Under the pieces are notes generated by a model that was given only the letters and a program-made list of their open reading frames with translations, made no database searches and was not told the DNA's origin. Positions 1-64,000 of a stretch of 64,000 bases of DNA are shown here, piece after piece. Source of the stretch: Erysipelotrichales bacterium (GTDB taxonomy: Bacteria; Bacillota_I; Bacilli_A; RF39; UBA660); the NCBI GenBank assembly GCA_022508565.1, contig JAFLUY010000005.1, positions 1 through 64,000 of the forward strand, given 5' to 3'. The translations under genes were made by a program, and so were the position numbers. Every line of letters begins with the position of its first letter. Position 1 is the first letter of the stretch.

Positions 1-4
1 AAAA

Positions 5-30
5 GCCAATCGAACGATTGGTATTTTTTA
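5..30 (+). terminator. Intrinsic terminator of a gene left of the window
   Basis: A perfect stem (CCAATCG / CGATTGG, two-base loop) is followed by a T-rich run. No gene lies between the window edge and this hairpin, so it probably ends a transcript that enters from the left. Confidence 0.6.
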
Positions 31-124
31 TACCCACAAGGTTATTTTGATATTTATGTCAAAATACCTAGGGGCTAAATATTTTGTCACAACAAAATAG
101 ATTTTAATATGAATGGAGAGTTAT

Positions 125-889
125 ATGAAAAACGAAGAATTTATTGAGTTAAACAAAAAGGGTTGGAATGAATTAATAATGTCAAATAAACCGTTTGCAA
201 ATACAATTTTACCGGAATATGGGCCGTTTTTAAAAAGAAATGAAGATGAGATACAACTTATGCCTAATCTAAAAAATATGAAAGTATTAGATTTAGGTTG
301 TGGTGAAGGAGAATCTTTAGAATATTTATATAAAAAAGGCGCTTCAGAAATATGGGGAATTGACATATCAGAAGAACAAATAAAAAAAGCACAAAAAAGA
401 TTTCCATTATTTAAAGATAATTTTTATGTATCCCCTATGGAAAAAGAAATAGATATTCCAAATAATTATTTTGATTATATAATATCTATCTTTAGTATAG
501 GTTATACTTCTGATTTATTAAGTTCATTAAAAAATGCTTATAAATACCTAAAATCTGATGGATCAATTATAATTAGTTGGACTCATCCGTTCTATTATTG
601 TTTAGATATTGTTGATGAAAAAGTTATTATCCACAAATCTTATTTTAATGAAGATAGCGAAATAATAACTAAAGGTCCTGATAAAGTAAATTTAGCACAA
701 AAAAATTTAATGATTTCTACAATAATTAATACTGCTAAAGATGCAGGCTTTTATGTAGATACTATACTTGAAGAAGAAACAGTTTTAAAAGATGATGTAA
801 ATGGTTATAAAAGTGTCTTTTGGAAAAAAGAAAAAACTGTTAATTGTCCAAGCACATTAATAATAAAATTTAAAAAAATAATTAATTGA
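125..889 (+). CDS. Class I SAM-dependent methyltransferase
   Basis: A stand-alone methyltransferase of the UbiE/type-11 kind, about 255 residues. The SAM-binding motif I is DLGCGEGE near residues 56-63, followed by an acidic end of strand 2 (IWGIDIS) and a later DYIISIFS motif. The substrate cannot be read from the sequence. The ORF track starts at 113, but the ATG at 125 has GGAG six bases upstream and is preferred. It is a single-gene unit bounded by hairpins on both sides. A second, more distant methyltransferase of the same fold lies at 8475-9236. Confidence 0.85.
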   Translation: MKNEEFIELNKKGWNELIMSNKPFANTILPEYGPFLKRNEDEIQLMPNLKNMKVLDLGCGEGESLEYLYKKGASEIWGIDISEEQIKKAQKRFPLFKDNFYVSPMEKEIDIPNNYFDYIISIFSIGYTSDLLSSLKNAYKYLKSDGSIIISWTHPFYYCLDIVDEKVIIHKSYFNEDSEIITKGPDKVNLAQKNLMISTIINTAKDAGFYVDTILEEETVLKDDVNGYKSVFWKKEKTVNCPSTLIIKFKKIIN

Positions 890-929
890 TTTAGTTGTAA
901 ATATCTTCTTCAATCGCTCCATTGAAATT

Positions 930-954
930 AACTCAGTATCAACTGAGTTTTTTT
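930..954 (+). terminator. Terminator after the methyltransferase
   Basis: Stem AACTCAG / CTGAGTT with a six-base loop, followed by a run of T. Confidence 0.75.
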
Positions 955-1033
955 GTGTCATTAATAATCTCTTCAAATAATATGTTATAATGAAAAAGAA
1001 AGAAAAGTCATAGATTTTTAAGAAGGTGTAATC

Positions 1034-1987
1034 ATGTGCAAGAAAGAAGATTTATATTGTTATGTAGAAAAAAACGGGAAAATGAATCTAGGCAAAGAAA
1101 ATAAAAAAAAAGACTTTAAAGAAAAATATAAATCTTTTTTATGTTACTTATGGGAGTCAATAAATGTAGATGGCCCACAAAAATATTGTAAAGATTCCGA
1201 TCAAGGACCATATGTTGATCCAGACAGCAAAGATGGAAAAAGGCGAATAAATCCTAATTTTTACACGGATTTATGTGCTTTTTTAAATTTTAAAGAAGGT
1301 AGTGAAAAATATACATATACAAAAGAAGATGAGTTTATCCATTCTGAAAACGGAGTTCAACTTGTTTCAGACCAATGTGGTTTTTCTGCTCCCGGGACAA
1401 AATTAAGTCATCCTTATGATGTGTACCTAATAAAGTGTAAAAAGGAAGGAAGAAAGAAGGACGAATCAATCGATAAAGTAGTCAATTGGGTAATGGAATC
1501 TCGAACAATTGGAGGTTCATTCCTTTGGACTAAAGAAATTTGGGCTATTTACAATATAGTAAGAGGTGGAAGTAGTAAATACGGGAATTACATAGAGGAT
1601 CGTGTTGATTTAACTTTATGTGAAATAAAACACTATTTAAATAAAGAAAACTTCGAAAACGATATATTATACAAAAAAATAAAAAATGAACTTACTAAAG
1701 AAGAAATATGGCTTAAAGATTTCAAAAGCTTTGATGAATATGTAGACTATTTTTGTTTTAATACATTCGTTGATAAAAATTATATGCCATATGATATTGT
1801 TAATAGCAATTTTGCTAATGGAGATAAAATACTCATAGATGAAAGTGAAGACAATTATAAGAAGCGAAAAAAAGTTTCTATTTTTGATTTAACTGCAGAC
1901 CAACTAGAAACAATGCTTAACAATGTTAATTTCATGATTAAAAAACGTTCTAAATTAATGATGAAAAAAATGGGAACAAAAAAATAA
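1034..1987 (+). CDS. Uncharacterised protein, possibly DUF6994-like
   Basis: A soluble, lysine-rich 317-residue protein with no signal peptide or membrane segment. The central segment (VMESRTIGGSFLWTK, then IVRGG and IEDRVDLTL) resembles in my memory the uncharacterised DUF6994 family, but this is weak. AAGAAGGTG lies upstream of the ATG and supports the start. It is a single gene ending in a bidirectional terminator shared with the convergent gene at 2017. No catalytic motif is recognisable, so no function is proposed. Confidence 0.6.
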   Translation: MCKKEDLYCYVEKNGKMNLGKENKKKDFKEKYKSFLCYLWESINVDGPQKYCKDSDQGPYVDPDSKDGKRRINPNFYTDLCAFLNFKEGSEKYTYTKEDEFIHSENGVQLVSDQCGFSAPGTKLSHPYDVYLIKCKKEGRKKDESIDKVVNWVMESRTIGGSFLWTKEIWAIYNIVRGGSSKYGNYIEDRVDLTLCEIKHYLNKENFENDILYKKIKNELTKEEIWLKDFKSFDEYVDYFCFNTFVDKNYMPYDIVNSNFANGDKILIDESEDNYKKRKKVSIFDLTADQLETMLNNVNFMIKKRSKLMMKKMGTKK

Positions 1988-2013
1988 AACCTCGAAAGTT
2001 CGAGGTTTTTTAT
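1988..2013. terminator. Bidirectional terminator between convergent genes
   Basis: Stem CCTCGAA / TTCGAGG is flanked by A-runs on the left and T-runs on the right, so it can stop transcription from both sides. Confidence 0.8.
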
Positions 2014-2016
2014 TAA

Positions 2017-3441
2017 TTACATTTTTGGTCCAGAACCAACATTTGGTTCTTCTGTTATAGCTTCATCTAACATTGCTTCTGCTTGATCTAATTCTTCCAT
2101 TAGTTCATCAACACTAAATTCAACATTACTTGGTTGTGCATGTTTAGCTTGAGAATATTTTTTTGAATGATATGCCATCTTATCTACATAATCTTTAGCA
2201 GCTTCAATTGCGCCTGCTTCAAGCATTTCATAAACAATAGCTGCAAATCCAGAAGCTGATGGCTTATGAGAATTTCTCGACCAATCTTTTAATTGGGAAC
2301 TTCCATTCCCTATCATAGCTGCTAAGATTTCAGGATGTGTAAAACTTGCTGCAAATGAATCTCCATCCTTTATTTGAGATAAATAATTTAATTTATCTGA
2401 TAATTCAGATGGATATGCATTTCTATTTCCATATTTTACTGCTGTTGCTTTAATATTTACAATCGCATCAGCTACTTCTCCTGATTTAAATACATCTAAA
2501 TCATCAGACCAAATCTCATGTTTAGCTAATGCTTCATTAACTAAATCAATAAAAGCCGAAAAGAAATGTCTATCTCCATTGTAAGCAATAATTGATTTAA
2601 CCAAATCATGATTATTTAATATTTCTTTCATTGGTCCAAACGATTTTATTCGCTCTTTCATCTCATAATAATCTTCACCTGAAGCTCCCAAATATTCATT
2701 AGGGTGTCTAGTACCATTTGTTAAAACTCTAACATTTTGAGAGTGTTCTAATGAAAACCCATTTCTTTGATTTTTTGTAACATATTCTCTTGTATAATGA
2801 GAAATGTTTGAAAGATATTCTTTAGCAGAGTCAATACTTCCTTGTCCTAACAATTCAGATATTAAAGTTGCAAATCCTTCTACAGGAATTTCTGAATTAG
2901 TGGTCCAGCTCGTTAAGTCAGTACGACCATTACCAGCAAATGCTTGTAATATTTGTGGATGAGTAAAACTTGCCGCAAATGAATTTGCATCTTTTATTTG
3001 TGATAAATAATTTAGTTTATCTGATACTTCTGAAGGATAAACATTACGATGACCGTAGACTCTTGCAGTTTCTTTCATGTTAACAATTGCATCTGCAACT
3101 TCTCCTGTTTTGAATACATCCAAATCATCTGCCCATATTTCATCCTTTGCTATGGCTTCATTAACTAATTCAATAAATGCTGCAAAGAAATGTCTATCTC
3201 CATTATAAGCAATAATCGATTTAACTAAATCATAGTCTTTTAATAATTCCTTCATCGAACCTAAAGAACTAATTCTATCTTTCATTTCATAATAGTTTTC
3301 ACCTGATGCACCTAAATGTTCGTTTGGTTTACTACTACCATTAGTAAGAATAGTTGGCTCAAATTCCTGTTTTCTATTTATACTATTACTTAAACTTTTA
3401 GTTTCTAGTTCTGAGTTATCTAAATATTGATTAATATCCAT
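2017..3441 (-). CDS. Uncharacterised protein made of two tandem ~208-residue repeats
   Basis: The protein is almost entirely a duplicated unit. The first copy starts near residue 31 (TNGSSKPNEHLGASGE) and the second near residue 239 (TNGTRHPNEYLGASGE), a period of about 208 residues. Between copies IIAYNGDRHFF, FAASFTHP and DKLNYLSQIKD are identical or nearly so. The tail is acidic and helical. There is no signal peptide, membrane segment or known catalytic motif. The track starts at a GTG at 3450; the ATG at 3441 is better placed after AGGGTGAT. I do not recognise the family. Confidence 0.75.
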   Translation of the reverse strand: MDINQYLDNSELETKSLSNSINRKQEFEPTILTNGSSKPNEHLGASGENYYEMKDRISSLGSMKELLKDYDLVKSIIAYNGDRHFFAAFIELVNEAIAKDEIWADDLDVFKTGEVADAIVNMKETARVYGHRNVYPSEVSDKLNYLSQIKDANSFAASFTHPQILQAFAGNGRTDLTSWTTNSEIPVEGFATLISELLGQGSIDSAKEYLSNISHYTREYVTKNQRNGFSLEHSQNVRVLTNGTRHPNEYLGASGEDYYEMKERIKSFGPMKEILNNHDLVKSIIAYNGDRHFFSAFIDLVNEALAKHEIWSDDLDVFKSGEVADAIVNIKATAVKYGNRNAYPSELSDKLNYLSQIKDGDSFAASFTHPEILAAMIGNGSSQLKDWSRNSHKPSASGFAAIVYEMLEAGAIEAAKDYVDKMAYHSKKYSQAKHAQPSNVEFSVDELMEELDQAEAMLDEAITEEPNVGSGPKM

Positions 3442-3584
3442 CGTCATCACCCTATTACTATTTTATCAAATTATTAATAAATTAGAATTTTTTAGGCCAC
3501 ACTTTACAAGCAACTTTACCATAGCTAATTTTTACAAAATTATTAATATATGATATATTATTAACCAAAAAAGAAGGGATAAAT

Positions 3585-4532
3585 ATGAATGTACTTGAAA
3601 TATTGACCCAAGAACTAAAAGATAAACACTGGTCTTTAGAAGAAAAAATAAGATATGTGTATTTACGTGTATGCGAATTCTTCGTCTTTGATTATCGTTA
3701 TAGATTAGCTACTCAGCTTCCAAACAAAGATGAAATTCTAAATTATATTGACAATAAAGATATCGATTTAACTAATTTGAACGATAGATATATAGTATGC
3801 CCAACATATACTGACAAAGTTATGCCAATTATTTTACAAGAATTGTTTGAAAAAATATGTAATATCAGGCATGTAGGAGGTCACTACTATCCATCGTGTG
3901 AGATTAACGGCATAGAAATTGCATTAGATGCTACAATCATGGATCTATTAAGAGTAAAAATGAATTTAACTACAATTGGATTTATACCAGATGGCGAAAA
4001 TGATTCAAAAGTACTTTATAATTATGACAAACACTTAAAAGAAATTGATAAATCTATTGGATATATCAAAGATAACTATGAAGATACATTTTTAAAAGAT
4101 TGTGGACGTAATTTTACTGAGCGTTACTTACGTGGTGAATATGGGGAAATAGTTGATAGTCCTGATGATGAATTCCTTAAAAAGATTAATTTTATTGAAA
4201 ATCTATATCAAAAATATAATGTACAAGATAACTTTACCGATGCAAAGTTTTGTCTTGAATATATTGCAAAATTTATATTCAACAAAAGTGATAAAGCTCG
4301 TCAATTAGTATCAACTCTATTCTTAGCAACAGATATAGAAAAAGAATGGGATTTAATAAATGTTTGGAGATTTCAATTAGAACAAACTGCCATCTTCTAT
4401 TCTTTGAAGAAAGAAAATGGCGAATATCATTTTGGAGAAACTCCTTACAATAAAATCTTAAAATATCAAGATTATAAAGGAGAGGCAAAAGCTCTATTAC
4501 TAACAGAACCAAACACTAAAGTTTTATTATAA
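3585..4532 (+). CDS. Transglutaminase-like cysteine-protease-fold protein
   Basis: A 315-residue soluble protein. Residues 70-120 have the spacing of a transglutaminase-like triad: Cys72 (RYIVCPTY), His100 (VGGHYYP) and Asp115 (IALDAT), with NGIEIALDAT matching the usual 'G..I.LDAT' core. The N-terminal helix SLEEKIRYVYLRVCEFF also fits such proteins. The C-terminal two thirds are not recognised. AGAAGGG precedes the ATG. The call rests on motif spacing only; the enzyme could be a peptidase, an amidase or inactive. Confidence 0.6.
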   Translation: MNVLEILTQELKDKHWSLEEKIRYVYLRVCEFFVFDYRYRLATQLPNKDEILNYIDNKDIDLTNLNDRYIVCPTYTDKVMPIILQELFEKICNIRHVGGHYYPSCEINGIEIALDATIMDLLRVKMNLTTIGFIPDGENDSKVLYNYDKHLKEIDKSIGYIKDNYEDTFLKDCGRNFTERYLRGEYGEIVDSPDDEFLKKINFIENLYQKYNVQDNFTDAKFCLEYIAKFIFNKSDKARQLVSTLFLATDIEKEWDLINVWRFQLEQTAIFYSLKKENGEYHFGETPYNKILKYQDYKGEAKALLLTEPNTKVLL

Positions 4533-4560
4533 AAAAAACCAATCTATTGATTGGTTTTTT
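4533..4560. terminator. Bidirectional terminator
   Basis: Stem AACCAATC / GATTGGTT with A-run and T-run flanks, shared by the convergent genes ending at 4532 and 4559. Confidence 0.8.
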
Positions 4561-5113
4561 ATATGTATTTTAATAACTCAGTAAATTCAGTATAGCCGCT
4601 TTCTGAATTTAAATGACCTCCACCAGAAATCATTATTTGATTATCAGTTATAGCATCAGCAAATTCTTTTTCTATGTCGTATCTAACATATGGATCATTG
4701 TCCGAATATAAGCAAATAATATCATCACAATAATTTTTAATATCACTTATATTATCTAAAAACAGACTTACATTAACTGCATCATAATCAGAATCAATTC
4801 CTAAATAATTATTAAAGCCACAGACTAATACTAGTCTCTTAACTTTTATTTTATTTTCTATTAAGTACTTACATATAAATACTGGTGCTATAGAATGAGC
4901 AAATATAACCGTATTCTCATTTAAAATATTTGCATCAACATAGACATTCATAAGTTTAGACCAATTTTCATAATTTTGTTTACCAACTCCTGATGGTAAA
5001 TCTGGAGTATATACCTCTAAATCTTTATTTTCAAGTTCACTTCTTAAATATGGAATCCAGTTAGAAAATGGACTTGAAAAACTTCCATGTACTAATAAAT
5101 AATTATTTTTCAT
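4559..5113 (-). CDS. RBBP9/YdeN-family alpha/beta hydrolase
   Basis: About 184 residues, the usual length of the RBBP9/YdeN serine-hydrolase family. An N-terminal LLVHGSFSSPFSNW oxyanion region, a nucleophile motif FAHSIA (Ser74), an acid in SDNDPYV and a late GGGHLNSESGYTEF histidine give the complete triad in order. The substrate is unknown. The ATG at 5113 follows AAAGGA at good spacing and is preferred over 5122. The next gene upstream on the same strand carries a related hydrolase domain fused to an inositol-monophosphatase domain, so the two may be functional partners or duplicates. Confidence 0.8.
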   Translation of the reverse strand: MKNNYLLVHGSFSSPFSNWIPYLRSELENKDLEVYTPDLPSGVGKQNYENWSKLMNVYVDANILNENTVIFAHSIAPVFICKYLIENKIKVKRLVLVCGFNNYLGIDSDYDAVNVSLFLDNISDIKNYCDDIICLYSDNDPYVRYDIEKEFADAITDNQIMISGGGHLNSESGYTEFTELLKYI

Positions 5114-5166
5114 ACTTAACATCCTTTCAATTTATATCTTAACTATATAATCATTATTAACTTGTT

Positions 5167-6456
5167 TTATAATAAACTTGATATTAATTCTATTAATTCA
5201 GGAATTCGATAAATTCTATGATATCCATCAAAATGATTATAATATTTTAAATATATTCCTTCGGAATTTGTATCGTCAATAAATCTTACAAATTTTTCTT
5301 GGTTATTATTATCTTCATCAGAATATAAACAATATTTTTTGATTGATGCATTTTTTATAAAATCAAATGAATCTGGTTTTAAAACTGATTGTTTTAAAAC
5401 ATCAACAAAATAATCATTTCTTGTTGTTGGATAATCATAGATTGCTCCTGGAGCAACTGCTATATATGCTTTTGGTTCATAATGCAATTCTTTACAAAAT
5501 CTAATGAAATAAGCATTGCCAATTGAGTGAGCAACTACAATTGAATTACCATTTAATTTTCCATTATCAAGATAGAATTTTAAGATTTCTTTAAATTTTT
5601 CATATTTTGAATCTGCCCTAATTGGAAATTCAGGCATTATTACATCTATTTCTTTTGCGCCAAATACATCTTTAATATCTTGTCCCCAGATATTTAATGT
5701 ATCTCCATTTAAAGAATGTAAGATAAAGATATTAGAAACATTTTGCTTCTTTGCTGTTTCTAATTCAAGTATATTTAAAAACTCTTCATTCATAGCAGCA
5801 GCATGGAATCCATCTACACTTTTAATAGAAGCTCCTGCCATCTTACATATAAATAATCCAGGCTCATAATCCCATGGTTTATTACTTCTAAACACAGCTC
5901 CGTGTATTCTACCACTTGCAACAAACGCCATAGATACACAGACACAACCAAAATTTCTTCTGTTAGATGAGTATTTTCTCATTCTCTGCATAGATGGCAA
6001 ATTATTATTACCATCTATTGCATACAAAGCATTTTTGATTGGCACTTCATTAATAGATATTTTTTCATCATTTAAATAAGCACCAGTTTCATCAGCATAA
6101 TAAAATTCATTAATACGTGGCAAACTTATTACACTGGCAATTGTTTCTCCATTTTTTACACACGCTATTTGTATTCCCCAAAGTGGTAAATTATTTGCAA
6201 AATTAATTGTTCCATCAATTGGATCTATAACAAAACAATTATCAGTAACTTTATTAACCGTATTATATTCTTCGCTTACAATATCAAAGTTTGGATATTG
6301 TTCACCTATTTTATCTATTAAAAACTTTTCTATTTCGTAATCTAAAGTGGTTACTAAATCGTTTTCACCACCTTTAATGAATGCATCAAATTTCTGATTT
6401 GATATTTCATTTGCTTCTTTTACTATTTCCCTTAAAAATTTACTTTCAGTTTTCAT
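5167..6456 (-). CDS. Inositol-monophosphatase-family domain fused to RBBP9-like hydrolase
   Basis: A 429-residue two-domain protein. Residues 1-235 are an IMPase/FBPase-superfamily sugar- or nucleotide-phosphatase: metal site EE (62-63), DPIDGT (79-84) and WDYEPG (195-200). Residues 241-429 are an RBBP9/YdeN-type alpha/beta hydrolase: FILHSLNG, then VVAHSIGNAYF with Ser311, YSDEDNN and a terminal HFDGYHR. IMPases are normally about 260 residues, so the second half is an added domain. The ATG at 6456 follows GTGAGG and is preferred over the GTG at 6474. It lies 26 bases after a GNAT gene on the same strand. Confidence 0.82.
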   Translation of the reverse strand: MKTESKFLREIVKEANEISNQKFDAFIKGGENDLVTTLDYEIEKFLIDKIGEQYPNFDIVSEEYNTVNKVTDNCFVIDPIDGTINFANNLPLWGIQIACVKNGETIASVISLPRINEFYYADETGAYLNDEKISINEVPIKNALYAIDGNNNLPSMQRMRKYSSNRRNFGCVCVSMAFVASGRIHGAVFRSNKPWDYEPGLFICKMAGASIKSVDGFHAAAMNEEFLNILELETAKKQNVSNIFILHSLNGDTLNIWGQDIKDVFGAKEIDVIMPEFPIRADSKYEKFKEILKFYLDNGKLNGNSIVVAHSIGNAYFIRFCKELHYEPKAYIAVAPGAIYDYPTTRNDYFVDVLKQSVLKPDSFDFIKNASIKKYCLYSDEDNNNQEKFVRFIDDTNSEGIYLKYYNHFDGYHRIYRIPELIELISSLL

Positions 6457-6482
6457 TATTGCCTCACTTATCACAATTATTT

Positions 6483-7091
6483 TTATTTTATTACTCTTTT
6501 ATCCTCTAATAATGACTCTATCATAGGTTCATAAATATGAGAATTATTTGCAATACTTTCATTTACATCAATTTCATAATCTTTTACGATACAATGTGCT
6601 TCTTCATTATCAAAAAATTCTCTTACACATACTCCACCTAGCGCTTCCATAGTTTTCCACGAAGCCGGATTATCCTTATCAGCATCCATTAATACTTTAT
6701 CAATACCATAATCTTTACAAATCTTTAAACCTAAATAAAGATTGATCTTATTATATCCCTTGCCTCTTTCAGTTGGTCTTATACTATATCCAATGTTTCC
6801 TCCATACTTTCTCAACTTTTCATTTAACGCTAATCTTATATTTATCATACCAATAATTCTATTATCATTACTTCTAACAAGAAAATATGTTCTTGCTGGC
6901 ACTTTTTCTTCATTAGGTATCCTTTTGTAATCTTCCTCCAATTTTTGAAGCCATCCATCATAATCATCTAAAAATCTTTGTAGACCACCTGTTCCATTTA
7001 TATTAGAATCAAATTCATAAAATTCATGGACATATGATAAAGCAGCTTCTTTTCTTTCTATATTTGGAATCTCAAAATAAAATTTTTCCAT
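6483..7091 (-). CDS. GNAT-family N-acetyltransferase
   Basis: A 202-residue acetyltransferase of the RimJ/RimL-like type. The acetyl-CoA-binding region reads RPTERGKGYNKINLYL, followed by DADKDNPASWKTMEALGG, the typical motif B. A preceding RIIGMINIR strand completes the fold. The acceptor is unknown. AGAAGGTGAT precedes the ATG. It is probably co-transcribed with the downstream IMPase-hydrolase fusion. Confidence 0.85.
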   Translation of the reverse strand: MEKFYFEIPNIERKEAALSYVHEFYEFDSNINGTGGLQRFLDDYDGWLQKLEEDYKRIPNEEKVPARTYFLVRSNDNRIIGMINIRLALNEKLRKYGGNIGYSIRPTERGKGYNKINLYLGLKICKDYGIDKVLMDADKDNPASWKTMEALGGVCVREFFDNEEAHCIVKDYEIDVNESIANNSHIYEPMIESLLEDKRVIK

Positions 7092-7275
7092 TATATCACC
7101 TTCTATAATTAAGAATTAATACAATTATACTAACTTTTATAAATAAGCATAAAAATAATATTTAGATTAATTATATCATGAAAAATGATAAATTATATAA
7201 AAACAAAATTAAAGATATTAAAATATACTTTAGTCTATACTTATGGTAAAATAATCTAAATGGAGAGGTGACATT

Positions 7276-7845
7276 ATGCTTAATAGAAAAACTATTGAAA
7301 ATGATGAAGAATATTTAAGACAAATATCTGATGAAGTTGATTTTCTAAATGATAATTACTTAGATCATATTGCTAAATTAAAGGAATATTGTGATAACAA
7401 TCAAGTATATGCATTATCTCCAATTCAAATTGGTATACCAAAAAGAATAATTTATATTAAAAATACAACAACAGATATGGATAATAATAAAAAAGGTCAT
7501 GATGAAGGCATCATATATATTAATCCCATTATAGTTAAAGAGGAAGGTAAAACTTCATTTTTAGAAGGTTGTGAAAGTTGCGTTCTAAAAAAAGATGATG
7601 TAACATTATATTATGTTGGTGAAGTAGAAAGACCTTATAAAATAGAAATTGAATATTATGATATAAATGGAAATAAAAATGAAAAATCAATCGAAGGATT
7701 TGAAGCAACAATATTTTGTCATGAATATGATCATTTAAATGGAATACTTCATATGGATAAGATAAAAGAAGTATTAGAAATGACACCTGATGAAATGAGA
7801 GAATATAGAAGTACCCATCCATATAATATAATTTCTAAAGATTAG
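7276..7845 (+). CDS. def: Divergent peptide deformylase
   Basis: A metalloenzyme-fold protein of 189 residues removing, in the classical family, the formyl group from N-terminal methionine. All three PDF motifs are present in order: a diverged motif 1 (ALSPIQIG in place of GLAAPQ), motif 2 EGCES with the metal-binding Cys, and motif 3 HEYDHLNG with both metal His and the catalytic Glu. The loss of the usual Pro-Gln arrangement in motif 1 suggests a second, specialised deformylase and not the housekeeping copy. GGAGAGGTGA precedes the ATG. It is monocistronic. Confidence 0.8.
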   Translation: MLNRKTIENDEEYLRQISDEVDFLNDNYLDHIAKLKEYCDNNQVYALSPIQIGIPKRIIYIKNTTTDMDNNKKGHDEGIIYINPIIVKEEGKTSFLEGCESCVLKKDDVTLYYVGEVERPYKIEIEYYDINGNKNEKSIEGFEATIFCHEYDHLNGILHMDKIKEVLEMTPDEMREYRSTHPYNIISKD

Positions 7846-7856
7846 TTATTAAAAAT

Positions 7857-7880
7857 AAAACTGTACACACGTACAGTTTA
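7857..7880. terminator. Bidirectional terminator
   Basis: Stem AAACTGTAC / GTACAGTTT with a four-base loop; A/T flanks on both sides. Confidence 0.65.
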
Positions 7881-8465
7881 TTTTAATTCTGCTACTATTA
7901 GATCAGCTTCTCTTTTTAAACTTTCATCATATTTATTTACCAAAGTAAAATCATATGAATAATTAGAATAATTAGGAATAGTATAATCCCTTAATCTAAA
8001 TTCTTCTTCTATAGCTCTTGCTACTGGAATGTTTGATTTAATATGTCTTAGACAAAGATGTTCATATCTTTTCTCATTATTATCAGGTTCTACAAGTATT
8101 CGATAATTACAATAATTCCATATTTCTTGTAATTCAACTAACCTATAGAAATCCACAATAATATAATCATATATTTTTTCATTATCCTTTATCTCTTTTA
8201 ATAATACATTGATTAAATCTTCTTCTACCAAATCAGATATTATTTTCATTTGCTTAGGATACTGTAAAAATAAAACATGATCTAATTCACCATCTTTAAA
8301 TATATCTTCACCATACAACTTTTTTAATTCATCTAAGTTTTTCAATAACAAATTTATATAAAACTCATCTACAGATATTATTTTTATGTTTGGCAATCTC
8401 TCACTTAAATGTTTTGCTAAAGTACTTTTACCACCTGCACTTTTACCTGCTATCCCAATTATCAT
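7878..8465 (-). CDS. P-loop nucleoside/CoA-type kinase
   Basis: A 195-residue kinase-like NTPase. It begins with a Walker A loop GKSAGGKST (residues 7-15), followed by IISVDEFY as a probable substrate or Walker B segment. A lid-like basic stretch (RYEHLCLRH) occurs about two thirds along. The layout resembles dephospho-CoA kinase and uridine kinase families, and the segment after the P-loop favours CoaE-like. The substrate is uncertain. It is nine bases downstream of a methyltransferase gene, so the two are probably one operon. Confidence 0.65.
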   Translation of the reverse strand: MIIGIAGKSAGGKSTLAKHLSERLPNIKIISVDEFYINLLLKNLDELKKLYGEDIFKDGELDHVLFLQYPKQMKIISDLVEEDLINVLLKEIKDNEKIYDYIIVDFYRLVELQEIWNYCNYRILVEPDNNEKRYEHLCLRHIKSNIPVARAIEEEFRLRDYTIPNYSNYSYDFTLVNKYDESLKREADLIVAELK

Positions 8466-8474
8466 ATAGTACTC

Positions 8475-9236
8475 CTACTTTTTTGCTAAAAATGCCATGA
8501 ATTGTGGCAATTCCTTATTCTTTTTGTAGTAATTAATATCAACTTCTTTTGTTTCTTCTATAGCGCTAGATTCTGTGAAATCTAAAACTTCAAAGTTAGC
8601 TTTTCTTAAAAGTTTAAAATGAAATGAAGGGGAAACAACATAAAAAGATAAATTTTCTTTTAAACCCCAAGAGAAAAAATTATGGCTATGTTCTTTAAAT
8701 GTATTATAGCTTCCAAATACTTCGCTTTCATTATCATCTCTTGAGCACCCAATTATCCTATACATTTTTCCATCTATTTCTTTATGTGCACTAGCCCATC
8801 TTATTGGATGAACCAAAGAAAATAAGAATAAGCCATCTTTTTTCAACACTCGATAAACTTCTTTATAGACAGTATCTGGAGTAGCGCTATAATGAATAGC
8901 TAAACTACTATATACAAAATCAAAAGTACTATCTTCAAACGGAAGAATAGACATATCACCAACTACAAATTCAACTTCAGGGTATGACTCTCTAGCAATA
9001 TTAATAGATTCTTTTGATAAATCAAGTCCCACTAAATTTTCTTTATCTGCACCAAAAGTTTCTAAAAGTTTTGATTCTTCGCCAGTTCCACAACCTAACA
9101 TTAATATCTTTTTATCCTTAAGATTAGGTATCATACTTTTCATCATAGGTTTTTCAACAAATCGATGGGGTGGCATCATTCCATTTATTAATCTTTCTTG
9201 CCTTTCTTTAGCATATTTATCGTAATCGTTTTTCAT
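8475..9236 (-). CDS. Class I SAM-dependent methyltransferase
   Basis: A 253-residue type-11 methyltransferase. Motif I is MLGCGTGEESKLL, the acidic strand-2 residue is in VGLDLS, and DFVYSSLAIHY is motif post-II. Loop residues after SLVHPIRWA resemble the YcgJ/UbiE-like family. AGGTAAATT precedes the ATG. It is the promoter-proximal gene of a likely operon with the kinase at 7878. Confidence 0.85.
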   Translation of the reverse strand: MKNDYDKYAKERQERLINGMMPPHRFVEKPMMKSMIPNLKDKKILMLGCGTGEESKLLETFGADKENLVGLDLSKESINIARESYPEVEFVVGDMSILPFEDSTFDFVYSSLAIHYSATPDTVYKEVYRVLKKDGLFLFSLVHPIRWASAHKEIDGKMYRIIGCSRDDNESEVFGSYNTFKEHSHNFFSWGLKENLSFYVVSPSFHFKLLRKANFEVLDFTESSAIEETKEVDINYYKKNKELPQFMAFLAKK

Positions 9237-9296
9237 AATTTACCTCATATCTAGCTTAATTTAATATTCATTTACTGAATAACTGTTTTAAAATAT

Positions 9297-9884
9297 TTAA
9301 TCATATAAATTAAGTATCTCTTTTATTTTTTCCGGACTCATATGATCTAATTTTGATTGTCCAGATAAGCACAGATTTTTATTATTCCATAAAGGTACTT
9401 CTTCATCAAACAAACTTTTTGAGAATACCCAACAATCATAATCTAGCTTTTCTGCAGTATATTTTTCTTTTATGAACCCATTCTTTTCATAAAGTTTAAT
9501 AGCATCAGCATTGTCTAATAAATCAGCATAAAGTCTAATATATCTAAAGCCTTGATCTTTTGCTAATGATATTGTTTCTTTTAACAATTCTTCTCCTAAT
9601 CCTTTGCTTCTATATTGTGGCAAAATACCATACCATGCTATCCAAGCATTCTCGGTATCGTCATTATAATTATATAAGCCTGTTATACCTACGTATTTAG
9701 AATCTTTTTCTGCTAAATAATATTTAACATGATCATCAATATAATTGATACCTGTTTTCTCAATAAATAGATTTCTATCCAAAGATGCCAAAATGTTAAT
9801 AGTACCATCCTCATTTGTGAATATTTTATTTTGAATTTTTATTCCAATTTTATAATTACTAAAATCTATTTTTACTAGTTTCAT
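9297..9884 (-). CDS. GNAT-family N-acetyltransferase
   Basis: A 195-residue acetyltransferase. The CoA-binding signature is LPQYRSKGLGEELLKE near residue 95, followed by a YADLLDNADAIKLYEKNGF motif B. A C-terminal extension of about 40 residues is not recognised. GGAGATGG lies upstream of the ATG. The substrate is unknown. Confidence 0.85.
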   Translation of the reverse strand: MKLVKIDFSNYKIGIKIQNKIFTNEDGTINILASLDRNLFIEKTGINYIDDHVKYYLAEKDSKYVGITGLYNYNDDTENAWIAWYGILPQYRSKGLGEELLKETISLAKDQGFRYIRLYADLLDNADAIKLYEKNGFIKEKYTAEKLDYDCWVFSKSLFDEEVPLWNNKNLCLSGQSKLDHMSPEKIKEILNLYD

Positions 9885-9978
9885 TAATATATTCCATCTC
9901 CAAATAAATACTTCTCTTTTATAATTATAGCATACGTGTTATAATATAAAACAATTATCTAATGTTTGGTGTGATATT

Positions 9979-10620
9979 ATGCGTGATATACAAATATATA
10001 AAGGGAAAGAAATAGACAAAGATAAATTAATAAAGATGAAAAATATTGCTGTACAAGGATTTACAAATCCTAAGTGGAAAAGAAGCTATAAATTAATATA
10101 TGGAATGGAAAAAATAATCAGTCCAATAACTTGCAATAAAGAAAGTGAATGTTTAGTCTTAGGTAATGATTGGTATCTATTATTTGAAGTTGAAAAAACT
10201 GTTGTTAATATTGTAGGCTGGGTAGCTATAGATGAGCCTGAAACAAAACTAAGTCAATCGATTGAAATGTTAACTGTACTTAAAGAACTATTTTTAAAAT
10301 ATAAAGATAGACGATTTGTTTCTGCATTAAGACACACTACATCATTTCAACTATATACAAAAATGTTAAATCAAAATTATTTTAATGAGACAAATCACAG
10401 AGTTTATACTTATTTTTCCCCAATAGGAACTGAAATAAGATTAAAGTATTTAAGTGAGCATTCTGCTGATAGTAAAAATTTATTTGATAAATATTTAAAT
10501 AGTGGTGCTAAAGAAAAACACCCAGAAGATTTAGAATATGTTTTACATAAAACAGAATTTAGAGTAACAGATAAATTTATAGAAAAATATGATACAGAAG
10601 AAAAAAAATACATTTTATAA
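9979..10620 (+). CDS. Uncharacterised protein, possibly a remote GNAT-like fold
   Basis: A 213-residue soluble protein without recognised motifs. The central strand-helix segment (VNIVGWVAIDEP, then a helix and FVSALRHTTSFQLYTKM) is arranged like the core of an acetyltransferase, but no clear CoA loop is visible. GGTGTGATATT precedes the ATG. A TATAAT box lies about 35 bases upstream. It is a single gene ended by a hairpin shared with the convergent gene. Confidence 0.5.
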   Translation: MRDIQIYKGKEIDKDKLIKMKNIAVQGFTNPKWKRSYKLIYGMEKIISPITCNKESECLVLGNDWYLLFEVEKTVVNIVGWVAIDEPETKLSQSIEMLTVLKELFLKYKDRRFVSALRHTTSFQLYTKMLNQNYFNETNHRVYTYFSPIGTEIRLKYLSEHSADSKNLFDKYLNSGAKEKHPEDLEYVLHKTEFRVTDKFIEKYDTEEKKYIL

Positions 10621-10636
10621 CATAAATGTATTTTTA
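10605..10636. terminator. Bidirectional terminator
   Basis: Inverted repeat AATACATTT / AAATGTATT with A- and T-rich flanks lies between convergent genes. Confidence 0.6.
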
Positions 10637-10638
10637 TA

Positions 10639-11436
10639 TTATTTAAATATTTTTAGACTATCAATTAATTCAGTAAATGTTGCATCATTGTATCCAACGA
10701 TATCATAGTTTTCTATAAAGGTATCAAAATCTTTTTTTGTACTTTCATTTAAGAAGCCGATTTTTAAAGCTGTTTCACGTTTTTCTGCATTAACCATTTT
10801 TATATCATCAATTGTATCTCCAAGTAATAAAACATTTTTCTTATGGCTAACTAGCTCTTTAATATTTTCTGGCATTGAAACTTCATTTTTATTTAATGAG
10901 TGAATGATATTATTTGATATACCTGTTGCTACTCCATTTTCAAATTTAATAAAATTAGCAACAATATGAATGTTATCATACATCGAATCATTATGAATTA
11001 AATACTTTTCTATAAAATTACCAATACCAGCAGAAATTATAATTACAGGTATATTCTTTTCATGCATGATACGCAAAAAATCTTTAGCACCACCTCTGAA
11101 CTTCATAACATCTAGATTGCTTGTATCATTATTTATAACTTCTTCTTTAAAACTATATTTAATAAGTAGACCTATATGTTTTGTCCACCATTCAATCATA
11201 TATTTATTTTTAGTTTCATAGTCAATCGATAAATCTAGCTCTATTGGTCTATAGTAATTATAAAGTTCAATTCTTTCATCTGCATATTCTTGTGGAACAA
11301 AAGCAGAACTAGCTAAAACTCCCCAAGAAGATTCAGAATCTCCTTTAGTTAATGTCCTATCAAAATCTGCTAAAACATAAAAATCATCATTCCAATCATT
11401 TATCTTTTCTAGTATACCTTCTTTAATATTTAGCAT
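10639..11436 (-). CDS. Cytosolic 5'-nucleotidase III-like HAD phosphatase
   Basis: A 265-residue HAD-superfamily protein of the pyrimidine 5'-nucleotidase (cN-III) type. Motif I is DFDRTLT, with the family's Arg after the first Asp. Motif II is IIISAGIGNFIE. Motif IV is LLGDTIDDIKM. The large helical cap between motifs I and II fits that family. Expected reaction: dephosphorylation of (pyrimidine) nucleoside monophosphates. It is the last gene of a likely three-gene operon (12958 to 10639). Confidence 0.8.
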   Translation of the reverse strand: MLNIKEGILEKINDWNDDFYVLADFDRTLTKGDSESSWGVLASSAFVPQEYADERIELYNYYRPIELDLSIDYETKNKYMIEWWTKHIGLLIKYSFKEEVINNDTSNLDVMKFRGGAKDFLRIMHEKNIPVIIISAGIGNFIEKYLIHNDSMYDNIHIVANFIKFENGVATGISNNIIHSLNKNEVSMPENIKELVSHKKNVLLLGDTIDDIKMVNAEKRETALKIGFLNESTKKDFDTFIENYDIVGYNDATFTELIDSLKIFK

Positions 11437-11452
11437 AATTTACACCGCCTAT

Positions 11453-12322
11453 TTATTTCTTAATTATTTTATAAATTAAATTAAATAACATCATTCCAAA
11501 TGTACATAATATTATATCATCAATATCAAACACTCCAACCCTAAAAATAAATTGGATAGTTTCAATTATTAATATAATAAAACATGATATACCTAAATTC
11601 AAAGAAAACTTCTTAACCTTAAATAATTCTATAATAAAATATTCAAGTGGCATAAATATAAATAAATTACCAAAGATATTAATAACTATAGAATACATAT
11701 CACTATTTTTAAATATATCAATTATTGATTTAAAAGGTACAAGATTATAAGAACTAACACTATTAAATCTTGCAAATATAACCATATTAAATAAAAGAAT
11801 AATATAATAAATAAAAACAATACTTAATGAAAATTTAAACACTTTATTTTTATCTTCTATTCTTTCAACATAATCATTTTCATAAATTTTATTTCCAATA
11901 ACTATAAATAATGATGAAATAATAACTATAAATAATCTTATAAAATAATTAATTTCTATATTCGGTGCATATTCAAATCTTAAATAAACTAAGAATAAAA
12001 GAATAGACAAAATATAAAATAAAATAATTAATTTGAATTTATAATTATACTTATTTTCTTTAGTTATTTCATTATATTTAATTAATGATTCAATATCATT
12101 TTCATTTTTCTTATTATCTTCTCCATTTAGTATTTCTGATACATCAACTTTTAGTACTTTTGCTAGCGGAACAAGCAAAGAGATATCAGGAGTACCTCTT
12201 CCCGTTTCCCATCTTGAAACAGCCTTTTCAGTTACAAATAAATTTTGTGCAACTTCTTCTTGAGTAAGCCCAAGTTTCTTTCTTTTGTTCTTTATGAAGT
12301 TTGCAATTTTATTTAAGTCCAT
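11453..12322 (-). CDS. XRE-type HTH domain fused to VanZ-like membrane domain
   Basis: Residues 1-66 form a Cro/CI-type helix-turn-helix (LGLTQEEVAQNL, then EKAVSRWETGRGTPD). The rest carries several hydrophobic segments and ends in a VanZ domain: NLVPFKSI, then NIFGNLFIFMPL, a membrane Glu/Gln pair (IETIQFIF) and FDIDDIIL. VanZ-family proteins are linked to glycopeptide tolerance in known cases. The fusion suggests a membrane-anchored regulator. It lies between a membrane-protein gene and a nucleotidase gene on one strand. Confidence 0.82.
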   Translation of the reverse strand: MDLNKIANFIKNKRKKLGLTQEEVAQNLFVTEKAVSRWETGRGTPDISLLVPLAKVLKVDVSEILNGEDNKKNENDIESLIKYNEITKENKYNYKFKLIILFYILSILLFLVYLRFEYAPNIEINYFIRLFIVIISSLFIVIGNKIYENDYVERIEDKNKVFKFSLSIVFIYYIILLFNMVIFARFNSVSSYNLVPFKSIIDIFKNSDMYSIVINIFGNLFIFMPLEYFIIELFKVKKFSLNLGISCFIILIIETIQFIFRVGVFDIDDIILCTFGMMLFNLIYKIIKK

Positions 12323-12334
12323 TGCTTCACCTAC

Positions 12335-12958
12335 TTAATTACAATTATATTTATCAACAAATTCATTATATTCATCCTGAGATTTTGCAATTTGTGATTC
12401 ATAAGTTATCGTTATTATACCATCAATATCTAAAATATCATAATGTTTAGCAACGTTATAGTGCCAACTATCCATTGCACCAGCCGAATAAAGATAAACA
12501 TAATAGTTATTATCACAATAAAGAGTTGGCTCACTTTTTTCTTCACTTGTTGCATAGTCAAATGCTATATAAGATATAAATGTAAATGGTAATGGAAATA
12601 GAATAAATAACAATCCAAATACACCAGCAATGGATAATAATATAATTGTTATTGTTTTAATAACTTTGCTATTCTTTATTTCAACTATAAATAATATAAT
12701 AATATTTAAAATAACAAAAATAAAATTATAAATATCTTTTGAATAAATAAGAGATACTAATAAAATAATAATAGCTATATCTTTATACTTTATATCATTC
12801 TTATATTTAATAACTATAATAGCGTTTGCTATTATAACTAGAACCATAACTATGTTATAAATAACTCCTTCTACTTTAAAACCATGTAACAAAAAATTAA
12901 ACTTTAAAAATAAACAACTTACGAACAATGAATAATATTTAATTAAATCTTTTTTCAT
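12335..12958 (-). CDS. Uncharacterised multi-pass membrane protein
   Basis: About 207 residues from the ATG at 12958, which follows AAGGA; the track start at 13009 lacks a good site. Four to five hydrophobic segments occupy the first two thirds. The C-terminal part is soluble and probably outside (AGAMDSWHYNVAKHYD, then ITITYESQ). The family is not recognised. It is the first gene of a likely operon with the XRE-VanZ and nucleotidase genes. Confidence 0.6.
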   Translation of the reverse strand: MKKDLIKYYSLFVSCLFLKFNFLLHGFKVEGVIYNIVMVLVIIANAIIVIKYKNDIKYKDIAIIILLVSLIYSKDIYNFIFVILNIIILFIVEIKNSKVIKTITIILLSIAGVFGLLFILFPLPFTFISYIAFDYATSEEKSEPTLYCDNNYYVYLYSAGAMDSWHYNVAKHYDILDIDGIITITYESQIAKSQDEYNEFVDKYNCN

Positions 12959-13009
12959 ACTTTTCCTTCTTTCTAAAACCATAATATTATAAATAATAAA
13001 TATATACAC

Positions 13010-13024
13010 CCTACGAATCGTAGG
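13010..13024. promoter_or_regulatory. Perfect palindrome, candidate operator
   Basis: CCTACGA-A-TCGTAGG is a perfect 7+1+7 inverted repeat in the divergent intergenic region between 12958(-) and 13123(+). There is no T-run, so it is more like a protein-binding site than a terminator. The downstream XRE protein is one possible ligand. Confidence 0.4.
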
Positions 13025-13122
13025 ATTTAAGAAATTAGGAATAAATAATTATCTTTACGAATTATACTTTCTCATGATAAAATTAAATTAGAAATACTTA
13101 TCATAATGAAGGGAGTTTTTAT

Positions 13123-13509
13123 ATGAAAAAAATTGTTATTTCTGGAAGCACAAAATTAGAAGACAAAGTAAATTATTGGATCGATTATTTTACAAATGAA
13201 GGATATATAATTCTAGATCATCCAAGACTAAAAAACCCAGATGATTTACCTGAGAACTACAAAAATTTTTATACAGCACTAGAAAACACTGATGTATATT
13301 TCTTACTTAATGAAGATAAAAATGGAGTTAGAGGATATATAGGAGCTAGCGCTACTGCAGAAATTACTTATGAAGTTGTACAAAACTTAATCCATAATAA
13401 AAATATTGAAATTTATTTACTAAATATGCCAAGTAAAGAAGTTTTATCTTATGATGAAATAAAATTCTTCTTAGATATGGGTTGGGTAAAATTATTTAAT
13501 CAAGAATAA
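13123..13509 (+). CDS. Small nucleoside 2-deoxyribosyltransferase-like protein
   Basis: A 128-residue Rossmann-like protein. It starts with the family's IVISGSTK strand, followed by EGYIILDHPR, TDVYFLLNED and a GYIGASATAEITYE segment whose Glu is placed like the catalytic or binding Glu of nucleoside 2-deoxyribosyltransferase-like proteins. It may act on nucleosides or nucleotide-derived signals. GAAGGGAG precedes the ATG. A related small protein is encoded at 25106. Confidence 0.6.
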   Translation: MKKIVISGSTKLEDKVNYWIDYFTNEGYIILDHPRLKNPDDLPENYKNFYTALENTDVYFLLNEDKNGVRGYIGASATAEITYEVVQNLIHNKNIEIYLLNMPSKEVLSYDEIKFFLDMGWVKLFNQE

Positions 13510-13536
13510 AAGTTATGAGCGACTCATAACTTTTTA
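13507..13536 (+). terminator. Intrinsic terminator
   Basis: Stem AAAGTTATGAG / CTCATAACTTT with a three-base loop and a T-run, immediately after the stop codon. Confidence 0.75.
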
Positions 13537-13595
13537 TTTTTTGCTTTATTATTTTGTTTTCTTCTCTGATCATTTTATATCAAATTATTATTTAA

Positions 13596-14147
13596 CTAAA
13601 AGAATAATTTTTTAAACATCTCCTTTAAAAAAATACTTATTTCATCCAAAGAATAATTAATTTCTTGACGAAAGTATTTAATAACCAAATTAGTACACCC
13701 ATCAACATAAAAAGTTAATTTCATTATATATTCTTTTTGATTATTGCTTTCTAAAAATTGATGAATTGATTTATTAATCAGTATGTTTAAGTGATTAGCA
13801 AATAATAAAGGTTCATCACTAGTTAATAGTAATGAATATATAGTTTCGTTCCCTTTTAAATATTCAATTATCTGATCTATATAATTATTGAAGTCTTCAA
13901 GATTATGAATATCATTAATATTACTAGTCAAAACACTTAAAGTTTCATTTTGTATGTCTTGAGCAACTTCATAAATACTATCATAATGCGTATAAAATGC
14001 TGATCTTGTAATATCAGCTCTTTTAGATAATTCAGTAACAGATATATTTGCAAGTTCCCTTTTTTCATGCATTAATTCTGCAAAGGCTTCTTTAATAACT
14101 TTTTTTGTTTTTCTTGAAGATGAATTCAAGTTTTTAACCTTTATCAT
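13596..14147 (-). CDS. TetR/AcrR-family transcriptional regulator
   Basis: A 183-residue repressor-type protein. The N-terminal helix-turn-helix reads ISVTELSKRADITRSAFYTHY, the hallmark of TetR proteins. The C-terminal part is an all-helical ligand/dimer domain. It is transcribed divergently from the MMPL exporter gene at 14280, separated by about 130 bases, so it very likely controls that exporter and itself. A short inverted repeat overlaps the likely exporter -10 region. Confidence 0.88.
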   Translation of the reverse strand: MIKVKNLNSSSRKTKKVIKEAFAELMHEKRELANISVTELSKRADITRSAFYTHYDSIYEVAQDIQNETLSVLTSNINDIHNLEDFNNYIDQIIEYLKGNETIYSLLLTSDEPLLFANHLNILINKSIHQFLESNNQKEYIMKLTFYVDGCTNLVIKYFRQEINYSLDEISIFLKEMFKKLFF

Positions 14148-14245
14148 ATTATCACACCCATTAGTAATTTTAACATTTTTTTTAATATTGTCAAAATTTT
14201 TACATTATCAACATATTTGTACTATCATATGCACTTATTAAGTCA

Positions 14246-14258
14246 TATACTCTAGTAT
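14246..14258. promoter_or_regulatory. Tentative TetR operator/-10 region of the exporter
   Basis: ATACT-CT-AGTAT is a short inverted repeat overlapping a TATACT hexamer about 30 bases before the exporter start codon. The placement fits repression by the divergent TetR protein. The site is short and the -35 is not clear. Confidence 0.3.
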
Positions 14259-14279
14259 GTTTGTAAAGGAAAGGTGTAT

Positions 14280-17200
14280 ATGAAAAAAATTAGTGATTTT
14301 ATAGTAGACAAGAGATATTTTGTTATTTTATCATTTATCGTTTTTGCAGTCTTATCAATGTTTCTTTCTACAAAAGTTAACATTAATGATGATATATCTA
14401 AATATTTGCCAAGTAATTCAGAAACAAGACTTGGTATGGATATTATGGAAGATAATTTTGATGAAATAAAAAGCAGTTCTTTATACGTTATGTTTAAAGA
14501 TTTAAATAAATCAGAAAAAAATGATATATTAAAATCTTTAGAAAAAACAAATGGAGTATCTTCAGTAAAATATGATGATACTGAAGAATATAATAAAGAC
14601 AATAATACTTTATATATTCTAAATGTTGATGATACAAGTAATTCTAAAACAGCAAAAAAGTTATATGATGAATTAAAAAAGTCATACAAAGATCATAAAA
14701 TGTTTTTTGGTGGAAGCATAGCAGAAGCTAACAAACCTGTATTAAAAATGTGGGTTGTAGCACTAGCAATTGTATTTGCCATGATAATACTTATTATTAT
14801 GTGTGATTCTTATATTGAACCATTCTTATTTTTATTCACAATTGGTATAGGGGTATTCTTAAATAAAGGAACAAATATTATGTTCAAAAGTGTATCAAAT
14901 ATCACAGATTCAATATCTGCTATTTTACAAATGGCTTTATCAATGGATTACTCCATTATGTTAATGAATCGCTATACTCAAGAAAAAGAGAAAGAAAAAG
15001 ATAAAATTAAAGCTATGAAAAAAGCTCTACATGCTTCTTTCAGCTCTATCTCAAGCAGTTCAGTTACAACAATTGTAGGTCTTCTTGCTTTAGTATTTAT
15101 GAGTTTTACAATTGGACGCGACTTAGGATTTGTTTTAGCAAAAGGTGTTTTATTTAGTTTAATAAGTATCTTCACATGTTTACCAGGATTAATATTATTA
15201 TTTGATAACTTAATAAACAAAACAAAAAAGAAATCAGTAAATCTTAAATTAGACAAACTTGGAAATTTTAGTTTTAAAATGCGTTATGCAAGCATTTTTG
15301 TTTTTATAATATTGTTTATTCTAAGTTTCATACTAAAAGGTAATTTAAGAATTTTATATACTGATGCTGAAACAGATGAAATAAAAAAGGTGTTTAAAGA
15401 GACTAATCAAATAGCGATTATCTACAATAATGAATATGAAGATATAATTAGTAATTATTGTAAAACTCTCGAAAAAGAAGAAAATCCAAATATTGATCAA
15501 ATATTATGTTATGGTAATACCTTAAATGATGAATTAACATACAAAGAATTAAACAATAGACTAAAATCATTTAAAGATGATTTTGAACTTGATGATGAAT
15601 TATTTAAAATCCTATATTATAACTTCTACAATAAGAATAACAATTTAAAACTAACTATGGATAAATTAGTAACATTTGTAAAATCAGATGTATTAACTAA
15701 TGAAATGATGAAAGACCATATAAATAATGAAACAAAAAATAGCATTAATAAATTATCATACTTTTCTTCTTCGAAGAAAATAAATAAAGCATATAGTAGC
15801 AAAGAATTAGCAAAAATATTAGATATTAATAAAAATGATATAGACAATCTCCTTGTATATTATAATTCTAAGAATATAAATAATAAAATCAGTATTTCAC
15901 AATTTATTGATTTTATGAATAACACAATTTTAAAAGATAAAACATATGCTTCTATGATTGATAAAAATACACAAGAATCTTTAAAATTAGTATCTCAATT
16001 TACTAATAAAGAGTTTATTAACAATAATATGTCAGCAAAATCTCTATCTTCTATTTTTGGTATCGATGAAGATAGCATCAAAAGTTTAATGCTTTTATAC
16101 TATTTAAATAATGAAACAGATTCAAAAATGACTATACAAGAATTTATTAAAACTACCTATTATTTAAAAGAAAATACTAATTATCTAGATAGCAAAGATG
16201 TTAGTAGTATAACTAACTTAATCAAATTTGCTAATATCAATAATTCAAAGAAGAAAAAAGATGAACTATCTTACCTTTTTGGTAATATTGCTCCTACTCT
16301 AGTCAATATGTTACCTGATAACATAGAACTTACCCCTACTGAGTTTATTGAATTAGTTATAAATGACTATGGTAGTATGCTAACGGAACAACAAGTATCT
16401 CAGTTAAAATTACTTTACTTAATCATAACTGATACAAAAACTAAATATACGGCATCATCACTAGCATCACTCCTTAATCAAAATCAAAAAAGTATTATAA
16501 GTATATATGCACTAAACGATTATATAAGTAAGAATACTTCATCATGGATAGTTAGTCCTTATACCTTAGTCAAAATAATAATAGATAATAAAAACAATGA
16601 ATTAATAAAATCTAAATTGGATAATAAATCGTTAAATCAAATAGAGCTTTTATATAATATTATGGATGGTGTTATTAATAACAAAACTTATACTTATAAA
16701 GAATTATCTTCTATGTTAAATACAGATAGTTCAAAATTAAGATTAATATATTCTCTATATGATATAAAAACAAATAAGAAAACTATTAAAGTATCTTTAA
16801 TAAAATTTATTAATTTTATTGAACAAGATGTACTAAATAATAATATATTTAAAGATAAATTTACTAATGAACAAAAAGATAAGATTAATACGATATCTAC
16901 CATTATGAATAACTCATTAGATAATAAAACATACTCATCAAAAGAAATGTATGCTACTTTAAATAATTTAAGTGATAAATTAAATAAAAATATGATTGAT
17001 TTAATTTATATTTATTATGGAAGTGTAAATAATTATAATAACGAATGGACAATATCAGTTGAAGACTTCATTACATATATTAATGATGATATATTAAATG
17101 ATAAACTTTTTAAAGACTTCTTTAAAGACGATATGGTTACATCTGTTAATGATGCAAAAGAATTAATTAATGATTCTAAGAATATGTTAGTAAGCGATAA

Positions 17201-17870
17201 TTATTCACGTATGATTATTAATACAAGATATGATGACGAATCTGACACTACCTTTAATTTTATTCAAAGTATCAAAGATTCTTTAAATAGTAAAAATAAA
17301 GAAATATATGTAATCGGTAACTCTCCTATGGCACATGACATCAGTGGAACATTTGATAAAGAAATGACTTTAATAACTATATTAACTATGCTATCAATAT
17401 TTGTGGTAGTTGCTATAACATTCAAATCATTTATCATACCAACAATTTTAGTTTTAATTATTCAATGTGCAGTATATATAACTATGAGTATTCTATCAGT
17501 GTTAGGTGGATCAGTGTATTTTATCGCTCTACTAATTGTACAAAGTATATTAATGGGAGCAACAATTGATTATGCCATTCTTTATACATCTTACTATCGC
17601 GAATCAAGAAAGAAAATGAATATTAAAGAAGCAATTATTAATTCTTATAATAAGTCAATACATACTATATTAACATCATCGTCAATATTAATAATAGTAA
17701 CATTAATTGTAGGTAATTTTGCATCTGCAATTGCTGCAAAAATTTGCAAAACTATATCCGAAGGAACATTATGTTCATTACTGTTAATTTTACTTACACT
17801 GCCATCTTTACTTGCATTATTTGATAAATTTGTTTATATAAAAAAAATACAAAAACATAAAAAGTTATGA
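14280..17870 (+). CDS. MMPL/RND-family exporter with a large repeat-bearing extracytoplasmic region
   Basis: An RND-superfamily membrane protein of about 1,196 residues. It has an N-terminal membrane helix, a first six-helix bundle with the RND motif SMDYSIMLMNRY, and a second bundle near the C-terminus with GATIDYAILYTSYY. Between the bundles, where a typical MMPL protein has a periplasmic-type loop, lies a region of about 580 residues built of roughly seven degenerate helical units. Each unit follows a pattern like 'Y(S/T).KEL...L.......I..L...Y...........I...FI.F....IL'. The likely role is export of lipids, peptides or toxic compounds. The ATG at 14280 after GGAAAGGTG is preferred. It is divergent to TetR. 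Confidence 0.88.
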   Translation: MKKISDFIVDKRYFVILSFIVFAVLSMFLSTKVNINDDISKYLPSNSETRLGMDIMEDNFDEIKSSSLYVMFKDLNKSEKNDILKSLEKTNGVSSVKYDDTEEYNKDNNTLYILNVDDTSNSKTAKKLYDELKKSYKDHKMFFGGSIAEANKPVLKMWVVALAIVFAMIILIIMCDSYIEPFLFLFTIGIGVFLNKGTNIMFKSVSNITDSISAILQMALSMDYSIMLMNRYTQEKEKEKDKIKAMKKALHASFSSISSSSVTTIVGLLALVFMSFTIGRDLGFVLAKGVLFSLISIFTCLPGLILLFDNLINKTKKKSVNLKLDKLGNFSFKMRYASIFVFIILFILSFILKGNLRILYTDAETDEIKKVFKETNQIAIIYNNEYEDIISNYCKTLEKEENPNIDQILCYGNTLNDELTYKELNNRLKSFKDDFELDDELFKILYYNFYNKNNNLKLTMDKLVTFVKSDVLTNEMMKDHINNETKNSINKLSYFSSSKKINKAYSSKELAKILDINKNDIDNLLVYYNSKNINNKISISQFIDFMNNTILKDKTYASMIDKNTQESLKLVSQFTNKEFINNNMSAKSLSSIFGIDEDSIKSLMLLYYLNNETDSKMTIQEFIKTTYYLKENTNYLDSKDVSSITNLIKFANINNSKKKKDELSYLFGNIAPTLVNMLPDNIELTPTEFIELVINDYGSMLTEQQVSQLKLLYLIITDTKTKYTASSLASLLNQNQKSIISIYALNDYISKNTSSWIVSPYTLVKIIIDNKNNELIKSKLDNKSLNQIELLYNIMDGVINNKTYTYKELSSMLNTDSSKLRLIYSLYDIKTNKKTIKVSLIKFINFIEQDVLNNNIFKDKFTNEQKDKINTISTIMNNSLDNKTYSSKEMYATLNNLSDKLNKNMIDLIYIYYGSVNNYNNEWTISVEDFITYINDDILNDKLFKDFFKDDMVTSVNDAKELINDSKNMLVSDNYSRMIINTRYDDESDTTFNFIQSIKDSLNSKNKEIYVIGNSPMAHDISGTFDKEMTLITILTMLSIFVVVAITFKSFIIPTILVLIIQCAVYITMSILSVLGGSVYFIALLIVQSILMGATIDYAILYTSYYRESRKKMNIKEAIINSYNKSIHTILTSSSILIIVTLIVGNFASAIAAKICKTISEGTLCSLLLILLTLPSLLALFDKFVYIKKIQKHKKL

Positions 17871-17892
17871 ACTAAAATTCATAACTTTTTTA
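17859..17892 (+). terminator. Terminator after the MMPL gene
   Basis: Stem AAAAGTTATGAA / TTCATAACTTTT followed by T's; overlaps the end of the coding region. Confidence 0.75.
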
Positions 17893-18032
17893 ATGCCAAA
17901 TATTCATTTAGTACTTGTTTATAAATTAATTATATAAATAATATGATATAATTAAAACGTGATAAATATTAAAAATAAACATTTATAAAATAATAAGATA
18001 GAATATAGAAGCTAAGAAAGGAAATAATTAAC

Positions 18033-18611
18033 ATGGAAAAATCTGTATACAGTAATGGTTTATTTGAATTCTTAGAAACTGAAGAAGAATTTGTAGTCGA
18101 TAATCAAACTAAAACTATAAAAAGAACAATGGTGAGAAGATCACCTGGAATAAGAGCATTAATTGTTGATAAAGAAAATAACAAAGTACTTTTATCAAAA
18201 GAATTCCGTTATGAACTAAATGAATGGGATTACAGATTACCTGGTGGAAAAGTATTTGATAATTTAGAAGATTACAAAGAAGCTATTAACAATAATGATG
18301 TAATTAAATACGTAGAAAAAACTGTTCCAAAAGAAGTTATGGAAGAAGTTGGAATAATTGTAAAAAACCAAAACTTAATAAAAGTATCAAAAGATGGCGC
18401 TAGTGTTATTTGGGATTTATATTATTATGAAATAACAGATTATGAGATAAGTAATGATGGACCGCATCTTGAAGAGAATGAACTAGTTGATGGATATGTA
18501 TGGAAATCATTTGATGAAGTAATAGATTTATGTATTAATAGTTCAATTCACGAGGACAGATCAGTTGGAGTATTATTAACTTATATTTTAGAATCAAAAA
18601 AGACCAAATAA
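18033..18611 (+). CDS. Nudix hydrolase, ADP-ribose-pyrophosphatase-like
   Basis: A 192-residue Nudix protein. The box starts with LPGGKVFD and ends with PKEVMEEVGI, which supplies the EExGU core. The two halves are separated by about 20 extra residues compared with the canonical GX5EX7REUXEEXGU spacing, and the usual Arg before the first Glu is Lys. The length and N-terminal strand layout resemble ADP-ribose or sugar-nucleotide pyrophosphatases. GAAAGGAAAT precedes the ATG. The substrate is not determinable. Confidence 0.8.
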   Translation: MEKSVYSNGLFEFLETEEEFVVDNQTKTIKRTMVRRSPGIRALIVDKENNKVLLSKEFRYELNEWDYRLPGGKVFDNLEDYKEAINNNDVIKYVEKTVPKEVMEEVGIIVKNQNLIKVSKDGASVIWDLYYYEITDYEISNDGPHLEENELVDGYVWKSFDEVIDLCINSSIHEDRSVGVLLTYILESKKTK

Positions 18612-18624
18612 TTGGTCTTTTTAT
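18597..18624. terminator. Bidirectional terminator overlapping the Nudix stop codon
   Basis: Stem AAAGACCAA / TTGGTCTTT with a four-base loop contains the TAA stop in its loop; A/T flanks serve both convergent genes. Confidence 0.75.
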
Positions 18625-19517
18625 TATAAATCATTTATTACTCCATTAATTAAATTTAAATCAGATGGAATTATCCAATCTACATTTGTCATTTTAAATA
18701 AAGTTAAAGGAATTATTGCGCCAGCTCTTGCACCATCCATCCATTTTGGATTACCTGGCATTAAATCATATAACTCCTGTAATGTAATATCATAAAATAC
18801 TTTTTCAGTTCCTTTAATATAATCTTCTAAGCTAACCATATATTTATGAACACCATCATCAAATAAAGTATTTGGAACTAAGTTAAATTCTGTTAATAAT
18901 TCAAATCTTTCTTCGCCACCTGTAAAGATTGCACAGTCATAATCAGTATCAAGATTTAAATCATTAAGTTTTTCTTTAACAAAATCATCCATCTCTTCTA
19001 CTGTATTACCACTTACACTCTCATTAACTTTACTAAAGTTATTTAATAGATCGGCAACACCTACTGTTAAATTCTTAGTATCAGTTATTTTATCACCTAC
19101 AAATGTGACTAATTCAGTGGTTTTACCACCCATATTGATAATTAATACTTTTTTTCCATTATAATCATTTTGCATTGCTTTTGCTAAATAATAGTTTTCA
19201 ATGCCATGACTAATAATATTAAAATGTAAGTCAAACTTATCATTAAATAATTTAACTAATTCTTGCTTACGTTCTTGTATAAGATTTCTAAATATACCTG
19301 TTACAAAAATATTAGTATTATCATATCTTAAACCGTATTTTGATTTAATAGATTCAAAATAATGACATAACTCTTGTAAATTAGCTTCACTAATACCTTT
19401 TTCCGGATCAAAATCATTTTTAAAATAAATTGAATTTTCCTCTAAAAGTTTTAGTTCAGTTTCATAACTATAAACTTTAATTGTTGAGGATCCTAAATCG
19501 ATATAATAATTTTTCAC
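18624..19517 (-). CDS. Ppx/GppA-like phosphatase (ASKHA fold)
   Basis: About 297 residues. The first phosphate loop is YYIDLGSSTIKVY, and the second is INMGGKTTELV. The adenosine-like loop is FTGGEERF. This is the actin-like fold of exopolyphosphatase/pppGpp phosphohydrolase, of single-module length without the C-terminal HD extension. GTG at 19517 follows TAGGAG and is preferred. It is paralogous to 27520-28422, which has the same length and layout. Whether it acts on polyphosphate or (p)ppGpp, or is only a binding protein, is open. Confidence 0.72.
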   Translation of the reverse strand: MKNYYIDLGSSTIKVYSYETELKLLEENSIYFKNDFDPEKGISEANLQELCHYFESIKSKYGLRYDNTNIFVTGIFRNLIQERKQELVKLFNDKFDLHFNIISHGIENYYLAKAMQNDYNGKKVLIINMGGKTTELVTFVGDKITDTKNLTVGVADLLNNFSKVNESVSGNTVEEMDDFVKEKLNDLNLDTDYDCAIFTGGEERFELLTEFNLVPNTLFDDGVHKYMVSLEDYIKGTEKVFYDITLQELYDLMPGNPKWMDGARAGAIIPLTLFKMTNVDWIIPSDLNLINGVINDL

Positions 19518-19558
19518 GTCTACCACTCCTACTACAATTATAACATATATTTATCTCT

Positions 19559-20551
19559 TTATTTAATAAATCCTAAACCTAAATGTAATTTATCACCATT
19601 TAGAAGTCTTTTCTTTAATTCCCTTTGTAATGATGTATTCTCTCTTAATAAGCTATAATCACCTACTTCATTTGGCTCATTAAAAATAAAGTTTAAGAAG
19701 TCATCTAAATTTTCTTCATGTTCAATAATATTAAATAAGTTCTGGAATTTCATTATATTACTATCTTCAGGTATAATCTCAGCGACTTCAGGGCTCAATA
19801 ACCAACTTTGCGTATAGTAAGCTAATAATTTATCATCTAGTTCTTTATAATATCTTTTTATATACTCACTTACTGCATTTAAAGAATCTTTAACTTCATC
19901 ATACTCTAATCTACCACGCGCAGGTATATGAATATAGATATAAACATGTGGTTCACTAAAATATTTATCAATCTTAGAAAAATTCTTTACTCCTATTTCA
20001 TATTGTAACCTGCCAATTTGAATTAAGTTTCCCTTGATAAAGAATGAGCCCCAAATCATTTGACTAAATCTAATACCATCCATATTAAATCTCTTTTGAT
20101 CACTAGTACAAGTTAATCTAATATTATACTTTTGTAATCTTATTTGTTCATCATCATAATTTCTTAAATTGATATTTTCTATATGCACTTTATAACCACA
20201 TAATAAGGCTACTACTGGTATCATATAACTACCATTATCTTTAAAAACACTTGAAGGAGATTTCCAAGACCATATATTATAGTAATTTTTTGCATCTGCT
20301 TTATATAAAATATAATACATTAAATAACAAAGATAATTTAATTTATTATCTTTATTTAATAATTGCACTTCTTTAATAAATCTCTTTTTAAAATCGTCAT
20401 CAAACTCATAAAAAGATATCATATATTCAAAATCAAACAAATCTAACCAATCTTCCGTGTAATTATCATCAATTTGTTGTTTACAATTTTTCCACGAATC
20501 TGGTATTTCAGACATTGAAATATAACTTGCCAATTCACTCAAAGAAAACAT
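19559..20551 (-). CDS. Acyltransferase-domain protein (NAT_N/GNAT_C-like)
   Basis: About 330 residues, resembling gut-bacterial proteins with an N-terminal NAT_N-type domain and a C-terminal GNAT-like domain. Supporting landmarks are IGRLQYEIG, the VYIYIHIPARGRL strand, QSWLLSPEV and SNIMKFQNLF. These follow the order I recall for the family. The acyl donor and acceptor are unknown. The ATG at 20551 follows GGAGGT and is preferred over the TTG at 20563. It is 41 bases upstream of the Ppx/GppA-like gene on the same strand. Confidence 0.68.
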   Translation of the reverse strand: MFSLSELASYISMSEIPDSWKNCKQQIDDNYTEDWLDLFDFEYMISFYEFDDDFKKRFIKEVQLLNKDNKLNYLCYLMYYILYKADAKNYYNIWSWKSPSSVFKDNGSYMIPVVALLCGYKVHIENINLRNYDDEQIRLQKYNIRLTCTSDQKRFNMDGIRFSQMIWGSFFIKGNLIQIGRLQYEIGVKNFSKIDKYFSEPHVYIYIHIPARGRLEYDEVKDSLNAVSEYIKRYYKELDDKLLAYYTQSWLLSPEVAEIIPEDSNIMKFQNLFNIIEHEENLDDFLNFIFNEPNEVGDYSLLRENTSLQRELKKRLLNGDKLHLGLGFIK

Positions 20552-20680
20552 AGCTACCTCCAATTATAACTTTAACCAAAGTATAATATATTTTATTATA
20601 TCAACTTTATATTAAATAAACTAATATAAAAATATCTTATTTATAGTAAAATTGCAATATAACTAAAAAAATAGATTGCA

Positions 20681-20686
20681 TATTAT
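20681..20686 (+). promoter_or_regulatory. Candidate -10 element in front of the structured element
   Basis: TATTAT lies about six bases before the paired 5' arm at 20692. A TTGCAA is present 23 bases upstream, too far for an ideal -35. Confidence 0.3.
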
Positions 20687-20691
20687 ACACT

Positions 20692-21001
20692 GGGATAGCA
20701 AATCTTTAACAGACAAAAATTGTTGAAAGGGGTATAAAAGAAAAACAAAAAAGAAGACTATAAGAAACAATTAACTATAAATAAAAATCACATATCTTTT
20801 CTTTATATTGGCGATTAAAATCAATTAATGCTATTATCCGCATTCTTATGTATTTAAACCATTGTTCCATCCTTAAACTTGTTAATATTACAACTTTTAA
20901 TATTTTATTGATATATATTATTGATACATATATCATAGTCTATACAATAATAAGTTATGCTCTTTACCTATATTTTGTTACTAAGAATAATTTACTATCC
21001 C
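20692..21001 (+). ncRNA. Structured non-coding element with paired ends (ncRNA or MITE-like)
   Basis: The 518-base gap between 20551 and 21088 has no credible gene. Its two ends pair: GGGATAGCAAAT at 20692-20703 with ATTTACTATCCC at 20990-21001 (one mismatch). Pairing then continues inward as TCTT/AAGA and TAAC/GTTA across small bulges. A TATTAT -10-like box lies just before the 5' arm and a strong terminator follows at 21022-21049. An inner hairpin (AATGC/GCATT) is near 20830. The same inverted ends would also fit the termini of a small non-autonomous transposon. I match it to no known RNA family. Confidence 0.4.
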
Positions 21002-21021
21002 AAAATAAATAACTTCATACT

Positions 21022-21049
21022 AAAAGAATATGTTTTCACATATTCTTTT
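21022..21049. terminator. Terminator of the structured element
   Basis: Stem AAAAGAATATG / CATATTCTTTT, six-base loop, T-rich tail; 38 bases upstream of the next gene. Confidence 0.75.
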
Positions 21050-21087
21050 TATTTTATGCTATAATTATTCAAGAAAGAAGAATGATC

Positions 21088-21618
21088 ATGACATGGCCAT
21101 GGATTACTAATCAAATACTTGCATTTGCAGGTTTAATATTTGTTATTTTATCTAATCAGCAAAAAACATCATATAAACTTTTACTAATGAGAACTATAGC
21201 AACATTCTTTGTCTTTGCTGGGCTATGTTTCTTAGGTAATATTTCAGCTATATTAATGTGCGGAGCTGGTGTACTTAGAAATTTTGTTTCTTTATACTTC
21301 GCAGCAAGACCTGATGCAAAAAAATCTATAAAATATATTGCTTCTATTCTAATTGTTATACTTCTTATTGTACTAAATATAATATTTTGGAATAATTGGC
21401 TTAATATATACAGTATTATTCTTGGTTCATTTAATGTTTATACATTCATGCAAGAGAAAGCTTCAACAATTAGAAAATGTTCTGTGATAACTGAAATACT
21501 TGCTGTAACTTATTACTGTATATTATTTACACCAGTAAATATTATAATAGATTCATTTGGATTAATAAGTGCAATTGTTGGAATTATACGATTAGACATA
21601 AAAAAAGAAAAGAACTAA
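21088..21618 (+). CDS. YgjV-family inner-membrane protein
   Basis: About 176 residues with five to six hydrophobic segments. The opening WITNQILAFAGLIFVILSNQ and the following LMRTIATFFVFAGLCFL resemble the YgjV family of small membrane proteins of unknown function. The ATG at 21088 has AAGAAG at better spacing than the one at 21082. It ends in a terminator shared with the convergent ABC transporter gene. Confidence 0.7.
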   Translation: MTWPWITNQILAFAGLIFVILSNQQKTSYKLLLMRTIATFFVFAGLCFLGNISAILMCGAGVLRNFVSLYFAARPDAKKSIKYIASILIVILLIVLNIIFWNNWLNIYSIILGSFNVYTFMQEKASTIRKCSVITEILAVTYYCILFTPVNIIIDSFGLISAIVGIIRLDIKKEKN

Positions 21619-21636
21619 CGACTTCTTTTCTTTTTT
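21600..21636. terminator. Bidirectional terminator overlapping both gene ends
   Basis: Inverted repeat AAAAAGAAAAGAA / TTCTTTTCTTTTT. The stop codons of both convergent genes lie within it. Confidence 0.65.
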
Positions 21637-23300
21637 ATTTTAGATTTAGATGTATTTAAAACTAAAATATTTTTTCTCTTTGATAGAATATTAAGATTTA
21701 TTGCAACTATACTAAATCCTAAAAATAATAATGATGCCGTAATAAGAATCAGCCAAATCCCTAATACATGATCTTGACTAAATTTAAAGAAATTGGTTGA
21801 TGGCTCTAAAACACCATATGTGGTTAAATTACTTATTGTTCCGAAACTTTCATAACCCCATCTTCCAGATGTAAAATAAGAAATATTTTTGGTTAAATCT
21901 ACAAAAGGAATGAACATTCCAGAGAATAACATTTGTATCATCATATAAAGGGGCGAGAATATTAAAGTTGTTTTAGTATCTTTTACAACTGAAGAAATTA
22001 ATAACCCAATAATGCTTGTAGAAAAAGCAATTAAAAAGAAATTAATGATTAATTCAAAATGAGTATTAAATAACAAGTTACCGTCAGGTCTTGGATCTAA
22101 ATGAAAATAGACAATTGAAACACAAGTTATTGCTTGATACAAACAAAGAATAGAAACAACTATAATTTTAGAAAATATATATGAAGCAAAGTTCAGTCCA
22201 CTCATATACTCCTTTTTTAACATATCTCTTTCTTTAACTATTTCTTGTATTGTATTGAAAAGCCCTAGCCACATTGATGCCATTGTAAAAGCAGCACACA
22301 TCATCGAAGCAGTTAGAGGATTTAATAAACTATCTTTTTCAGTAGCTAAGCATATCAAGAATCCCATAAGTAATGCTTGACCTAAAAGTAATACCAACAT
22401 AAACCTATTATTAATTAATGATGAAACATATCTTTTTACAAGAGTAATTGTTTGACTGAAAAAACCAACTCTTTTTTTATTTTTAATCTTTTCTTTCGGG
22501 TTTATCTCCAACTGTTCTTGCTTACTATTATACTTTTTATACCATGATGCAGAATCTTCTTTTAATATATCATAAATATCTACGAACTCATCAACATTAA
22601 AGTATTTAAATATATCTTCATATGGTCCATAATAACAAACTCTTCCATCAGTTCCCATAAATATAACTTTATCACATAAATTAAGATTTGAAACTGTATG
22701 AGCTGTCATTACAATTGTTTTGCCAGTATCTGCGATTTCTCTTAACTTTTTCATTATCTTTTTTTCAATATTTGCATCTAATCCGCTTGTTGGTTCATCA
22801 AGCAAAAATAAATTAGGATCACTAAGCATTTCTGTAGCGATTGACGCTCTCTTTTTTTCGCCACCACTAAGATTTTTTATAACTGTATTTCTAACATGAG
22901 ATAACTCTAACACTTTTAAAACATAACTTACTGTCTTTTTAATTTCTTCTTTATTAATTCCTTTAATTCTTAATTTTAATGAATATTCTAATGATTTTTG
23001 TAATGTTAATGATTGGTCTAGTATTTCCTCTTGAGGCACATATGCAATCTTGCCTTTAAAGTACTCTTCTTCTTTTTGAATATCTAAGCCTTCTACATAA
23101 ACATGACCATTACTAGGAGCACTATAGCCACTTAATATATTCATTAATGTTGTCTTTCCTGCACCAGAACATCCAACAATTGCAACAAATTCGCCGCGAT
23201 TAATTTTTAAACTTAATTTAGATAATATTTTATGAGATTGCTTTTTTATCATTACATATTTACTAATATTATCTATAACTAAATCAAAGCCTTCTGTCAT
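21615..23300 (-). CDS. ABCG-type ABC transporter (ATPase fused to ABC-2 permease)
   Basis: A half-transporter of 561 residues in ATPase-then-membrane order, as in the ABCG/White family. Walker A is GCSGAGKTT near residue 43. The signature NLSGGEKKRASIATEM precedes Walker B LFLLDEPTSGLD, and MTAHT supplies the H-loop. About six membrane helices follow from residue 290. It probably works as a dimer exporting a lipid or drug. GGAGT precedes the ATG. It is monocistronic. Confidence 0.88.
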   Translation of the reverse strand: MTEGFDLVIDNISKYVMIKKQSHKILSKLSLKINRGEFVAIVGCSGAGKTTLMNILSGYSAPSNGHVYVEGLDIQKEEEYFKGKIAYVPQEEILDQSLTLQKSLEYSLKLRIKGINKEEIKKTVSYVLKVLELSHVRNTVIKNLSGGEKKRASIATEMLSDPNLFLLDEPTSGLDANIEKKIMKKLREIADTGKTIVMTAHTVSNLNLCDKVIFMGTDGRVCYYGPYEDIFKYFNVDEFVDIYDILKEDSASWYKKYNSKQEQLEINPKEKIKNKKRVGFFSQTITLVKRYVSSLINNRFMLVLLLGQALLMGFLICLATEKDSLLNPLTASMMCAAFTMASMWLGLFNTIQEIVKERDMLKKEYMSGLNFASYIFSKIIVVSILCLYQAITCVSIVYFHLDPRPDGNLLFNTHFELIINFFLIAFSTSIIGLLISSVVKDTKTTLIFSPLYMMIQMLFSGMFIPFVDLTKNISYFTSGRWGYESFGTISNLTTYGVLEPSTNFFKFSQDHVLGIWLILITASLLFLGFSIVAINLNILSKRKNILVLNTSKSKIKKKRSR

Positions 23301-23329
23301 TTTTTTACTCCTTACTTAATAAGTATAAC

Positions 23330-23363
23330 AAAATAAAAAGATAAATAGTATTTATTTATCTTT
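23330..23363 (-). terminator. Second hairpin downstream of trxB
   Basis: Inverted repeat AAAGATAAATA / TATTTATCTTT; on the minus strand it is followed by TTTTATTTT. It backs up the terminator at 23403. Confidence 0.5.
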
Positions 23364-23402
23364 TCTTTACTTATTAGTTTACCATTATCCTATTTAGAAT
23401 TT

Positions 23403-23432
23403 GAAAAAAAGAAGATATGAAAAGTCCATATC
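23403..23432 (-). terminator. Terminator of the trxB operon
   Basis: Stem GATATG / CATATC with a T-rich tail on the minus strand, just after the trxB stop codon. Confidence 0.65.
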
Positions 23433-23438
23433 CGTTTG

Positions 23439-24347
23439 CTATTTTAAATTGCTTATATATTTACTTGCTTCTATTGCAGCAATAGCACCATCATTTGTTG
23501 CTGTAACTAACTGTCTTACATCTTTGGTTCTATTATCACCTGCTACAAAGATGCCAGGAATATTTGTATGGCAATCTTCAGAAGCAACAATATACCCAGC
23601 TTCATCAACTTTAATTAAGTTTTCAAAGTCAGCATTTGCAGGAGTTCTTCCAATAGCTACAAATAAAGCTGATACTTCTAATTCTTTTGTTTCTCCATCT
23701 TTATTAGTAACTTCAATGCTTTCTAAATTATCCTTAGCATTTAATTTAGTTACACTACTATTTAAAAAGAATTCGACATTATCTTTTTCCTTTAGTTTAT
23801 TTACCATTGCTTCATCGGCTCTAAACTCATCTCTTCTATGAATTAAATAAACTTTAGAAGCAATTTCAGATAAATATAATGCATCATCTATTGCCGTATT
23901 TCCGCCACCCTGAACAGCAACTACTTTATCCTTATAGAAGTTGCCATCACAAGTAGCACAATAGGAAATACCTTTACCTACTAATTCATTTTCATTTTCT
24001 AAACCAAGTTTCCTATTTTCAGCTCCAGTGGCAATTATTACAGATTTGGTTTTATAAGTATTATTAGATGTTATAACTTCTTTATAATCATCATTATTTT
24101 TTATTTCTGTAACTTTTTCAAAATATATCTCAGCACCTAAAGACTTTGCTTGTTCATATAATTTAGTTGCAAAATCAAAACCTGATATATGAAATTCCAC
24201 TGGATAATTTTCAATATCAAGTGAATTTATAATTTGACCACCATAGCTAAGTGCTTCTAACACTAAAGTTTTCTTATTTGCTCTTCTAGAGTATATAGAA
24301 GATGTTAATCCAGCTGGTCCTGCTCCAATAATTATCACATCATACAT
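23439..24347 (-). CDS. trxB: Thioredoxin reductase
   Basis: An FAD/NADPH-dependent reductase of 302 residues. The N-terminal FAD motif is IIIGAGPAGL, the redox-active disulfide is CATC within GISYCATCDG, and the NADPH motif is VQGGGNTAID with HRRDEFRA downstream. The C-terminal FAD segment IFVAGDNR is present. It keeps thioredoxin reduced. The ATG at 24347 is preceded by GGTGAT; the track start at 24389 would overlap the SDR gene. It is the last gene of a five-gene operon. Confidence 0.95.
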   Translation of the reverse strand: MYDVIIIGAGPAGLTSSIYSRRANKKTLVLEALSYGGQIINSLDIENYPVEFHISGFDFATKLYEQAKSLGAEIYFEKVTEIKNNDDYKEVITSNNTYKTKSVIIATGAENRKLGLENENELVGKGISYCATCDGNFYKDKVVAVQGGGNTAIDDALYLSEIASKVYLIHRRDEFRADEAMVNKLKEKDNVEFFLNSSVTKLNAKDNLESIEVTNKDGETKELEVSALFVAIGRTPANADFENLIKVDEAGYIVASEDCHTNIPGIFVAGDNRTKDVRQLVTATNDGAIAAIEASKYISNLK

Positions 24348-24364
24348 ATAATCACCATATTTTT

Positions 24365-25090
24365 CTATATTCTTCCACCATTTATCCAAATGTTTTCTCC
24401 AGTTATAAAACTAGAATCATCAGATAATAAGAATAAACATAATTTAGCTGTATCTTCAGGTGTTGCAAATCTTCCTAAAGGAGTATCCTTTAATTTTTGT
24501 TCAATTTCTTCTTCTTTCCATCCTCTAAGTGATAATGGAGTTGGAGTAAAAGCTGGACATATTGAATTTGCTCTAATCTTTTTATCAGCATATTCTAACG
24601 CAGTTGCTTTAGTAAAATTAATAATGCCAGCTGAGGCCGCACAGTAAGCAGGAGACTCAGTACATGGAACAACTCCTAAGTGTGATGAAATATTAACAAT
24701 GCTTCCTCCATCACTCATAATTTGATATGCATGCTTGGTACATATTACTTTTCCTAATAAATTTATGTCTAATACTTTCTTAAAATCATCAATTGCAAAT
24801 TCTTTAATCAAATTATCTATAAAAGTGCCTGCATTATTAACAAGATAATCTAATCTTCCAAACTTATCTTTTATTAAGTTCATTATATTAATGACTTCAT
24901 CTTCACGACTAACATCACACTTAACAATAAGTAAATTATCACTAGCTATTTCACTTTCTAAAGTTTTAGCATTTTCAACATTTGTGCTATAACAAGTAAT
25001 AACTTTCACTCCTTTTTCAATCAATTCTTTAACTATTTCTTTTCCTATACCGGATGTCCCTCCAGTAACAAATGCAATCTTGTCTTTCAT
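24365..25090 (-). CDS. SDR-family oxidoreductase lacking the catalytic lysine
   Basis: A classical 241-residue short-chain dehydrogenase, FabG-like. The cofactor motif is TGGTSGIGKE, followed by NNAG and the catalytic-Ser segment NISSHLG. The YxxxK motif reads YCAAS, so the catalytic Lys is replaced by Ser, confirmed by reading the codons. The C-terminal FITGENIWINGG is typical. The substitution should impair normal hydride transfer. It lies 17 bases upstream of trxB. Confidence 0.85.
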   Translation of the reverse strand: MKDKIAFVTGGTSGIGKEIVKELIEKGVKVITCYSTNVENAKTLESEIASDNLLIVKCDVSREDEVINIMNLIKDKFGRLDYLVNNAGTFIDNLIKEFAIDDFKKVLDINLLGKVICTKHAYQIMSDGGSIVNISSHLGVVPCTESPAYCAASAGIINFTKATALEYADKKIRANSICPAFTPTPLSLRGWKEEEIEQKLKDTPLGRFATPEDTAKLCLFLLSDDSSFITGENIWINGGRI

Positions 25091-25105
25091 AATAATCTCC
25101 TCACC

Positions 25106-25411
25106 TTAATCAACTAAATCTGTATAGTAAATTATTTCTTTATTTAATGATTTAGCCAACTCAATTTCTTTTTTTGTAGATTCACCAATATAACCGCCTA
25201 CATTAGTAACTAAAATTGCATCAGATATTTTTATTTTTTCTAAATGCATTTTACCAAGAATTTCCCCTTCTTCTTCAGTAAGACTATCTTTATCACAATC
25301 CGCCGGACATATTGGCACTAACACATTATTACCCTCAAGTTCCATTTTTAATGCAATACTCATCATTTCATTTTTGAATTTTAAACTTCCACAAACTGTT
25401 ATTGTCTTCAT
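25106..25411 (-). CDS. Small nucleoside 2-deoxyribosyltransferase-like protein
   Basis: A 101-residue Rossmann-like protein with VCGSLKF at the start, KISDAILVTNVGGYIGESTKKEIELA in the middle (the Glu in GES is the family's conserved acid), and a final strand IIYYTD. It resembles the small proteins of the nucleoside deoxyribosyltransferase/TIR-like superfamily found near nucleotide-metabolism genes. It lies between the glycosylase gene (3 bases) and the SDR gene (15 bases) in one operon. Confidence 0.65.
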   Translation of the reverse strand: MKTITVCGSLKFKNEMMSIALKMELEGNNVLVPICPADCDKDSLTEEEGEILGKMHLEKIKISDAILVTNVGGYIGESTKKEIELAKSLNKEIIYYTDLVD

Positions 25412-25414
25412 ATT

Positions 25415-26182
25415 TTATACCTTCCTTTTACAAGTATTACTAAGTGGACATTCACCACACTTTTTATTATTACAAAACTGATTACCTACTGTCCATAAAT
25501 ACTTATCTATATCTGCTGAAGCAACATTATTGATTGATGCTGCTTTAACCCAAGATTCACCTAAACTATTAATCTCTTCTTCATTTAATATTTTTTTATT
25601 AACTACTCCATTTAAATAACTAATTTCTATATCGTGTCTATCTATTGGAATATTTTCTAAATCAAAATTAAAATCACTTATACCTGATTCATATATTAAT
25701 CTTAAGAGCAAACCTCCTGTTTTTTGACCATATCCCTTAATACTCAATATTAAATTTGCTAGTTCATCAAAACTTTTAATTGATTTAATTCTATTAAATA
25801 AATCTTGATTATCATTTAAATAAATTGAAAGACTTATCCATTTATTAACAGCAACATTTGGATATCGAGGATGAATATTATTAACAATTATATTTTTTAA
25901 TTCATCAAGATTATTGGTAAAATTATCTACTACATATTTTGGATTAAATATGTAAGGATATTCATTATAAGTTTCAATTAAGTTTTTATGATAGATTACA
26001 GAACGCATACTATAATCTAATAAACAAGAATAGAAAATATAAATCAAATATGATTCACTATTTTTATTTAAATTGCTTGGATAACTTACTTCAGCTGAAC
26101 TTTGTGACTCAGAATAATAATCTCTTAATAATTTAGAGCAGATGTTTGCTTTATCAAAATCTATATTAAAACTATTATTCAT
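25415..26182 (-). CDS. HhH-GPD-type DNA glycosylase with Fe-S-like cysteine cluster
   Basis: About 255 residues. A helix-hairpin-helix motif (IKGYGQKTGGLLLR) is followed after about 25 residues by IPIDRHD, where the family's catalytic Asp sits. The C-terminus has C-X4-C-X2-C-X5-C (FCNNKKCGECPLSNTC), close to the endonuclease III iron-sulfur loop but two residues shorter in the first spacing. Likely role: excision of a damaged or modified base. The ATG at 26182 overlaps the ASCH gene's end (ATGAATAA), implying translational coupling; the track start at 26245 is unlikely. Confidence 0.72.
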   Translation of the reverse strand: MNNSFNIDFDKANICSKLLRDYYSESQSSAEVSYPSNLNKNSESYLIYIFYSCLLDYSMRSVIYHKNLIETYNEYPYIFNPKYVVDNFTNNLDELKNIIVNNIHPRYPNVAVNKWISLSIYLNDNQDLFNRIKSIKSFDELANLILSIKGYGQKTGGLLLRLIYESGISDFNFDLENIPIDRHDIEISYLNGVVNKKILNEEEINSLGESWVKAASINNVASADIDKYLWTVGNQFCNNKKCGECPLSNTCKRKV

Positions 26183-26645
26183 TTTCTTGATCCCATAAGC
26201 TAAGTTGCTCATTTGATTTACTAGATTTTGTTTTACCATCATCATAATCCCATAAACCTAATTGCCCATTAATAGGAATAGGAGCAATCTTTTCAACATC
26301 TTCAAGCTTAAATCCATAGCCTTCCCATACTTTTTCATAATTACCAGTACCTGCAACTTTATCAATAAATCCATAATAGATCAAACTATCTTTTTCTTGT
26401 AGTGATTTAGCCATCTTTTCATCAATATATACACAATCAGTTATATTAGCTTTAGCTATAATACATCCAGTTGGATATTCTAGATTTAGATGTTCAAATC
26501 TCTTCATAGCTTTCCTATCAATACCTTTTCCAGCATGTATTAATATCTCACCACGAAACTTCGTTTTCCAAGTTCTAAATTCATATTTCTTATAACCTTC
26601 TTTAATTAATGTAGCCCACGGTTGTTTTATTGTTATAACTTTCAT
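26175..26645 (-). CDS. ASCH-domain protein with two clamp-binding-like tail motifs
   Basis: A 156-residue protein with an ASCH (PUA-like) nucleic-acid-binding domain: ITIKQPWATLIKEGYKKYEFRTW and RGEILIHAGKG are characteristic. The tail contains NGQLGLWDYDD and later NEQLSLWDQEN, each close to the bacterial sliding-clamp-binding consensus QL(S/D)LF. ASCH domains bind or process RNA or modified nucleosides. It is the first gene of the operon and is translationally coupled to the glycosylase gene. Confidence 0.75.
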   Translation of the reverse strand: MKVITIKQPWATLIKEGYKKYEFRTWKTKFRGEILIHAGKGIDRKAMKRFEHLNLEYPTGCIIAKANITDCVYIDEKMAKSLQEKDSLIYYGFIDKVAGTGNYEKVWEGYGFKLEDVEKIAPIPINGQLGLWDYDDGKTKSSKSNEQLSLWDQENE

Positions 26646-26727
26646 AAGTACTCCTCACTTTATAACAATATTTTAACACAAAACAACACATATTTGATAC
26701 AATATAGTCTTAAGAAAAGGTGATATC

Positions 26728-27465
26728 ATGGTTATACTTGATAAACTAACTGAAAGTAATTCAATAAAAAGTATATTTTTCGATATTGATGGTACGATTA
26801 CTAGATGGAAAGATGTAAGATCATTCTTAACAAAAGCATTAAGGGAACTAGATATGCCTTATAAAGAAGAATATCTTAGTGGTTTATATAAAGCAATGAA
26901 GTTAAATGACTATAATACCTTAACATCTGGACTTATGGATGAAGATGCTTATGCTAATTTACTTGGCATATATATAAGTGATTTGAAAAATTTTGGTTTA
27001 ACCGGAAAAGATTTAAAAAATAAAATGTTTGAACTTGAAGCATCACAAACTTATATAGATGATGATGTCTATGAAGAACTTACTCATTTGCAATCTGAGT
27101 ATCACTTATATTGTTATACAAATTGGTTTAAAATACAAGCAATGAAAAAACTTGAATATCACAATTTAGATAAATTCTTTTTAGCAGTTCATACTCCAGA
27201 AGATATGTTTATAAAACAAAGTTCTATCGCCTATCAATATCTTTTAGAAAAATATAGACTAAAACCAGAGGAAACACTTTTTATAGGAGATTCCAAAACT
27301 GATATCGTTCCAAGTAAAAAAGTTGGAATTAAAACTATTTATATTAATTATGATATAAAAACTGAAGATGATATTAATGCATCTTCAATGGAATTAATTA
27401 ACGCCTCCGATGCAAGTATTACAAAGTTTTCGGACATACATGTTGTTCTTTCTAAAAAATATTAA
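26728..27465 (+). CDS. HAD-family hydrolase (YjjG-like)
   Basis: A 245-residue HAD-IA phosphatase. Motif I is FFDIDGTITR, motif II is in YCYTNWFK, and motifs III/IV are KQSS and LFIGDSKTDIVPSKKVG. The helical cap follows motif I, as in YjjG/pyrimidine-nucleotidase-like members. The substrate is unknown. AAAAGGTGAT precedes the ATG. It is 54 bases upstream of the Ppx/GppA-like gene on the same strand. Confidence 0.8.
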   Translation: MVILDKLTESNSIKSIFFDIDGTITRWKDVRSFLTKALRELDMPYKEEYLSGLYKAMKLNDYNTLTSGLMDEDAYANLLGIYISDLKNFGLTGKDLKNKMFELEASQTYIDDDVYEELTHLQSEYHLYCYTNWFKIQAMKKLEYHNLDKFFLAVHTPEDMFIKQSSIAYQYLLEKYRLKPEETLFIGDSKTDIVPSKKVGIKTIYINYDIKTEDDINASSMELINASDASITKFSDIHVVLSKKY

Positions 27466-27519
27466 TAAATATGTTTAAAAATCTTTCTTATTAGATTATA
27501 ATTAATTAAAGGAGATTAT

Positions 27520-28422
27520 ATGAAAGAAGAATTAATGGCCATTATTGAAATTGGCAGCAACAACACAAAGACACATATTTATGACGATGATAAAGTAGTT
27601 TATGAACATCTTGCAACAATTGAGTTTAAGAAAAACTATAAATTAGAAGGTAAAATCTTAGAAAGTGACCTAGAAAGTCTTTATAAAGAAATAGAAACTG
27701 CTCTATCTTATACAAACAATGTAAATATTTATGGATGCAGTATATTTAGAAATATAACTAGTGAAGAACTAAATGAAATAAATAATACTTTAGAAGAAAA
27801 ATTTAATTTATCAATTACTGTTGTTTCACAAGAGGAAGAAGCAGAATATACAGCATTAGGTGCATATGGAAATATTGATTATGATGGAAATATCTGTGTG
27901 TTCATTGGTGGAGGTGGATCTACCGAATTAATAATTGTTAATAATAAAAAAATTATCGATAAAAAATATCTGGACTTTGGCGTAGTCGATATTACTAGTC
28001 ATTTTCCTGATTTAAAAGAAGATATTGCAACAGTGTCATTTGATGATGCATACTCATATGTTTATTCATTAATTGGTGAATTTAATCCACAATGCGATAT
28101 TATGATACTTTCTGGCGGCAATCATCCATACTGGTATCAAAATGCAGAGTTTGAACTTCTTGATAACACATTATATAAATGTGCAAATCAACCTTCAATG
28201 TTAACTATTGAAATGAGCGATAAGTATGATCGTGAAGCTTTGAAGATTTCACTTGATAAAGTTAGAAGCAATAGTGACAACCCACCTTGGTTTGATGGTT
28301 CAAGAGCAATGAAGATAATTACTAATGTTATATCACATAGAATAAATGCTAAATATATTATTCCAACGAATATAAACATGGAAGATGGAATAAGAAATAA
28401 ATTATTAAATAAAGAGGATTAA
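27520..28422 (+). CDS. Ppx/GppA-like phosphatase (second copy)
   Basis: A 300-residue actin-like-fold protein. The first loop is IIEIGSNNTKTHIY, the second FIGGGGSTELIIV, and the third LSGGNHPYW. A conserved Glu-rich stretch (SQEEEAEYTA) matches the catalytic-Glu region of exopolyphosphatases. It is paralogous to 18624-19517 with equal length and a shared PPWFDGSRA/PKWMDGARA motif near the C-terminus. AAAGGAGATT precedes the ATG. It ends in a shared terminator. Confidence 0.75.
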   Translation: MKEELMAIIEIGSNNTKTHIYDDDKVVYEHLATIEFKKNYKLEGKILESDLESLYKEIETALSYTNNVNIYGCSIFRNITSEELNEINNTLEEKFNLSITVVSQEEEAEYTALGAYGNIDYDGNICVFIGGGGSTELIIVNNKKIIDKKYLDFGVVDITSHFPDLKEDIATVSFDDAYSYVYSLIGEFNPQCDIMILSGGNHPYWYQNAEFELLDNTLYKCANQPSMLTIEMSDKYDREALKISLDKVRSNSDNPPWFDGSRAMKIITNVISHRINAKYIIPTNINMEDGIRNKLLNKED

Positions 28423-28435
28423 TTAATCCTCTTTT
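28411..28435. terminator. Bidirectional terminator formed by overlapping gene ends
   Basis: AAAGAGGATTAA / TTAATCCTCTTT, a perfect inverted repeat spanning the last codons of two convergent genes. Confidence 0.7.
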
Positions 28436-28857
28436 AATATTATCCAAGTATTCATACCCTTCTTATTTATATGAAAAGGCGTAACTTTAGTTAATTTGTC
28501 AATAAATATTAATGTTGCATATTTACTATCTTTCTTTAAATCCCAAAAATCTTCGCCAACAAATAAAAACTCGCTATATTGATCTTTTATTTCGTTTATG
28601 TTAGTTTTATCTAAATCAAAAAATATTACATCTTTAATTGTAAAATAAGCAACAACATTACCACCAGATTCTTTAACTACAACAATATCATCTTTAGTAA
28701 TTTTTTTATATGGTAGCATTTTTTTCTTACTAAATCTTGATTCAATTGTTTTTTTACCATCTAGCATATAAGTTAAATAAGGCTCTGAAAAAATTCCTAA
28801 ATGAATTGTTTTACCACTTAAATCATCACTAATATTATTTATTATTTCTTTATACAT
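28423..28857 (-). CDS. ASCH/PUA-like domain protein
   Basis: A 144-residue protein. The segment LTYMLDGKKTIESRFSKKK followed by DDIVVVKESGG and VVAYFTIKDVIFF matches the arrangement of ASCH/EVE-type PUA-like domains (a binding loop after 'DGKKTIE.R'). These bind modified nucleic-acid bases or RNA. It starts four bases after the DUF1848 stop, so the two are one operon. Confidence 0.65.
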   Translation of the reverse strand: MYKEIINNISDDLSGKTIHLGIFSEPYLTYMLDGKKTIESRFSKKKMLPYKKITKDDIVVVKESGGNVVAYFTIKDVIFFDLDKTNINEIKDQYSEFLFVGEDFWDLKKDSKYATLIFIDKLTKVTPFHINKKGMNTWIILKED

Positions 28858-28861
28858 AAAA

Positions 28862-29737
28862 TCAACTTCTTCTCTTTATAACATCATCTTCATTTAAATG
28901 CCCAACTAGCAATGAAGAATTTGAATCATGTTCACTTCTATTTTTATTAACAAGTTGTTCATTATAATTTGCATAGCAATATTTACAAAAATGTTTGCAA
29001 GAATTATAAACACCGATATCTACCATTTCAACACAATTACAATTCCTTGCTTTCCATTTCGGGAATCTTTTGCCAGTTAATTTAAAAGCCAATTCTTTAG
29101 GCATACAGTCTCCTTGGATGAATCCATACTCAACCAAATTTCTATCTTCAAAACAAGTTTGAACAGTCATACCATGTTCTTTAGCACTTTCACTAAATGA
29201 CTTACCTATTTCTTCATAATCATAATCACTTAAATCTTTTATTTTTAATATAGACATATTGTTTCTAACGTTTTTATAATCATCAATAAAAGACACAATT
29301 ATATGTTTCACATAACCGTCTAATAGTTTTATCATTTTAGCAAATGCTTTTTTATGATATTCAATTGTATATTGTTCATTTATAAATATTGGATCATATC
29401 TAATATATAAATTGTCTATTCCTACTATATCAGATAATTTCTTTATTGCAGCAATTATAAGCTCCTTATTTGGAACATTAGGCTCGATATCATTTTTATA
29501 AGGAGTAAGAGTTACATGAAAAATAATTGGTTTATCAATTGTTTTTAAATCATCTATTATTGGTAATGGATTTTTTGTACAAAAAACAATCACATCTACA
29601 TCGGAAAAATTTATTCTACTTACGAGTTTCGGATTAAAAGGATTTCTTACATCAACAAATCCTTCATTATATCTTTTCATAAACCACGAAGAATAAAAAG
29701 CAACAACATCTGTTCTACCACTTACAAAAAGAATCAT
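28862..29737 (-). CDS. DUF1848 protein, radical-SAM-like with C-terminal CX3CX2C
   Basis: A 291-residue protein of the DUF1848 family: SGRTDVVAFYSSWFMKR, VRNPFNP, FCTKNPLP and RYDPIF occur in the family order. The C-terminal cluster CNCVEMVDIG...CKHFCKYCYAN contains Cys247-X3-Cys251-X2-Cys254, the spacing of a radical-SAM iron-sulfur site but placed at the end of the barrel. Two more Cys precede it. The reaction is unknown. TAGGAGG precedes the ATG and lies in a hairpin. It is coupled to an ASCH-like gene. Confidence 0.82.
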   Translation of the reverse strand: MILFVSGRTDVVAFYSSWFMKRYNEGFVDVRNPFNPKLVSRINFSDVDVIVFCTKNPLPIIDDLKTIDKPIIFHVTLTPYKNDIEPNVPNKELIIAAIKKLSDIVGIDNLYIRYDPIFINEQYTIEYHKKAFAKMIKLLDGYVKHIIVSFIDDYKNVRNNMSILKIKDLSDYDYEEIGKSFSESAKEHGMTVQTCFEDRNLVEYGFIQGDCMPKELAFKLTGKRFPKWKARNCNCVEMVDIGVYNSCKHFCKYCYANYNEQLVNKNRSEHDSNSSLLVGHLNEDDVIKRRS

Positions 29738-29738
29738 A

Positions 29739-29770
29739 AAAGCCTCCTATAAATATTATATAGAAGGCTT
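29739..29770 (-). promoter_or_regulatory. Hairpin covering the DUF1848 ribosome binding site
   Basis: AAGCCT / AGGCTT with inner TATA pairing. On the minus strand the 3' arm contains the AGGAGG of the DUF1848 start and is followed by TTTT. It can act as terminator of the upstream GH3 gene or as an SD-sequestering element. Confidence 0.5.
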
Positions 29771-29787
29771 AATTTAAAGTAAATAAA

Positions 29788-31125
29788 TTATTTATTATTC
29801 TCAAGTAATAATAATTTATAATATTTCCAAGATAAAACTTTTAAAACCAGTTTATCTATATAATCCTCACTAATGTCTCCATCAGTAAGACCTTTCTTTA
29901 TTTCTTTAAATGCACTTTCATAATCTGTTACAATTAATAGATCATTTCCTGCAAGTAGTGCATTCAAATACTTATTATTAATATCACTTGTTGCACCCAT
30001 ATCTAAATCATCTGTAATAGTTACACCAGTAAATTTAAGTTCTGATTTTAAAATATTATGAACACCACTTGATAAAGAGGCTGGTTCATCATCAATACTC
30101 GTATAAGTATTATGACTAACTAAAACAGCTTCTGCTCCTGCATCAATTCCTGACTTAAATGGGATAATATTCTTATTTATAATTTCATCATAATCTGTAT
30201 TATTAATAGATTCATCATTATGTGTATCAGTACTATCTCCATATCCAGGGAAATGTTTTAAAACATAAGATACATTATTAGTTTTAGAAGCATTAATAAC
30301 AGTAGATGCATATTTAGAAGTTATTTCTACTCCATAACCAATTGTTCTTGGATAAATATATGAATCTGTATTTTCGGCAATATCGACTACTGGTGCTAAA
30401 TTCACATTAATATGTAACGATGAAAGTAAATCACTTTTCTTTTTTGTATCTTCGCTTATTAAATCAAAACCACCTTCATCGTATAATTCTTTTGAGGATT
30501 TAAAAGGCGTTTCAACTAATTTAGAGTTACTACTTACTCTAATAATTCTTCCGCCCTCTTCATCTACTGCAATAAATAAAGGAATACGTGCAGTATCATT
30601 TAGAGAGTCAATCATTTCAATAACTTCATCTTTTCCTTTATCATCAAAATCTTTTTGATAAAATACATAACCAGCCAAATTATATTTATTGCCTTCCTTA
30701 GATTCTGGATATCTAGCTATTAACAGTTGACCAATTTTTTCATCAATAGATAAAGTTTGTAATTTATTATATGCTTGTTTATAAAATTTTGAAAATATTC
30801 CGTTATCATTCCATGTACTTAAATCTTCTGATTCTGCATTTAGAAGTTTTGCATATGCTATAACACTTATATCTTGATTTGATGAATTCTTATTTAGTAT
30901 ACCAGTGTATTTTAACGCTACTTTATCACCGACAGATAATTCATCAATATCAATATCTATGTTGTAAATTAAATCATTATTATCTTTAAACACTAACATA
31001 TCGCTACTTTTATAAAGTACTTCACCTTCAATAATATTTGAATTATTTTTATTACTTTTTATAGCAACAATTACAATTAATAGAATAAATGCAAAACTCC
31101 CGAGACCAATTATTAACTTATTCAT
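29788..31125 (-). CDS. nagZ: Membrane-anchored family-3 glycoside hydrolase (NagZ-like)
   Basis: About 445 residues with an N-terminal membrane anchor (IIGLGSFAFILLIVIVAI), then a spacer of about 80 residues and a GH3 N-domain. Family signatures are the LKHFPGYGDSTDTH loop and the nucleophile Asp in TITDDLDMGA. Expected activity is beta-N-acetylhexosaminidase acting on cell-wall muropeptides outside the membrane. The ATG at 31125 follows GGTGAT. The gene symbol is by family only. Confidence 0.82.
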   Translation of the reverse strand: MNKLIIGLGSFAFILLIVIVAIKSNKNNSNIIEGEVLYKSSDMLVFKDNNDLIYNIDIDIDELSVGDKVALKYTGILNKNSSNQDISVIAYAKLLNAESEDLSTWNDNGIFSKFYKQAYNKLQTLSIDEKIGQLLIARYPESKEGNKYNLAGYVFYQKDFDDKGKDEVIEMIDSLNDTARIPLFIAVDEEGGRIIRVSSNSKLVETPFKSSKELYDEGGFDLISEDTKKKSDLLSSLHINVNLAPVVDIAENTDSYIYPRTIGYGVEITSKYASTVINASKTNNVSYVLKHFPGYGDSTDTHNDESINNTDYDEIINKNIIPFKSGIDAGAEAVLVSHNTYTSIDDEPASLSSGVHNILKSELKFTGVTITDDLDMGATSDINNKYLNALLAGNDLLIVTDYESAFKEIKKGLTDGDISEDYIDKLVLKVLSWKYYKLLLLENNK

Positions 31126-31174
31126 GATTATCACCTACCAAATATTATTCGTGGGATTAATTTTTATGCAACAT

Positions 31175-31201
31175 AAAAGCAAGATATTTATCTTGCTTTA
31201 C
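31175..31201 (-). terminator. Terminator of the nuclease gene
   Basis: Stem AAAGCAAGATA / TATCTTGCTTT overlaps the nuclease stop codon on the minus strand. Confidence 0.6.
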
Positions 31202-31904
31202 TTTCACCAGTTTTATAATCAATATCTACTCCATCTTCAACATTATAAATGTAGATATTAAACTTTATTCCTTTACCATTGTCTTCAACAGACATAGCTT
31301 CCATTTGAATTCCACTTGCAACTAAATTAGTATCTTTAAATACAGGTGTAACGCGATATAAAACATGATTTTTAGTTTCTTTAATATAATTAGCAACCAT
31401 GTTTTCATATTCTAACATAATACCTGTATTAGTACTTCTTGTACAAGTTATCAAATTTTTCTCATTAGCATTTTCACCTGTTAATTGATACCCAATCAAA
31501 TGACATCTATTATATAAATAATTTCCACTTATAAAATCATATTTAATAGTATGCCAACCACTTGGTTTAACATTACCAATTTCTCCTCGTTCTTCTGTTG
31601 GCATTAAATCAACACCAATATTTGCCATAGCAACTCCGCATCTATCTAAATAGTCGAGATCACTATAGAATTCATATGCTTTGGTAGTTAAATCATCCTC
31701 GAAAAAATTTGGTTCATTGTTGTTAATAACTACATACTTGGCTATTCCATCATAATCAATAACAGAATTTATATCATCAGAATAAACTGGAGCATTACCT
31801 GTTAATTCATTTATATATCTATTTATATCGTCTCGAAAATAATTATATGAAGCAGCTAAAAATATGCATATTATTAATCCAACTGTACTTGTTTTCTTAT
31901 TCAT
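31188..31904 (-). CDS. Secreted/membrane-bound DNA/RNA non-specific endonuclease
   Basis: A 238-residue EndA/NucA-type (beta-beta-alpha metal) nuclease with an N-terminal membrane segment. The active-site region is YNRCHLIGYQLTG followed by NANEKNLITCT, matching the 'DRGHLI...N...NLIT' pattern; the His is the general base and the following Asn binds metal. The usual Asp/Gly of DRGH are Asn/Cys here. It probably degrades extracellular DNA. It begins eight bases after the preceding gene with a weak ribosome site, suggesting coupling. Confidence 0.82.
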   Translation of the reverse strand: MNKKTSTVGLIICIFLAASYNYFRDDINRYINELTGNAPVYSDDINSVIDYDGIAKYVVINNNEPNFFEDDLTTKAYEFYSDLDYLDRCGVAMANIGVDLMPTEERGEIGNVKPSGWHTIKYDFISGNYLYNRCHLIGYQLTGENANEKNLITCTRSTNTGIMLEYENMVANYIKETKNHVLYRVTPVFKDTNLVASGIQMEAMSVEDNGKGIKFNIYIYNVEDGVDIDYKTGESKAR

Positions 31905-31912
31905 AGTTGTTT

Positions 31913-32428
31913 TTAATAAACATTTACAGAATCAAATTCAAATGAAGTTATTTCATCAGCATAACTTCCACAATAAAAAACTGATTCTTTCCATTTATCA
32001 ACTTTATCTATTTCGTCAATATTTAAATATTCTGTTCCTACAACATAACCATCAGCGTCTTTAAATTTATACATCACTTCTAATGATGTACCATAATCAA
32101 AGAATTCTTTAATTTTACTATTTTTAACTTTATCTTCCCTATCAATCTTTGTATAAAGGATGAAGCACTCATCTTCTTTATCATACTTTGTGTCAGTTAC
32201 TTCAACCGTAATATTGTATTCTGGAATCTTTATTGTATTTTCATCAATACTTTTATATTCTGTATCACCAGAAAAAAGTAACGCTACTCCAAAAATAAAT
32301 GCGAATGGAAGTATAACAGATAAAATCATTATTATAGCAACTACTACTATTAATAAGATAATTAATTTTTTATTTGATTTCTTTTTCACATTAGTAGTAT
32401 TATCTACTGCATTTTCATTTTTTTTCAT
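31913..32428 (-). CDS. Single-pass membrane protein of unknown function
   Basis: A 171-residue protein. A lysine-rich cytoplasmic N-terminus is followed by one long hydrophobic segment (KLIILLIVVVAIIMILSVIL), and a beta-rich outer domain of about 110 residues with paired charged strands (ITVEVTDTKYDKEDECFILY). The layout resembles DUF4352-like extracellular domains, but without a diagnostic motif. AGAGGTG precedes the ATG. It is co-transcribed with the nuclease. Confidence 0.6.
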   Translation of the reverse strand: MKKNENAVDNTTNVKKKSNKKLIILLIVVVAIIMILSVILPFAFIFGVALLFSGDTEYKSIDENTIKIPEYNITVEVTDTKYDKEDECFILYTKIDREDKVKNSKIKEFFDYGTSLEVMYKFKDADGYVVGTEYLNIDEIDKVDKWKESVFYCGSYADEITSFEFDSVNVY

Positions 32429-32548
32429 ATAAACACCTCTAACTTTATTTTAATACTTTTATGAAAAATTTCAATATATTATGTAAAGTTTATTAACTTA
32501 AAATATATATATGATTTGTAATATGTTATATTTAAAATAGGTGATAAT

Positions 32549-33457
32549 ATGAAAAATAAAGTAGTATTAGTTGGTTGTGGAAATGTTGGAATGTCTTTTG
32601 CCTATGCCTTAGTTAATCAACAAACTTATGTTGATGAATTAGTACTTATTGATATTGATGAAGAAAAAATAATTGGAGAAGCAATGGATTTAAATCATAG
32701 TCTTCCATACTGTCCTTCTAAACTAAGTGTTAAAATTGGAAAATATGAAGATTGTGCTGATGCTAGAATTGTTGTTATTGCAGCTGGTTCAAATCAAGCA
32801 CCTGGTGAAACAAGAATGGACCTAATACATAAGAATAGTCGTATATTTAAATCAATAATTGACCCAATTATGGCATCAAATTTTAATGGTATATTTATTG
32901 TAGCAACAAATCCGCTAGATGTAATGACTTACCTAACTTTAAAATATTCAAAACTCCCAGTAAGTAGAGTTATTGGCTCTGGTACAACTCTTGATACAGC
33001 AAGGTTAAGATATATGATCAGCGATAAAATAAAGATTGCATCAGATAATATAGAAGCATATGTTATTGGTGAACATGGAGACTCTGAGTTTGTTCCTTGG
33101 AGCAATGCCTCAATCGGGCTTACTAGTATAGATAATTTCTTAACAAAAGAAGATATGGAGAGTATTGAAAAAGACGTTCGTGAATCAGCTTATGAAATTA
33201 TAAAAAGAAAAGGTGCAACATATTATGGTATAGGTGCTGCCCTTGCTAAAATTACTAAAGCAATACTAGAAGATAAAAACGAAATATTATCAGTTTCATC
33301 ATACGATACAAATAACGATGTTTGTATCTCAACTCCAGCTATAGTTGGAGCATCTGGTGTTAAAAGAAAAATTCATATTCCATTAAACCAAGAAGAAACA
33401 CAAAAACTTACTTACTCAATTAATGTTATAAAAGACGCGATTAAATCAATCGAATAA
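32549..33457 (+). CDS. ldh: L-lactate dehydrogenase
   Basis: A 302-residue NAD-dependent enzyme. The cofactor loop is VGCGNVGMS. The specificity loop SNQAPGETR carries Gln where lactate dehydrogenases have Gln and malate dehydrogenases have Arg. The active-site His is in IGEHGDSE, and NPLDVMTY fits the family's NPVD. It reduces pyruvate to L-lactate in fermentation. TAGGTGATA precedes the ATG. It is monocistronic with a strong terminator. Confidence 0.92.
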   Translation: MKNKVVLVGCGNVGMSFAYALVNQQTYVDELVLIDIDEEKIIGEAMDLNHSLPYCPSKLSVKIGKYEDCADARIVVIAAGSNQAPGETRMDLIHKNSRIFKSIIDPIMASNFNGIFIVATNPLDVMTYLTLKYSKLPVSRVIGSGTTLDTARLRYMISDKIKIASDNIEAYVIGEHGDSEFVPWSNASIGLTSIDNFLTKEDMESIEKDVRESAYEIIKRKGATYYGIGAALAKITKAILEDKNEILSVSSYDTNNDVCISTPAIVGASGVKRKIHIPLNQEETQKLTYSINVIKDAIKSIE

Positions 33458-33490
33458 AAAAGGAGGACTATTTCTTTAGTCCTCCTTTTT
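33457..33490. terminator. Bidirectional terminator
   Basis: A 14-base-pair stem (AAAAAGGAGGACTA / TAGTCCTCCTTTTT) overlaps the end of the convergent thioredoxin-like gene. Confidence 0.85.
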
Positions 33491-34034
33491 CTAACACTTT
33501 AGCAAAAGTATCATAGTCAGAATATCCAACTTGACTTGCAACTATTATATTATTATTAATAATTAACATCATTGGTGTTGATCCTAACTCGCTCATAACA
33601 TTTTTTTCTGCTTCTACAGCATCTAACTCACTTAATATAGTATAAGCATTATTATCAATAACCTTCCAAGTAGTTGGATCAATTATTTTAGCAAGATCTA
33701 TATAATTAGTAGTGTATTTGTAATTCTTTTGAGCTTCTTTTAATGTTGGTAACATGGCTGCACACCATGAACATGTTGAACGTCCAATATAAATTACATG
33801 AATATCATTTTTTGATAAACTGGCAATATCTTTTGCTTCTATTTCCTTAAAATCAGATACATCATAATCTTCGTTATATTGAGTTTCCTCTTCTGAATTA
33901 GTTGTAGTTGGTGTAGAAGATCTCCCTCCACCTAATATCAAAATATTTAAAATTAAACTTATAACAACTAAAACTATTAGAATAGTAACTTTTGTATTTA
34001 ATTTTTCAATTTGGCCTTTCATTTCTTCTTTCAT
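33468..34034 (-). CDS. Membrane-anchored thioredoxin-like protein
   Basis: A 188-residue protein: one N-terminal membrane helix (VTILIVLVVISLILNILIL), a low-complexity Thr/Ser/Glu linker and a thioredoxin fold. The active site is CSWC in YIGRSTCSWCAAMLP, and the cis-Pro loop is GSTPMML. It probably acts on extracytoplasmic disulfides. GAGGG precedes the ATG. Confidence 0.82.
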   Translation of the reverse strand: MKEEMKGQIEKLNTKVTILIVLVVISLILNILILGGGRSSTPTTTNSEEETQYNEDYDVSDFKEIEAKDIASLSKNDIHVIYIGRSTCSWCAAMLPTLKEAQKNYKYTTNYIDLAKIIDPTTWKVIDNNAYTILSELDAVEAEKNVMSELGSTPMMLIINNNIIVASQVGYSDYDTFAKVLEKGGLKK

Positions 34035-34088
34035 ATCTTAACCCTCCATAATTATAATAACTAGAATTTAAAGAATTTTCAAGAAAAA

Positions 34089-35294
34089 TCAATATTTTTT
34101 ATATTTGATTTCAAATGTTGTTCCGTCATTTTCTTTGCTTTTAACATTAATTGATCCATTATCAGTTTCAATAATCATTTTAGCTAAAGATAAACCAATA
34201 CCAAAACCTGTATCACTTTCACTAACTTTATAGAATCTTTCAAAAATATGTTTTAAGTTTTTAGGATTTATTCCAATTCCATAATCTTTAATTGTAATTA
34301 TTGTAAAAGCATTATTTTCCATAACTTCAATATCTACTTCACCTTTATCTTTTGAATGTTCAATTGAATTTTTAACTATATTAGTTATAGCTTCAACTTC
34401 CCATTTATAATCTCCAACTACATTAATAGATTTATCACACTTTATTTTTATAATAACATCTTTTAAATCACTTATAACATCAACATTCTTTTTAACGTCC
34501 TGAAGTAATTTAAAAATATTAATATTATCTTTATTAAATGTTACAGTGTTAGTATCAAACTTAGAAAGCTTAAGTATATTAAGCACTAAGAAATTGATAT
34601 TAGTTATCTCTCTTTTAATATCTAAAATAAACTCTCTTCTGATTTCATCACTCATGCCTTCATCATCAATAATGTTATCTAACATTATACTTATAGATGT
34701 TAATGGAGTTTTTAGTTGATGAGAGATATCAGATAAAGAATTTTTTATACTAACTTTATCACTATAGGAATTTTCAGCACTTTCTCTTAGCATAACCATC
34801 GTTTTATATATTTCATTTTGTAAGATTGAAATGTCATCTTCTTTATTTGATAAAATATCTAACTTATAATTTTTTCTATTTATCTCTTCTAGATAATGTG
34901 TTAATTTTTTTATTTCATTATCTTTCTTTTTATTAAAAAAATAAACAATAAACAAGATTAATATAGAAAAAGATATTAACAAAACTATATTCATAACAAA
35001 CAATGAACTTTTAATATGTTCACCGCTTAAACTTATTGAACTTTTAGTTATATCAATCCCATAAGTTAGCAAAAAATCATTATCATCTAAATTTTTATCA
35101 TTTAATATATCAATTATTTCTTTATCTTCTATATCAGGGTCCTTATTCTTGATGTTATTTATAATATTATTAATAACAACATTATGATTATATTCATACT
35201 TTCTTAGATAATAATTGTTAGTAATAAGCAACGCTATTGCAAATACAAAAGAAACTAAAATTAAAATAATATTTATCTTCTTATTTTTCATCAT
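34089..35294 (-). CDS. Sensor histidine kinase
   Basis: About 401 residues with two membrane helices enclosing an outer domain of about 70 residues. The dimerisation/phospho-acceptor segment is SDISHQLKTPLTSI (His in SHQLKTP). The N, G1 and G2 boxes are IVKNSIEH, IKDYGIGI and GFGIGLSLAKMI. It overlaps the response-regulator gene by several bases. The exact start is uncertain (ATG at 35294 or 35291, or TTG at 35309). It pairs with the regulator at 35281. Confidence 0.92.
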   Translation of the reverse strand: MMKNKKINIILILVSFVFAIALLITNNYYLRKYEYNHNVVINNIINNIKNKDPDIEDKEIIDILNDKNLDDNDFLLTYGIDITKSSISLSGEHIKSSLFVMNIVLLISFSILILFIVYFFNKKKDNEIKKLTHYLEEINRKNYKLDILSNKEDDISILQNEIYKTMVMLRESAENSYSDKVSIKNSLSDISHQLKTPLTSISIMLDNIIDDEGMSDEIRREFILDIKREITNINFLVLNILKLSKFDTNTVTFNKDNINIFKLLQDVKKNVDVISDLKDVIIKIKCDKSINVVGDYKWEVEAITNIVKNSIEHSKDKGEVDIEVMENNAFTIITIKDYGIGINPKNLKHIFERFYKVSESDTGFGIGLSLAKMIIETDNGSINVKSKENDGTTFEIKYKKY

Positions 35295-35928
35295 CAATTC
35301 TATACCCAATTCCCTTTATTGTAATTATAATATCCGAATCTAATTTTTCTCTTATTCTCTTCATATAAACTGTTATGGTATTATCATAAACATCATTACC
35401 TGTCCATTCCCATATGTGTTCGATAATACTTTGACGAGTAACAACTTTATTAATATTTGTAAATAATAAAAATAAAATCTTCATTTCTAAACTAGAAAGA
35501 TTAATAATTTTCTCATCCTTTTTAACTTCCATTTTATCTATATCAAAAGATATATCTTTAATCCTAATTATATTATTGTTCTTTTTTAAAAGAAGTCTAT
35601 TAATTCTAGCTAAAAGTTCTCTTGTTTTAAATGGTTTAGTTATATAATCATCCGCACCCATTTCAAGACCTTGAACTATATCATCTTCATCAGATTTAGC
35701 AGTTAAGAATATAGTTTTAATGTCTTTTATATGATTTTTATAAAGATCAAAACCATTACCATCAGGCAAAGACACATCTAATATTATTAGATCTATTTTA
35801 TTATTACTTAAATATTCAATTGTATCTTTTACATTAGTTTTATAGTTTACTTTATATCCATTTTGTTCTAATGCATATACTAAACCTTTAATAATTGTAG
35901 AATTATCTTCAACTAATAATATATTCAT
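35281..35928 (-). CDS. OmpR/PhoB-family response regulator
   Basis: About 215 residues. The receiver domain has the acidic pair LLVEDN, phospho-Asp in LIILDVSLPDGNG and Lys in DYITKPF. The C-terminal winged helix ends in TVYMKRIREKL and GIGYRI. The ATG at 35928 follows AGGTG. It is upstream of and overlaps the kinase. The perfect direct repeat at 39451 is its probable binding site, controlling the adjacent ABC genes. Confidence 0.93.
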   Translation of the reverse strand: MNILLVEDNSTIIKGLVYALEQNGYKVNYKTNVKDTIEYLSNNKIDLIILDVSLPDGNGFDLYKNHIKDIKTIFLTAKSDEDDIVQGLEMGADDYITKPFKTRELLARINRLLLKKNNNIIRIKDISFDIDKMEVKKDEKIINLSSLEMKILFLLFTNINKVVTRQSIIEHIWEWTGNDVYDNTITVYMKRIREKLDSDIIITIKGIGYRIDDEK

Positions 35929-35952
35929 ATAAAACACCTAATTTCATTATAA

Positions 35953-35979
35953 CACAAATAAAGGGAGTAACTCCCTTTA
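35953..35979 (-). terminator. Hairpin between the permease and response-regulator genes
   Basis: AATAAAGGGAGT / ACTCCCTTTATT, a 12-base-pair stem with a minimal loop. The tail on the minus strand is only moderately T-rich, so it may be a partial terminator or a processing site that lowers expression of the two-component genes. Confidence 0.5.
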
Positions 35980-38736
35980 TTAGATATTATCATTCCTTAT
36001 TGTTTCAATAATGTTTTGTTTACTTATTTTATTTAATGAAAATTTCATTATACACGATATAAGAATAAATACTGCAAGTGTACTTATGATTATTGCCTTA
36101 TATGGAAGAGTATAAGCAAATTCTAATTGTCCACCCTCTACTAGATTCTTAAATATTAAATAAGATAAGAGACATCCAATTGGAATACCAATAACTAAAG
36201 ATTTAACTCCATAGAATAAACTTTCAAGTCTTATCATTCTATTAAATTCTTTAGTAGTCATACCAACACTTTTTAAAGTTGCAAATTCTCTTGAACGAAG
36301 TTCCATATTAGTTGTTATTGTATTAAATATATTAGTTATACCAATAAGAGCAATAACTGTAATAAATCCATATAAGAATATACCAATTAAAGTAAACAAT
36401 GATTTTGTTTGCCTTTCTTCTTTAGCAAAATTTGTTATATATACGTTATCTGATGTTTCTAAAATTTTTTCGACTTCATCTTGGAATTTATCAGGATCTC
36501 TATGATTAACATAAAGCATGAATTCTTTTTCCATTTTTTCATTTTCAAATTTTTTCATATATTCATCACTTACAACTAAAAGTCCACCATAATAGTAGTA
36601 TCCTTCAAGGCCTAAAGGTCTATCATGAGTAATTGCAGCAATTTTTATTGATATATCTTCATACTCATCATTATCGTCTTCATTATTAAGATAGTGTTTG
36701 GCATTAATAGTATCCCCTACTTTATAAGAATATATATCAACTTCTTTCTGTTTAGTTTTCCTATCTTTTTCAAAAACAAGAACATCTATAATAGTATTAT
36801 TTATTAATATACCCGACTTCTTAACATCATCATATCTTAGACCTAATTTCTTAATATACTTTCTATATTCGGAGTCACCTAATGAAACTACAGCTAAAGA
36901 AATATCATTATTACTAAGATCGTTTTCGGAAACTGAATAATACTTATATTCTTTTTTAAAGTCACTTGCTAAATTAGGGTTTTCAATACGTATAGATGAA
37001 TCTCTAAATACAGTATATCCATTTATACCATCAAGTTCTAATATACTTTTTAAACCATCTTCTGTTTTATTTTTATCATCATTATTTACATGTACCGATA
37101 TATTATGGTTAATTTGAGTATACTCTAATTTTATAGTTTTAAACGCCATTGTCATAAATGAAGATAAAGCAATAAAAATTGAAACACATACTATTATTGA
37201 AATAACCGTTGTACGATACTTCTTCTTATTTCTCTTTAAATTCTTATATGACACATCACCACCAATACCAAATAATTTCTTTATTACTTTAGGTGATTTT
37301 ACCTTTCTTGATTTTATCTTGATATCATCGCTATTTCTTATTGCACTTATTGGTGAAATCTTAGAAGCTTTTCTAGCACTTCTTATAGCTGATAAATAAA
37401 TAGTTACAGCACCTAAAACTATTGAAACAATAATCGCTAATATAGAAATACTAAAGACTAAATCCATGTTTAATGAATCCATTAAAAGCATTGAACAAAC
37501 TTTAATTAAAACAAATGCTGCAAATAAGCCTCCAATTATTCCAAGAGGTATTCCAATTAAACCTAAAATATAAGCTTCATATAGAACACTTTTCTTTATT
37601 TGCCTTTTAGTGGCACCAACACTAGAAAGCATTCCATATTGTTTAGTTTTCTCAGTTATCGAAATATCAAAACTATTTTTAATACAGAATACTGACGCAA
37701 CCATTATTATTAATGAAACTACAATAAACGTTGTATAAAGATATCGCATTGATGCATCATGAATATCTATATATTCTAAGTCAATTAAATAAGAATGAAT
37801 GCCTTTTAATTGGAAGTTTGCCTCATCCAATTGTTGAGCAAGCTTTTCCCACTCTTCAGTATCTGACTCATTATCGGAACTTGATATACCAGATGTCATA
37901 TATTTTTCAAATAGATTTTCATCAACATTAAGCATATTAGCGGTAATAGTATAATAATTTTTAAGCGAATCTTTTTTAAAACGAATATATGCATCATAAG
38001 TACTTTCACTATCTTCTTTATCCAAACATGTAATAAATGTGTACCCTGGTGCATCATAAGGTTCTATCTCATATGAAGGTCTTTCGATAATACCTACTAT
38101 TTTGTAAGTTCTAGCATGAGTATTTACTAGTTCTTCAATGCTTTTAGTTTTATCTATAACTTCTAATAATTTTCCTGTTGATGCATCATATAATTCTTCT
38201 GTAGAATCTTCAGTATTATATGGATTATTTTGGTTTAATTCATAATCTTCACTAACTCTTTTACCAACATCTAATGTGACAGTGTCACCCACATTTAAAG
38301 TTATTCTACCATTAGTCTTTAAATGCCTTGGGATAACTATTTCATCACTCGTTTGAGGTAATCTGCCTTCAATTAAATTAATACCCATATTATCTAATGC
38401 TTTAAAATCAAAAGCAGTTAGATAAGCATACGGTTTGTTTTCATTTTTACTTTCATCTAATTTAGCATAACCAATAGATTTTACTAGATAATAATTTTCA
38501 ACATTTCTATTTTTCTTAATTATATCTATATTATCTTCATTAACTTTACCAAAAGCTATATGATAATTACCAACTCTGTCAATTTCATAATTGATAGATG
38601 AATCTTTAAAACTTACTATTAAAGAAGCAAGTGCAGTAATTAAAGCAACCGATAGAATAATACCTATTATTGTAACTATTGTTCTCTTTTTATTTAATTT
38701 CAAATTCTTTATTGTAAGATTTTTAAATAATTTCAT
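35980..38736 (-). CDS. FtsX-like ABC transporter permease (two FtsX modules)
   Basis: A 918-residue permease. An N-terminal helix is followed by an outer domain of about 300 residues, three membrane helices (near 330-460), a linker, then a second copy of the same arrangement with a terminal helix set. Segments TKQYGMLSSVGATKRQI and SREFATLKSVGMTTKEF are the duplicated FtsX cytoplasmic motif. Such proteins pair with an ATPase in BceAB/MacB-type systems that remove antimicrobial peptides or act on the envelope. It lies three bases after the ATPase gene. Confidence 0.87.
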   Translation of the reverse strand: MKLFKNLTIKNLKLNKKRTIVTIIGIILSVALITALASLIVSFKDSSINYEIDRVGNYHIAFGKVNEDNIDIIKKNRNVENYYLVKSIGYAKLDESKNENKPYAYLTAFDFKALDNMGINLIEGRLPQTSDEIVIPRHLKTNGRITLNVGDTVTLDVGKRVSEDYELNQNNPYNTEDSTEELYDASTGKLLEVIDKTKSIEELVNTHARTYKIVGIIERPSYEIEPYDAPGYTFITCLDKEDSESTYDAYIRFKKDSLKNYYTITANMLNVDENLFEKYMTSGISSSDNESDTEEWEKLAQQLDEANFQLKGIHSYLIDLEYIDIHDASMRYLYTTFIVVSLIIMVASVFCIKNSFDISITEKTKQYGMLSSVGATKRQIKKSVLYEAYILGLIGIPLGIIGGLFAAFVLIKVCSMLLMDSLNMDLVFSISILAIIVSIVLGAVTIYLSAIRSARKASKISPISAIRNSDDIKIKSRKVKSPKVIKKLFGIGGDVSYKNLKRNKKKYRTTVISIIVCVSIFIALSSFMTMAFKTIKLEYTQINHNISVHVNNDDKNKTEDGLKSILELDGINGYTVFRDSSIRIENPNLASDFKKEYKYYSVSENDLSNNDISLAVVSLGDSEYRKYIKKLGLRYDDVKKSGILINNTIIDVLVFEKDRKTKQKEVDIYSYKVGDTINAKHYLNNEDDNDEYEDISIKIAAITHDRPLGLEGYYYYGGLLVVSDEYMKKFENEKMEKEFMLYVNHRDPDKFQDEVEKILETSDNVYITNFAKEERQTKSLFTLIGIFLYGFITVIALIGITNIFNTITTNMELRSREFATLKSVGMTTKEFNRMIRLESLFYGVKSLVIGIPIGCLLSYLIFKNLVEGGQLEFAYTLPYKAIIISTLAVFILISCIMKFSLNKISKQNIIETIRNDNI

Positions 38737-38738
38737 AA

Positions 38739-39410
38739 TTACTCACCTTGTACTATATGCCCATCTTCTATTTTAATAATTCTATCTGCTACAGCAGCTA
38801 TTTCTAAATTGTGAGTGATCATTATTATTGTTTGATTATACTTTTTATTTGATGTTTTTAAGATTTCTACAATTTCGTCGCTTGCTTTTGAATCTAAATT
38901 TCCTGTAGGTTCATCAGCTAAAATAATAGCTGGTTTTGTAATTAATGCTCTGCCAATACTAGTTCTTTGTTGTTGACCGCCAGACAACTCATTAGGTAAG
39001 TGTTTTCTTCTATCAGTTAAATTTAAATTAACTAGTGTATCATTTAGTTCATTCTTATTAACTTTTCTGTTATCTAATTCTAACGGTAAAACAATATTTT
39101 CTTCAACGTTTAAAATAGGAATTAAATTATAAAACTGATAAATTAGACCAATTTGTCTTCTTCTAAATATTGCAAGTTTATCATCATTCATTTGATAAAT
39201 ATCATTGCCATCAATAAATACTTTTCCACTAGTTGGTCTGTCAACACCTCCAATAAGATGCAGCAAAGTTGATTTACCTGAACCACTGGCACCAACAATG
39301 GCTACGAATTCTCCTTTTTTAACAGAAAACGATACATTATCAAGTGCTACTACTTGGTTTTCTCCCTTTCCATAAATTTTAGTTAATCCTTCAACTTTTA
39401 ATATTTCCAT
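38739..39410 (-). CDS. ABC transporter ATPase (BceA/MacB type)
   Basis: A 223-residue ATPase with Walker A GASGSGKST, Q-loop YQFYNL, signature LSGGQQQRTSIGRAL, Walker B IILADEPTGNLD and MITHN. It is the partner of the FtsX-like permease and the first gene of an operon that continues into the two-component genes. AAAAAGGAGG precedes the ATG. The promoter region carries a direct-repeat regulator site. Confidence 0.94.
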   Translation of the reverse strand: MEILKVEGLTKIYGKGENQVVALDNVSFSVKKGEFVAIVGASGSGKSTLLHLIGGVDRPTSGKVFIDGNDIYQMNDDKLAIFRRRQIGLIYQFYNLIPILNVEENIVLPLELDNRKVNKNELNDTLVNLNLTDRRKHLPNELSGGQQQRTSIGRALITKPAIILADEPTGNLDSKASDEIVEILKTSNKKYNQTIIMITHNLEIAAVADRIIKIEDGHIVQGE

Positions 39411-39450
39411 AATATCCTCCTTTTTGAATTACAAACTAATTGTAATTTTT

Positions 39451-39472
39451 CTAAGTGACATCTAAGTGACAT
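39451..39472. promoter_or_regulatory. Tandem 11-bp direct repeat, candidate response-regulator site
   Basis: CTAAGTGACAT occurs twice in perfect tandem, one helical turn apart, about 45 bases upstream of the ATPase start. It overlaps the expected -35 position. This is the typical layout of an OmpR-family dimer site and fits autoregulation by the adjacent regulator. Confidence 0.65.
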
Positions 39473-39481
39473 ATAGGTAAG

Positions 39482-39507
39482 AAAAAAGAGTTTGCATTAA
39501 CTCTTTA
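39482..39507 (-). terminator. Terminator of the PurA-like operon
   Basis: Stem AAAGAGTT / AACTCTTT with a six-base loop; on the minus strand it is followed by TTTTTC. It overlaps the stop codon region. Confidence 0.65.
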
Positions 39508-40932
39508 TTTTTTTATCATTTCTAATCTTTTAATGACTTCTCCATTTTTCGCACCAGTTCCTAGCGATAAAACACTGGTGTTTGTTTCACTTTCTAGCCA
39601 TTCTATATATCTATCAATATTATCATAATTTACTAGATATTTATTTTTTATATCTTCATAATTTCCTTGTTTTTCAAATAACCCATAATCAAATTGTTGA
39701 AAAAAATTTAAATATAAACCATGTGGATTATTAATTCTAACATTGTTCTTTAGTTTATAAATATCTAAATCAAATATTCTTCTTTCTTTTTTTGTTACAC
39801 TAGTCATTTCACTTAAATCAGTAATAATATAATCTGGACTTTCAAATACCCTTCCGTTATTATTTATTCTTTTTATTACAATTGACTTATAAGCTCGTTC
39901 ACCCTTTATCTTATGGTATATTCTCTCTATTTCTAAAGCGAGAATTAAATTTATCTCATTTTTTTCTAATGTTTCTCTTTCCACTCCATTTAGTAATTGT
40001 ATTTTATAAATAACTGGTAACATATTATACATTTCAATAATTTCATTTATTGATTCATCTAAAATAGATTTAGCATGATATGCAAATTCATAATAAATTT
40101 CTCTAGGACAATTATTTCTAAAAGGATAGACGCCATTTTGTGAAGCTAAATTCACCTCACTCCATGTTAGTTCAGCTCCAGTACCATAACTGCCTGTAAA
40201 CATATATGCACCATCTTTTGTAACATTACTTATTCTAATTGGAAATGGTCTTATTACCATAATCGTTTGAAGCAATCTTTCTGGTGAAATTCCTGAATCA
40301 GCCAGTAATTGAGAAGTAGAAACGTTTCTACTTGTAACAAACGGATAATTACCACTATGATTTAAATCTAAATCACAACCCTGAGCACCTTCTAACATTA
40401 CATACTCGTCATTTTTATCAAGATGGCTATATAATCTTTCTAGCCATTCATCATTAGAGCAAGCTATAGCGTTTTTATAAGTTTTGAAAAACTCTAATTT
40501 TTTATCTCTAATAACTTTTTCTTGAGTTACTGCCCCACAGCCTTTAAATGTTGAGCCACTTTTAATATGTTCTCTTTCATATTTTTTATGTCGTTCTACA
40601 ATTAATGGAACCATTTCGTGAACATATATTTTTCTATCTCCCAAATATTTTTTTACCTGGGCATACTCTTCTATAAATACATCCATATCAATAGCTGAAC
40701 CTGGACCAATAAATAGTTCAATATTTGGGTTAACTGATGATACAGGAATATTTCTAAAGATAGTAGCATGACCTTTCTCATCAACAAAAGTATGGCCTGC
40801 ATTTGGCATACAATTAGTTACAGATGCTCTGATATTGATATTTGGGTCTGTTACTAATTCACCAATAACTTTTGCTTTTCCGCAAGAACCAGCTGCACCA
40901 TCAATTACACATATAACATTTCTGTTAACCAT
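39505..40932 (-). CDS. Adenylosuccinate-synthetase homologue with altered P-loop (PurZ-like)
   Basis: A 475-residue PurA-superfamily protein. Conserved landmarks are NAGHT (44-48), IFRNIP, a GSTFKGCGA loop matching PurA's GTTGRGIGP, VMLEGAQGCDLD and a C-terminal SLGTGAKNGEV. The P-loop, GDEGKGK in PurA, reads GSCGKAK here: the catalytic-base Asp (E. coli Asp13) is Ser16. From memory, Asp loss at this position marks PurZ enzymes that make 2-aminoadenine nucleotides in Z-genome phages. The protein is somewhat longer than PurA. It is last in an operon with two DNA-glycosylase-like genes. Substrate is inference. Confidence 0.8.
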   Translation of the reverse strand: MVNRNVICVIDGAAGSCGKAKVIGELVTDPNINIRASVTNCMPNAGHTFVDEKGHATIFRNIPVSSVNPNIELFIGPGSAIDMDVFIEEYAQVKKYLGDRKIYVHEMVPLIVERHKKYEREHIKSGSTFKGCGAVTQEKVIRDKKLEFFKTYKNAIACSNDEWLERLYSHLDKNDEYVMLEGAQGCDLDLNHSGNYPFVTSRNVSTSQLLADSGISPERLLQTIMVIRPFPIRISNVTKDGAYMFTGSYGTGAELTWSEVNLASQNGVYPFRNNCPREIYYEFAYHAKSILDESINEIIEMYNMLPVIYKIQLLNGVERETLEKNEINLILALEIERIYHKIKGERAYKSIVIKRINNNGRVFESPDYIITDLSEMTSVTKKERRIFDLDIYKLKNNVRINNPHGLYLNFFQQFDYGLFEKQGNYEDIKNKYLVNYDNIDRYIEWLESETNTSVLSLGTGAKNGEVIKRLEMIKK

Positions 40933-40953
40933 AAACCCACCAACTTTAAATTA

Positions 40954-41634
40954 TTATAATCTTGGCCCCTTATTTTTTCTTTTAAATTCTATATCTTTGC
41001 TCATGCATATAAATGGATCAATTGAATATCTCTTTAAAAGATCAACAACCCGATCAGACGTCATATTTCTTGAGTTTCCTTGCTCATCAACATTATCTTT
41101 TTGATTAATTAGTAATATTAGTTTATCAGGAAATTCAATTAAACCTTTAAATATTCTACCATCAACACTTTCTGGTTCAAAATGATTATTTATGTAATTA
41201 AAATTTAAATTTCCTTCAAGTACTGGATAGTATGTACAATCGATTAGACCTTTAACTACATTGTCCTTAACTGCATCTTCTAAAACATATTCTTCTCTAG
41301 CAAACCAAATTATTGGAATATCTTGATCATCTTCTATTTTTTGCTCTTGATCTAAGAAACTAACCTCCACAAATTTTTGTCCTTTTTCAGTTAAATACTT
41401 TATTGCGTCTTCTTTAGTAGCTGGTGAATCTTTCATTATCATTATTAAGACATCACTTTCTTCATTATAAATAACTGTATCAAATATACGGGAATGAATA
41501 ATATTTCTACCAATACTTAACATACTTACACAGTTATCATAAATTATACTTAATCCACTTTTAATTTGATCTAAAGCTGTATAAATTTCTGATCCATCTT
41601 CTTGAATAGACCATACATCTAAATTACTATTCAT
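40954..41634 (-). CDS. Uncharacterised protein of the glycosylase/PurA-like operon
   Basis: About 226 residues, soluble and acidic, with no motif I recognise. Predicted strands (VLIMIMKDSP, IPIIWFAREEY, KLILLINQKD) alternate with helices, suggesting an alpha/beta fold. Its ATG at 41634 overlaps the stop of the glycosylase gene (ATGAATAG) after AGGTGAC, so it is translationally coupled. The PurA-like gene begins 21 bases after it. No function is proposed beyond operon membership. Confidence 0.65.
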   Translation of the reverse strand: MNSNLDVWSIQEDGSEIYTALDQIKSGLSIIYDNCVSMLSIGRNIIHSRIFDTVIYNEESDVLIMIMKDSPATKEDAIKYLTEKGQKFVEVSFLDQEQKIEDDQDIPIIWFAREEYVLEDAVKDNVVKGLIDCTYYPVLEGNLNFNYINNHFEPESVDGRIFKGLIEFPDKLILLINQKDNVDEQGNSRNMTSDRVVDLLKRYSIDPFICMSKDIEFKRKNKGPRL

Positions 41635-42322
41635 GTACGTCACCTAATTCTCTCCAAATACTCCTATATCTTTCTAACTGTTTATCATTACTAATTTGTG
41701 CAGTTGGGTGATAAAGAGGAATGATAATATAATTATCTGCTTTTATTATATCATTTTTTTCCAATACCTTACTAAGTGTATCTTCAATTCTAAAATTAAA
41801 TACACTTGCTAAAGCTTTAAGAGGATAATAACCTAATGTCACTATTACTTTTGGTTTAACAATATCAATTTGTCTCACTAAATATTTTGAACAACAAAGT
41901 GTCGAATGATTTAAATTAATATTATTACCTCGATAATTAGATCCACTTCTTGCACACATTATTGCATTTGTAATATATATGTTATTTAAATCACATTCAT
42001 GGTTTTCTAAACTTGCAGATTCACATAAATATTTAAATAGTTTCTTTTTAGTTAAACTTTTTTCTGAATCTATTAAGTCTTGGAAATCTTCTCCATTTTT
42101 AAATCTTTCATAAAGTGATACCATATCTTGATATGGACCCCAGTCTTGACCGATTATAAACAACTCACTATCTAATCTGCCATACCAATCAGTCCAGATT
42201 GAAGGAATATTTTTCGCAATATCAGCATCATAAAAATTTATTAATGATTTATCTTTAAGATTTAAACACTTATTACATTTTGCTAACTCAGTTATTAATA
42301 TATCAAACTCATTATTTTTCAT
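41627..42322 (-). CDS. Uracil-DNA-glycosylase-family protein (family-4-like)
   Basis: A 231-residue UDG-fold protein. Cys16-X2-Cys19 at the N-terminus and two further Cys (ITNAIMC, STLCC) match the four iron-sulfur ligands of family-4 UDGs. YITNAIMCARSGSNYR and KPKVIVTLG follow the family core. Motif A reads IIGQDWGPYQD, unlike the usual GEAPG and partly like family-1 GQDPYH. Motif B is YHPTAQ. It removes uracil or another base in the known family. It overlaps both neighbouring genes. Confidence 0.8.
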   Translation of the reverse strand: MKNNEFDILITELAKCNKCLNLKDKSLINFYDADIAKNIPSIWTDWYGRLDSELFIIGQDWGPYQDMVSLYERFKNGEDFQDLIDSEKSLTKKKLFKYLCESASLENHECDLNNIYITNAIMCARSGSNYRGNNINLNHSTLCCSKYLVRQIDIVKPKVIVTLGYYPLKALASVFNFRIEDTLSKVLEKNDIIKADNYIIIPLYHPTAQISNDKQLERYRSIWRELGDVHE

Positions 42323-43073
42323 CTAAGACACTTTCATCTAATTCTATAAATCCACCTCTACTCCATAACCAAAGTGGTGTATGAATATCAATAGGTTTAT
42401 AAGGAGTATTTTTAAATAAATCTTTCCATCTATCTATAACAACTTGTTGAACACTTGCTGATTCTAATTCTTTATCATTTATTAGTCCAAGTCTATGAGT
42501 GGCTTTTACTACATGTGTATCTGGAGCTACAGTTAATTCTTCTGCATTAATATATCTTGTATCAGTATATTGCATTATTACGTATAACCAATAATTAACT
42601 AACTTAGTTCCACTAATATATGGAAAATCTTTTTTGTGGTTAACAATAAAATCTCTAATCTTATTAACATTATAATTATTTTCTTCAAATAACTTTCTTA
42701 TATCACCATCAAAAAGATTAATAAATGTATTGCACAACTTAATCCATATTTCTGTTTGTTTATTCTTTTGTAATGCAACTTTATATTTAACTAAAGCTGT
42801 TTGTACTTCTTCAAAAGTAGATTCTATAACTTTATAAGGGTCAAAAACAAATCTAGTTTCTTCATCTTTAGCAGTTTTGTTTGCTCCTTCCCATAAGGTA
42901 TAAGAATTCCTTTGATAATTTAAAGACATTGGTAATGTAAAATATATATAGTTTTCTAAAGATGTTAGTTCATAATGAGGATTTTCATCTTCTGGCATTA
43001 CTTCCCCGCCTAGCATACCTTTTTTATACATTGCCATTAGTATCTCACATTTTTTTATTATGCCATTACTCAT
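42312..43073 (-). CDS. HhH-GPD-like DNA glycosylase-fold protein
   Basis: A 253-residue protein. The helix-hairpin-helix position is held by FPYISGTKLVNYWLYVI, followed by VAPDTHVVKATHRLGLI, which matches the 'P.D.HV.R...RLG' motif containing the catalytic Asp of HhH-GPD glycosylases. There is no iron-sulfur cluster. Overall similarity to named families is low. It is the first gene of a four-gene operon; its end overlaps the UDG start by 11 bases. AGGTGATA precedes the ATG. Confidence 0.65.
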   Translation of the reverse strand: MSNGIIKKCEILMAMYKKGMLGGEVMPEDENPHYELTSLENYIYFTLPMSLNYQRNSYTLWEGANKTAKDEETRFVFDPYKVIESTFEEVQTALVKYKVALQKNKQTEIWIKLCNTFINLFDGDIRKLFEENNYNVNKIRDFIVNHKKDFPYISGTKLVNYWLYVIMQYTDTRYINAEELTVAPDTHVVKATHRLGLINDKELESASVQQVVIDRWKDLFKNTPYKPIDIHTPLWLWSRGGFIELDESVLDEK

Positions 43074-43091
43074 AAAGTATCACCTATATAA

Positions 43092-43100
43092 ATTATATCA
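43092..43100 (-). promoter_or_regulatory. Extended -10 promoter of the glycosylase/PurA-like operon
   Basis: On the minus strand TGATATAAT, an extended -10, lies about 20 bases before the start codon of the first gene. The -35 is weak. It sits back to back with the antisense-RNA promoter. Confidence 0.5.
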
Positions 43101-43116
43101 TAAAACAATAATTATA

Positions 43117-43146
43117 TTGTATGAAATCTAATAAAGATGATATAAT
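43117..43146 (+). promoter_or_regulatory. Promoter of the candidate antisense RNA
   Basis: TTGTAT, 18-base spacer, consensus TATAAT. The predicted start near 43152 coincides with the first base pairs of the RNA's 5' hairpin. Confidence 0.6.
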
Positions 43147-43151
43147 TTAAA

Positions 43152-43236
43152 TGTGATAAGTGTTACATTACAAGCTAATACTTTCACATGTTTGCGGTAG
43201 CATCTTATTCAAATGAATAAAGGTGCTTTTTTTTTG
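43152..43236 (+). ncRNA. Candidate antitoxin antisense RNA
   Basis: A predicted RNA of about 85 nucleotides made of two hairpins. The 5' hairpin pairs TGTGATAAGT with ACTTTCACA across a loop. The 3' hairpin is AGCATC-TTATTCA / TGAATAA-A-GGTGCT followed by nine T's. It is transcribed convergently to the small hydrophobic-peptide gene at 43239 and ends just beyond that gene's stop. It is therefore complementary to the 3' untranslated region of its mRNA, the layout of TxpA/RatA- and BsrG/SR4-type type I toxin-antitoxin loci. No expression evidence is available. Confidence 0.55.
43198..43236 (+). terminator. Terminator of the antisense RNA
   Basis: A 13-base-pair stem with one bulged A and a two-base loop, then TTTTTTTTT. 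One arm pair (AGCATC/GGTGCT) is repeated in the toxin leader at 43383-43408. Confidence 0.75.
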
Positions 43237-43238
43237 CT

Positions 43239-43319
43239 TTATAATAACTTATAAAACAAGATAAAAATTATTATAAATAGAAGCAAAAATATCACGAATG
43301 ACATTTCGTTTTTACTCAT
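43239..43319 (-). CDS. Candidate type I toxin: 26-residue hydrophobic peptide
   Basis: Too short for the ORF track. The ATG at 43319 follows AAAAAGGAAGTGAT, an excellent ribosome site. The peptide has a polar N-terminus (MSKNEMS), one uninterrupted hydrophobic stretch of about 16 residues rich in Ile, Leu and Phe, and a short YK-containing end, the form of small membrane toxins. It has its own promoter (43409-43437), a long structured leader and a convergent antisense RNA overlapping its 3' region. An alternative is a small membrane peptide without toxic function. Confidence 0.6.
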   Translation of the reverse strand: MSKNEMSFVIFLLLFIIIFILFYKLL

Positions 43320-43321
43320 AA

Positions 43322-43384
43322 ATATCACTTCCTTTTTACTACTTAACCCCCTGAATAATTTCTGCTTGTGGTCGAAAGTGATAG
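43322..43384 (-). promoter_or_regulatory. Leader sequestering the toxin Shine-Dalgarno
   Basis: In the minus-strand transcript, TATCACTTTC (43374-43383) can pair over ten positions with GGAAGTGATA (43323-43332), which is the whole ribosome binding site; one pair is a G-U. Upstream GAAGTG (43393-43398) could compete for the same CACTT, giving a possible switch. Confidence 0.5.
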
Positions 43385-43408
43385 CATCTTCGCACTTCTC
43401 GAGGTGCT

Positions 43409-43437
43409 ATATTAATTAATTGTTTTTCTCATTTCAA
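43409..43437 (-). promoter_or_regulatory. Promoter of the candidate toxin gene
   Basis: On the minus strand TTGAAA, 17-base spacer, TAATAT. The predicted transcript starts at the leader hairpin (AGCACCT...). Confidence 0.6.
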
Positions 43438-43454
43438 CACACCTGACAAATAAT

Positions 43455-43487
43455 GACAAAAAAAAGATAAAATTGCTTTTATCTTAT
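43455..43487 (-). terminator. Terminator of the second UDG-like gene
   Basis: Stem AAGATAAAA / TTTTATCTT, four-base loop, and TTTTTTTG on the minus strand. It insulates the toxin promoter from upstream transcription. Confidence 0.8.
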
Positions 43488-44144
43488 TGTCTTAATAATC
43501 CATTTAATATCTTCAATTGATTTATCTATATTAAATATACCATTGCCAATTGGATAATAAACTGAATAAAAATCATATGAATTACCATTTATTTCTTTAA
43601 CAAATTTTTGTTTTCTAGTTTCAGATACACTTATCTTTTTTTCTAGTACAATTGAACTAACTTGATTCCCAAATAAAATTATTACTTTTGGTTTGATTAT
43701 TTCAAATTCGCATTCCAAAAATTTTTTATATTGTAAAAATACCGAATCAGGTAAAGGTCTTGCATCTATTTGAGTACATTTACCTAAGTTAGTTATAAAT
43801 ACTTTATGTTTTCTAACATTAGCATAAACAGACTCTGCAAATTCAACTGTCCAATCACTACCTTTAATTGATCGAACTTCCTCATAAATATCTTTATCTA
43901 AAAGACCTACTTTATAAAAAAGGGTCCAAATATTTTTTGTTCCGATCCATGGAGATTTAGGCCCAACCCATTCTTTACTTGATGCCACATTTCTTCCTGT
44001 TGGATTCATAAATACAAAACAAATATCAGGATTTTCACTGCAACCGCCATTGTATATGGAATCTAGTTCTTTTGCTCCATACTTTCTCTGTAATTTATCA
44101 TATTCAATTTTTAAATCCTCTAAAGTATTATAAGTTTTAATCAT
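43479..44144 (-). CDS. UDG-superfamily protein (non-Fe-S)
   Basis: A 221-residue protein with the uracil-DNA-glycosylase-superfamily core: motif A region FVFMNPTGRNVAS, then ITNLGKCTQ, KPKVIILFGNQVSS and a late VYYPIGNG in the motif B position. It lacks the cysteine cluster of family 4 and the canonical active-site Asn/His pair is not obvious. The substrate may be a non-uracil base. AGAGGAGT precedes the ATG. It lies just upstream of the toxin-antitoxin locus and the glycosylase operon on the same strand. Confidence 0.7.
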   Translation of the reverse strand: MIKTYNTLEDLKIEYDKLQRKYGAKELDSIYNGGCSENPDICFVFMNPTGRNVASSKEWVGPKSPWIGTKNIWTLFYKVGLLDKDIYEEVRSIKGSDWTVEFAESVYANVRKHKVFITNLGKCTQIDARPLPDSVFLQYKKFLECEFEIIKPKVIILFGNQVSSIVLEKKISVSETRKQKFVKEINGNSYDFYSVYYPIGNGIFNIDKSIEDIKWIIKTIR

Positions 44145-44156
44145 TTTTTACTCCTC

Positions 44157-44662
44157 TTATTTTATTTCTAACTTTGTAGTATCAGGATTAATTCCAGAAT
44201 CTTCAGTTAAGAATGAATATAACATACTAAAAGTTTTATAATAATTAATATTCATCGCAGTTACTAGTTTTTCTGGTCTTCCATTATTAAGTTCAAAGTA
44301 GTTTTCTGAATCCCTTCTTTTTTGTTCAGCTTTCCATGTAATGTAATGATAGTTATAAGATGATATTAAATCTAATAAATAATAGATTATTGGATCAACT
44401 TTTTCCTGATCAAAGTCATTAGGTAAATGAGAATCAATATATTCCACTATTTCTAAAATAGAAACATCATCTTTAAAATCTGTTAATTGTAATGCTTTTA
44501 ATTTTTCTAGTAAATACTTTCTAGAGCAATCAAGAGAAACTTTTAATCTTTAAGCATCACTACCTAAAGCTAAATAATTACTTTTTCTAATAAGAGATTC
44601 ATTTTATGGAAAATATCTCTCGTATCTATATCCAATGATTTTTGGTTTTCTAAATATTCCAT
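44157..44662 (-). pseudogene. Decayed gene with frameshift and in-frame stop
   Basis: The track shows only a 96-residue fragment (from a GTG at 44447). Reading upstream in the same frame continues open (LDCSRKYLLEKLKAL, then DDVSILEIVEYID) back to an in-frame TAA near 44552. Beyond that, a good start (GGTGGTAAA then ATG at 44662) opens a different frame that runs into TAG at a short A-run near 44585. Together they read as one former protein of about 168 residues with one frameshift and one stop. The family is unknown. Confidence 0.6.
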
Positions 44663-44711
44663 TTTACCACCTTGTTTATTTAGTATAACATTGATAAATT
44701 AAGTGTTACAA

Positions 44712-44736
44712 GAAAAAAGAGAGTCTAAACTCTCAA
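44712..44736 (-). terminator. Terminator of the 782-residue protein gene
   Basis: Stem GAGAGT / ACTCTC, then TTTTTTC on the minus strand; overlaps the coding end. Confidence 0.7.
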
Positions 44737-47073
44737 AGTTGGTACCGGATGTTTTGTTTCATCAACATCAATATAAGATTCTAATATTTCGTTAATATCA
44801 TCAGCACCTCTATTTATTAAATAGAAGATAAAGTACTTACTGACAAATTCACTTCCTGAAATTGATTTTTTTTGATTATGCATAAGTACTTCTGAATCTG
44901 GCTGAACATAATTTAATAAGTTATATTTTTCAAAATAATCTAATATTGTAAAATCTTCACCTTTTACTTTTCTATCTAATACATCAAGGTTTGATACAAA
45001 TCCTTTATATTTATCTTTTGTACTTACTTCTCTTGGATCACGATGTAATAATTTATCAAGAATCATTAAATCTTGTGCTTCAGAGCCTACATAGTTTTCA
45101 ATACCAAAATGTTTAGCTAAAGATTTTAAATGGTACTCATCACTATAGTATGCAAATCCACCCATTCTCAATGCTTCTCTTAGATCATCACCTGAGTAAG
45201 GTACTGAAGATAAATCAGGCACTACTATATCATCCTCTGTAATTTCTGCTTTAACTTCCTCTAAAACTGAAGGATCAACATCTATTTTATGTTTACTTTC
45301 ATCTAATAAGACTTTTATTTCATCTTTTGTTAAGGCATCTGGTGATGTTGGCGCTGTAACTTGCTCTTCTATTTTTGAACCTTTCTTATCAAAACGATCT
45401 AAATGTCTTAGGTTATCTAAAATTATTTTATCGTGAATTGGATCGCCTTGATAATTTGAAATATTAAAATGTTCTGCTAACGCTTTAATATATTCAAAGT
45501 CAGTGTAATAACCACCTGTAGTTAACGCATCTCTTAAATCATCGCCTGAATAGGCAACATCTGATAAATCAGGTATTAATACTTGTTTATCATTCATAAA
45601 TTCATGTGTTTCTGTTTCATTTAAAGCATCAACATCTATTTTTCTTTCAACTGTAGTACTGCTCTCGTTTTCTAATTCTTCAGCAGCTTGTATTGAACTA
45701 ATTACTTGATCTATTCCAGCTTCAAGTTCTTTTAATTCATCATCTTCCTCTGCGCTTGGAGTAAAGTCATCAGGTAATACTAAATCTTCTGATGCTGCTA
45801 CTTCTTCAATTAACTCACTAGTATTAAGTACTGCAGGGTCATCAGTTACACCTGCAAGTAAACTATCTAAATATTTTTCTTCATCTCTTTTTTCTAATGT
45901 TCCTTTATTTTCATTAATAGGTGTATCATCTGAAACGGTTTCTTGAGTTTCTCCAACTATTTCTGAAATTGGCTCAATATCAGGGAATGCTATATCTTCT
46001 AGAGAAGTAGCATTAACAACTGAAATACTTTCTGGTTCTAGTTCTCCTGAAACAATTTCTTCAGGCTCATTAGATTCTTCCTGAACAATAGGTCCATAAA
46101 TATTGTCTAATTCATTTTCTACAAGAGGAAGCTTTAGACAATCAACCATTATAACATTCCAATCTGGAAATCTCTTCTTTGTTGTTTCTACAGCTGTATC
46201 TATAAAATCTTGATTTTGTTCAAGTGTTTTTTTAATAATATCACGCATAGCAACATATTTATTGCTTGCTTTATCATAATATGCACTGAAGGACTCACCG
46301 TCACTCATTTTAAATGATTCTTGTCCTAAATATTCTTGTAGAGTTTCAACCATTGCATCATGAACAGCAGAACAGAAAGTCGCTGTTGAACTTTTATAAT
46401 TCGAATAATGTTGTTGATATCCATACCACGATGATGTTATATCATATATTGGTAAAACTGTTTTTGTTTTTCTCTTAGTTTCTTCACTTATATTATCTAG
46501 TAAATTAAGTGTTGCTTCTAAATCTTTTGAAGAACATCTTAATCTTATAGGCGCATTAGATCCAGCTTCTACAAATTGAAGTGTTGGAGTTATTATTCTT
46601 AACCTATCTAAATTTTTATCTTTAATATTTTTATATAATTCATTTAATACAGAAATAAAATCTTCAGGACTTACTTTAATAATAAATTCGTGTGATAAAT
46701 GTGCAAAACCTTTTTCATCTAATAAGCCTTTGGATCCAAAAACTAAAGTAGGATGCTTTTGGATGAATTCCTCAATATTTTTTCTTTCATCTCTTCCTGC
46801 ATTAAGTCTTTCTTCTTCACTCAATGATAAGTATGCTTCTTTGCCATTATATTTTGAGAATAAATTGTTTAACATTAACTCATTAATAAAACTATCTTCA
46901 TCAGTAGAAGATATTTTGCCTGAGTTAGTTTTATCCATTTCAACACAGTTCATTAACGAAAGTGACTCATTGTAAAATGGCATATTTGAATTTAAAAATG
47001 CATCAATTACTGATTTTATCAATTCATCTGTAACTATAACTTCTGTATTCTCTCTAAATGTTTTTATATCCAT
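44725..47073 (-). CDS. Large uncharacterised protein with acidic linker and duplicated C-terminal domain
   Basis: A 782-residue soluble protein. The N-terminal 320 residues are of mixed fold with no known motif. Residues about 330-480 are a low-complexity linker rich in Glu, Asp and Ser. Two related units of about 70 residues follow: PDLSDVAYSGDDLRDAL and PDLSSVPYSGDDLREAL, each continuing with a 'LA.HF.I.NY.G' segment and a 'D..ILD.L' helix. There is no membrane segment. The name of the family is unknown to me. GGGTGAT precedes the ATG. Confidence 0.7.
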   Translation of the reverse strand: MDIKTFRENTEVIVTDELIKSVIDAFLNSNMPFYNESLSLMNCVEMDKTNSGKISSTDEDSFINELMLNNLFSKYNGKEAYLSLSEEERLNAGRDERKNIEEFIQKHPTLVFGSKGLLDEKGFAHLSHEFIIKVSPEDFISVLNELYKNIKDKNLDRLRIITPTLQFVEAGSNAPIRLRCSSKDLEATLNLLDNISEETKRKTKTVLPIYDITSSWYGYQQHYSNYKSSTATFCSAVHDAMVETLQEYLGQESFKMSDGESFSAYYDKASNKYVAMRDIIKKTLEQNQDFIDTAVETTKKRFPDWNVIMVDCLKLPLVENELDNIYGPIVQEESNEPEEIVSGELEPESISVVNATSLEDIAFPDIEPISEIVGETQETVSDDTPINENKGTLEKRDEEKYLDSLLAGVTDDPAVLNTSELIEEVAASEDLVLPDDFTPSAEEDDELKELEAGIDQVISSIQAAEELENESSTTVERKIDVDALNETETHEFMNDKQVLIPDLSDVAYSGDDLRDALTTGGYYTDFEYIKALAEHFNISNYQGDPIHDKIILDNLRHLDRFDKKGSKIEEQVTAPTSPDALTKDEIKVLLDESKHKIDVDPSVLEEVKAEITEDDIVVPDLSSVPYSGDDLREALRMGGFAYYSDEYHLKSLAKHFGIENYVGSEAQDLMILDKLLHRDPREVSTKDKYKGFVSNLDVLDRKVKGEDFTILDYFEKYNLLNYVQPDSEVLMHNQKKSISGSEFVSKYFIFYLINRGADDINEILESYIDVDETKHPVPTLRV

Positions 47074-47131
47074 ACTATCACCCTAGCATATTTTATTATA
47101 GAAACATTATATCATATTTTTAGAAAAAATG

Positions 47132-47162
47132 AAAAAAAAGAGTGCTAATTATAGACTCTTTT
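47132..47162 (-). terminator. Terminator of the alpha-CTD-like gene
   Basis: Inverted repeat AAAAGAGT / ACTCTTTT with a run of T's on the minus strand, overlapping the stop codon. Confidence 0.6.
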
Positions 47163-47369
47163 ATTTAAATCTAAACCTAACAATTGTAACTTTATTACAA
47201 TTTGTTTAATATCAGCGTCTTTTAAACCAAATTCCTTAAGTTTTTTTCTGTTCAAAATCCATAAATCTTCAATCTTATTTATTTGATTATCTTTAAGTAT
47301 TTTTTCGATATTTTTATCTAAATCCAAAATATCAATAACTTCGTTAATATAGATATTATTTTTTGCCAT
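47145..47369 (-). CDS. Stand-alone RNA-polymerase alpha-CTD-like protein
   Basis: A 74-residue all-helical protein. IDILDLDKNIEKILKDNQI, IEDLWILNRKKLKEFGL and a final LQLLGLDLNKR follow closely the helix order of the RpoA C-terminal domain (helix-hairpin-helix contacting DNA and regulators), without the N-terminal assembly domain. It could bind DNA or other proteins. The ATG follows GAGGTAT. Its role is unknown. Confidence 0.6.
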   Translation of the reverse strand: MAKNNIYINEVIDILDLDKNIEKILKDNQINKIEDLWILNRKKLKEFGLKDADIKQIVIKLQLLGLDLNKRVYN

Positions 47370-47470
47370 AGATATACCTCATCAAATAATATTTCTATAA
47401 TAATTATAACATTTTTAAGAATGGCAATGTAAGAAAAAAATACAAGAGATTTTCTTACATTTTATTTTAA

Positions 47471-48295
47471 TTACATTCTAACACTAGGCTCTTTAGATAA
47501 CTTTGCAATAACTAAATCAAGTATTTCTTTTTTCTCAGGTATTACTCTAAAATCAGCAGAAATTTCAGATATTATACTTGAAATAATTGGTTTTGTTTCT
47601 TCATCAACAGTTTTTTCATTCATAATAGCATATAAATAATAATATTCATCTGAATTAACAAAAGTCATTATTAATGAATTAACAAAATCACTAGAAGAAT
47701 CACTATAATAGATTAAGTCGGCAAATGTAATAACTCCAAGTTTTAACATTTTAATTATAATATTTTTTATAATTATTGCCTCTTCGTATTGATTATCTTT
47801 TTTTTCTAGACAATCAAAATTATTAATTACAAATTGAGTAATTGAATCTGGTTTATTAGCTTCATTTATATAAGAAACACTTTTAGAAGATAATATATCA
47901 TTTAAAAATACTAAAGAAATAGAGTAATCTTCTACATTTAATGTAGAAAGTAAACTAAATACACTGTTTATTACACTTGTAATTGTTTGTTCATTTAAAT
48001 TGCCATTTTTTAACGCATGTAATAAAAGTTCAAAATACTCTATTTTTCCTAAAAGCATCTTATAAATAGGTGTAGTTAAGAATTCATGATTTAAATCTAA
48101 AAATTCACTTAAGTAAGCCATAAACTCTTTATTATCTATTGAATGCATACGAATAATATCAAGATTATCTTGAATAGACAAATTTATATCAACACTGTTA
48201 TTGCTTATGGCTGATGAAAATAACATAAGATCAGTCTTTGCAGTTGATCTTGATACAAGAATATTCTTTATATTTACAAGTGCATCAAAGTCCAT
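47471..48295 (-). CDS. Uncharacterised helical protein
   Basis: A 274-residue protein predicted to be nearly all helical, with repeated Leu/Ile/Ser heptad-like stretches and no membrane segment or catalytic motif. The pattern could suit a HEAT/ARM-like solenoid. GAAGGGGTAG precedes the ATG. It is divergent from the gene at 48411. No function is proposed. Confidence 0.55.
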   Translation of the reverse strand: MDFDALVNIKNILVSRSTAKTDLMLFSSAISNNSVDINLSIQDNLDIIRMHSIDNKEFMAYLSEFLDLNHEFLTTPIYKMLLGKIEYFELLLHALKNGNLNEQTITSVINSVFSLLSTLNVEDYSISLVFLNDILSSKSVSYINEANKPDSITQFVINNFDCLEKKDNQYEEAIIIKNIIIKMLKLGVITFADLIYYSDSSSDFVNSLIMTFVNSDEYYYLYAIMNEKTVDEETKPIISSIISEISADFRVIPEKKEILDLVIAKLSKEPSVRM

Positions 48296-48410
48296 ACTAC
48301 CCCTTCTTTTGGCTGTTTATTATAGTATTAATTAGGCATTTTGTCAAAGAAAATCATTTACAATTCAAAAAAATAATACTATACTTTTATTATATAGGAG
48401 ACTAATAAAC

Positions 48411-48860
48411 ATGGAAGAAGTAGCTAATTTAATAAATATTGCCAAGAATGTTATCGAGCAACTTGAAAATAACATATTTTCAACTCGTCAATTAAAATAT
48501 ATAGTTGTTAAATCTGCAACAACTATAATGCAAGAAAGAATTGAAGCGTTTGAAGATTTAATTACTTTCCCAAATGTAAACTACGAAATGATAAATAATA
48601 TGAAGTACGAGCTAAATAATATGATAGATTCAGTTGAACAAATTGGTAATCTTTTTAGAGAAAATGAAAATAGTATAATAATTATAGACGGGGACGGAAA
48701 CTTTAAAGCCGAACCAGCATTATTCCATGTTGAATTAGAGAAAAAATCTTATATTGATCAAACATATCAAAAGCCTGAAGTTGATGATTATATGAGATAT
48801 GTTGATTCTAGAGATGTTGAAAGTATGTTAACTGAAGAAAAATACGGAATAAAATTATAA
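48411..48860 (+). CDS. Uncharacterised small soluble protein
   Basis: A 149-residue protein with long N-terminal helices (IAKNVIEQLENN, then MIDSVEQIGNLFREN), a short strand pair (IIIIDGDGNFKAEP) and an acidic tail. No family is recognised. TAGGAGAC precedes the ATG. It ends at a bidirectional terminator. Confidence 0.55.
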   Translation: MEEVANLINIAKNVIEQLENNIFSTRQLKYIVVKSATTIMQERIEAFEDLITFPNVNYEMINNMKYELNNMIDSVEQIGNLFRENENSIIIIDGDGNFKAEPALFHVELEKKSYIDQTYQKPEVDDYMRYVDSRDVESMLTEEKYGIKL

Positions 48861-48888
48861 AAAAAGAGGAAATTACTTTCCTCTTTTA
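48861..48888. terminator. Bidirectional terminator
   Basis: Stem AAAAGAGGAAA / TTTCCTCTTTT with a four-base loop, between convergent genes. Confidence 0.8.
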
Positions 48889-49820
48889 ATTTGATCTAAC
48901 ATCTTTAATTCAGTTAAATATAATTCATAATTTTGTCTTTGCTTTTTAGCAATTACTTGTAATATTAAACCTGTTATACCTAAAAGTATGGCAATAGTTA
49001 TAATGAAACAAGCAAATATTAAACTTGGAAACTTTTCAACATAGCCAGTTTGAAAATATCCAACAAATGGTGGTATTAAAAATACTACACCAAATATTCC
49101 AAGAATAGTAGCAATTATACTAAAGAATAAAGCAGGTCTATATTCTTTAAATAAAGATCCAATTGTTTTTAATACTTTTAAACCATCTGATACTGTATTA
49201 AGTTTTGAGACGCTTCCTTCAGGTCTATTTCTATACATTACAGGAATTTCTACCAATTTATAATTTTTATCAACAGCATGGATAGTCATTTCTGTTTCAA
49301 TTTCAAATCCTTTTGATAAAACAGGAAAACCTTTTACAAAATCATAAGAAAATGCTCTGTAACCTGTCATAATATCTTTTATATTATTTTTAAAAATAAA
49401 GTTAATTAATTTACGAACTAAGAGATTACCAAAGTTATGGAATGCTCTTTTATTTTCTTTAAAGTAAGTTGATGATAATCTATCGCCTATTACCATATCA
49501 GCCCTTCCAGATAAAATAAAATCACACATCTCTTTAGCATTTTCTGCAGGATATGTATCATCGCCATCAATCATCAAGTAACAATCAGCATCAATATCTC
49601 TAAACATACTTCTAATAACATTACCTTTACCTTGACGATATTCATATCTAACTTCTGCACCAGCAGATGCTGCTATTTTATCTGTACCATCAGTTGAATT
49701 ATTATCATAAACATAAATTGTTGCATTCGGTAAAGCACGCTTATAGTCAGTTACAACTTTTTTTACTGTTTTAGCTTCGTTATAACATGGTATTAAAACA
49801 GCAATACTATTCTTTTTCAC
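48873..49820 (-). CDS. Family 2 glycosyltransferase (DPM1/ArnC-like) with two membrane helices
   Basis: About 315 residues. The GT2 core has VLIPCYNEAKTV, YVYDNNSTDGT and the metal motif DGDDTYP; DIMTGYRAFSYDFV and RPEGSVSKLNT are typical of dolichyl/undecaprenyl-phosphate sugar transferases. Two C-terminal membrane helices anchor it. It probably transfers a sugar to undecaprenyl phosphate for surface polymer decoration. The GTG at 49820 after AGGTGAT is preferred; it overlaps the upstream gene, so the pair is coupled. Confidence 0.88.
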   Translation of the reverse strand: MKKNSIAVLIPCYNEAKTVKKVVTDYKRALPNATIYVYDNNSTDGTDKIAASAGAEVRYEYRQGKGNVIRSMFRDIDADCYLMIDGDDTYPAENAKEMCDFILSGRADMVIGDRLSSTYFKENKRAFHNFGNLLVRKLINFIFKNNIKDIMTGYRAFSYDFVKGFPVLSKGFEIETEMTIHAVDKNYKLVEIPVMYRNRPEGSVSKLNTVSDGLKVLKTIGSLFKEYRPALFFSIIATILGIFGVVFLIPPFVGYFQTGYVEKFPSLIFACFIITIAILLGITGLILQVIAKKQRQNYELYLTELKMLDQIKRGK

Positions 49821-51645
49821 GATTATCACCTCTTATTACCTTTAATAATAACATAATTAACGCCGGAAGTACAAAAATATATGGCATTGCATATCTAAAA
49901 TATGTATTTGCTGGACCTAATATACAGAATATTAATGATCCATATAAAGGCACTAAACTAATTAAATATTTTTTATTTTTAGTTACTAATAAATAAACAG
50001 AAAGTATTAAGATTACCCAGGTATTAATTGCTATATTAGATATTAAACCAATAACTGGTATAAATGGGAATATATTGGCATAAATCGTGATTACATTTCT
50101 TAAACCATCTAAGTTGTTATAGTGATAATCAACTAAATCATTTTGAGTTACTCTTTCATCAAATTCCGTATAAACATACCACTTATGAGCATTAGGATAA
50201 AAGTAACCATAAATATTATTCATTGTTGCATCAACATAAATATCTGGATGTTTTACTAACCCTTTAAACCAAGCTTTAAAATATTTAGCTAAATCTGCAT
50301 TAGTAGTTTCCTTGTTGAATTTATTCTTAACTGGATCAGCTAAGTTTGGATCATATCTTGTAGCTAAAGTTTTATATTTTAAGATATAATCAATTATTTT
50401 TTTATCTTCACCCTTATAAAATTTTGGCTTTTCTTTAACTAATCTCGCAGTTTGTTGAAAAGGTACACTTAGCATCTCTCGAACAGATCCATCTGATATT
50501 CCAAGCGATGGAACTAAAATATTATCAAATGAATAAATCGATATAAAGAATAAAAGGAAAGTTATTAATATTCTTAATATATTTTTTCTAGAATAGAATA
50601 ATAAAACAAAGATAGTTAACGCAATTACATATACACCATTGTGTCTAAATAATGCTATAAATAACATAATAAAATAAAGTGGAATTAAATATTTTATATT
50701 TATTTGTTTATCTTTATAGTTTTCTACTATATCAAATACTTTTAATGTAAACAAAATCATAAATGCCGTATATAAAGTATCTTTAACAGCTGATAAGGAA
50801 TATAAAGTAAACATAGGAACAAACATATAAATGAGCAATACAATTAATCTCATTTTACTATTAATATTATGTTCCTTCAGAAATTTAATTGTATATGCTA
50901 ATACGGATGCATATATAAAGGACTGAATAAATGTATAAATAAATAAACCAAAATTATCATTTACAAAATGTCTTCCTATTTCTATTGCATAGCCTATCAT
51001 GAATGTTTGCAGCACAGGATGATGAGCTGTCATAAAAACATTTGGATCTCTTTGTATTACCCAATCAATATATTTAGTATGTTCATTGAAATACATCTTT
51101 ATTTGAAAAGATGGGTCTGGAGACAATACAATTGGATAAAATGCAAGCATACCTATACAAATAACAATAAATATACATACAAAAGAAGTTCTAAAAGGAT
51201 ATTTATTAAATATATCCATAAATTTACTTAAATATTTATTCTTAAACTTAATGTCCTTATCTTTAATTTTTGGTATATAATTATCCAATATTAAAAATAA
51301 ATGTGTAAAAATATAAGAAAAACCACATAACTTAATTACACTAATTATGAAGGTAGTGATATTTAAAAATATAAGTTTATAACTACCATAAGATGCATAG
51401 GATTCGCCTAATATCATAAATAATGCAAATATAATAGATAAAGCTTTTTTTAGTTTAGAAACATCCTTAACATTTTTCTTACTTATAAAATTATAAACTA
51501 ATATACTTGTAATCGCTATTGCCAAAACATTAATATTATAAAATACTTTAAAATCTAGGTCTTTAATATTATCTATTAAATATATGTTAATAAATAAACT
51601 GATTGCAACAAATATTGAGAACAATATTTTACTTATTTTTTTCAT
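49807..51645 (-). CDS. DUF6020-like polytopic membrane protein (GT-C-like)
   Basis: A 612-residue protein with about a dozen membrane helices. The region FYPIVLSPDPSFQIKMY and the following AHHPVLQTF resemble the DUF6020 family of putative GT-C-type membrane glycosyltransferases, where an acidic loop after the first helices is the likely active site. It is coupled to the GT2 gene, which may supply its lipid-linked sugar donor. AGTAGGGAG precedes the ATG. Confidence 0.75.
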   Translation of the reverse strand: MKKISKILFSIFVAISLFINIYLIDNIKDLDFKVFYNINVLAIAITSILVYNFISKKNVKDVSKLKKALSIIFALFMILGESYASYGSYKLIFLNITTFIISVIKLCGFSYIFTHLFLILDNYIPKIKDKDIKFKNKYLSKFMDIFNKYPFRTSFVCIFIVICIGMLAFYPIVLSPDPSFQIKMYFNEHTKYIDWVIQRDPNVFMTAHHPVLQTFMIGYAIEIGRHFVNDNFGLFIYTFIQSFIYASVLAYTIKFLKEHNINSKMRLIVLLIYMFVPMFTLYSLSAVKDTLYTAFMILFTLKVFDIVENYKDKQINIKYLIPLYFIMLFIALFRHNGVYVIALTIFVLLFYSRKNILRILITFLLFFISIYSFDNILVPSLGISDGSVREMLSVPFQQTARLVKEKPKFYKGEDKKIIDYILKYKTLATRYDPNLADPVKNKFNKETTNADLAKYFKAWFKGLVKHPDIYVDATMNNIYGYFYPNAHKWYVYTEFDERVTQNDLVDYHYNNLDGLRNVITIYANIFPFIPVIGLISNIAINTWVILILSVYLLVTKNKKYLISLVPLYGSLIFCILGPANTYFRYAMPYIFVLPALIMLLLKVIRGDNREKE

Positions 51646-51713
51646 GTTTTTATATTCTCCCTACTAAGAATAATTATACTATTAAAATTATGTAAAAACA
51701 ATCTTATACAACA

Positions 51714-51741
51714 CTAAAAAAAGAAGAAAACTCTTCTTTAA
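51714..51741 (-). terminator. Terminator
   Basis: Stem AAAGAAGA / TCTTCTTT with a four-base loop; T-run on the minus strand. Serves the gene ending at 51738. Confidence 0.65.
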
Positions 51742-52739
51742 TAATAGTCATACATTAATTCTTTTTGTTTTTCTATTACCTTAGGTGAAGAATATATAAT
51801 TATGCGATCTTCAATATTGGTTGGATAACAATCATCCATAAAGAATCCTTCACTTTCAAAAAATACATTTTTGTATTCATTTATATCATAATGGATATCA
51901 TCATCAAGTTGTCTAAATTTTCTTAAAAACCCTGAAACAATTATTCCATTTTTCTTTAAGAAACGTGATAAAACACTTGTAACATAATTTTTAAATATTA
52001 CTAATCGATCATCTAAATTTGCTTCATCAATAAACTCTGAAGTATAATCCATTATATTAGATAAATACATAAAAGCAAATTTGTCATTTAACTTATCATC
52101 AAGATCAAATAAAGATGAATATTTATATTCAATCTCAAAATCTTCTTCTCGTAATATTTTCTGGATTTTTTCATAGTTTTCATCAGTAAAATAACCTGCT
52201 TTATTTTCAATTGAACAATTAATATTTGGAAAACCAAATAAACCAAATTGTTCATACATTAAAGAAGTTTCAGTATTTCTTATTACTATTTTATCTTTAT
52301 TAATAACTTCATAAACTCCATCCCAATACTCTCTTGCTTCGGGATCCAAACAATCCTTAAATAACTCATAAATATCATAATCTAAAATTGTATCTCCACG
52401 ATCCATACCCATGAAGTATTTTGTATACATTTTCTTATCTAAACCTGATTTTATAAAAGCAATCTTTAATTTAGAATAGAATATTGTTAATTTATTAACA
52501 TCGAAAGCTACTATCTTTTTAGCACCATACAATAGTAAATCAAAAATCGCATCACCACTTCCAGTAACTGTTAGGACCTTCTGACCTTTAATATAATCTC
52601 TAAAGTGATGGAACACACTAGCAGAATCTTCAGTATTAAATGAGTATACTGGAGTATACCCAGCAAACTTCGTTTTAATATCTTTAAAATCTCTTCTTAG
52701 TATTTTACTTGCATGATAAATTGCCTCTCTTACATCCAT
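51738..52739 (-). CDS. DUF3419-like methyltransferase-fold protein
   Basis: About 333 residues. The segment VLTVTGSGDAIFDLLLYGAKK followed by IVAFDVN is a class I SAM-binding motif as seen in DUF3419 (BtaA-like) proteins. AFMYLSNIMDY sits at the motif IV position. The paralogue at 54341 shares the layout. A lipid or surface substrate is possible but not shown. The ATG at 52739 follows GGGGGTG. Confidence 0.68.
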   Translation of the reverse strand: MDVREAIYHASKILRRDFKDIKTKFAGYTPVYSFNTEDSASVFHHFRDYIKGQKVLTVTGSGDAIFDLLLYGAKKIVAFDVNKLTIFYSKLKIAFIKSGLDKKMYTKYFMGMDRGDTILDYDIYELFKDCLDPEAREYWDGVYEVINKDKIVIRNTETSLMYEQFGLFGFPNINCSIENKAGYFTDENYEKIQKILREEDFEIEYKYSSLFDLDDKLNDKFAFMYLSNIMDYTSEFIDEANLDDRLVIFKNYVTSVLSRFLKKNGIIVSGFLRKFRQLDDDIHYDINEYKNVFFESEGFFMDDCYPTNIEDRIIIYSSPKVIEKQKELMYDYY

Positions 52740-52791
52740 AATAACACCCCCATAAAAGTAAGTCATATTCTATCCCAATCATCATTTTATT

Positions 52792-53295
52792 TCAAGTTCT
52801 TTTTCTAAAATATCCATTAAATGCTACTTTAGCATCATTAACTACAATAAAAGAATCTTTATCAATAGATTTAATTAGTTTAATACAGTCTTTATATCTT
52901 TTTTTGCTAATGCTTAAATATATAATTAATTTATTATCTATTGTCTTAACAACTGATAAGCCATAATTTGCTTTTTTTATTTTTAAAATATCTGATACTT
53001 TAATTTTTGATGATATTACTTCTATATTATATATACCATCAACGAGCATTTCATTTAATAAAGTACCAAGATAAGTTCCGGTTGCATAACCAAGAGAATA
53101 AAATATCGCGATCATTATTGAATTATCATAACTTACTAAGGCAACTCTAGCTGCATAAAACCAAACAAAGACTTCAACAAACGCGATTAATGAAGAAACT
53201 ATTTTATTACCCTTAACTACAAACATAGTTCTTAAAGTTCCTAGGCTAACGTCTATAATTCTTGAAACAAATATTTTTATACAAGCTAGTACCAT
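52792..53295 (-). CDS. UPF0316-family membrane protein (DUF5698/DUF2179)
   Basis: A 167-residue protein. Three N-terminal membrane helices contain IIDVSLGTLRTMFVVKG and a GYATGTYLGTLLNE segment typical of the family. The C-terminal DUF2179-like soluble domain is about 70 residues. Function is unknown in the family. TGGTGATGAT precedes the ATG. It is divergent from the CotJ locus. Confidence 0.82.
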   Translation of the reverse strand: MVLACIKIFVSRIIDVSLGTLRTMFVVKGNKIVSSLIAFVEVFVWFYAARVALVSYDNSIMIAIFYSLGYATGTYLGTLLNEMLVDGIYNIEVISSKIKVSDILKIKKANYGLSVVKTIDNKLIIYLSISKKRYKDCIKLIKSIDKDSFIVVNDAKVAFNGYFRKRT

Positions 53296-53359
53296 ATCAT
53301 CACCATTACTAGTATGTACACATTTTTAAATAATACATATAATACCATGGAGGTAAGTT

Positions 53360-53743
53360 ATGTTATTTGATTTTGAAACTGACTTTGAAAAAAAAGTTTG
53401 TCCTTTATTAGATATAGATGAAGGATTTTTAAAAGGAAATATGTTTGCTGATCTTTATGAACCTTATAAGAACTATAAACCAAAAGAATTAAAACCAAAA
53501 ACTGAAAGAGAAGCATTGTTGGATGCTATTATTAAAATTTGTTTTGCCATTAATGATTTAAATTTATTTCTTGATTTAAATCCAGATGATACTGAAGTAT
53601 ACGATAAATTTAAAAAATATTGTTTAATGTATGATAAATGCATTGAAGAATATGAAAAGAAATATCAAGTATTAAATTTAACAGATGATGTATACGGAAA
53701 ATATACATGGATATCTAATCCATGGCCATGGGAGGATAGATAA
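53360..53743 (+). CDS. cotJB: CotJA-CotJB fusion spore-coat protein
   Basis: A 127-residue protein containing both small coat proteins. The N-terminal third (FLKGNMFADLYEPYKNY) is the CotJA core. The rest (IKICFAINDLNLFLDLNPDD, YEKKYQVLNL and a terminal NPWPWE) is CotJB. In most spore formers the two are separate adjacent genes. GGAGG precedes the ATG. CotJC starts two bases downstream, so the operon order A-B-C is preserved. It belongs to the inner spore coat in known species. Confidence 0.85.
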   Translation: MLFDFETDFEKKVCPLLDIDEGFLKGNMFADLYEPYKNYKPKELKPKTEREALLDAIIKICFAINDLNLFLDLNPDDTEVYDKFKKYCLMYDKCIEEYEKKYQVLNLTDDVYGKYTWISNPWPWEDR

Positions 53744-53745
53744 TT

Positions 53746-54303
53746 ATGTTTAAATATGATAAAAAATTGCCTTACCCAATAGATATTAAGAAAAAAGATT
53801 TAAAAATGGCAAAATATATATTTACTCAATTTGGTGGAAGTAACTCTGAACTAGCTGCGGCTTTAAGATACTTCTCACAAAAGTTTACTATGCCAGATGC
53901 TTATGGATCTGCATTACTTAATGATATAGCTACAGAAGAACTTGGTCATATCGAAATGATTGCAACAATGATTAAACAACTTACAGATGGAGCTACAGCT
54001 GATGAAATGAAAGAAGCAGGTTTAGGAGATTACTACAGTGAACATGGAATTGGTCTTTATCCTGTTAATGCATCAGGTGCACCATTCACAATTACTTTTG
54101 TTGCAGTAACTGGAGATGTGTTAGCTGACCTATCAGAAGATATGGCAGCTGAACAAAAAGCGCGTGCTGTCTATGAAAACTTAATTGAACTAGCTGATGA
54201 TGAAGATGTAATTCAACCGCTACTATTCTTACGTCAAAGAGAAGTAGTTCATTTTAATCGTTTTAAAGAATTATATGATAAATATAAAAAAATGGGTTAT
54301 TAA
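53746..54303 (+). CDS. cotJC: CotJC, manganese-catalase-like spore-coat protein
   Basis: A 185-residue ferritin-like protein. Helices with ATEELGHIEMIATM and REVVHFNRFKE carry the Glu and His ligands of the di-manganese centre, together with the first-helix Glu in NSELAAALRY. In Bacillus and Clostridium it is part of the spore coat. The start overlaps the preceding ribosome site GGAGGATAG. It is followed by a strong terminator. Confidence 0.92.
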   Translation: MFKYDKKLPYPIDIKKKDLKMAKYIFTQFGGSNSELAAALRYFSQKFTMPDAYGSALLNDIATEELGHIEMIATMIKQLTDGATADEMKEAGLGDYYSEHGIGLYPVNASGAPFTITFVAVTGDVLADLSEDMAAEQKARAVYENLIELADDEDVIQPLLFLRQREVVHFNRFKELYDKYKKMGY

Positions 54304-54330
54304 AAAGGACAATCTAATTGTCCTTTTTTC
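54302..54330. terminator. Terminator of the CotJ operon
   Basis: Stem AAAAGGACAAT / ATTGTCCTTTT with a three-base loop and T-run. Confidence 0.85.
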
Positions 54331-54340
54331 TTGATTAAGA

Positions 54341-55273
54341 TTATTTGCGAACTAAATGAATTATATCATTTGCTCGATCACCTAATGTATTATGAGATAA
54401 TCCATTATCAACTACTTCATCAGATATATCTTTTAATCTTTGCAATTGTCTATCACGTTCAATAATATAAAAGAAATTAATTGAACATCTTGCCGTAGGT
54501 CCGGCCATATTATGGAAAATATTGACAAGCGCACCACTTGGACTTAATATCTCTTGATAATATTCTTCCATTAATGAATAGAACTTTTCCTCTTCTTTTT
54601 CAGATAAATAAAGTAAGATATTACTAAAAAAGGCTAAATCAAAATTTCTTTCATCTTTATATTCAGATGTTGCTAAATCTAAAATATTACATTGGCAAAA
54701 CCTAATTTTAGATTGAAAGTCTATATCCTTTGCTTCATAAAATTCTTTTTCATTATAAAAAGGTAAAAATTCTTTTGACAATTTTACTCTATTTTCAGTA
54801 TAATTCGTAACATATTCATAACTAACATCAAATAACATTTCAAATATTTGCGATGGAGTAAAACGATCATAAAGTTTATCAAAATATAAACGAGCTTCCT
54901 CAGATAAACATGAACGTATATCACAATAGATTTTATATGAAAGAAGTTCATCTTCACCAACACCCATTAAATAGTTCATAAATTTATCATACTCTAACTT
55001 TTGCATGCTCGCAATTCTTAATTGTTGAGGAAAATATGATAAGGCATTTAAATCGTATGAATAAACATCAATACTACGACGAGCCAGTTCAATTGAATTT
55101 TCACCTGAACTAACAGGAATTAAACACTTCTTAGGATTTTCAATATTTTCAACTATTTTCGCAACATTATCAGTAGTACTAAAAATACATTTCTGATATT
55201 TTTTATAACCTTGGCAATCTTTTAAATGCATAGTTTTATTAACAAGATACTTCACTTCATGTCTTTTTTTCAT
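54341..55273 (-). CDS. DUF3419-like methyltransferase-fold protein (second copy)
   Basis: About 310 residues. CLIPVSSGENSIELARRSID followed by YSYDLNALSYF aligns with the SAM-binding region of the protein at 51738, and FDLAFFSNILLYL with its motif IV. Together they flank the UPF0316/CotJ block. The ATG at 55273 follows AAGGGGAAA. The function is unknown; a lipid-headgroup methyltransferase-like role is only inference. Confidence 0.6.
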   Translation of the reverse strand: MKKRHEVKYLVNKTMHLKDCQGYKKYQKCIFSTTDNVAKIVENIENPKKCLIPVSSGENSIELARRSIDVYSYDLNALSYFPQQLRIASMQKLEYDKFMNYLMGVGEDELLSYKIYCDIRSCLSEEARLYFDKLYDRFTPSQIFEMLFDVSYEYVTNYTENRVKLSKEFLPFYNEKEFYEAKDIDFQSKIRFCQCNILDLATSEYKDERNFDLAFFSNILLYLSEKEEEKFYSLMEEYYQEILSPSGALVNIFHNMAGPTARCSINFFYIIERDRQLQRLKDISDEVVDNGLSHNTLGDRANDIIHLVRK

Positions 55274-55314
55274 AATTTCCCCTTCTTTAAGTAACATATA
55301 TTATTACAAAAAAA

Positions 55315-55345
55315 ATAAATTGTCAAAATTGACAATTTATTTTTT
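55315..55345 (-). terminator. Terminator of the GtrA-like gene
   Basis: AAATTGTCAA / TTGACAATTT with a T-rich tail on the minus strand. Confidence 0.65.
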
Positions 55346-55810
55346 CTTAAAAACAATTAATTTACTTAAGATATAATTTGCTATTGTTACAACTATTTGA
55401 CTAGCAATCTTACCAATAATATCACTTAATGATAAAAGACTTACAATTACAAACATGATAGACATGTCCATGAGTAAACTTGCAATACGCGAACCCACAA
55501 ACTTTGAAAGTTCACTTACAATATTTTTGTTTTTACTTTTAAAAACAAAGATACGGTTTGTTACATAAGCAAACATGACAGCAAATACCCAAGCTATTAT
55601 ATTAGCAATTTGTAACTCTAGTTTCTCATTTGGATCCAAGAAGGTTCTTGTAACCACAAAGTAAGTTACTAAACTTACAACAGTTGTTAAAAGTCCAACA
55701 ATTAAATAATTCCATATTTCTGGATTCTTATAATAGATTCCCCAGCCCCAATTCCAAAACTTAACAAATATATTTTTATCATGTCCTTTAATTATAAGTT
55801 TGCCATTCAT
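55337..55810 (-). CDS. GtrA-family membrane protein
   Basis: A 157-residue protein with four membrane helices in the GtrA pattern: YLIVGLLTTVVSLVTYF, ANIIAWVFAVMFAYVTNRIFVF and a C-terminal YILSKLIVFKKK. GtrA proteins are linked to moving or supplying lipid-linked sugars for cell-wall glycosylation. This fits the GT2 and DUF6020 genes nearby. GAGGTAAT precedes the ATG. Confidence 0.88.
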   Translation of the reverse strand: MNGKLIIKGHDKNIFVKFWNWGWGIYYKNPEIWNYLIVGLLTTVVSLVTYFVVTRTFLDPNEKLELQIANIIAWVFAVMFAYVTNRIFVFKSKNKNIVSELSKFVGSRIASLLMDMSIMFVIVSLLSLSDIIGKIASQIVVTIANYILSKLIVFKKK

Positions 55811-55858
55811 AATTATTACCTCAAGAAAATTTTAGCAAAAATAAACACTTATGTCTAT

Positions 55859-58375
55859 CTAGTTTCTTGTTTTTATAATTATCTTTTTAGCGATATCAAC
55901 TGGTATAACACTGAATGCTAAAAGTAAAACAAATATAAGCTCATTTAGTTTTAAACCATAAGTTCTAAATAATGGTCCTCCTAAATATATTAAATATATT
56001 TGAGCAATAAATATACTTGTCATTATAAATAAGAATACTTTATTTTTTAAAATACCAGTAAATATATTTAATCTTGTTGTTCTTGCATTAAAAGCATTAA
56101 AGATGCTTAAGAATATAAATAAAGAAAAGAAAGCAGTCATATAATATTTTGTTTGACTTCTAATAAATAATTTAAATACATCTAGTTTTAAAAATAAAAC
56201 AAGTAGAACAGTAGAATATAAACCAATAAATAAAATTGTTTTGTACATATATTTATTTAAGATATTTTCATCCTTTTTAATAGGACGCTCCTTCATATAT
56301 CTTCTTAATGGTGCTTCATAAGAATAAGCAAGACCTGCAAAAGTATCCATTATCATATTAATCCACAACATTTGCATAACTGTAACTGGTGTAGTTACAC
56401 CAATAAATGGACCAACTAATGATAAAAATAATGCACATATATTCATAGTTAATTGGAATATTATAAACTTTCTAATTGATTTAAAAATTGTTCTACCATA
56501 AAGAATAGCGTTAGCAATAGAAGATATATTATCATCAAGTATTACTATATCAGCTGCATATTTAGCAACTTCAGTACCCGAACCCATAGCAAAACCAACA
56601 TTTGCTTTCTTTAACGCTGGAGCATCATTAACTCCATCGCCAGTCATACCAACAACTATATTATTTCTTTCTAAAACAGTTGAAATTCTACTTTTATCTT
56701 TTGGTAATGCTCTTGCTATAACTTTTATTTTATTATAATTTCTAACAATATAATCATCATCAATTCTTTCCAAATCATCATGAGTTAAAACTAAAGAATC
56801 ATGATCTAACATATTTAATTCCATGGCAATAGAGGCAGCAGTGTCAACATCATCTCCAGTTATCATCATAACATCAATCCCTGCACCCTTAATTTCTTCT
56901 AGTGCACGGGGTGCCTCTTTTCTAATGTCATCTCTTATAAGAATAAATCCAAGTAAGACATTGTTATAAACATCACATATTACTCTTATACCTCTTTTTG
57001 TATAACTTTTAATAATATCATTTACTTTGCTCTTATCATTAAGTAGTTTTCTATCACCATTTTTATCTAAATAGAATCGACATCTATCTAATAGAACTTC
57101 ACTTGCTCCTTTATAATACTCATTATTATTGGAAAGTTTTACATAAGAGTATTTAATAGTTGAATTAAAATTAGTTTTTGTCTTTATTTCTAAATTTTTA
57201 TCTCTTTTACCTAAAAATGAGAGTATGGCTTTATCAGTTGAGTTACCGGATGTAATGTTTGTTCCTTCAAAATAAGAATCATTGTTATAAAGAAGTGACT
57301 CAATAAATCTGTCTCTAACAATATTGTTCATCTCTGATAAATTGTTGTAATGGTTATCTTCGCCATCAACTATACCAATAACACTTAATTTCCCCATAGT
57401 TAAAGTTCCTGTTTTATCTGTTAACAATACCTGAATTGCGCCACTTGTTTCAATACCTACTGGTTTTCTTACTAATACATTGTTTTTTAACATTTTTTTC
57501 ATGTTAGACGATAAAACTAAGGCCAACATCATAGGTAAACCTTCAGGTACACAAACTATAATAATTGTTACTGCTAAAGTTACTGTATGAATTAAAAGAT
57601 CAAATAGTTCTCTTGGACTATTAATTATTTCAAGTGCCAAATTTAAATCAAAGTTATTGGAAATAAATAAGACATTAAAAATATAGGAAAGAGATGCAAG
57701 TATAGCACCAATATAACCAATGCGTGAAACTATTCTTGCAAGTCTTCTAAGTCTTAACTTCATTGGAGAATCCGGAACTTTTTCGTTTAATTCTTTAGCA
57801 ATATTTCCATAAATAGTATTAATACCAACATTTTTAACTCTCATAACGCATTTATCACTTAAAATAACACTACCTTTAAATAGTTTATCATTAATTCTTT
57901 TTCGGGCTTCTTTAGATTCACCATTAATACTTGATTCATCTGCTCCAACACTACCACTTATAATAACACCATCGGCAGATACCATTTCCCCAGATTCTAG
58001 ATAAACAATGTCTCCAACAACCAAATCATCTGCTTTAATTGATACGTTTTCACCATTTCTTTTGACTCTAACAAGCACTTTTTCATATTCATTTTGTAAT
58101 TTAGTAAATGCCTTATTAGACCCATATTCACTTAACGATGAAATAAGTGATGATAAGAGAATTGATATTAACATACCCAATGTTTCATACCAATCAGCAT
58201 CACTAAACATTAAAACAAAACGAATAGCTAAAGCTATTAACATTATTTTAATTATTGGATCACCTAAAGCATCAATAAATAATTTTATAAACTTATTTTC
58301 ATTTTTTAAATCAACACTGTTAGTACCATACTTTTTTCTTGATTCTAATACTTCTTCATCTGTTAATCCGTTCAA
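55859..58375 (-). CDS. PMCA-type calcium-transporting P-type ATPase
   Basis: An 838-residue P2-type ATPase. It has the N-terminal cation-ATPase domain (GLTDEEVLESRKKYG), the actuator loop SSINGESKEA, PEGLP in helix 4, the phosphorylation site DKTGTLTMG, MITGDDVDTA and TGDGVNDAPALKKANVG. Six C-terminal helices follow. The residue pattern fits Ca2+ export. The start is a TTG after AGGGTGATAATAG. It is transcribed alone. Confidence 0.92.
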   Translation of the reverse strand: MNGLTDEEVLESRKKYGTNSVDLKNENKFIKLFIDALGDPIIKIMLIALAIRFVLMFSDADWYETLGMLISILLSSLISSLSEYGSNKAFTKLQNEYEKVLVRVKRNGENVSIKADDLVVGDIVYLESGEMVSADGVIISGSVGADESSINGESKEARKRINDKLFKGSVILSDKCVMRVKNVGINTIYGNIAKELNEKVPDSPMKLRLRRLARIVSRIGYIGAILASLSYIFNVLFISNNFDLNLALEIINSPRELFDLLIHTVTLAVTIIIVCVPEGLPMMLALVLSSNMKKMLKNNVLVRKPVGIETSGAIQVLLTDKTGTLTMGKLSVIGIVDGEDNHYNNLSEMNNIVRDRFIESLLYNNDSYFEGTNITSGNSTDKAILSFLGKRDKNLEIKTKTNFNSTIKYSYVKLSNNNEYYKGASEVLLDRCRFYLDKNGDRKLLNDKSKVNDIIKSYTKRGIRVICDVYNNVLLGFILIRDDIRKEAPRALEEIKGAGIDVMMITGDDVDTAASIAMELNMLDHDSLVLTHDDLERIDDDYIVRNYNKIKVIARALPKDKSRISTVLERNNIVVGMTGDGVNDAPALKKANVGFAMGSGTEVAKYAADIVILDDNISSIANAILYGRTIFKSIRKFIIFQLTMNICALFLSLVGPFIGVTTPVTVMQMLWINMIMDTFAGLAYSYEAPLRRYMKERPIKKDENILNKYMYKTILFIGLYSTVLLVLFLKLDVFKLFIRSQTKYYMTAFFSLFIFLSIFNAFNARTTRLNIFTGILKNKVFLFIMTSIFIAQIYLIYLGGPLFRTYGLKLNELIFVLLLAFSVIPVDIAKKIIIKTRN

Positions 58376-58442
58376 CTATTATCACCCTTTTATCTTTTTT
58401 CTAATAATGTATATGTTGATAAATATATAATTATTAACAAAA

Positions 58443-58468
58443 GAAAAAAGACTTAATGAAGTCTTCAA
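58443..58468 (-). terminator. Terminator
   Basis: Stem AAGACTT / AAGTCTT, four-base loop, TTTTTTC on the minus strand. It ends the phosphodiesterase operon. Confidence 0.75.
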
Positions 58469-58484
58469 TAAATAATTTTATTTT

Positions 58485-58754
58485 TTATTTATTCTTTAAA
58501 TAAATCTTTTTAAACTTTTGGATACTAAGTACAAGAAATAAGAGTCCAAGTATAATTATAAATAAACCCACTAAAACATTAGCTTTTAAAGTTATAATAC
58601 CTATAAGTAATATTAAGCCAATTACAATTGTAAAAAATAGAACTATTAAAACAATTAATGGATACCTGACATACTTTGGTAATTTTTTGTTTTTACTTGC
58701 TTCTAGAGTACCTTCAAAAACCAGTTCAAAAAGAAATTCAAATAAATACTCCAT
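58485..58754 (-). CDS. Small membrane protein
   Basis: An 89-residue protein with two membrane helices (LIVLIVLFFTIVIGLILLIGII and LVGLFIIILGLLFLVLSI) separated by a short loop, and basic ends. It is a common hypothetical in this group. It begins three bases after the phosphodiesterase gene and is probably co-translated. Function is unknown. Confidence 0.65.
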   Translation of the reverse strand: MEYLFEFLFELVFEGTLEASKNKKLPKYVRYPLIVLIVLFFTIVIGLILLIGIITLKANVLVGLFIIILGLLFLVLSIQKFKKIYLKNK

Positions 58755-58757
58755 ATT

Positions 58758-59879
58758 TTACTCTCCTTTACCTCCAATTACTTCGTACACCACTAATGGT
58801 ACAAGCATTTCATCCTCAGTAATACCTGAATGAGATGATTTTTGTGTATGCTTTTTTCTATCATATCTAATACATTTATCAGTAATACCTATAGCAAAAT
58901 AGTCACCTAAAGCATCTTCAAAGTATTTGTTTTCTTCACCTTCACCATATAGTTTTTGTTCTCTTACTTCATCTTTAGATAAGATTATAAAATCATCTTT
59001 TAGAATCATTTTAAGTTCACCCGGAAAAATACTCATATATTCTTCTTTAACTCTAAAGGATGCTGCTCTAACATCTATACCAATATCTCCTTCTAGCATC
59101 TCTATTATATTAGGATAATCAGTTAAAGTAATATACTTACAAGCAAGATGACCATGATCTGCAATTGCAATAACAAGAGTGTCATTTAATGATGTACATA
59201 GTTTTTTAAATTCTTTATCAAGTTTTCTCAATAACATTTTGGAAAGAATTGAATCATTTCCAAAAGTATGAAAATTATGATCTGGTTGATTACAGTAGAA
59301 ATAAATATAATTTCTTTTATCATTTTCTAATATTTCTTGAATTTGCATTCTAGCTTTCTTTAAAGACATATTTCGATCATCATGATAAACTGATATTTTC
59401 TTCGCATAGCAATCTTTATCTTTTTTGATTTTATCAACAACAGATTCGTATTTTAACAAAGTTCTACCTATATGATAATCAGTTATTTTTTCCTTAGTTG
59501 ATTTTACACAATTGCGAGATAAAGTTATTACTTCATCAAATTCTTTAAAATACATATCCCAACCTAACCAACCATGTTCGATTGGATGTAATCCAGATTC
59601 AATACTGGTTCTTGCTGACATAGTAGTTGATGGAAATGTTGAAGAAAGAGAAGAAACTAAATATTTATTTAAAAAAGGACACAATTTTCCATTTCGTTTT
59701 AATATATTATATCCTAATCCATCAAACAAAACTAAAACTACATTCTTATAGTTATGCTTATTTAGAATATCGTCTAACTCATTTAATGTTGAATGACTAG
59801 TTTCAATATTAAAATATTTTAAAATTGAATTTGAGACGTTAGCAACATTATTCTCATAATTAGGTAACATTGTTTTCAT
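58758..59879 (-). CDS. Alkaline-phosphatase-superfamily phosphodiesterase
   Basis: A 373-residue enzyme of the type I phosphodiesterase/nucleotide-pyrophosphatase class. Landmarks are VLVLFDGLGYN (metal Asp), SSTFPSTTMSARTS (nucleophile Thr), then YFYCNQPDHNFH and IAIADHGHLA for further metal ligands. Probably cytosolic, as no signal peptide is seen. AGATGGTGAAT precedes the ATG. It is the first gene of a two-gene operon. Confidence 0.85.
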   Translation of the reverse strand: MKTMLPNYENNVANVSNSILKYFNIETSHSTLNELDDILNKHNYKNVVLVLFDGLGYNILKRNGKLCPFLNKYLVSSLSSTFPSTTMSARTSIESGLHPIEHGWLGWDMYFKEFDEVITLSRNCVKSTKEKITDYHIGRTLLKYESVVDKIKKDKDCYAKKISVYHDDRNMSLKKARMQIQEILENDKRNYIYFYCNQPDHNFHTFGNDSILSKMLLRKLDKEFKKLCTSLNDTLVIAIADHGHLACKYITLTDYPNIIEMLEGDIGIDVRAASFRVKEEYMSIFPGELKMILKDDFIILSKDEVREQKLYGEGEENKYFEDALGDYFAIGITDKCIRYDRKKHTQKSSHSGITEDEMLVPLVVYEVIGGKGE

Positions 59880-59908
59880 ATATTCACCATCTTTTATTTA
59901 TTATAACA

Positions 59909-59945
59909 TGAAAAAAGCAAATCATATCAGATTTGCTTTTTTTAT
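59909..59945 (-). terminator. Terminator of the YtrA-type operon
   Basis: Stem AAAAAAGCAAATC / GATTTGCTTTTTT with a six-base loop, directly after the stop codon at 59942. Confidence 0.85.
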
Positions 59946-60652
59946 TCAAACTCAATTGTGCTAATTAAATGGGCAATTTGCTCATCAGAATAATCTAAAC
60001 TAAATATCGTAATGGTGTAACTGTATTCACCATCATTAATAAATATTTCCTTAACACCATAAGTCTCCCAAATATAACCATCATAATCACCATCAATTAA
60101 AGTAAGTTTTGTAAGATTACCAAACGTTGAATTTGCAATAAAATTAATTGTTTGAATTTTTCTTATTTTATTAATGCTACTAAATATATTTATATCATCA
60201 TTAGCATTACTAATTAAATATTCATATGCTTTATAAGTAGTATTAATCTTATTATTCTCAAATTCTTTTGTTAGATCATAAGCTAACACATTATCTTTAC
60301 TCATATCTAAAATAAGATTTAAAGTTTCATTTGATGGAATTTTATTGAAAACAACTTTATCATTAGTATCTTTTAAAATATATACTTTAAAATTTGAATT
60401 AATATTTTCTTCATATAATTCAAACTCATCTTTAATTTTTAAACAATCATATGTAAAATAATCTTTACCAAGATCAGTTTTTTTGACTGTAATTCTTTCT
60501 TCAGGGTTAAATGATTTAATAAAATTATATACATTCGTATTTTCTTGAACTTTTGTTAAATCATAAACAAAGAATAAGAATCCTTTAAAAACAATATAAA
60601 TAACCAATATGATTGCTAAAATAATTAATAACATCTTTTTCGACTTTTGCAT
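59942..60652 (-). CDS. Membrane-anchored protein of unknown function
   Basis: A 236-residue protein with one N-terminal membrane helix (LLIILAIILVIYIVFKGFLF) and an outer domain of about 200 residues without Cys clusters or enzyme motifs. It lies 19 bases downstream of the ABC-2 permease gene and before the operon terminator, so it is probably the fourth gene of the YtrA-type operon and may work with the transporter. The family is not recognised. Confidence 0.6.
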   Translation of the reverse strand: MQKSKKMLLIILAIILVIYIVFKGFLFFVYDLTKVQENTNVYNFIKSFNPEERITVKKTDLGKDYFTYDCLKIKDEFELYEENINSNFKVYILKDTNDKVVFNKIPSNETLNLILDMSKDNVLAYDLTKEFENNKINTTYKAYEYLISNANDDINIFSSINKIRKIQTINFIANSTFGNLTKLTLIDGDYDGYIWETYGVKEIFINDGEYSYTITIFSLDYSDEQIAHLISTIEFE

Positions 60653-60671
60653 AATTAACCAACTTTCTATT

Positions 60672-61301
60672 TTAAAATTCTTTTTTCATATATATACTTG
60701 CAGATATACTATAAGAAATAAATAATGATAAAACCATAGTTATAGGTAACGCTAAAAATATATAATCGTTAAATACATCAAATACTTTACTAATTGCATA
60801 AAAGTCAATGTATTTTCTCATAAACTCTTCAACGAAAATAATAGCAAATACGATGACTAAAACACCAATTCGCGCTTTTTCAACGCCAAACTTATAAATT
60901 GCTGGATACATAAATACTTCCAATAAAACCGTTGCAAAAGTGCAACCCAATATAACTAGTAATAAGCTTTCATAATCCGTATTATTTTTAGAATAAGCAA
61001 TTATAAGTGATAATATAGTTACAATTATTGATGCAACTAGTATAAGTATTAAAGTAGCTAAGTATTTTGCTTTTACACTGTTTTTTCTACCATTAGGTAA
61101 TGTAACAACATATGCATCCCATTTGTTATAAGCATCATAATTAAATGTTGTCATCATCATTAGAAAACTCATAAATGGAATTAAAAATGATAAATCAGCT
61201 TGTCCATAAATACCTAAACCAGTATAAATTAATAACATTATTATAAAAACTTTACAATTACCCTTTAGCATTAGCAAATCTTTTTTTATTAAACCAATCA
61301 T
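60672..61301 (-). CDS. ABC-2 type permease
   Basis: A 209-residue membrane protein with six hydrophobic segments. GLIKKDLLMLKGN at the start and FNYDAYNKWDAYVVTLPNGRK match small ABC-2 permeases of the YtrC/DUF-type ABC2 family. Its ATG overlaps the ATPase stop (TAATG). It acts with the ATPase at 61301. Confidence 0.85.
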   Translation of the reverse strand: MIGLIKKDLLMLKGNCKVFIIMLLIYTGLGIYGQADLSFLIPFMSFLMMMTTFNYDAYNKWDAYVVTLPNGRKNSVKAKYLATLILILVASIIVTILSLIIAYSKNNTDYESLLLVILGCTFATVLLEVFMYPAIYKFGVEKARIGVLVIVFAIIFVEEFMRKYIDFYAISKVFDVFNDYIFLALPITMVLSLFISYSISASIYMKKEF

Positions 61302-62158
61302 TATTCCACTCCTTTAATCATCAATACCATCAAATCTTCAAGTGTTACTTTATCAATTGTACTAACTTTATAAATTTTATTGAATTCTTTTTTGTTTTCA
61401 ACTAAGACTTCATAATCATACTTATTCTTCTTGTATCTTATATAATCTTTATTATCAAAATTCTTAAATTCTTTTTCAGTACATTTAACAATTCCATAAT
61501 TATCCAATAACTCATCTTTAGTTTTTGATAATAATATTTCACCTTTATTGATAAATGTTATATAATCAGCAATATGTTCTAAATCTGTTGTAATATGACT
61601 TGATATTAGAATAGAACATTCTTCATTTTGAATAAAGTCTTGGAATATATCTATTACTTCATTTCTAGCAATTGGGTCAAGTCCACTTGTTGGTTCATCT
61701 AGTATTAATAACTTGGGATGATGTGAAATAGCTACAGCTATTTCTAATTTTTTTCTCATACCTCTTGAGAAAGTTTTTACTTGTTTAGATTTAGGTAATG
61801 AAAAATCATTTAAATATTTAAAGTATAAATCACTATCCCAGTTTTTAAATGTATCTTTCATAACTGAATTAATATCAGTTGGAGTAAGAATTTCAGGAAA
61901 AAACATATCATCTAAAACCACACCAATATCTTCTTTAATTCTTTTATCATCTTTTCTATTACTAAGACCAAATATTTTTATATTCCCTTTATAATCTTTA
62001 ATAATATCTAAAATAGCTTTTATAGTAGTAGTTTTGCCTGCACCATTTTCACCAATTAGTCCCATAATCATACCCTTAGGTAAATTAAAGCTAATGTTTT
62101 TTAATTCAAAATCATCATATCTTTTTGATAAATCTTTTACTTCTAATATATCTCCCAT
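61301..62158 (-). CDS. ABC transporter ATPase (YtrB-like)
   Basis: A 285-residue ATPase with Walker A GENGAGKTTT, a signature in FSRGMRKKLEIAVAI (SRGM variant), Walker B LLILDEPTSGLDP and SSHITTD. A C-terminal extension of about 70 residues is typical of CcmA/YtrB-type exporters. It overlaps the GntR gene (TAATG) and the permease gene. Confidence 0.93.
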   Translation of the reverse strand: MGDILEVKDLSKRYDDFELKNISFNLPKGMIMGLIGENGAGKTTTIKAILDIIKDYKGNIKIFGLSNRKDDKRIKEDIGVVLDDMFFPEILTPTDINSVMKDTFKNWDSDLYFKYLNDFSLPKSKQVKTFSRGMRKKLEIAVAISHHPKLLILDEPTSGLDPIARNEVIDIFQDFIQNEECSILISSHITTDLEHIADYITFINKGEILLSKTKDELLDNYGIVKCTEKEFKNFDNKDYIRYKKNKYDYEVLVENKKEFNKIYKVSTIDKVTLEDLMVLMIKGVE

Positions 62159-62535
62159 TACTTATCCTCCTCATAAAATATGTCTAACATGTCACTTATC
62201 GTATCTTTAGAAATATTGTTAACTTTAGCAATATTAACAATTGTATCTAAAAGATTTTCTATTTTCTTTAGTTGTTCTTCTCTTGCTAAATCAATATTTA
62301 TTTCTGCAACATAAAATCCCTTAGCAGGAATAGTAACTACATAACCTTCCTTAACTAATTCTTCATAAGCATTTTTAGTAGTTATAACACTACATCTTAA
62401 ATCCTTAGCTAATGATCTTATAGATGGCAACATCTCTCCAGATTCGAGTTCTCTTGAGATTATTTTGTTCTTAATTTGTTCTTTTATTTGTTCATATATT
62501 GGAACACCACTTGAATTACTAATAATAATTTCCAT
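62158..62535 (-). CDS. YtrA-subfamily GntR regulator
   Basis: A 125-residue protein: an N-terminal winged helix with GVPIYEQIKEQIKNKI, LPSIRSLAKDL and AYEELVKEGYV, and the short helical tail of the YtrA subfamily with no large ligand domain. It is the first gene of the ABC operon, and its upstream palindrome overlaps the promoter, so autorepression is likely. In the relatives such regulators answer to envelope antibiotics. AGGTGTATT precedes the ATG. Confidence 0.9.
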   Translation of the reverse strand: MEIIISNSSGVPIYEQIKEQIKNKIISRELESGEMLPSIRSLAKDLRCSVITTKNAYEELVKEGYVVTIPAKGFYVAEINIDLAREEQLKKIENLLDTIVNIAKVNNISKDTISDMLDIFYEEDK

Positions 62536-62547
62536 AATACACCTCGT

Positions 62548-62568
62548 TGTATATATTTATTATATACA
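62548..62568. promoter_or_regulatory. Palindromic operator of the YtrA-type operon
   Basis: TGTATATA-TTTAT-TATATACA is a perfect 8+5+8 inverted repeat overlapping the -10 box. A further TATATACA half-site follows at 62570-62577. Confidence 0.65.
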
Positions 62569-62587
62569 GTATATACACATATGTCAA
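62559..62587 (-). promoter_or_regulatory. Consensus sigma-A promoter of the YtrA-type operon
   Basis: On the minus strand TTGACA, exactly 17 bases, TATAAT. This is the best promoter match found in the window, and it is covered by the operator, so strong repression by the GntR protein is expected. Confidence 0.8.
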
Positions 62588-62607
62588 TTTATTTAAATTA
62601 ACTAGAC

Positions 62608-62636
62608 ACAAAAAAAGCAAACCATAATGATTTGCT
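62608..62636 (-). terminator. Terminator of the YdcF-like gene
   Basis: Stem AGCAAAT / GTTTGCT and seven T's on the minus strand. Confidence 0.65.
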
Positions 62637-62653
62637 CTGAAAATTGCAATTTG

Positions 62654-63325
62654 TTAATCATTTTGATTCTGATCATTTGTAATATCGCCATTGCCGCTTA
62701 CAGGAATTATATGACCTAAGTAAGTTGGTTTAGGTTTAAATATACATTTTATAAAATCTTTATCTCTTGCTAATATTTCTCTTAATTCTCTATAGGTTGC
62801 TCCTGCATATTGTCTAGGATTTGCTCCAACTCCATAAGCTTCTAAACCTAGCTTATTTGCTATATATAAAGCTCGATATAAATGATACTTTTGTGTTACA
62901 ATTATAACTTTCTTCGCCTTAAAAATTTCTTTAGCTCTATAAATACTATCATAAGTAGAGAAGCCTGCATGGTCCATGAAAATATCTTCTGAAGGTATTT
63001 CTTTTTCAATTGCATAATTTTTCATTATATTTACTTCACCATATTCTTTTCTTCCATGATCTCCACTCATTATTATTTTATTTGATATGTTATCTTGATA
63101 TAAATCTATTCCTTTTTGTAATCTATCTTTTAACATGGGACTAGGTTTTTCTCCCCATACCCCAGCCCCTAAAATAAGAATGCAATCTATATCTTTTAGA
63201 CTAGAATAATCTTTTTCAGTAATAATTTGATTACTTGTAGAAATTCTTACGTACAAGTTTATTCCAAAAACAAATATTATGATTAACATAATAACAGTAA
63301 ATATACATTTAAACACTTTCTTCAT
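62654..63325 (-). CDS. YdcF/SanA-family (DUF218) membrane-anchored protein
   Basis: About 223 residues. One N-terminal membrane helix is followed by the DUF218 core: CILILGAGVWGEKPSPML, IIMSGDHGRKEYGEV, then AGFSTYDSIYRA and IIVTQKYHLYRALYIA. Family members are tied to envelope integrity and vancomycin exclusion. The ATG at 63325 after AAGGATG is preferred, because the track start at 63391 overlaps the lipoprotein gene. Confidence 0.88.
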   Translation of the reverse strand: MKKVFKCIFTVIMLIIIFVFGINLYVRISTSNQIITEKDYSSLKDIDCILILGAGVWGEKPSPMLKDRLQKGIDLYQDNISNKIIMSGDHGRKEYGEVNIMKNYAIEKEIPSEDIFMDHAGFSTYDSIYRAKEIFKAKKVIIVTQKYHLYRALYIANKLGLEAYGVGANPRQYAGATYRELREILARDKDFIKCIFKPKPTYLGHIIPVSGNGDITNDQNQND

Positions 63326-63354
63326 AAAACATCCTTCTTGATTAGTAATAGCTA

Positions 63355-63729
63355 TCATTCTACATAACCTGCAGTAGTAAAATCTTTGCATCTTAGATAT
63401 GTTTTATAAACTAACTCATCGCCATCACAATCAGTTTCAGCATAAGCTTTACAATATGATTTTTTATCAACATCAAGCATATCCGACTTTTTTAAATAAC
63501 CATTATCAATTAAAACATCATCTAGTATTTTAAATCTATGAGCTATTTCTACATCGCCTTGTTCATTATTCTTACAAGCGCTAGGATCAGTAACTTTTAA
63601 CTGCCAGTCTACTGCATCTTTAAAAGATTTTAATATCTCATCATATCTTTCGGTAGAGTTTTTGTTGCCACATCCAGATAATCCTAAAATTATTACTGAT
63701 AAAAAAATAAACAAAAATATTTTTTTCAT
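63355..63729 (-). CDS. Small putative lipoprotein
   Basis: A 124-residue protein with a lipoprotein signal: MKKIFLFIFLSVIILGLSGC, the lipobox ending in Cys20. The mature part contains several Cys (SACKN, SYCKAYAETDCDG, LRCKD), which may pair outside the cell. TAGGAG precedes the ATG. It lies 29 bases upstream of the YdcF-like gene. Function is unknown. Confidence 0.75.
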   Translation of the reverse strand: MKKIFLFIFLSVIILGLSGCGNKNSTERYDEILKSFKDAVDWQLKVTDPSACKNNEQGDVEIAHRFKILDDVLIDNGYLKKSDMLDVDKKSYCKAYAETDCDGDELVYKTYLRCKDFTTAGYVE

Positions 63730-63750
63730 AAGTTTCTCCTATTAATTATT

Positions 63751-64000
63751 TTATTTGATTTCAAATTCAACAGTTATATGGTGTTCTGTACCTTCCCCTG
63801 GTTCAGAAGTTTTTTTAACTAAACGGTACTTACCATCTTCTAACTTTCCATATAACCATTCCCAATCTACATTCATTTCTAATTTATTGTTTTTATCAAC
63901 CATATATCCTTTAGATGTCCAAGCATAATTTCCATCAAATATGATTTCCATTTCTTGCCATCTGTCATTTTCTTTCTTATCTAATTTAAATTCAGAACCA
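63751..64000 (-). CDS. C-terminal part of a protein with a bacterial Ig-like domain (cut by window edge)
   Basis: The track ORF starts at an internal ATG (63951), but the frame stays open to the window edge, reading through a Lys-rich stretch before DRWQEM. So this is the end of a larger gene. The visible end, WEWLYGKLEDGKYRLVKK and a final ITVEFEI, resembles the end of Big_14-type immunoglobulin-like domains. The gene is probably upstream of the lipoprotein gene in one operon. Confidence 0.6.
   Translation of the reverse strand, partial: GSEFKLDKKENDRWQEMEIIFDGNYAWTSKGYMVDKNNKLEMNVDWEWLYGKLEDGKYRLVKKTSEPGEGTEHHITVEFEIK

Follow-up and report, generated by a model that had tools for sequence, protein, structure and literature searches.

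A chromosomal PurZ-like ligase of uncultured Bacilli that probably converts guanylate to a succino-nucleotide

Introduction

In the literature that we found, PurZ is described as an enzyme of phages, with a few relatives in archaea (PMC12884076; PMC8342488). The phage proteins (S-2L, phiVC8; structures 7odx and 6fm1) are succino-2-amino-deoxyadenylate synthases, which catalyse the opening step towards 2-aminoadenine (Z), an alternative DNA base. Of the sequences in the published PurZ group, 147 come from phages, all with Ser in place of Asp13, and four from archaea (PMC12884076). MazZ supplies dGMP to PurZ in phages; expression of the phage Z-cluster in E. coli places Z, a base toxic to this host, in the bacterial DNA (PMC8342488). 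The published tree was built with just two sequences from each prokaryotic phylum (PMC12884076), so a bacterial PurZ clade could have been missed. No report of a bacterial PurZ, or of a defence function for a PurA homologue, was found in the literature searched, which was mostly open-access. Here we compare with these systems a PurZ-like gene and its relatives on bacterial chromosomes, starting from a window of 64,000 nucleotides (the whole stretch of DNA that was analysed) from the genome of an Erysipelotrichales bacterium.

Results

The window encodes a 475-aa homologue of adenylosuccinate synthetase, predicted to be of PurZ type, on the minus strand at positions 39505–40932 (start ATG at 40932, stop at 39505), with a helical insertion at residues ~273–360. 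The open reading frame is not a chance one, since the protein matches PF00709, a broad superfamily model (104.7 bits, cut-off 27), the NCBIfam PurZ model NF038379 (E = 1.6e-51, its top NCBIfam match, ahead of the PurA models) and a PHROG for 2-aminooxy adenylosuccinate synthetase (E = 8.3e-49). The cut-offs of the two more specific NCBIfam models were missed, both for the NF038379 equivalog (175 bits, 300 required) and for the PurA model TIGR00184 (108.9 bits, 395.55 required). Residues 15–21 of the P-loop read GSCGKAK, vs GDEGKGK in PurA, and Ser16 aligns with Asp13 of E. coli PurA. This Asp-to-Ser replacement, pointed out in an earlier note on this DNA, was confirmed and is invariant in 33 of 33 aligned orthologues; the other motifs that the note had listed as kept, NAGHT (44–48), GSTFKGCGA (126–134) and EGAQG (181–185), are all present. 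Also invariant among the 33 orthologues are C17, G18, K19, N40–T48 and many other residues. On either side of the active site of the protein (39508–40932) stand Cys17 and Cys41, both invariant and specific to the family; PurZ, PurZ0 and PurA have no Cys at these positions.

To place the family, PurZ and PurZ0 sequences taken from annotated phage records were aligned with PurA, the Pyrococcus PurA row being pieced together from aligned stretches with a short loop missing. Numbered as in E. coli PurA, the active-site residues of the PurZ-like family are S13, K16, N38, H41, T129, R143, Q224, T239, R241, T301, K/M303, R305, F331 and Q/E333. Phage PurZ in the same alignment has S13, R241, F331 and N or Q at 333; PurZ0 also has S13, but combines it with S241 and D333, and PurA has D13, R303 and D333. 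Asp333, which gives PurA its GTP preference, is thus lost in the family (F410 and Q412 in the window protein), and the Phe/Gln found at this site is as in ATP-using PurZ. At 15 PurZ-diagnostic positions the family matches at least six of the seven PurZ sequences and no PurA in the set; as counter-evidence, it matches PurA and not PurZ at seven positions. In the maximum-likelihood tree the PurZ-like family is a fully supported group (100/100) and sister to the main phage PurZ clade (98/92), with the PurZ of Bacillus phage BpsS-140 outside both (99/95). The alignment and phylogeny that the earlier note had proposed as a check therefore nest the family inside PurZ. Together with the diagnostic positions, this nesting supports the note's view that the protein is not a plain PurA but PurZ-like, and its suggestion that another purine nucleotide may be the substrate is in line with the same sequence evidence. 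The AlphaFold model of the protein (pLDDT 84.8) matched an archaeal PurA best among solved structures (5k7x, Z 37.1, 27% identity), followed by phage PurZ (6fm1, Z 35.7 over 321 residues, 32% identity).

The family thus shares with phage PurZ the fold, Ser for Asp13, the MPNAGHT motif, the VTKxxRRxF aspartate loop and the loss of the GTP-specifying Asp333. Unlike phage PurZ, it is chromosomal in Bacilli, longer (through the helical insertion in most members) and marked by the invariant Cys17/Cys41 pair; it is accompanied by a Ppx/GppA-like partner instead of DatZ/MazZ, and its hosts lack PurB (see below). PurZ0 of actinophages (7vf6) has the same fold and Ser for Asp13, but keeps Asp333 and Ser241 and branches elsewhere. 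PurA (E. coli, and the archaeal short form 5k7x) shares the fold and most substrate-binding residues, whereas the family replaces Asp13, Arg303 and Asp333 and falls outside the PurA clade. PurZ-like proteins of rhizobial plasmids (L088, L089, L109 and L111) are likewise bacterial and accessory and have Ser for Asp13; they differ in keeping Asp333, in being mostly fused to a kinase-like domain and in forming separate branches. All four rhizobial genes lie on large plasmids, and three are long forms (533–537 aa), each overlapped by a downstream gene; in the one that was scanned, L089, the kinase-like domain is N-terminal and the overlapping gene is DUF7002. On S. medicae pMl5 a DCD-like gene comes after the PurZ-like gene and an HD/YfbR-like gene is close by, a gene content resembling that of a phage Z-cluster, and L111 adjoins AbiJ-NTD4 and RelA/SpoT genes.

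One scan of 84,980 species genomes yielded 58 related loci. Identity along the best-matching segment is mostly 50–69% and reaches 83% in partial loci. Every locus lies in a metagenome-assembled genome (MAG), the labels being uncultured Bacilli, Bacillales, Tenericutes, Firmicutes, Mycoplasma or unnamed bacteria; Candidatus Onthousia and Ventrenecus account for two. The insertion at residues ~273–360 is present in most members and missing from a deep branch (L054–L057). The gene is under purifying selection, with dN/dS of ~0.06–0.26 among close pairs. In the order sampled it was found in 29 of 288 genomes and 20 of 102 genera, and remnant or broken copies occur in G006, G033, L021, L052 and L058, although MAG assembly errors can mimic the frameshifts in such copies. 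Such patchiness and breakage are typical of a cassette that is dispensable and transferable. A recent phage origin was considered and is unlikely, because no related locus was found on viral contigs with the PurZ-like query and phage matches to the protein are at most 35% identical.

We asked which other steps of adenylate synthesis are present. In the window's genome (1.69 Mb, 95.4% complete) the PurZ-like gene is the sole PF00709 gene, so a canonical purA is missing there, and purB was found neither in this genome nor in any of 36 sampled family members. PF00206, which covers the whole aspartase/fumarase/adenylosuccinate-lyase superfamily, was missing from 9 of 9 genomes searched of the genus and from 43 of 43 searched genomes bearing the PurZ-like gene, while the search was positive in all 14 control genomes. 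PurB loss characterises the lineage as a whole, not just the bearers of the PurZ-like gene. Three genomes of the same family (G014, G015 and G020) have a canonical-looking purA with purB not detected, which leaves their purA without a known next step.

These absences bear on two readings of the gene. The first is that of an ordinary PurA that converts IMP to adenylosuccinate after loss of the canonical purA, as the missing purA and the retained core catalytic residues might suggest. For the earlier note, its own view would fail if the genome lacked a canonical purA and this gene complemented PurA. The absence of a canonical purA was borne out; as to complementation, the gene could not replace PurA for AMP in a cell with neither purB nor a PF00206 lyase. 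The substitution of Asp13, Asp333 and Arg303 and the patchiness of the gene within its family, where most relatives do without it, also count against an ordinary PurA, which we regard as very unlikely. The second reading is that the bacterium makes Z nucleotides, with an unrecognised lyase in PurB's place. It draws on the PurZ-type active site and phylogeny and on the Z found in bacterial DNA when the Z-cluster is expressed in E. coli (PMC8342488). However, with no PF00206 lyase in any of the 43 genomes, the known second step of Z synthesis, the finishing step that PurB performs in the Z-DNA system, is missing, which argues against a phage-style role in dZTP synthesis. The adjacent genes gave no DatZ- or MazZ-like Pfam match, and the toxicity of Z in E. 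coli (PMC8342488) further speaks against Z production, leaving this reading improbable, if somewhat less so than an ordinary PurA. Among the window genes scanned, no DatZ/MazZ or DutZ/DmtZ genes were seen. By sequence the protein is PurZ-like, and we place it outside the NCBIfam PurZ equivalog because the cut-off was unmet, and outside the phage Z-DNA system because the lyase is missing.

In 30 of the 58 PurZ-like loci a Ppx/GppA-like gene of ~300 aa lies 14–24 bp upstream on the same strand; these include three loci of the deep branch, and in L054 the gene is 1.1 kb away. The window copy (18624–19526, minus strand, 300 aa) lies ~20 kb from the PurZ-like gene, and a 29%-identical paralogue is found at 27520–28422. 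Across genera the partner proteins share 75–85% identity with the window copy, a higher conservation than that of the ligase. Among the 288 genomes of the order, ligase and partner occur together in 17, the ligase alone in 12 and the partner alone in 12 (odds ratio 29, p = 1e-12, the p value being optimistic as the genomes are related), and the two genes are adjacent in 12 of the 17 co-occurring genomes with a gap of 22–53 bp. The partner was not found in the ligase-bearing genomes G001, G007 and G008, which are 84–88% complete. The PurZ-like gene and its partner thus form an accessory cassette, a conserved operon.

The partner scored 34.9 against PF02541 (gathering score 27), and Foldseek assigns its model (pLDDT 75.6, pTM 0.67) to the Ppx/GppA fold (E = 4e-18), NTPDases ranking next. 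Like the Ppx/GppA phosphatases 1t6c and 6pc0, it combines this fold with both catalytic-region Glu residues; it departs from them in its GGKTT loop, its length (~300 aa vs ~480–500 for GppA) and an invariant Asn131 that replaces the metal-binding Asp of DxGGGST. Because of this Asn, whether the partner is itself catalytically active is uncertain.

The other neighbours were considered as possible partners. The ligase closes a run of four minus-strand genes in the window, closely spaced or overlapping, which encode in order a 253-aa protein (42312–43073), a protein of the uracil-DNA-glycosylase (UDG) superfamily that is family-4-like (41627–42322), a 229-aa protein with no family assigned (40954–41643) and the ligase. 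The 229-aa gene is directly upstream of the PurZ-like gene also in L052 and L067 and is not a general partner. The 253-aa protein, possibly a helix-hairpin-helix protein, has sub-threshold matches to DUF2400 and endonuclease III; no clear Pfam or NCBIfam match was obtained and a search of solved structures (PDB) was empty. Relatives in three other loci are 68–71% identical to it. Just upstream of the four-gene group, a second UDG-superfamily gene (43479–44144, minus strand) carries NPTG and YP[IV]GNG motifs, which are invariant; it is present in 112 of the 288 genomes of the order, and its catalytic motifs appear to differ from those of known uracil-DNA glycosylases. One further locus (L118, in G147) has homologues of the Ppx-like, 253-aa, ASCH, NUDIX and UDG-like genes within ~5 kb and no PurZ-like gene.

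The arrangement in the window could reflect a joint base-modification and excision system formed by the ligase and the glycosylase-superfamily proteins at 41627–44144. The genes look like one operon both in the window and in L052, UDG-like genes lie directly downstream of the PurZ-like gene in L018 and L046 (in L046 an orthologue of the 41627–42322 gene), relatives of the window neighbours adjoin ligase or partner in other genera, and the proximity of UDG-like genes to ligase or partner was highly significant against a random-position model. However, PurZ-like genes lay no more than 5 kb from a member of the same UDG-like family in 3 of 16 cases and Ppx-like genes in 4 of 21, and an unrelated accessory HAD-like gene used as a control was so in 2 of 11 genomes. 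The control giving the same rate, the glycosylase link was dropped; the proximity is attributed to shared variable regions, and a joint system is highly improbable, the least probable of the readings considered here. The tie of the 253-aa and 43479–44144 genes to the PurZ-like gene is not above the accessory background.

Discussion

We propose that the gene, carried by a group of uncultured gut Bacilli, encodes a chromosomal bacterial PurZ-type ligase that probably converts guanylate to a succino-nucleotide, the product itself probably being the end product. The reaction class, judged from the sequence, is likely to be an ATP-driven ligation of aspartate to guanylate: ATP would activate a 2-amino purine monophosphate, dGMP or GMP, at O6, and L-aspartate would be joined to the activated nucleotide, giving N6-succino-2-amino-(deoxy)adenylate. 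The GppA-fold partner would probably supply or control the guanine nucleotide; by analogy with MazZ in phages, it may feed guanylate to the ligase. Since no known lyase is available in the cell to split the product, although a non-homologous one may exist, the succino-nucleotide would probably serve as a guanylate trap or an effector nucleotide and not as a step to 2-aminoadenine DNA. What such an end product would do, whether trap, effector or defence, is a guess.

A more specific version of this proposal, which we put forward tentatively and consider possible though less than even, is a mobile two-gene cassette in which hydrolase and ligase convert guanylate to a succino-nucleotide as end product, used as a trap, a signal or an anti-phage effector, in host cells unable to make or split adenylosuccinate. 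An anti-phage module proper, in which a pair induced by infection depletes dGMP/GMP or makes a toxic succino-nucleotide as a form of nucleotide-depletion defence, would fit a two-gene cassette found in varied contexts, its patchy distribution and repeated breakage, and a dead-end product. These features are not peculiar to defence, however, and PADLOC gave no match for the ligase and its six upstream neighbours (seven proteins, a scan that the Ppx-like partner fell outside), so we regard such a module as unlikely.

If the two-gene cassette reading is true, the family would put PurZ chemistry to a cellular use outside phages. A conserved bacterial clade under selection in PurB-less cells suggests that dGMP–aspartate ligation serves a purpose other than Z-DNA, and such a clade bears on the origin of phage PurZ. 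The ligase and its partner offer a ready enzyme pair for biochemistry.
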